Of a stretch of 20,095 nt of DNA, positions 1-20,095 are shown one piece after another. The stretch's first letter is position 1. Each line of letters starts with the position of its first letter. The notes below the pieces were generated by a model. It was given only the letters and a program-made list of their open reading frames with translations. It was not told the DNA's origin and ran no database searches. Origin of the DNA: Candidatus Aenigmatarchaeota archaeon (GTDB taxonomy: Archaea; Aenigmatarchaeota; Aenigmatarchaeia; Aenigmatarchaeales; JAHLMR01); the NCBI GenBank assembly GCA_018920255.1, contig JAHLMR010000010.1, positions 1-20,095 on the forward strand. The letters run 5' to 3'. Position numbers and translations under genes: made by a program.

Positions 1-1
1 A

Positions 2-139
2 GCAGCATTTGTAACAACTCTGCCTAAAGTTTCAAACACATTTGCAAACGTTATTTTAGAAAAAACAGGCATCAAAGAACTTATTAATAAAATATTTTTC
101 TTTATATTACCTCCTCTCATATTTGCTAATTTATTTTAA
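2..139 (+). CDS. C-terminal end of a protein, 5' partial (membrane-type tail)
   Basis: An open frame runs from the window edge to a TAA at 137-139, giving 45 residues. The start lies outside the window. The visible tail is hydrophobic near its end (KIFFFILPPLIFANLF), which fits a last membrane helix or a membrane-anchoring tail. The part before it (TTLPKVSNTFANVILEKTG) gives no motif I recognise. It is open across the whole left edge, but 45 codons in AT-rich DNA is short, so this is a probable gene end rather than a certain one. No function is assigned. Confidence 0.45.
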   Translation, partial: AAFVTTLPKVSNTFANVILEKTGIKELINKIFFFILPPLIFANLF

Positions 140-238
140 AAAATATTTAAAGTTTTTAATATTTTCTTTTGAAACATAATACCCATCTAATTTATAAAAA
201 AATCGTCTTATCTTAACATCAGCTATTAAACGCATCAT
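131..238 (-). CDS. Possible 35-residue small protein (weak)
   Basis: On the minus strand an ATG-ATG pair at 233-238 opens a 35-codon frame ending TAA at 131-133. It overlaps tail-to-tail with the partial gene on the plus strand. The predicted peptide (RRFFYKLDGYYVSKEN in its middle) reads like a plausible protein, but composition alone can produce this in AT-rich DNA. The rest of the 140-344 gap holds no convincing gene. It carries the TATA box of the next gene at about 315-324. Confidence 0.2.
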   Translation of the reverse strand: MMRLIADVKIRRFFYKLDGYYVSKENIKNFKYFLK

Positions 239-344
239 TTTTAATTTGAAGAGAACAGTTATTTTTAATAATATTTACTATGTTTTCATCTGTAAGTAGT
301 AAAAAAATAAAAGCTTTAAATATTTGGAATGACATATAATTATT

Positions 345-1175
345 ATGAACAAAATTATGCCCCCTCCATTACCAGAAGAACAAAAAGTAATTAATAATTT
401 TGATAAGTTAGTTTCTGAATTAAAATCCTTTCAGATGGAACCAAAAGTAAAAGACTTAAAAAAAGCATTGGAAGAATATTATAATAACGAATCAAATTTT
501 CCAAAAATTGATGATGAATATCCAAGCGGTCTTGAACCATATGAAACTAAAAGTGAAAACCCTTTTTTACCACCAATATTTCGTTTTCCGCTTTATGAAG
601 AAATAAAAAAAATTTTAAAGGAATATGGAATACTACTTGAAGGAGCAGGAGTTGATGATTATTTTAAAATTGGAGGGAAAGTCCTTCCAGAAATTCATAG
701 TAAATTTTATTGTTGTTTAAAAACAAAAGATTCAATAGATTTTGCAAAAAAGTTTGGTAAATTTGCTAATAATAGTACAGGAATAACAATAGAAGGAAAA
801 TTTTATGAATTAGATAGTTTTAATGCTCATAATAAATTAGTATTTTATACATCCTTAAACAACTCTTTTATTGAATTAGCAAAATTTCTTAAAGAAAATG
901 AAGAATATTTTCATAGAATTCCTTTTAATCATCCATTCGGTGTACATATTTTTGATGGTGTTTCAGCTGTTATTGAAAGAACTTATGGTAAAAGTTTTGA
1001 TGAAAATTTATATAAAATTATTAGAGAAGAAAAAGAACAAAATACCAAAAAAAGTTTTATATCAAATGCAATACATGAATTAACAGAAAATCCAGTAACT
1101 CGTCCATACTTTTTATGGTCAAATTTAAAATCTGCTGTTGCTCAATATAATGGAGAAAGTATTATAGAATTATAA
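345..1175 (+). CDS. Uncharacterised 276-aa protein
   Basis: I do not recognise this family. The protein is soluble, with no signal peptide or membrane helix. It starts with a proline-rich stretch (MPPPLPEEQ) and a charged helical segment to about residue 50, followed by an alpha/beta-looking body with aromatic-rich motifs (NHPFGVHIFDG near residues 195-205; TRPYFLWSNLKSAVAQYNGES near the C-terminus). The TATA-like element TTTAAATATT at 315-324 is centred about 25 nt upstream of the ATG and there is no Shine-Dalgarno site, so the transcript is probably leaderless, which supports this start. It is monocistronic: the next gene is convergent. Codon use looks like its neighbours. Confidence 0.8.
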   Translation: MNKIMPPPLPEEQKVINNFDKLVSELKSFQMEPKVKDLKKALEEYYNNESNFPKIDDEYPSGLEPYETKSENPFLPPIFRFPLYEEIKKILKEYGILLEGAGVDDYFKIGGKVLPEIHSKFYCCLKTKDSIDFAKKFGKFANNSTGITIEGKFYELDSFNAHNKLVFYTSLNNSFIELAKFLKENEEYFHRIPFNHPFGVHIFDGVSAVIERTYGKSFDENLYKIIREEKEQNTKKSFISNAIHELTENPVTRPYFLWSNLKSAVAQYNGESIIEL

Positions 1176-1215
1176 TTTCATTATTCTATTTAAAAAATTA
1201 ATTTTAAACTTATTT

Positions 1216-1599
1216 TTATTTTTCTTTAATTTCAAATTTATACCTATAAGGCGAAAATTCTTTAATAGAGCCATAGTATTTACATTTTTCACATTTTAAA
1301 CCAACAACAACTTTTTTATTTAATAAATTTTTAGCTTCAATTTTTTTAAGTTTTGTATGACAAGCTGGACATTTTTCAGGTACTTTTAAGCCTCCAGATT
1401 TTGTTTCAACAGTAACTAAAACTTCAGGTATTTCTGAAGCTAAAAGTCTAAGTCTTTCGGGTTTTATATTTAAATTTCGAATAATTTTTTTAACTTCAGA
1501 ATATAGCATTTCTTGAGAATCAATTTTTTTCTTTTTCAAAACAGAAACAATAGCTTTTTTTATTTCTTCCTCGGGAATGACTTCTTTTTTAGAATTCAT
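1216..1599 (-). CDS. Small zinc-ribbon protein with N-terminal helical domain
   Basis: 127 residues. The C-terminal part carries two CxxC knuckles, C77-P-A-C80 and C103-E-K-C106, spaced as in a zinc ribbon. The N-terminal 70 residues are helical and charged (IKKAIVSVLKKKK, then a segment with IIRNLNIKPERLRLLASEIP), which could be a winged-helix-like fold. A helical domain followed by a zinc ribbon is common in archaeal nucleic-acid-binding proteins, so a DNA- or RNA-binding role is inferred, not shown. It is transcribed divergently from the antiporter gene; its own TATA box (minus-strand ATTTAAATA, about 1622-1630) sits about 27 nt upstream of the ATG, consistent with a leaderless mRNA. Confidence 0.75.
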   Translation of the reverse strand: MNSKKEVIPEEEIKKAIVSVLKKKKIDSQEMLYSEVKKIIRNLNIKPERLRLLASEIPEVLVTVETKSGGLKVPEKCPACHTKLKKIEAKNLLNKKVVVGLKCEKCKYYGSIKEFSPYRYKFEIKEK

Positions 1600-1675
1600 A
1601 ATAATAAATTTATTTTTATTTTATTTAAATTTTTAATACATTTAATTTATAAATAACATTTTATATTAATTTTAT
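1600..1675. promoter_or_regulatory. Divergent promoter region with two separate TATA boxes
   Basis: This 76-nt gap separates two divergent genes. For the minus-strand gene, ATTTAAATA at 1622-1630 is centred about 27 nt from its ATG. For the plus-strand antiporter, TTTATAAAT at about 1646-1654 is centred about 26 nt from its ATG. Both spacings are those of archaeal leaderless promoters, and no Shine-Dalgarno site is present for either gene. Confidence 0.6.
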
Positions 1676-2866
1676 ATGGTTTTAAACGTCTTGAGTTTTT
1701 TATCAATTGTTGGAATTACAATTATTTTAGGTTATATAGGGAATCTGATTTTCGATAAAACAAAAATACCTGATATAATTTGGCTTATTTTATTTGGTCT
1801 TTTAGTTTCTCATATGAATATAGTAGACAAATCTATTTTTATTGCTTCATCAGAAATTATGTGTTCTATTGCAATAGCATTTATTTTGTTTGATTCAGGA
1901 ATTAATATTAAACTTATTGATATTATTAAAGGTGTTCCGAGAGGATTACTTCTTGCTATTTTAGGAATATTTTTTAACACAATTGCAGTTACCTTTGTAG
2001 GATTTTTTTTCTTAAAATTTGATATTTTAAATAGTATTTTATTGGGTTTAATAATCAGTGGTACAAGCAGTCCAATAGTAATAACTATATTAAATAAATT
2101 AAAAATTAAAGAAAATATTCGTTCTATATTAAATGTAGAATCAATAATAACAGATGCATTAGTAATAGTATTATCTTTATTTTTACTAAATTTTTTAACA
2201 CAATCAATTAAAGAAGTAAATATTAAAATTATAATTTCTTTAATATTATCATCATTTTCAATTTCAATATTTTTAGGAATTGTATTTGGAGTAATTTGGT
2301 TATATCTTTTACAAAAAATAAAAGGTAAAGAATATGATTATATGTTAACAATATCAGTTCTTTTATTGTTATATGTTTTCTCAGAGTTAAACAATGCATC
2401 CGGTGCAATTTCAGCCTTAATTTTTGGTTTAATATTAGGTAATAAAGACATTTTTTCAAAATTTATAAAAATACAAACATCAGAATTAGAGGAAAAATAT
2501 ATGCATAACTTTTATAATCAAATAACATTTTTTATAAGATCTTTCTTTTTTGTTTTCATCGGTTTAATTATTTCAATAAAACTATCAGCACTTATTTATG
2601 GAATTCTTATAACAACAGTATTTATATTATTGAGATTTTTGACTATTAGAATTAGTTTAATTAAAATTAAAATATCTTATCAGGAGTTAAAACTTATTAG
2701 TAATATTATACCAAGAGGATTAGCAGCAGCGGTTCTTGCTATTTTTGCAAAAAATTTAGGATTAGCTTCTGGACAAACTATTTTAGATATAACATTTACT
2801 ATTATATTAGTAACAGTAATTTATACAACTTTAGCAATAACTATTTTTTATAGGTCAAAAGCATAG
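1676..2866 (+). CDS. Cation/proton antiporter, CPA1 (Na_H_Exchanger) family
   Basis: 396 residues, almost entirely hydrophobic, with about 11-13 predicted membrane helices, the usual length for this family. Family landmarks are visible: FILFDSGINI (about 68-77), the unwound-helix motif GTSSPIVITIL (129-139), and ESIITDALVIV (155-165), whose D160 is the likely ion-binding aspartate. It should exchange Na+ or K+ for H+ across the cytoplasmic membrane. Two positions differ from the classic NhaP pattern: the TDP of the unwound helix is TSSP here, and the residue before the key Asp is Thr rather than Asn. Related archaeal branches carry such changes, so substrate and electrogenicity are open. The transcript is predicted leaderless. 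The TAG stop (2864-2866) directly abuts the 3' end of the convergent tRNA-Ala. Confidence 0.85.
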   Translation: MVLNVLSFLSIVGITIILGYIGNLIFDKTKIPDIIWLILFGLLVSHMNIVDKSIFIASSEIMCSIAIAFILFDSGINIKLIDIIKGVPRGLLLAILGIFFNTIAVTFVGFFFLKFDILNSILLGLIISGTSSPIVITILNKLKIKENIRSILNVESIITDALVIVLSLFLLNFLTQSIKEVNIKIIISLILSSFSISIFLGIVFGVIWLYLLQKIKGKEYDYMLTISVLLLLYVFSELNNASGAISALIFGLILGNKDIFSKFIKIQTSELEEKYMHNFYNQITFFIRSFFFVFIGLIISIKLSALIYGILITTVFILLRFLTIRISLIKIKISYQELKLISNIIPRGLAAAVLAIFAKNLGLASGQTILDITFTIILVTVIYTTLAITIFYRSKA

Positions 2867-2938
2867 TGGACCGGGTGGGATTTGAACCCACAACCTCTAC
2901 CTTGCAAGGGTAGCGATCTTCCATTGATCTACCGGCCC
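2867..2938 (-). tRNA. tRNA-Ala (anticodon TGC)
   Basis: A complete 72-nt cloverleaf on the minus strand: acceptor GGGCCGG/CCGGTCC, D-stem GATC/GATC, anticodon stem CTACC/GGTAG with loop CTTGCAA (anticodon TGC), T-stem GTGGG/CCCAC with loop TTCAAAT, discriminator A. The acceptor contains G3:U70, the alanine identity element. No intron is present. The 3' CCA is not encoded; those positions read CTA because they are the antisense of the antiporter's TAG stop. In many archaea tRNA-Ala(TGC) lies between 16S and 23S. Here it lies downstream of 16S on the same strand, with alba between them and no 23S. Confidence 0.97.
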
Positions 2939-3017
2939 ATAATTTTTATAAATTTAAATAAAATACTTAATTCTACTTTAATTTTAAAATTACATTAATT
3001 TTTTATAAGATTATATT

Positions 3018-3296
3018 TTATTTTTTTCCAAGTACTATTTCAATTGTTGAAACATTTAATTTTTCATTGTTTTCTCCTGTAATTTCATCTGTGCCGATGT
3101 TAACTTTCTTTACTTCAACGTCTTGCAAAAATTTGTTTCTTACTATTTCTGCTATATCAACTGCATGTGAAATTGATCTTCCTCTTGCTTTTAAAACTAC
3201 TTCTTTTTTTCCACTGTTAAACTGTGTTACACATGCTAATACATAGCTCATTGCAGGCTTTTTTCCAACAAAGACTACATTTGCTTCTTCTGTCAT
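3018..3296 (-). CDS. albA: Alba, DNA/RNA-binding chromatin protein
   Basis: 92 residues, full length for Alba. The N-terminal signature [17 protein letters not shown] carries the paired lysines K12-K13, the position of the acetylatable nucleic-acid-contacting lysines in the family. The middle [20 protein letters not shown] and the C-terminal beta-hairpin ending in STIEIVLG complete the fold. Alba dimers coat DNA and also bind RNA. The start is fixed by the Shine-Dalgarno sequence GAGGTGA at about 3303-3310. The gene begins only about 64 nt after the 3' end of 16S, on the same strand, and the 3' arm of the 16S processing stem lies between them. I see no well-placed TATA box in that gap, so co-transcription with 16S is likely. 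Confidence 0.93.
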
Positions 3297-3322
3297 CTTT
3301 TTTCACCTCTGATTATTTTTTT

Positions 3323-3353
3323 AGGCAAGTTAGAATTTTTGCTCTGTTGAGAA
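3323..3353 (-). repeat. 3' arm of the 16S rRNA processing stem
   Basis: On the minus-strand transcript this trailer segment pairs with the leader segment at 5059-5088 and encloses the 16S rRNA. It contains the matches UUCUCAACAG and UUCUAACUUGCCU. Between the two helices lies GCAA followed by the bulge AAA, the trailer half of a BHB-like motif (see the leader arm). Cleavage here would release the 16S precursor and the 5' end of the alba mRNA. Confidence 0.8.
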
Positions 3354-3399
3354 GATCGTAAGGAGGTGATCCAGCCCCACCTTCCGGTAGGGCTACCTT

Positions 3400-3508
3400 A
3401 TCATAGAATGCTAGCTTACGCTTGTTTTGCTTCTTTCGCCTCACCTTCCTTTCTATCAAAAAGGATAATTGCCTGTCTTTGCACATTTGAAGCAAAACAT
3501 AGCATTCT
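3400..3508 (-). other. 109-nt BHB intron in 16S rRNA, after E. coli position 1501
   Basis: Expected 16S sequence AAGUCRUAACAAGGUAGCC is split between AAGUCAUAAC and AAGGUAGCC. The insert forms a canonical BHB: central helix CAUA (3514-3511) with UAUG (3405-3402), bulge 1 AC|A, bulge 2 AU|A, and intron helix GAAUGCUA (3507-3500) with UAGCAUUC (3413-3406), backed by a further GUUUUGCUUC/GAAGCAAAAC helix. Cutting each bulge after its second nucleotide gives exactly the expected mature junction. There is no homing-endonuclease frame inside. The intron sits in the decoding-site linker between helices 44 and 45, so it must be removed for a functional ribosome. Confidence 0.88.
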
Positions 3509-4123
3509 GTTATGACTTAGCCCCACTCGCAGGTCTCTGGCTCGACTTTCACTGCTACCATTTCTGGATTACAGAGAAAGCCTCACCAAAGACCTACTCG
3601 CATGGCTTGACAGGCGGTGTGTGCAAAGAGCAGGGACATATTCAGCGAACGATTATGACGTTCGCTTACTATGGATTCCGTCTTCATGAGGGTGAGTTGC
3701 AACCCTCAATCTGAACTGAGGTTGGGTTTGAGCGATTGGCTTCGCATTTCTGCGTTGCAACGCTTTGTCCCAACCATTGTAGGCCGCGTGTAGCCCAGAA
3801 GATTCGGGCCATACGGACCTACCGTCGCCCACTCCTTCCTCTGACTTATCGCCAGCGGTCCTGCTAAAGTGCTCATTTATTCATTCCATATTGCTATGGA
3901 TGAATAAATGATAGCAATTAGCAGCGTGGGTCTCGCTCGTTAACCGACTTAACGGCACGCTTCACAGTACGAGCTGACGATGGCCATGCAACACCTCTCA
4001 GCTTGTCTGGTAAACCCGTTAGGCTGACCATCATTCTGCTGTCTCTTCTGGTAAGGTGTCCGGCGTTGAATCCAATTGAACCGCAGCCTCCACCCATTGT
4101 GTGCTCCCCCGCCAATTCCCTTA

Positions 4124-4156
<33 letters not shown>

Positions 4157-4245
4157 CCCGTTTAACACCTACGCTTCGACACTGCAATCCCGCGAAGGAA
4201 TTGCAACATCAAACGGGCATCGTTTACAGCTGGGACTACTGGGGT

Positions 4246-4302
4246 TTTTAGCACCCAGTCCTTGCCTCATTTGCAAGATATCAGCGGATTAGACTTAGAT
4301 GT
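4246..4302 (-). other. 57-nt BHB intron in 16S rRNA, after E. coli position 793
   Basis: The 790-loop sequence GGATTAGATACCCCAGTAGTCC is interrupted between GGATTAGAT and ACCCCAGTAGTCC. The junctions form a BHB: outer helix UGGG/CCCA (helix 24), central helix UUAG (4308-4305) with CUAA (4251-4248), bulge 1 AU|A, bulge 2 AA|A, intron helix CAUCUA/UGGGUG, and an apical hairpin CUUGC/GCAAG. Cutting after the second nucleotide of each bulge restores the canonical sequence exactly. There is no coding capacity. Alternative pairings (GGAUUAGA with UCUAAUCC, ACUGGG with CCCAGU) could compete with this fold before splicing. Confidence 0.87.
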
Positions 4303-5058
4303 ATCTAATCCCATTTGATCCCCCAGCTTTCGTTCCTCACCGTCGGACCCGTTCCAGTAGAGCGCCTTCGCCACAGGTGGTCCTCCGTGAATTAATGGAT
4401 TTAACCCCTACTCACGGAATACCCTCTACCTCTCCCGGTCCCAAGCTTGAAAGTATTCCCAGCACGCCCGACAGTTAACTGCCGGATTTCACCAGGAACT
4501 TTTCAAGCCGGCTACGAACCCTTTAGGCCCAATAATCGTGATTGCCACTTGGGGCGCGGGTATTACCGCGGCGGCTGGCACCCGTCTTACCCACCCCTTA
4601 TTCGCCAAGCTGTTTAGACTTGGCAAAAGACTATGCAAAGCATAGTCACTCGGGCTTCCCTTCTCACGCTTTCACGCATTGGAAAGTTTTCGCACCTGCT
4701 GCGTCCCGTAGGACCTGCCTTCATGTCTCAGAAGGCATCTCGAGGCTCCCACTCTCATGGCCCCTACCCGTTATAGGCTTGTCAGTTCGTTACACTGACA
4801 ACAACCTGATGGGCCGCAGCCCCATTCTCAGGCGCTTCTTTCGAAGCTTTTGTTTCTTGTGCATTCCAGCCTCAAGAAACTATGGAGTATTAGCCTCAGT
4901 TTCCCGAGATTATCCTCCACCTGAGAGTAGGTTAGCTACGTGTTACTGAGCAGTGCGGCGAGCCCAGATAGCTCACGCCTCGCATGGTTTAGCCGAAACC
5001 CGATAGCGGCAATCTCCGGCAGGATCAACCGGAATCTGCGGGGAAATTGTCCCTGCAG

Positions 5059-5088
5059 TTCTCAACAGATTGCAATTCTAACTTGCCT
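5059..5088 (-). repeat. 5' arm of the 16S rRNA processing stem with BHB motif
   Basis: The leader RNA pairs with the trailer arm at 3323-3353: AGGCAAGUUAGAA with UUCUAACUUGCCU, and CUGUUGAGAA with UUCUCAACAG. Between these helices a 4-bp central helix UUGC (5075-5072) with GCAA (3342-3339) is flanked by AA(U) on this strand and AAA on the other, which is a BHB arrangement. Archaeal 16S precursors are generally cut out at such a motif by the tRNA splicing endonuclease and then circularised. A smaller hairpin (5036-5058, CTGC...GCAG) fills the space to the 16S 5' end. Confidence 0.82.
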
Positions 5089-5260
5089 TAAATCAAAATT
5101 AATCTTTGATTCGCATTTCAACAAATTTAAGGAATAAGAATTAGAGCGGAATTTCTAAAAATAAATTTTCTAAATACACCGCCCATTCTTACTCCTTACG
5201 TAATTTAAAATTATATTTCTTAACCTTTAAAAAGATTTTGTTTTTGTCGTATATACGATT
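5089..5260 (-). promoter_or_regulatory. 16S leader and probable rRNA promoter region
   Basis: This stretch lies upstream of the 16S processing stem. Reading the minus strand, a BRE-plus-TATA-like element (AAATC-TTTTTAAAG) occurs at about 5225-5238, and a second AT-rich candidate, ATATAATTTTAAA, at about 5202-5214. Either could start the rRNA transcript; I cannot decide between them. No coding frame of interest is present. The rest of the gap to 5314 carries the TATA box of the HAD gene (5283-5290). Confidence 0.4.
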
Positions 5261-5314
5261 TTTGACGATTCAGTAAGAAAAATTTAAATATAGAAATTTT
5301 TAATTGTTTTTTTC

Positions 5315-6004
5315 ATGTTAGAAACAAAAGCAATATTAGTAACAGATGTTGATGGAACAATTTATCCAAATTATGTTATTAGCTGCTTAAGTAAATTTAA
5401 TCTTGAAAAATTAAATGAAATCGATAATTTTCTTTCTGAATTACAAAATTATAGTTTTGAAGAAAAAATAAAAAAAGCATCTGAAAAATTTTTTAATCCA
5501 CCAATTGAGAAGAATGCATACGATGAAGTTATTAAATATATTGTAAAAAATAATGAACCGTCAAATAAATTTAAAGATATATTAAATTTTTTCAAACCAT
5601 CACAATTAATAGCATTTTCTGGTACACCCAAGGAAATTGTCTCGGAGTGTATAAGAGAACATATAGAAAATAATTATTTTATTCCTACTTCATGTTTTGG
5701 TACGCAATTAAAAAGAGAAATTATTAATAACAAAGAATATATAACTAGTGAAATAATTGAATTATGGACTGGAGAAAAGCGTGCAAATTATGTTAATGAT
5801 TTAAAAAAATATAAGCCAAATGTTCATGTTATTGGTGTAGGAAACAGTGAAAATGATATTCCTATGCTTAATGAATGTGATATTGGTTTCTATTTCGGAA
5901 AAAGAGAAGATATAGAGAATCATGAAAAAATAATTCATGTAAACGGAGAGCCTATAGAAAAATTTTATAAAGAAATTATTGGAGCCCTGGGCGAGGTTTT
6001 CTAA
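5315..6004 (+). CDS. HAD-superfamily phosphatase
   Basis: 229 residues with the HAD catalytic motifs in order: motif I D11-V-D13-G-T (nucleophile and acid/base aspartates), motif II S102-G-T, lysine near K155 (TGEKR), and motif IV GNSENDIPML (176-185, acidic D181). It is therefore a Mg-dependent phosphohydrolase; the helical insert between motifs I and II resembles the phosphoserine-phosphatase type, but the substrate cannot be read from sequence. TTTAAATA at 5283-5290 lies about 27 nt upstream of the ATG, predicting a leaderless mRNA. Oddity: the last eight codons (GALGEVF and stop) are the antisense of the 3' exon and intron edge of tRNA-Thr, so this C-terminus is constrained by, and probably borrowed from, the tRNA gene. 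Confidence 0.85.
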   Translation: MLETKAILVTDVDGTIYPNYVISCLSKFNLEKLNEIDNFLSELQNYSFEEKIKKASEKFFNPPIEKNAYDEVIKYIVKNNEPSNKFKDILNFFKPSQLIAFSGTPKEIVSECIREHIENNYFIPTSCFGTQLKREIINNKEYITSEIIELWTGEKRANYVNDLKKYKPNVHVIGVGNSENDIPMLNECDIGFYFGKREDIENHEKIIHVNGEPIEKFYKEIIGALGEVF

Positions 6005-6103
6005 AGCTTCTTCGAAGCTTCTTTTTCAAAAAAAGAAGCTTCAGCAAGAAAAATTGTCTTTCTTGATGCAACTTCTTTTTTAAAGAAGTTGCAAAGAAGG
6101 TTC
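5997..6103 (-). other. 107-nt intron in the T-loop of tRNA-Thr (position 59/60)
   Basis: The junctions form a relaxed BHB: T-stem as outer helix, central pairing UUC with GAA plus an A·A mismatch, bulge 1 AA|G, bulge 2 AA|C, and an intron helix in which CUUCUUUG pairs with CGAAGAAG. Splicing gives T-loop UUCAAAC. The interior holds strong hairpins: GCAACTTCTTT with AAAGAAGTTGC (6068-6093) and GAAGCTTCTTTTT with AAAAAGAAGCTTC (about 6014-6042). It also contains the antisense of the HAD stop codon. The exon match is near certain; the exact cut sites are inferred. Confidence 0.75.
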
Positions 6104-6142
6104 TTTGAACTCGCGACCTTTTCCTTACCAAGGAAACGCTCT

Positions 6143-6155
6143 TTTCTGCATTTGT
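6143..6155 (-). other. 13-nt probable intron in the D-loop of tRNA-Thr
   Basis: Without these 13 nt (ACAAATGCAGAAA) the D-arm reads GCTC-AGCTGGTA-GAGC, a textbook archaeal D-arm. A minimal bulge-helix-loop can form: CUG pairs with CAG, with bulges GU|A and AA|A. The central helix has only three pairs plus a G·A mismatch, so a permanently enlarged D-loop remains possible. Confidence 0.5.
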
Positions 6156-6176
6156 ACCAGCTGAGCCACCAGGGCA

Positions 6177-6304
6177 TTTAAATTATTTTACTTTTAAATA
6201 TATTTATTTATTTTTTTAAACTTAAAAATGGTAAAAAAGTAAATTTTAAATATATTTATAATGAAATGTTTTCTTTAACCGAAAATTAAAAGAGGTGATT
6301 ATTA
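6177..6304. promoter_or_regulatory. Divergent promoters for tRNA-Thr and a small gene
   Basis: For tRNA-Thr (minus), ATATTTAAAAG at about 6195-6206 has suitable spacing to the tRNA start. For the 51-aa gene (plus), TTTAAATATATTTATA at about 6246-6260 should start transcription near 6278, leaving a short leader with the Shine-Dalgarno sequence GAGGTGAT at 6292-6298. Confidence 0.5.
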
Positions 6305-6460
6305 ATGTTTGAAGAAATAGTTATAGTTGGTGAAAAAGAAGAAAATGGTAAAAAAATAGTAAAAACATATTATGCTAAAAAAGGTGATGATTTAAGTAAA
6401 TATAAAAGCAATTTAATTAACAATGGATTTAAAGAAATAAATATATATGAAGTTCTTTAA
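6305..6460 (+). CDS. Uncharacterised 51-aa protein
   Basis: A short gene with a clear Shine-Dalgarno site (GAGGTGAT, 6-7 nt before the ATG) and an upstream TATA box. The product is small, charged and likely a single beta-beta-alpha-beta unit: strand EEIVIVGE, strand KKIVKTYYAKKG, helix DLSKYKSNLINNG, strand FKEINIYEVL. I do not recognise the family. It ends tail-to-tail with nreA, overlapping by 4 nt (6457-6460). The expression signals make it more credible than its length alone would. Confidence 0.65.
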   Translation: MFEEIVIVGEKEENGKKIVKTYYAKKGDDLSKYKSNLINNGFKEINIYEVL

Positions 6461-7713
6461 TTTTTTATAAATTCTTTTAATTTTTTCTGTCTTGTAAAAT
6501 ATTTTAAAATTGCGCTTTTTTCTATCCATTTATTTAATTTTATATTCATTTTTTTATTTATAAAATCAAAAACTTCTTTAATTGAATTAAAATTTATTGG
6601 TTTTGTTTTTAATGCAGCACGTACACTTTCTCTAACATTCCAAACTCCAACAGGCATTATATACCCTGGTCTTGATTCTCTAAGAATAACAACTCCAGCC
6701 TGTCTTTTTTCTTTATTTAATAATTCATTTACAGCAAGACGTGCTGCATAATAACAACCACCAATTTCTGCATATTCTTTTTTTCCTTCATAAAATTCAT
6801 GGGAGGAAACAATCCAAATATTTTTTCCATTAGGATTCCAAACAGTTCCCGGCCACCAGGCTTCTATTAATTCATAACACCAATTTGTTGGAAGAAAAAT
6901 GATTATCCAATTATTATCTAAATTTTCAAAATTATAAATTCTAAACTCATTTATAATAGGAAATCTTTTTGTATTTTCTATAAGATTTTTAGATATTAGA
7001 CTATCTACAGCTGTAATAGCCCATCTAGTTGGTACTAACTTTCTCTTTTTTTCTATTCCAAGTAAACCAACAGATAAAGCTTTTTGTATTTTTGAAATTA
7101 AAACGTTATTTTCATAAAGATAAAGAATCGCATCTTTAGCATTTAAATCAGAATCATAATAAGTTTTTTCTAATTTTTTATTTGTTTTTGATTCAGAATA
7201 ATATTTTATTTCTTTAATATATGCAGAAGGTCCAAAAGGTTGTATATCATCATTTAAAATTATATTTCCAGAAGGTTTATTTTTAAATTTAGCTTCTATA
7301 TCCAAAGAACTTTCAGATAAAACAGATTCTCTTATCTCATTTATAATTTTTGGTGCATTTTCAAGATTTTTCACATTAACTAAAATTTTTCCTCTTATAA
7401 GAGAAAATCTAAAATCAACAATTTCATCTATTTTTTTACCAACCCATTCTTCAGGAGTATCTAAAATAGAAGTATCTCCAATTTTTGGAGGTATTAATGG
7501 TCCAATAAAAACTTTAGGATATCCATATGAACCAACAAAAACTCCTGGAGGAGAAGACCCTAAAATTTCATTTGAGTTTAATACTTGTTTAATTTTTTGT
7601 TGTGAATATAATTTTATAAGGATAGGACATCTTTCTTTTCCACAAAGCAATTTAGTTCCTTTACAAGCTACACAAATAGAACCAGACTTAGAATTAAATA
7701 TATCTGAATCCAT
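6457..7713 (-). CDS. nreA: DNA repair protein NreA (Nre family) with C-terminal PIP box
   Basis: 418 residues, the usual size for archaeal Nre proteins. The N-terminus has the family zinc-binding cluster C14-x2-C17-x6-C24-x4-C29 (CVACKGTKLLCGKERCP). The conserved core GSSPPGVFVGSYGYPKVFIGPL follows at about 52-73, and the C-terminal domain contains IILRESRPGYIMPVGVWNVRE. The extreme C-terminus QKKLKEFI (409-416) fits a PCNA-interacting peptide (QxxLxxFh). In haloarchaea NreA acts with PCNA in DNA-damage responses; a similar role is inferred here. The ATG is preceded by a minus-strand TATA-like TATAATTTAT near 7739-7748, suggesting a leaderless mRNA. It is divergent from hsp20, and its 3' end overlaps the 51-aa gene by 4 nt. 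Confidence 0.9.
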   Translation of the reverse strand: MDSDIFNSKSGSICVACKGTKLLCGKERCPILIKLYSQQKIKQVLNSNEILGSSPPGVFVGSYGYPKVFIGPLIPPKIGDTSILDTPEEWVGKKIDEIVDFRFSLIRGKILVNVKNLENAPKIINEIRESVLSESSLDIEAKFKNKPSGNIILNDDIQPFGPSAYIKEIKYYSESKTNKKLEKTYYDSDLNAKDAILYLYENNVLISKIQKALSVGLLGIEKKRKLVPTRWAITAVDSLISKNLIENTKRFPIINEFRIYNFENLDNNWIIIFLPTNWCYELIEAWWPGTVWNPNGKNIWIVSSHEFYEGKKEYAEIGGCYYAARLAVNELLNKEKRQAGVVILRESRPGYIMPVGVWNVRESVRAALKTKPINFNSIKEVFDFINKKMNIKLNKWIEKSAILKYFTRQKKLKEFIKN

Positions 7714-7779
7714 ATTTTAATTTAGTCAATTAAAATTAATAAATTATAACTACTTATAAAAATTTGGGGGTGAAAAATA

Positions 7780-8226
7780 ATGTTTGATTTTTATGAAGAA
7801 ATGAAAAAGTTAAAAAAAGAAATGAATAGAATGTTTAAAGAATTTGATACTTTAAGTAAACAGTTTGAAAATATTAAATTCGATAAAGAAAATTTTAGAC
7901 AACCTCTAATAGATTTAAAAGAAACAGATTCTGAATTAATAGCTTCTGTAGAAATTCCTGGAGTAAATAAAGAAGATATTCAATTAAAAGTAACTGAAGA
8001 TTCACTTGAAATTAAAGTAGAAAGAAAACAAGAAGTAAAAATACAAAAAGAAAACTATTTTAAAGCAGAAAGAGCATATAGAGGATTTTATAGAAAAGTT
8101 ATATTACCAGTAAAAATTATTCCAGAAAAAACAAAAGCAAACTACAAGGATGGAATACTTGAAATTATTATGCAAAAAGCTGAAGAAAAGAAAATAAAGA
8201 AGGAAAGAAAAATAGAAGTAAAATAA
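7780..8226 (+). CDS. hsp20: Small heat-shock protein, Hsp20/alpha-crystallin family
   Basis: 148 residues, typical for archaeal Hsp20. An N-terminal helix (about 1-38) precedes the alpha-crystallin domain (about 40-135), recognised by PLIDLKETDSELIASVEIPG and the hallmark ANYKDGILEI (120-129, A-x-x-x-D-G-I-L). The C-terminal tail ends with an I-x-V motif (IEV, 145-147), which docks neighbouring dimers in oligomers. It is an ATP-independent holdase that binds unfolding proteins in the cytoplasm. The start is set by a strong Shine-Dalgarno sequence GGGGGTGA (7766-7773). It is divergent from nreA, with a 66-nt shared promoter gap. Confidence 0.95.
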   Translation: MFDFYEEMKKLKKEMNRMFKEFDTLSKQFENIKFDKENFRQPLIDLKETDSELIASVEIPGVNKEDIQLKVTEDSLEIKVERKQEVKIQKENYFKAERAYRGFYRKVILPVKIIPEKTKANYKDGILEIIMQKAEEKKIKKERKIEVK

Positions 8227-8300
8227 TTTTTAAAAAATCATTTAAGTAACACACAGATTTTTATAAAAATTTATAAACATAACTAATTAACACGTATCTT

Positions 8301-8333
8301 TTTAAATATCTATTTAAATATATTTTTAAATAA
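8301..8333 (+). promoter_or_regulatory. Three near-tandem TATA elements upstream of tbp
   Basis: TTTAAATA occurs three times on the plus strand, at 8301-8308, 8313-8320 and 8326-8333, a period of 12-13 bp, just upstream of the TBP gene and its Shine-Dalgarno site AAGGAGGT (8346-8353). From the first or second copy, transcription would begin near 8326-8345. The third is too close to the Shine-Dalgarno site to be a normal promoter. Confidence 0.55.
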
Positions 8334-8359
8334 ATTTCCTTTATAAAGGAGGTTTTAAA

Positions 8360-8911
8360 ATGGCTTATGGTATAAAAGTTGAAAATATTGTTGCTTCTGC
8401 CTCATTAAATACTCAAATAAAACTTGAAAAATTAGTTCAAAGCTGGGAGAATGTAGAATATGAACCTGAACAATTTCCAGGTCTTGTATATAGAATTCCT
8501 TCCCCAAAAGTTGCCCTATTAATATTTTCAAGCGGAAAAATAGTCTGTACAGGAGCAAAATCTCCTTCTGATGTTAAATCAGTTATATCAAAAGTTGCTG
8601 GAAAATTAAATAAGCTAGGATTTAAAACAGGAAAAAAATATAATATAAAAATTGAAAATATTGTTGCCTCAGCAAAATTAGGAAGAGAATTAAACTTAGA
8701 TATGATAGCATTTACAATAGAAAATACAGAATATGAGCCAGAGCAATTTCCAGGTTTAGTTTTTAGATTAGATGATCCAAAAATGACATTTCTTTTATTT
8801 GGAAGTGGGAAAATAATTTGTACTGGAGGAAGAAGTATTGCGGATATAGAAAGAGCAATTGGAAGACTTGATAAAAAATTAAGAGAAGTTGAAAGACAAA
8901 AGAAATTTTAA
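8360..8911 (+). CDS. tbp: TATA-binding protein (TBP)
   Basis: 183 residues forming the two-fold TBP saddle. The internal repeats are plain: YEPEQFPGLV at 34-43 and again at 125-134, each followed by a beta-rich segment and SGKIVCTGAKS (58-68) or SGKIICTGGRS (149-159). It binds promoter TATA boxes and recruits TFB and RNA polymerase. The start is set by AAGGAGGT 6-7 nt upstream. The C-terminus is basic (REVERQKKF) rather than the acidic tail of many archaeal TBPs. Upstream, three TATA-like repeats suggest that TBP may control its own gene. MCM follows after 64 nt with its own TATA candidate at about 8926-8935. Confidence 0.98.
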   Translation: MAYGIKVENIVASASLNTQIKLEKLVQSWENVEYEPEQFPGLVYRIPSPKVALLIFSSGKIVCTGAKSPSDVKSVISKVAGKLNKLGFKTGKKYNIKIENIVASAKLGRELNLDMIAFTIENTEYEPEQFPGLVFRLDDPKMTFLLFGSGKIICTGGRSIADIERAIGRLDKKLREVERQKKF

Positions 8912-8975
8912 TTTTTTTAAAACAAAACTTTAAATTCTTTAAGTTTTATTAATTTTAATAATTGAGGTAAGTTCT

Positions 8976-11003
8976 ATGATTGAAAATGTATTTGAGGAAG
9001 ATTTAGAAGTTCAACTTTTTGAGGATTTTTTAAATTTATATTATAAAAATAAAATGGAAGCAGCCATTCTTGAAGGTAAAAAATCATTTGAAATAGATTA
9101 TTCAGATTTAGCAAAATTTAATCCTGAGCTTGCTGAAAAAATTTTAAACAATCCAACTCCTACTTTTAATTCATTAAAATCTGCAATAAAAAAAATTGAT
9201 TTAGTAGTAGAACAACCTATAATTTTAGAACCAAGAATAAAAAATCTTCCTGAAGATGTTAATATAAGAATAAGAAATATTCGTTCTGAACATATAGGAA
9301 AATTTATATGCATAGAAGGTATAGTTAGACGTGCTTCAGAAGTACGTCCAGAAATTTTAGAAATAGAATATAGATGTCAAGAATGTGGAAGAAAAATTTC
9401 TGTAGAGCAAAAAGAAAAAACAATAAAACAGCCTGAAGTCTGTGAATGTGGAAAAAGAGGAAAATTTGAAGAAGTTGATAAAAAAAGATTTGATGCAAGA
9501 TGGATTGTTTTAGAAGAAACCTTTGAAGTTGCAAGTGGGGAAAAATTGGGGGAAATAAGAGTTTATTTAAAAAATGATCTAACAACTCCAGAAATGCAAA
9601 GAAAAACAGATCCAGGAAACAGATTAAAAATTACAGGAATTGTTAAAGAATTAAAAAAATTTACAAAAGGAAAAATGAGGACAGATATGGATATTTATTT
9701 AGAAGCAAATCATATTGAAAATATTGAAATTGAATGGGAAGAAGTAGTTATTTCCCCTGAAGATGAAGAAAAAATAAAAGAGCTTGCAAAAAATCCAGAC
9801 ATATATAATATTTTAGTATCTTCTATAGCGCCATCAATATACGGAATGGATGATATAAAGAAAGCAATAGTATTTCAACTTTTTGGCGGAGAAAGAAGAA
9901 TATATCCTGATAAAACAAAAGTAAGAGGAGATATTCATATATTATTATTAGGTGATCCATCCACTGCAAAATCCCAATTACTAAAACTTGTTTCTAACAT
10001 AATACCTAGAGGAAAGTATGTTAGTGGTCATGGAACAAGTGCAGCAGGTTTAACTGCAACTGTAATTAAAGATGAAGAATTTTTAGGCGGTTGGGTATTA
10101 GAAGCAGGAGCAATGGTATTAGCAAACAAAGGAATTCTTGCTATTGATGAATTTGATAAAATGTCTAAAGAAGATCAAATTGCTATGCATGAAGCATTAG
10201 AACAACAAACTATTTCTATTGCAAAAGCATCTATAGTAGCCACTCTTCCAGCTCAAGTTTCGGTTCTTGCTGGTGCAAATCCAAAATTTTCAAGATTTGA
10301 TAGATTTAAATCAATTTCAGAACAAATTGATATTCCTCAAACTTTATTAAGCAGATTTGATTTAAAATTTGCTCTTTTTGATATTCCTGATATTGAAAAA
10401 GATGAAAAAATAGCAGATCATATAATGAAAACTAGATTAAATCCAGCATCTGTTGAACCAATCATAAAACCAGAATTTTTAAGAAAATATATAGCTTATG
10501 CAAGAAAAAATATACATCCAGAACTTACACAAGAAGCACTTGAAAGAATTAAAAAATTTTATATTGAAATGAGAAGTATGTATTCAAGTGCAAAAGATGC
10601 AGTACCAATAACATTAAGGCAACAAGAAGCATTAATAAGATTAGCAGAAGCTTCTGCTAAAATAAGACTTTCTGATAAGGTTACAATAGAAGATGCTGAG
10701 CGTGCCATAGAGATAATGAATGTATCTATTAGACAACTTGGTTATGATGTCGAAACACAAAAATTTGATGTAGATAAGCTTGAAGGTGGAATGCCCGCAA
10801 GTCAAAGAAATAAAATTACTATTGTCCTTGATACCATAGAAGAACTTGAAAAATCTTTAGGAAAACAAATACCTTTAAATGAACTTCTTTTAGAATTAGA
10901 AGATAATGGTATAGGAAAGAATGAAGCAGAATCTTTAATAAATAAATTACAACAAGGAGGTCTTATATTCTTTCCAAGACAAGGTTATATTCAAAGAATT
11001 TAA
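8976..11003 (+). CDS. mcm: MCM replicative helicase
   Basis: 675 residues, full length, no intein. N-terminal domain (1-255) with a zinc site C134-x2-C137 ... C156-x-C158. AAA+ domain (about 260-600) with Walker A GDPSTAKSQ (326-334), Walker B LAIDEFDKM (D391-E392), sensor 1 N435 (AGANPKFSRFD) and arginine finger R460 (LLSRFD). A C-terminal winged-helix segment follows from about 605. It forms a ring hexamer that unwinds DNA at the fork using ATP. The Shine-Dalgarno site GAGGT (8964-8968) precedes the ATG. The 3' end overlaps the convergent 275-aa gene by 4 nt. No Cdc6/Orc1 or origin repeat is seen nearby. Confidence 0.98.
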   Translation: MIENVFEEDLEVQLFEDFLNLYYKNKMEAAILEGKKSFEIDYSDLAKFNPELAEKILNNPTPTFNSLKSAIKKIDLVVEQPIILEPRIKNLPEDVNIRIRNIRSEHIGKFICIEGIVRRASEVRPEILEIEYRCQECGRKISVEQKEKTIKQPEVCECGKRGKFEEVDKKRFDARWIVLEETFEVASGEKLGEIRVYLKNDLTTPEMQRKTDPGNRLKITGIVKELKKFTKGKMRTDMDIYLEANHIENIEIEWEEVVISPEDEEKIKELAKNPDIYNILVSSIAPSIYGMDDIKKAIVFQLFGGERRIYPDKTKVRGDIHILLLGDPSTAKSQLLKLVSNIIPRGKYVSGHGTSAAGLTATVIKDEEFLGGWVLEAGAMVLANKGILAIDEFDKMSKEDQIAMHEALEQQTISIAKASIVATLPAQVSVLAGANPKFSRFDRFKSISEQIDIPQTLLSRFDLKFALFDIPDIEKDEKIADHIMKTRLNPASVEPIIKPEFLRKYIAYARKNIHPELTQEALERIKKFYIEMRSMYSSAKDAVPITLRQQEALIRLAEASAKIRLSDKVTIEDAERAIEIMNVSIRQLGYDVETQKFDVDKLEGGMPASQRNKITIVLDTIEELEKSLGKQIPLNELLLELEDNGIGKNEAESLINKLQQGGLIFFPRQGYIQRI

Positions 11004-11827
11004 ATATTTTTTATTTCTTCTTTTGCTCTAATTCTTTCAATTGATTCATTTATCATTCTTACACTTGTTGCTAAATCTGGAAGTGTTTCTTTAAATACCT
11101 TTTCAACAGCACTAATCTTACCTTCTATTTCTTCCATTTTTCCAGAACTTTCATCTAGTTTTTCTAATAATGTTTTTTCTCTTTCTTTTAAACTAACTTC
11201 TATTTCATCTATCTTATGTCTTAAATTTTCTATTTTTTCTTCTAACATCATATCTTTTCTTTCAAAATCACTAAATCTTTCCTCAAGTATTGCAAATTTT
11301 TCAGACACAATTCCTTCAACAACTTCCTCTAATGTAATTTCTGTTGCAGGAGAAGGAATTTCTGGTTTTGGTGCAATTTCTTCTGGTTTTTCTTCAAAAG
11401 TATATTTTTCTTCTTTAGGAGCATAACCAGGAGCAGTAGGAAGTTCTATTGGTGGTTTTTCAACCATAAGAATACGTTCTGGTGGAACTCCTAATGGAGT
11501 TGGTAAATTATGTTTTGGTGGCTCTGCTGGTTTTGGCGTTGATATTTCAGTTATTTCAAAACTAGGAGATGGTACAGGAGGTGTTATTTCTGGTTGTGGG
11601 TGTCTAGGAATAGGTGTTGTTTGAGGTGCACCAGTCACCTCTGTTTTTAAAACTTCTCTAAAACCTTGTACTATCTGTTCTCGAGTATAACCTCTTTTTA
11701 ATAATTCAGAAATTATCATTTGTTCAGACATTCCTGCTTTCATAAAAGCTCTAATTTCGTTCACAGGAATTTGTTGAATTGTAGAAGGTTGTTTTTCTTC
11801 TTTTTTCTGCCCAAATAAAAAAACCAT
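11000..11827 (-). CDS. Cytoplasmic protein: helical N-domain, proline-rich linker, coiled coil
   Basis: 275 residues with three visible parts: a small helical domain (about 20-62) built around VNEIRAFMKAGMSEQM and LLKRGYTREQIVQGF, which looks like two paired helices of a UBA- or SHOCT-like binding module; a proline-rich linker (about 65-160; TPIPRHPQPEITPPVPSPSF is typical); and a charged coiled coil (about 165-265). No membrane helix. It is last in the minus-strand membrane-protein cluster, 54 nt after the preceding gene, so it could be the soluble scaffold of that membrane complex. Its 3' end overlaps mcm by 4 nt. I do not recognise a named family; the cluster role is inferred from position only. 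Confidence 0.8.
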   Translation of the reverse strand: MVFLFGQKKEEKQPSTIQQIPVNEIRAFMKAGMSEQMIISELLKRGYTREQIVQGFREVLKTEVTGAPQTTPIPRHPQPEITPPVPSPSFEITEISTPKPAEPPKHNLPTPLGVPPERILMVEKPPIELPTAPGYAPKEEKYTFEEKPEEIAPKPEIPSPATEITLEEVVEGIVSEKFAILEERFSDFERKDMMLEEKIENLRHKIDEIEVSLKEREKTLLEKLDESSGKMEEIEGKISAVEKVFKETLPDLATSVRMINESIERIRAKEEIKNI

Positions 11828-11881
11828 TAAATATCACCTTAAATTTTAATATTTTTAATAATTTAAAAACCTTTCCAAACT

Positions 11882-12397
11882 TTATTTTTCTTTTTCTAAA
11901 ATAGTATATAATACTAATATAGTTATTATTACAAAGAATAATAGTCCGACTAAATTAACATTTTGTAATAAATTTGGAATTCCAATATATGCCGGACCGC
12001 CAATACTTATAAAAACAAATAATGCTATTAAAAAAAATGCAAATAGCCAATATTTTTCATGAGTTCTGAAAACATGCTCTTGTACTTGTGGTCCATATTT
12101 TCCTGCACCCACTGTAAATTTTGTTAATCCAGTTATTTCTAGAAATACAATTAAAATCATCAATCCTAATATTAAAATTAATAATTCTTTACCAAGACTT
12201 GAAATTAAATTAATTAAACCCGATGGAACAGCAAATAAAATAAGTAGAGAAAGGGAAATAGATATTAATGCTCTTGCAGCACTGTTTTTTGGTACCTTTG
12301 CAGTTGAAGTTATTCCATAAATTATTGCAAATGATAATAACCATAATAATATATCCTCTATTCCAAGTCTTGTTAATATTGAATAATCTACTGCCAT
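11882..12397 (-). CDS. Five-helix membrane protein, paralogue 4 of the array
   Basis: About 171 residues from the ATG at 12397. I prefer this start to the in-frame GTG nine nt upstream because that GTG lies inside the Shine-Dalgarno sequence AGGGTGAT (12402-12409). About five membrane helices (near 12-30, 42-63, 67-88, 115-133, 145-164). The shared array signature appears as VPKNSAARALISISLSLLILF between helices 1 and 2, and a polar loop (about 92-112) separates helices 3 and 4. It starts 1 nt after the stop of the upstream paralogue, so translation is likely coupled. No catalytic motif; no known family recognised. Confidence 0.85.
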   Translation of the reverse strand: MAVDYSILTRLGIEDILLWLLSFAIIYGITSTAKVPKNSAARALISISLSLLILFAVPSGLINLISSLGKELLILILGLMILIVFLEITGLTKFTVGAGKYGPQVQEHVFRTHEKYWLFAFFLIALFVFISIGGPAYIGIPNLLQNVNLVGLLFFVIITILVLYTILEKEK

Positions 12398-12398
12398 T

Positions 12399-12929
12399 TT
12401 AATCACCCTTTTCTAATACTAACCATAATATAGCAATTATAATTGCTATTATAAAAAATATTCCTGTTTGTTGAAACATATTTAAATTAATATTCCATCC
12501 TAAAAGATTAAATCCACCTGAAGCTAAAAATATAATAATTGCTATTATAACAAATATTGCTAGGAAATATTTTGAATAATATTGGAAAATGTTTACTTCT
12601 ACAGGTTTAGGAATTTCTTTCCCTTCTTTATCTCTTTCTATTATAACAACCCTTTTTCTCATTCCAATCGCTTCTAAAAACACAATAAAAACTAAAATTC
12701 CTAATACTGTTAAAATTAGTGCTGAGCTCATTTTTGAAAGCACAGCAACCATAGTAGCTGGTGCAGAAAACATTACAAAAAATGCTAATACTAATGAAAT
12801 TATTGCTCTTGCTGCTTTACTTTTAGGGATTTCAGAATGTGAAAGCAATCCATAAACAATTGAAAATGTTAAAAGCCAAATTACCATATCCGGTAACCCA
12901 AGTCTTTCTAATGCTGTAATCTCTACCAT
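12399..12929 (-). CDS. Five-helix membrane protein, paralogue 3 of the array
   Basis: 176 residues with the same architecture as its neighbours: an N-terminal LERLGLPDMVIWLLTFSIVYG helix, the signature IPKSKAARAIISLVLAFFVMF, a third helix ending IVFLEAIGM, a longer charged loop (RKRVVIIERDKEGKEIPKPVE, about 95-115), and two more helices. The start has a Shine-Dalgarno site, GGTGAT (12933-12938). Similarity to paralogues 2 and 4 is clear by eye across helices 1-3, so the genes arose by tandem duplication. Function unknown; an integral subunit of a hetero-oligomeric complex is an inference. Confidence 0.87.
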   Translation of the reverse strand: MVEITALERLGLPDMVIWLLTFSIVYGLLSHSEIPKSKAARAIISLVLAFFVMFSAPATMVAVLSKMSSALILTVLGILVFIVFLEAIGMRKRVVIIERDKEGKEIPKPVEVNIFQYYSKYFLAIFVIIAIIIFLASGGFNLLGWNINLNMFQQTGIFFIIAIIIAILWLVLEKGD

Positions 12930-12940
12930 TTAATCACCTT

Positions 12941-13444
12941 TTATTTCTTTTCTTCTTTTATTACTAAAACCCATACTGCTAATATCATTATTATTAAAAA
13001 TAAAAATATACCCAATAGTGTTTCATTCATAGCTATATTTGGAAATCCAATTAATTGTAATCCACCAGCAGATATAAAACCTATTATTACTAAAATTATT
13101 AAAGCAGATGCAAAAAGTTTATAGTGTGCAGAAAATACATTTTTCTCACCGGCTTTTAGTTGAGTCATTTCAAAAAATATTAATAAAACAAATATTCCTA
13201 CTGCAATTACAATAAAAATTGATATCATAGTTGATATAAAAGAGGTTACTGCTGTCGCAGCAGCTGCAAATAAAACCATAAATGCAGATATTATAGAAAT
13301 TACTCCTCTTGCTGTAATAGATCTAGGAAGATTTATGTGGGATAGAATTCCATAAACAACTGAAAGTACTAATAACCATAATAATATTAGCGGAAAACCT
13401 GCTGCTTTCATGTTTAAAATAAATGCTTCTATTGGACTTACCAT
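12941..13444 (-). CDS. Five-helix membrane protein, paralogue 2 of the array
   Basis: 167 residues. Helix 1 reads AAGFPLILLWLLVLSVVYGIL; the signature LPRSITARGVISIISAFMVLF follows, then a third helix ending LLIFFEMTQLK, a short loop and two helices. A minus-strand TATA-like element (CTTTAAATTTTA, about 13465-13476) lies about 26 nt upstream of the ATG with a purine-rich BRE-like flank, and there is no Shine-Dalgarno site, so this gene may have its own leaderless promoter inside the cluster as well as read-through from upstream. It is separated by 11 nt from paralogue 3. Function unknown. Confidence 0.86.
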   Translation of the reverse strand: MVSPIEAFILNMKAAGFPLILLWLLVLSVVYGILSHINLPRSITARGVISIISAFMVLFAAAATAVTSFISTMISIFIVIAVGIFVLLIFFEMTQLKAGEKNVFSAHYKLFASALIILVIIGFISAGGLQLIGFPNIAMNETLLGIFLFLIIMILAVWVLVIKEEKK

Positions 13445-13485
13445 AGAAAAAATAAAGAAATAATAAAATTTAAAGGTTTCGCTTT

Positions 13486-14016
13486 CTATTTTTCTTTTTC
13501 CTTTTCTTTTGCTTGTGCTTCTTTTAAAGCAGCCATTTCAGATAATGTATGATATTTTATGATACTGTAAATTAATACTAATATAAAAATTAAACCCACA
13601 AGAAACATTAAATTTTCCTGATTTCCTATAAACGGAATATTTGATGGAAAATATCTTATTACATACCAACCTATACTAAACAATAGTAAAAGTGCAACTA
13701 CAGATGGCACAATATCAAATAAACTTACTGATGATTGAAGTTTAATTCCAAATATTTTGAAAATAAATGCAATAAAAAATAAAATTATAAAAATCCAAAC
13801 CATTGAGGGAAGATACATCCAAATCATACTTACAAATGGTTGATAAGAAATTGCAAAAATTGCAAGCGCAAATGAAATTAATGTATTAACTGCTCTTGAA
13901 AAAATTTTTGATAAATTTAAAACTCCAAAAACAACTGCAAAGATAAATACAAATAAGATTATCATTTGAGAAGTTGGATCAATTGTTCCAAGAGAAGTAT
14001 AAACCAAATTTATCAT
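13486..14016 (-). CDS. Membrane protein, divergent paralogue 1 of the array
   Basis: 176 residues, about five membrane helices and a charged C-terminal tail (LKEAQAKEKEKEK). It keeps a weak version of the array pattern: a helix MIILFVFIFAVVFGVLNL, then KIFSRAVNTLISFALAIFAIS, matching the K/P-x-S-x-x-A-R-x-x-I-S region of the others but lacking the proline. Its ATG overlaps the upstream gene's TGA (ATGA, 14013-14016), so translation is probably coupled. The most diverged member, suggesting specialisation inside one complex. No known family recognised. Confidence 0.83.
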   Translation of the reverse strand: MINLVYTSLGTIDPTSQMIILFVFIFAVVFGVLNLSKIFSRAVNTLISFALAIFAISYQPFVSMIWMYLPSMVWIFIILFFIAFIFKIFGIKLQSSVSLFDIVPSVVALLLLFSIGWYVIRYFPSNIPFIGNQENLMFLVGLIFILVLIYSIIKYHTLSEMAALKEAQAKEKEKEK

Positions 14017-14594
14017 CCCTCAAGTTCTCTAAGTTTAGATTCTAATTCTATTTTTGTTTGCTTTAATCTTTGAAGTTCTAATTGTAAATATGGATTTCTT
14101 TCAAGTTTTGGATCTCCTTCAAGAGTCTTAATTTGTTTGTTTACTTTTTCAATTTCTTTTTCTAATATTTCAATATCTTTTTGTTTTCCTGTTGTTTTTT
14201 TAGCAATTATTTTTCCAGCTTCCTGGGCTACTCCAGCAATTCCTCTTATAGTAGATGGTTTTATAAACATCGAAATTATGAAAAATAATACTCCTAATAT
14301 TAGTAGTATTTGAAATGATGAAACAAAAATTGGTATTAAAAATGTTCCATACCAACCGCTCCAAATAATATATAAATATACAGTTAACATTAAAACTGTT
14401 TCAATTGCTCTGTGTCCTCCGATAATTCTAAAAACAGTTGCTTTTGCAAATAAAATAAGAAAAAGAAATAATATTATATGTGGTATTAATATAAGATAAA
14501 GTAATTTATCTTGAACTAAAGGATATCTTGAAATTAAACTAGGGCTTATTCTTAAAATATCAACCAATACTAAAGTTATTATATCTGTTGGCAT
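14013..14594 (-). CDS. Membrane protein with C-terminal cytoplasmic coiled coil, first gene of the array
   Basis: 193 residues. Three to four membrane helices (about 30-50, 65-85, 90-110) are followed by a long charged helical segment (about 130-193; KQKDIEILEKEIEKVNKQIK is typical) that should form a coiled coil. The sequence FRIIGGHRAIETVLMLTVYLYI may correspond to the array's ARxxIS region, but homology to the five-helix members is uncertain. A strong minus-strand TATA element (ATATTTAAATATT, 14616-14628) about 28 nt upstream predicts a leaderless mRNA and marks the start of the operon. Its coiled coil and that of the 275-aa protein at the other end of the cluster could pair; this is speculative. 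Confidence 0.84.
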   Translation of the reverse strand: MPTDIITLVLVDILRISPSLISRYPLVQDKLLYLILIPHIILFLFLILFAKATVFRIIGGHRAIETVLMLTVYLYIIWSGWYGTFLIPIFVSSFQILLILGVLFFIISMFIKPSTIRGIAGVAQEAGKIIAKKTTGKQKDIEILEKEIEKVNKQIKTLEGDPKLERNPYLQLELQRLKQTKIELESKLRELEG

Positions 14595-14725
14595 ATAAAA
14601 TATTAAATTATTTTTATATTTAAATATTTCAGTTAAAAATTTTTAGTTTATATTAATAAAAATTTTTGATTTTTCACTATTAACCAAATGCTACACCGTA
14701 ATTTGCTTCCAATATATTCTTATTA

Positions 14726-15175
14726 CTATAGTCTATACTCTTCTTCAAATTTTTTTGTAGTGTCTAAATATTGTGATAAAAGTTTAATCTCATTTATTTT
14801 TTGTATATACCTATTATAAACTTTTTGTGCTGCATTATCATATATTAAAGAAATATTTACGCTCGGATTAGAGCCTTCTTTATAACCTAATATAAATGAA
14901 GCAACTGGAGAAAGCATATCAATCATTGGTACAATTGGATCTACTTGTGCATAAAAATTCAAATTTGGTACTTGCGGATAAATTACATTTGTCCCAAAAA
15001 CAAATGTTTTATTAGGAATATTTTGAATATCATCCCAAACAGTATTTGGATCTTGCTTTCCAGGAATAAGCCACTTCCATATTCTATATAATTTTTCTGC
15101 TAAATCTTCTTGATTTTCAAATGTAATAGTTACACTATTATTTTTAATATTAATATCAGATTTACTTTCGCTCAT
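14726..15175 (-). CDS. Uncharacterised 149-aa soluble protein
   Basis: I do not recognise this family. There is a charged N-terminus, a segment with EDLAEKLYRIWKWLIPGKQD (about 23-42), a beta-rich middle (NKTFVFGTNVIYPQVPNLNFY), and a C-terminal helix (about 118-149). No membrane helix, no catalytic signature. A minus-strand BRE/TATA pair (CGAAAGCTTTATATAC, about 15197-15212) lies about 28 nt before the ATG, so it is a separate leaderless unit downstream of the DUF202-DUF357 pair. The next 131 nt to 14595 hold no gene that I can support, only the promoter of the membrane-protein operon. Confidence 0.78.
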   Translation of the reverse strand: MSESKSDINIKNNSVTITFENQEDLAEKLYRIWKWLIPGKQDPNTVWDDIQNIPNKTFVFGTNVIYPQVPNLNFYAQVDPIVPMIDMLSPVASFILGYKEGSNPSVNISLIYDNAAQKVYNRYIQKINEIKLLSQYLDTTKKFEEEYRL

Positions 15176-15227
15176 ATTATATATTTACTTCTAAGTAGTA
15201 TATAAAGCTTTCGGTTTATTTCGTTTT

Positions 15228-15461
15228 TTAGAATACTCCCAAATCTTTACAAATTTCTAAAATTGCCCAGGCCCAAATTATAGCTTCAAAGGATCTAACT
15301 AAATCCCCGGTTTCTAAAAAATGTTTAGAATCAGCAACATAAGCTTTCATATTTTCTAACATAGATTGTGCAGATGCAGAAGAAGGTTCTATTTTTTGAA
15401 TTTCTGGTTCTATTTTATCAATCCATTTTTGTATATCCTCTGGTTTTATAGTATTATTCAT
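15228..15461 (-). CDS. DUF357 family protein
   Basis: 77 residues. The family core AYVADSKHFLETGDLVRSFEAIIWAWAILEI (about 41-71) is characteristic of the archaeal DUF357 family: a small helical-bundle protein with conserved D-S, G-D and E-A-W-A-W-L positions. The function is unknown; the family is widespread in archaea. It starts 2 nt after the stop of the DUF202 gene, with no clear Shine-Dalgarno site, so translation is probably coupled to it. Confidence 0.88.
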   Translation of the reverse strand: MNNTIKPEDIQKWIDKIEPEIQKIEPSSASAQSMLENMKAYVADSKHFLETGDLVRSFEAIIWAWAILEICKDLGVF

Positions 15462-15463
15462 AT

Positions 15464-15760
15464 TTATCTTATTTTTCCTATTTTATATCCAAGTTCTGCT
15501 TCTTTTTTTCTTAATTCTGCAACAGCCTTTCTAAATTTAATATATCTTCTTCCTGATTCTATTATAAGAAGCCAACCAAGAATTATAAATAAAATCCCAG
15601 ATATAAAATAAAAAATTCCTTCCATAAATTTCATTATAATTAATCCAACAGAAGTAAAAGCTAAACCAGTTTGCATATAAGAATGCATTGTTCTTTCTCT
15701 TGAAAGTAAAGTTTGCTCTTCAGCTAATAAAATTTTTATTTTTTCTCCATTCCTTTTCAT
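15464..15760 (-). CDS. DUF202 family membrane protein
   Basis: 98 residues. LLAEEQTLLSRERTMHSYMQTGLAFTSVGLI matches the DUF202 pattern (LAEERTxLAxxRTxxAxxxTGLA), followed by two further hydrophobic segments and a basic C-terminal tail (RKAVAELRKKEAELGYK). It is an integral membrane protein of unknown function; in some fungal and eukaryotic proteins the domain accompanies polyphosphate polymerase parts, but nothing here supports that role. First gene of a two-gene unit with DUF357. A leaderless start is predicted from the TTTATAAA box at 15784-15791. Confidence 0.85.
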   Translation of the reverse strand: MKRNGEKIKILLAEEQTLLSRERTMHSYMQTGLAFTSVGLIIMKFMEGIFYFISGILFIILGWLLIIESGRRYIKFRKAVAELRKKEAELGYKIGKIR

Positions 15761-15783
15761 AAATTTTAATTATTATTTTTTAA

Positions 15784-15791
15784 TTTATAAA
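15784..15791. promoter_or_regulatory. Single palindromic TATA box between divergent leaderless genes
   Basis: TTTATAAA is its own reverse complement. Its centre is about 27.5 nt from the minus-strand ATG at 15760 and about 26.5 nt from the plus-strand ATG at 15814. Both distances are right for leaderless transcription from this one box, and neither gene has a Shine-Dalgarno site. Direction would have to be set by flanking BRE contacts of TFB. Confidence 0.6.
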
Positions 15792-15813
15792 ACCTTATGT
15801 ATATTTTTAATAT

Positions 15814-16653
15814 ATGGAAATTGAAATAGATTTTAGAAAGTCTGCTCAGGAAAATGCAGAAAAATATTTTGAGGAAGCAAAAAAATATAGAAAAAAGATT
15901 GAAACATTAGAAAAGGAAATTGAAAAATCAAAGAAAGAAATTGAAAAATTAAAAGAAGAAAAAATAGAAAAAAAAGAGCCATTGAAAAAAAGAAAGCCTC
16001 GTGGAAAATGGTATGAAAGCTATAGATGGATGTTTACAACAGAGGGTTTTCTTGTAATTGGAGGAAAAGATGCAAGACAAAACGAATTAATATATACAAA
16101 AAGAATAAATGAAAAAGATATAGTTTTGCATGCAGATATACATGGAGCTCCGTTAACAGTAGTAAAAGCAGAAGAAAATAGATTACCAACACCTTTAGCA
16201 ATAAGAGAAGCAGCAGAATTTGCAGCAGCATACAGTTCTGCTTGGAAATCAGGAATAGCAGAAGTTGATGTTTATTGGGTTAGACCAGAGCAAGTAAGTA
16301 AACAACCGCCGCCAGGCCAGTTTTTACCAAAAGGATCTTTCATGATATATGGACAGAAAAACTATCTTAAAAAAATGGAATTAAAACTATCCATTGGAAT
16401 AAAAATTGAAAAAAATAAAGAAGGGAATTTATTTGCAAAAGTTATTGCTGGAAATGTGCAATCTGTAAATAAACATGCAAAATATTTTATTACTATTATA
16501 CCAGGTGATAAATCTCAAGATGAAATTGTTAAAGAAATTAAAAGAAATTTATTATTAAAAGCATTACCTGAAGATAAGCCATTAATAGAAGCAATTGAAG
16601 ACGATGAAATAAAAAAAATGCTTCCTCCAGGAAATTCAGAAATTGTAAAGTGA
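15814..16653 (+). CDS. NFACT-R (DUF814) protein: RqcH/Tae2-like C-terminal half only
   Basis: 279 residues, against about 600-700 for full archaeal RqcH homologues. It begins at the point where the long proteins pass from the N-terminal domain into the coiled coil: IDFRKSAQENAEKYFEEAKKY, then a charged coiled coil to about 58. The NFACT-R domain follows (about 64-185) with GKWYESYRWMFTTEGFLVIG, D86-A-R88-Q-N90-E and LHADIHGAPLTVVK. A C-terminal archaeal extension ends at 279. Full RqcH binds stalled 60S/50S-peptidyl-tRNA complexes and recruits tRNA for C-terminal tailing. The N-terminal tRNA-recruiting half is absent and nothing upstream encodes it. A leaderless start is predicted from the shared TATA box at 15784-15791. 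Confidence 0.88.
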   Translation: MEIEIDFRKSAQENAEKYFEEAKKYRKKIETLEKEIEKSKKEIEKLKEEKIEKKEPLKKRKPRGKWYESYRWMFTTEGFLVIGGKDARQNELIYTKRINEKDIVLHADIHGAPLTVVKAEENRLPTPLAIREAAEFAAAYSSAWKSGIAEVDVYWVRPEQVSKQPPPGQFLPKGSFMIYGQKNYLKKMELKLSIGIKIEKNKEGNLFAKVIAGNVQSVNKHAKYFITIIPGDKSQDEIVKEIKRNLLLKALPEDKPLIEAIEDDEIKKMLPPGNSEIVK

Positions 16654-16658
16654 TAAAA

Positions 16659-16829
16659 ATGGGTTTTAGGGGATTTATAAGAGATATTCTTATTTTATAT
16701 GTTTGTATTTTCTCTCTTTTTAATATTTTTTCAGAAAATTTTAAAACAGATATATTTTTTACATTCTCTGTTTTTTTGCTTTTATTTTTAACTATTTGGT
16801 TTTTATTTGAAAAAATAGGATTCTTTTAA
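16659..16829 (+). CDS. 56-aa membrane protein with two helices
   Basis: It starts 5 nt after the NFACT-R stop on the same strand and is therefore probably co-transcribed. The product has two hydrophobic helices (about 8-24 and 32-50) joined by a short polar turn (SENFKTD), a basic N-terminus (MGFRGFIRD) and a short tail (EKIGFF), so it should be a hairpin in the membrane. No Shine-Dalgarno site is visible. Family not recognised. The spacing and the full open frame make it likely real, but small AT-rich hydrophobic frames can arise by chance. Confidence 0.55.
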   Translation: MGFRGFIRDILILYVCIFSLFNIFSENFKTDIFFTFSVFLLLFLTIWFLFEKIGFF

Positions 16830-16898
16830 AATTTATTTTACTTCTTAAAGGGAAGTAATTATTTAAAGTTTTTTTATCATACAAATTATTAATCATTA

Positions 16899-19382
16899 TT
16901 AAGGCATTTTTATTCCAATAATTTTTGATTGATTATTAAACATACTTACCCCATATACACAATCAGCTGCAGAAATTGTTTCATCATTATGCGAAATTAC
17001 AATAAATTGAGCGGTTTCTGAATATTTTTTTATAATTTCTGCAATTTTTCTAGAATTTGGTTTATCTAATGCTGCATCTATTTCATCTAAAACATAAAAT
17101 TGTGCTGGTTTGTATTGCTGAATTGCAAATAAAAATGCAAGTGCTGCAAGTGTTTTTTCTCCACCAGAAAGAGAATCTATATTTAATGTTTTCTTTCCAG
17201 GTGGCGTTGCTTCAATTATTAACCCAGCTTCATTTAAATTTTGAATTTCAGTATTTTCAGAATAATATTCTAATTTTAAATTAGATTCTCCTCCGCACAA
17301 TTCTTTAAATATTTTCTTAAAATGAAATGCAATTCCATTTAAAGTTTGCATGAAAATATTTTTTCTTTGAGACTCAATTTCAGCAATTACTTGTAGAATT
17401 TTATTCCTCTCTTCTAATAATGCATTTACTTTTGAAGACATTTCATCATAACTTTCTTTAAGCTTCTTCCACTCTTCTATTGCACGCATGTTAATTGGGC
17501 CTAGTTTGTTTATTTTTATACGTAAATCATTTTCTATACTCTGTAATTTTATAATATCATTTTCTTTTAAAATTTCTGCTTCCTTAAAATTTGAAAATTC
17601 TGTTTTTATATTTTCTAATTCAGCTTCTAATCTAGCTTTTTTTAATTGAAAATTCTGAATTTCCTGAGAAATATTAAGTTGATTTTCTGCTAATTCCTTT
17701 CTTTTCATTTTTAATTGTAATAATAATCTTTCAGTCTGTGTTCTCATTTTTTGAATATCATCGAATTCAGATGTTCTTGCTATTTGTTTTTTAGACAACT
17801 CATTTAACTTTTCTTCAGCAATTTTTATTTCTTCTATTATTTTTTGCATTTCTAAATTATTTTGATTAATATTCTTTTCAATTCTTTCAATTTCTAATGA
17901 TTCAAAAGTTTTCTTTTTAGAATAAAAGCCACCAACAATAGAGCCTGATTTATCTATTAAATCTCCATCAAGAGTAACGCATCTTACATTTCCTATACCA
18001 ATTTTTTTAGCTACATCTATATTTTCAATTATAAGAGTATCTCCTAATACAAAAGAAATAGCATTATAATATTTTTTATCAAATTTTACTAGATTTATTG
18101 CAATATCTATAACTCCATTTTCTTTTAAATATTTTTTTACTTCAGAATCATTTCTTGGATGGATTTTATCCAATGGTAAAAATGTTGCCCTTCCAATTTT
18201 TTTAGATTTTAAATATTTAATACATTCAATAGCAGTATCAATATCTTTTACTACAATATCATTTAAATGCTGTCCTGCAGCAATTTCTATAGCAGTTTTA
18301 TATTTTTCTTCAGTTTGTATAAGAGAACCAAACGTACCATATATACCAGACCATCCAAGTTTTAAAATTTCTTTAATAACTGGATTTGTATCTATAGCAA
18401 ACGCAGAAAGTTTTTCTTTAAGTTGCACTAATCTTTCATTGTCTGCTTTAATAAATTCAATCCTATCTTTTCTTCTAGAAATTTCTGATTTTAATTGTTC
18501 TATTTGTCTTAATAGTTCTATTTCATCTTTTCTTTCTATAAGTTGTTTTGTACTTTCAGAAGATTTTTTCTCTAATTCCTCTATACTTTTATCTATTTCT
18601 TTTATTTCATTGTCTAATTCTTCACATATTTTTGATTTTTCTTTTATAATTTCTTCTAATTTTTTCATTCCTAATTCTGCTTCTGTTAATCTTATTTTAG
18701 AAATAGTTGCGCGAACAGCATCAAGTTCCTTTGATAATCTTTCAAATTCTTCTGCTGCTTCTTTTTCTTTTTCAAGCTTTTTAAGTATAGCAAATCTTTC
18801 ATTAAGAGTTATTGTTGCTTCTTTAAGTCTTTCTTCTACAACAGAAAGTTCTTTTTGAGCTTTCTCTCTTTTTTCATCAAATTCAGCTATTCCTGATATT
18901 TCATCTATTATTTCCCTTCTTTCAATTGGACTCATTTCAATAATTTCTGTTATATCTCCTTGTAAAATTATATTATGACCGTCTGGATGAATATTTCCTG
19001 CTCTTAAAATTTCTATTATTTTTTCTCTTGTAACAGTATTACCGTTTAGTTTATATATAGAAACACCTTTTCTATTAATAGATCTTGAAATAGTTATATG
19101 CTCTTCTTCTAAAGGAAAAATTTTATCAGAATTGTTTAAAACTAAAGATACTTTTGCATATTCAGCCGGTTTATCTCCATTATAAATAAGTTGTGATAAT
19201 CTATCAGCACGCATGCTTTTAGCAGACGTTCTACCTAAAACAAAACATATAGAATCTAAAATATTTGATTTTCCTGAACCATTAGGTCCACAAATCAGCG
19301 AAAAGTTTGTAGGAAACTCTATTATTGTTTTCTTAGCAAATGATTTAAATCCTTGCATTTCTAACCTTTCTATTCTTGGCAT
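16899..19382 (-). CDS. smc: SMC chromosome-segregation ATPase with shortened arms
   Basis: 827 residues; SMC proteins are normally about 1150-1200. Both ATPase head halves are complete: Walker A GPNGSGKSN (32-40), Q-loop Q141, signature LSGGEK (738-743), Walker B YVLDEIDAALD (763-773, E767) and H-loop H798. The hinge is intact (about 342-490; GIYGTFGSL, AGQHLNDIVV, GGFYSKKK). The missing length is in the coiled coils: about 170 residues per arm (about 165-335 and 495-670) against about 300-330 usually. It should form a dimer that loops or holds DNA, with shorter reach. A minus-strand TATA box at about 19405-19414 predicts a leaderless start. No ScpA/ScpB is next to it. tRNA-Pro lies just upstream. 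Confidence 0.95.
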   Translation of the reverse strand: MPRIERLEMQGFKSFAKKTIIEFPTNFSLICGPNGSGKSNILDSICFVLGRTSAKSMRADRLSQLIYNGDKPAEYAKVSLVLNNSDKIFPLEEEHITISRSINRKGVSIYKLNGNTVTREKIIEILRAGNIHPDGHNIILQGDITEIIEMSPIERREIIDEISGIAEFDEKREKAQKELSVVEERLKEATITLNERFAILKKLEKEKEAAEEFERLSKELDAVRATISKIRLTEAELGMKKLEEIIKEKSKICEELDNEIKEIDKSIEELEKKSSESTKQLIERKDEIELLRQIEQLKSEISRRKDRIEFIKADNERLVQLKEKLSAFAIDTNPVIKEILKLGWSGIYGTFGSLIQTEEKYKTAIEIAAGQHLNDIVVKDIDTAIECIKYLKSKKIGRATFLPLDKIHPRNDSEVKKYLKENGVIDIAINLVKFDKKYYNAISFVLGDTLIIENIDVAKKIGIGNVRCVTLDGDLIDKSGSIVGGFYSKKKTFESLEIERIEKNINQNNLEMQKIIEEIKIAEEKLNELSKKQIARTSEFDDIQKMRTQTERLLLQLKMKRKELAENQLNISQEIQNFQLKKARLEAELENIKTEFSNFKEAEILKENDIIKLQSIENDLRIKINKLGPINMRAIEEWKKLKESYDEMSSKVNALLEERNKILQVIAEIESQRKNIFMQTLNGIAFHFKKIFKELCGGESNLKLEYYSENTEIQNLNEAGLIIEATPPGKKTLNIDSLSGGEKTLAALAFLFAIQQYKPAQFYVLDEIDAALDKPNSRKIAEIIKKYSETAQFIVISHNDETISAADCVYGVSMFNNQSKIIGIKMP

Positions 19383-19423
19383 ATTAATTATTCATTTTAT
19401 AATAAATTTAAAAGTTGTTATGG

Positions 19424-19510
19424 TGGGCCTGCTGTGATTTGAACACAGGTTTCGAGGTCCCGAACCTCGAGTCCTACCATTCTAGTAAACTATGGCTAGA
19501 CTACAGGCCC
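19424..19510 (-). tRNA. tRNA-Pro (anticodon CGG) with a D-loop intron
   Basis: Acceptor GGGCCTG/CAGGCCC, D-stem GTCT/GGAC, anticodon stem CGAGG/CCTCG with loop TTCGGGA (anticodon CGG, reading CCG), T-stem CTGTG/CACAG with loop TTCAAAT, discriminator A, and an encoded CCA (19421-19423). The gene is 87 nt; removing a 14-nt insert in the D-loop leaves 73 nt. The 3' end lies about 40 nt upstream of the SMC start codon on the same strand. A TATA-like element for the tRNA lies at about 19537-19548. Confidence 0.95.
19480..19493 (-). other. 14-nt intron in the D-loop of tRNA-Pro
   Basis: With these 14 nt (ATAGTTTACTAGAA) removed, the D-arm reads GTCT-AGCCTGGTA-GGAC, a standard D-arm with A14, G15, G18-G19 and A21. 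The junction forms a bulge-helix-loop: exon CUAG (19499-19496) pairs with intron CUAG (19485-19482), bulge 1 is CC|A and bulge 2 is AA|U, and cutting after the second bulge nucleotide gives that D-arm exactly. The outer helix is weak, so the motif is of the relaxed kind. Confidence 0.7.
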
Positions 19511-19570
19511 TGTTTAAATTTTTTGTTTGACTTTGTATATTTTAAAGTGTTCAAAATTTATATCTGTAAT

Positions 19571-20095
19571 TTAAGATATCCAAAAATTCAGTTTACAAAA
19601 TATATGATTTTTTTTCATATACAAATTAAACTCTTCTCCACATGCTCCAAAAAGTATTTTAGAATTTATAAAATCTTTTTTACACCCTTTTTTTATTTTC
19701 TTTAAAAAGATAAGATGTAAAATTTGATGAATTAAAATTTTTTCATAATTTTCCATAATTAAATTATGATATAAAGGATTAAGAAATAATATATAATCAC
19801 ATGTATAATTATCAAAAGATGTTGCTGAAATACTTTCATTTATTTTATCAATTGTCATTAAATTATTTGAATATTCTTGCTTAATTTGTATGTTAAACTT
19901 TGAATTTTTATAAATCAACTTACAAATCTTTTTTATAAATTTTTTAATTTTCTTTAACTCTTTTTTAGAAAATTTTACAAATTTTTTATTTTTATATTTA
20001 TAAACAATAAGATTATCTAAAATACATTTATCTGATTTTTTTAATTTTGAATTAAAATTTATTCTAATATAATATTTTTTAAACCAAAAACCAAA
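19571..20095 (-). CDS. Uncharacterised protein with zincin-like HQxxH motif, 5' partial
   Basis: The frame ends with TAA at 19571-19573 and stays open to the window's right edge, at least 174 residues; the true start is outside. The visible N-terminal part is very lysine-rich. In the C-terminal half, YTCDYILFLNPLYHN followed after a short gap by ILIHQILHLIFLKKIKKG resembles the layout of SprT-like and related small metalloproteases (hydrophobic-LNP, then HExxH), but the catalytic Glu position is Gln (HQILH). It could be an inactive relative or an unrelated helical protein. Several cysteines lie nearby (C in KKGCKKD, GACGEE, HIFCK). Confidence 0.5.
   Translation of the reverse strand, partial: FGFWFKKYYIRINFNSKLKKSDKCILDNLIVYKYKNKKFVKFSKKELKKIKKFIKKICKLIYKNSKFNIQIKQEYSNNLMTIDKINESISATSFDNYTCDYILFLNPLYHNLIMENYEKILIHQILHLIFLKKIKKGCKKDFINSKILFGACGEEFNLYMKKNHIFCKLNFWIS

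Follow-up and report, generated by a model that had tools for sequence, protein, structure and literature searches.

Tandem five-helix membrane proteins of an Aenigmatarchaeota genome probably belong to a type IV pilus machine of DPANN archaea

Introduction

What is the function of a set of duplicated membrane proteins encoded in tandem, together with coiled-coil partners, in a member of Aenigmatarchaeota? The question is raised by a stretch of 20,095 nucleotides from contig JAHLMR010000010.1 of assembly GCA_018920255.1 (hereafter the window). An earlier note described the array as an undescribed operon for a hetero-oligomeric membrane assembly. Here, we examine the proteins themselves, the pilus genes found elsewhere in the same genome and the gene neighbourhood in relatives, and we propose that the array is probably part of a type IV pilus (T4P) machine.

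Results

The six-gene array

The ORF list places six genes on the minus strand between 11000 and 14594 (Table 1). The overlapping or adjoining starts read from the sequence earlier were confirmed. The second gamma copy has a GTG start that overlaps the upstream gene by 8 nt, with an in-frame ATG three codons in, and the C2 and alpha genes overlap by 4 nt. The two flanking proteins that the earlier note described, a membrane protein with a C-terminal coiled coil and a soluble coiled-coil protein, are C2 and C1, respectively.

Table 1. Genes of the array, with positions in the window and the evidence for each
Feature	Positions	Strand	Evidence
C1, soluble coiled-coil protein, 275 aa	11000..11827	-	ORF, 20-member alignment
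Five-TM protein, gamma type, second copy	11882..12406	-	ORF, identity, tree
Five-TM protein, gamma type	12399..12929	-	ORF, AlphaFold2 model, tree
Five-TM protein, beta type	12941..13444	-	ORF, alignment, tree
Divergent five-TM protein, alpha type	13486..14016	-	ORF, profile, tree
C2, three-TM protein with predicted cytoplasmic C-terminal coiled-coil hairpin	14013..14594	-	ORF, predicted structure

The remainder of the window is mostly housekeeping in content (Alba, TBP, MCM, Nre, HSP20, SMC and 16S rRNA). MCM sits on the side of the array where the pilus ATPase stands in many relatives, and DUF357 lies on the other side, as it does in several relatives. ARAGORN reports a tRNA-Pro at 19425–19491; Rfam, at the gathering score, does not list it.

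The five-TM proteins form one family

Three of the five-TM proteins are clear paralogues (37–38% identity by alignment; 37% between the two gamma copies), and the alpha type is a divergent fourth (21%), which is the grouping first seen in the array. Local alignment scores exceeded those of composition-shuffled sequence by 21–36 SD among the main three and by 4–6 SD for the fourth. The family profile (73 homologues) has four matches in the window genome, every one within the window, and the divergent member is matched at E = 2.1e-32. The helix-1/loop signature from which the family was recognised is real, and is its best-conserved part: W/F18, A/S23, G27, L29, I44 and F50 are among the most conserved positions across the 73 homologues.

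An AlphaFold2 model of the first gamma protein, made with the family alignment, has a pLDDT of 86 and comprises five long hydrophobic helices (12–32, 38–55, 58–88, 119–136 and 155–173), in agreement with the five-helix architecture read from the sequence, with a predicted cytoplasmic β-hairpin at 91–113. Family-wide counts of K+R were 0.64 for the N-terminus, 1.70, 0.23, 2.92 and 0.41 for loops 1 to 4, and 1.33 for the C-terminus. This positive-inside pattern, together with a cleavable-looking signal peptide in three family members, suggests an N-out/C-in topology.

No module protein matched Pfam or NCBIfam above cut-off, and a scan of all 73 five-TM members gave just scattered weak matches to unrelated membrane families. 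Sequence-profile searches of the PDB with the module proteins gave no convincing match, those of the coiled coils (e.g. haemagglutinin) being generic. In the PDB fold search, Foldseek returned E-values above 1 for both predicted models, and the best VIA-align result (Z 5.8, rmsd 9.6) was not meaningful. A MotA/TolQ/ExbB proton channel was considered and rejected, as MotA_ExbB scored E = 0.089 (13 bits against a cut-off of 22.9) and was absent from the family-wide tally. Variants that mix features of the five-TM family occur at L051:1877-2650, L057:8719-9390 and L099:5445-6911; they comprise a five-TM protein with added helices, as well as TM proteins that combine a signal peptide with a long C-terminal region, either coiled coil or helical.

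The paralogues are separate lineages

In a maximum-likelihood tree, alpha, beta and gamma are separate lineages, each well supported and represented by orthologues in other families. The beta protein belongs to its own orthologous clade (10 rows, support 100/99) and the alpha protein to an orthologous clade found across the class (13 rows, support 100/98). The gamma clade holds both remaining copies, of which the second looks like a later duplication. Since distinct copies have long been retained in small genomes, we infer that they may occupy different positions in one complex, and the persistence of the types as separate orthologous lineages fits a fixed hetero-oligomer.

The coiled-coil partners

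C1 has the N-terminus typical of its family (MxFxFxKKK), a small helical domain, a Pro-rich linker and a C-terminal coiled coil in which the motifs EEVVEGIVxEKW and RIGSIEKxFKxxLP are conserved across the 20-member alignment. It lacks TM helices, and no signal peptide is visible. The pilus loci of relatives also encode C1b, a second coiled-coil protein that is small (about 130 aa). With neither signal peptides nor TM helices, C1 and C1b are read as cytoplasmic. Homology between the two is not claimed, as the hhalign match (76%) was restricted to generic coiled coil. FlaC_arch matched 11 of 20 C1 sequences (best E 0.004) and 7 of 14 C1b sequences (0.012), weakly and among many generic coiled-coil matches.

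In C2, a C-terminal helical hairpin follows three TM helices (pLDDT 89); its coiled coil lies on the positively charged side and is predicted to be cytoplasmic. In most of the class relatives examined, the C2 gene lies upstream of the five-TM genes. We considered C2 as a fifth paralogue because its comparison with the alpha protein gave a pairwise z of 6.9, but hhalign did not support this (probability 6.5% and 0.4%).

A hetero-oligomeric membrane assembly with a cytoplasmic coiled-coil part, as proposed in the earlier note, gains indirect support from the separate lineages, the C-in topology and the predicted cytoplasmic coiled coils.

A dispersed pilus machine in the same genome

The statement that no ATPase is visible holds within the window and fails for the genome, which also encodes a pilus machine, dispersed on other contigs. 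The ATPase is on contig 3 (PF00437, T2SSE/VirB11 family, E = 4.9e-16, 58.8 bits against a cut-off of 24.9) and shares 63% identity with that of a relative; the Walker A motif GTRGSGKT is present in the family consensus. It is accompanied by a small coiled-coil gene and three pilin-like genes, which are tandem and encode single-TM proteins beginning MKGIELPIN. The platform (TadC/FlaJ) is on contig 19 (PF00482, T2SSF, E = 1.9e-8, 34.7 bits against 25.2, in two stretches). It is a full 9-TM TadC with 55% identity to that of a relative, and is followed by several further pilin-like genes for single-TM proteins beginning MKG. The KG site is present in these proteins, the residues after it match the class III signal motif loosely, and there is no Pfam match, so we call them pilin-like, judging by the N-terminus and TM helix. 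A prepilin peptidase (PF01478, above cut-off) is encoded on contig 24 (G000:C24:8545-8856) and may serve a second T4P system as well. Thus, module and machine are split over three contigs with the prepilin peptidase elsewhere, and the module adjoins neither ATPase nor TadC.

Two further observations concern this genome. Contig 11 (L049:5912-13255) carries a second, more conventional T4P locus with a 577-aa ATPase, two 5-TM half-TadC genes, MKGISAI-type pilins and possibly its own coiled-coil protein, similar to Locus 1 as described in the text of Hamm et al. 2024 (PMC11291902). Contig 13 (L050:642-2258) encodes a third, more distant secretion-ATPase homologue of 538 aa with no obvious pilus genes adjoining.

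In relatives the module accompanies the pilus motor

The five-TM family was found in 30 of 40 relatives searched. At most of the 20 loci examined from these relatives, the five-TM genes stand beside a T2SSE ATPase and a 9-TM T2SSF platform, along with C1b and single-TM pilin-like proteins. Within the class (156 genomes, which are also the phylum-level set), the five-TM profile matches 147 genomes and the pilus ATPase is present in 140, with both in all 39 high-quality genomes. The ATPase is also absent from six of the nine genomes that lack the five-TM family (odds ratio 27, Fisher p = 3e-5), a co-absence that may be partly due to assembly gaps. As both are nearly universal, co-occurrence is weak evidence.

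Taking the best-scoring matches listed, 64 genomes had both genes placed: 36 with the two within 10 kb on one contig, 6 with them farther apart and 22 with them on different contigs. We also compared 80 named loci, that is, contigs around the ATPase from Aenigmatarchaeota, Nanohaloarchaea, Woesearchaeota and ‘Nanoarchaeota’. The five-TM family was present in 48 of these, C1 in 60, C1b in 67 and TadC in 67, and the most frequent unrelated family in 14. Gene order across DPANN, raised in the earlier note, proved to be conserved: the commonest arrangement, five-TM(n)-C1-C1b-ATPase-TadC, is seen in Aenigmatarchaeota, Nanohaloarchaea and Woesearchaeota. The five-TM family adjoins the ATPase in Nanohaloarchaea. 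A check of 25 whole genomes found it in every one, even where it does not adjoin the ATPase, and it was present in 145 of 148 genomes of the phylum holding a woesearchaeal genome. The pilus machine is carried by nearly every genome sampled from several groups of DPANN, archaea that are very small and often depend on a host.

At L023:1845-7181 (minus strand), inteins interrupt a relative's pilus ATPase (Intein_splicing E = 7e-53, LAGLIDADG), and ATPase ORFs of 1243–1970 aa at L025, L027, L039 and L056 suggest inteins likewise.

Discussion

A probable membrane module of the pilus machine

The module's link to the pilus is strong, and its conserved genomic context makes a role in the pilus machine likely. 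We consider that the array genes probably encode the membrane/scaffold part of a type IV pilus machine in DPANN, which may form a collar around the platform and be tied to the cytoplasmic motor by coiled coils. We infer the collar or scaffold role from the topology and copy number of the five-TM proteins, from their coiled-coil partners and by analogy with ArlX/ArlCDE (PMC8978795).

In this arrangement, the alpha, beta and gamma subunits would form a hetero-oligomeric membrane collar around the TadC platform. The cytoplasmic loops of the five-TM proteins, together with the C2 coiled coil, would bind the two soluble coiled-coil proteins, and these could hold or gate the hexameric ATPase, as ArlX or ArlCDE may do at the archaellum motor. 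ATP hydrolysis would then drive pilin insertion and filament extension, and the resulting pilus might attach the cell to its host or to neighbouring cells. The earlier suggestion of a role in cell–cell contact stays plausible because T4P have been proposed as mediators of DPANN–host contact.

The best-surviving alternative, which we regard as unlikely, is that the module is a separate membrane complex, for envelope organisation or for lipid or solute handling, and is merely a conserved and perhaps co-regulated neighbour of the pilus locus. In its favour, the module and the ATPase are on different contigs in the window genome and several relatives, the module lies away from ATPase and TadC in some relatives too, and profile and fold searches found homology of the five-TM family to no known T4P component. 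Against this, the order is conserved in three DPANN groups whereas other neighbours recur in at most 14 of 80 loci, and C1 travels with the five-TM genes and likewise with the ATPase. The stand-alone envelope-organisation complex of the earlier note is hence not upheld, since the module accompanies the T2SSE ATPase and T2SSF platform in relatives; a link to a known secretion family, which the note named as counting against its reading, exists by genomic context (T4P) and not by homology.

It is rather improbable that the five-TM array and ATPase form a dedicated DPANN secretion or uptake channel, in which the pilus-like motor would drive a pseudopilus through or alongside a pore of five-TM proteins and no external adhesive pilus is made. 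The ATPase and platform families found here occur in type II secretion as well as in T4P, the five-TM proteins are polytopic and present in several copies, and many large minor-pilin-like proteins adjoin TadC. However, the helices of the five-TM proteins hold few conserved polar residues, chiefly E86 at the end of helix 3, the PDB fold search gave no match of the five-TM model to channels, and no substrates were seen. We give a similarly small chance to a broader idea, that the T4P-type motor and the hetero-oligomeric five-TM complex are a DPANN-specific trans-membrane machine that moves material through the envelope at host contact sites, beyond pilus building. Least credible is that the five-TM proteins are extremely diverged TadC/PilC platform pieces, comparable to the 4–5 TM second component of subclade 4D systems: proteins with 4–5 TM helices are the sole T4P ATPase partners in cases described in Makarova et al. 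2016 (PMC4858521), but here the genome also encodes a complete 9-TM TadC that has two T2SSF stretches, the predicted five-TM model lacks a T2SSF-like cytoplasmic helical bundle, and the family-wide scan gave no profile match.

If the module is part of the pilus machine, a testable function is given to proteins that have no match among curated families but are present in nearly all genomes sampled from Aenigmatarchaeota and the woesearchaeal phylum. T4P are a leading candidate for the attachment of DPANN archaea to their hosts and for exploitation of them. A membrane module that is near-universal in two DPANN groups, adjoins the pilus motor and is unlike known pilus components offers targets for localisation and interaction studies in the few species in culture.

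Comparison with known systems

One parallel is the archaellum scaffold, where ArlX or ArlCDE probably encircle the ATPase and platform as a ring in the cytoplasm (PMC8978795); the module likewise has accessory proteins that may surround these components. ArlX has one TM helix and ArlCDE none, multi-copy five-TM proteins are absent from the archaellum, and sequence homology to its scaffold is limited to the weak FlaC_arch matches.

Makarova et al. 2016 and 2019 (PMC4858521, PMC6393860) noted that archaeal T4P loci hold additional membrane components and that there are divergent pilus islands in DPANN. The system described here shares with the T4P loci of the 2016 survey, in the portions that bear on it, a secretion ATPase, TadC, pilins, and added membrane and intracellular proteins, as well as modular loci that are often split. 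In those portions, the census includes Nanoarchaeota but does not extend to DPANN at large, and it mentions no tandem array of five-TM genes.

The nearest published locus appears in a 2024 Nat Commun paper by Hamm et al. (PMC11291902), whose main text reports two T4P loci with coiled-coil proteins in cluster 2 DPANN, several of the proteins being detected by proteomics in Nanohaloarchaeum antarcticus. The gene positions and types given there for Locus 2 agree with the C1-C1b-ATPase-TadC order found here. ATPase and TadC stand beside the coiled-coil genes in the named loci of Nanohaloarchaea, Woesearchaeota and Aenigmatarchaeota, and are split in the window genome. C1 is probably one of the published coiled-coil proteins, and C1 and C1b are most likely those of Locus 2, an identification made from position, not from the published sequences. 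That text likens the DPANN coiled-coil proteins to the viral attachment protein sigma-1, whereas C1 and C1b are read here as cytoplasmic; the likeness fits them poorly, as they have no signal peptides or TM helices. The main-text account of Locus 2 leaves the tandem five-TM family and the three-TM protein unmentioned, and the five-TM family appears undescribed in the literature covered, namely open-access papers and, for PMC11291902, the main text. Of the undescribed operon in the earlier note, the locus with its coiled-coil proteins was therefore already published, and it is the membrane-protein module, as far as these sources extend, that looks new.
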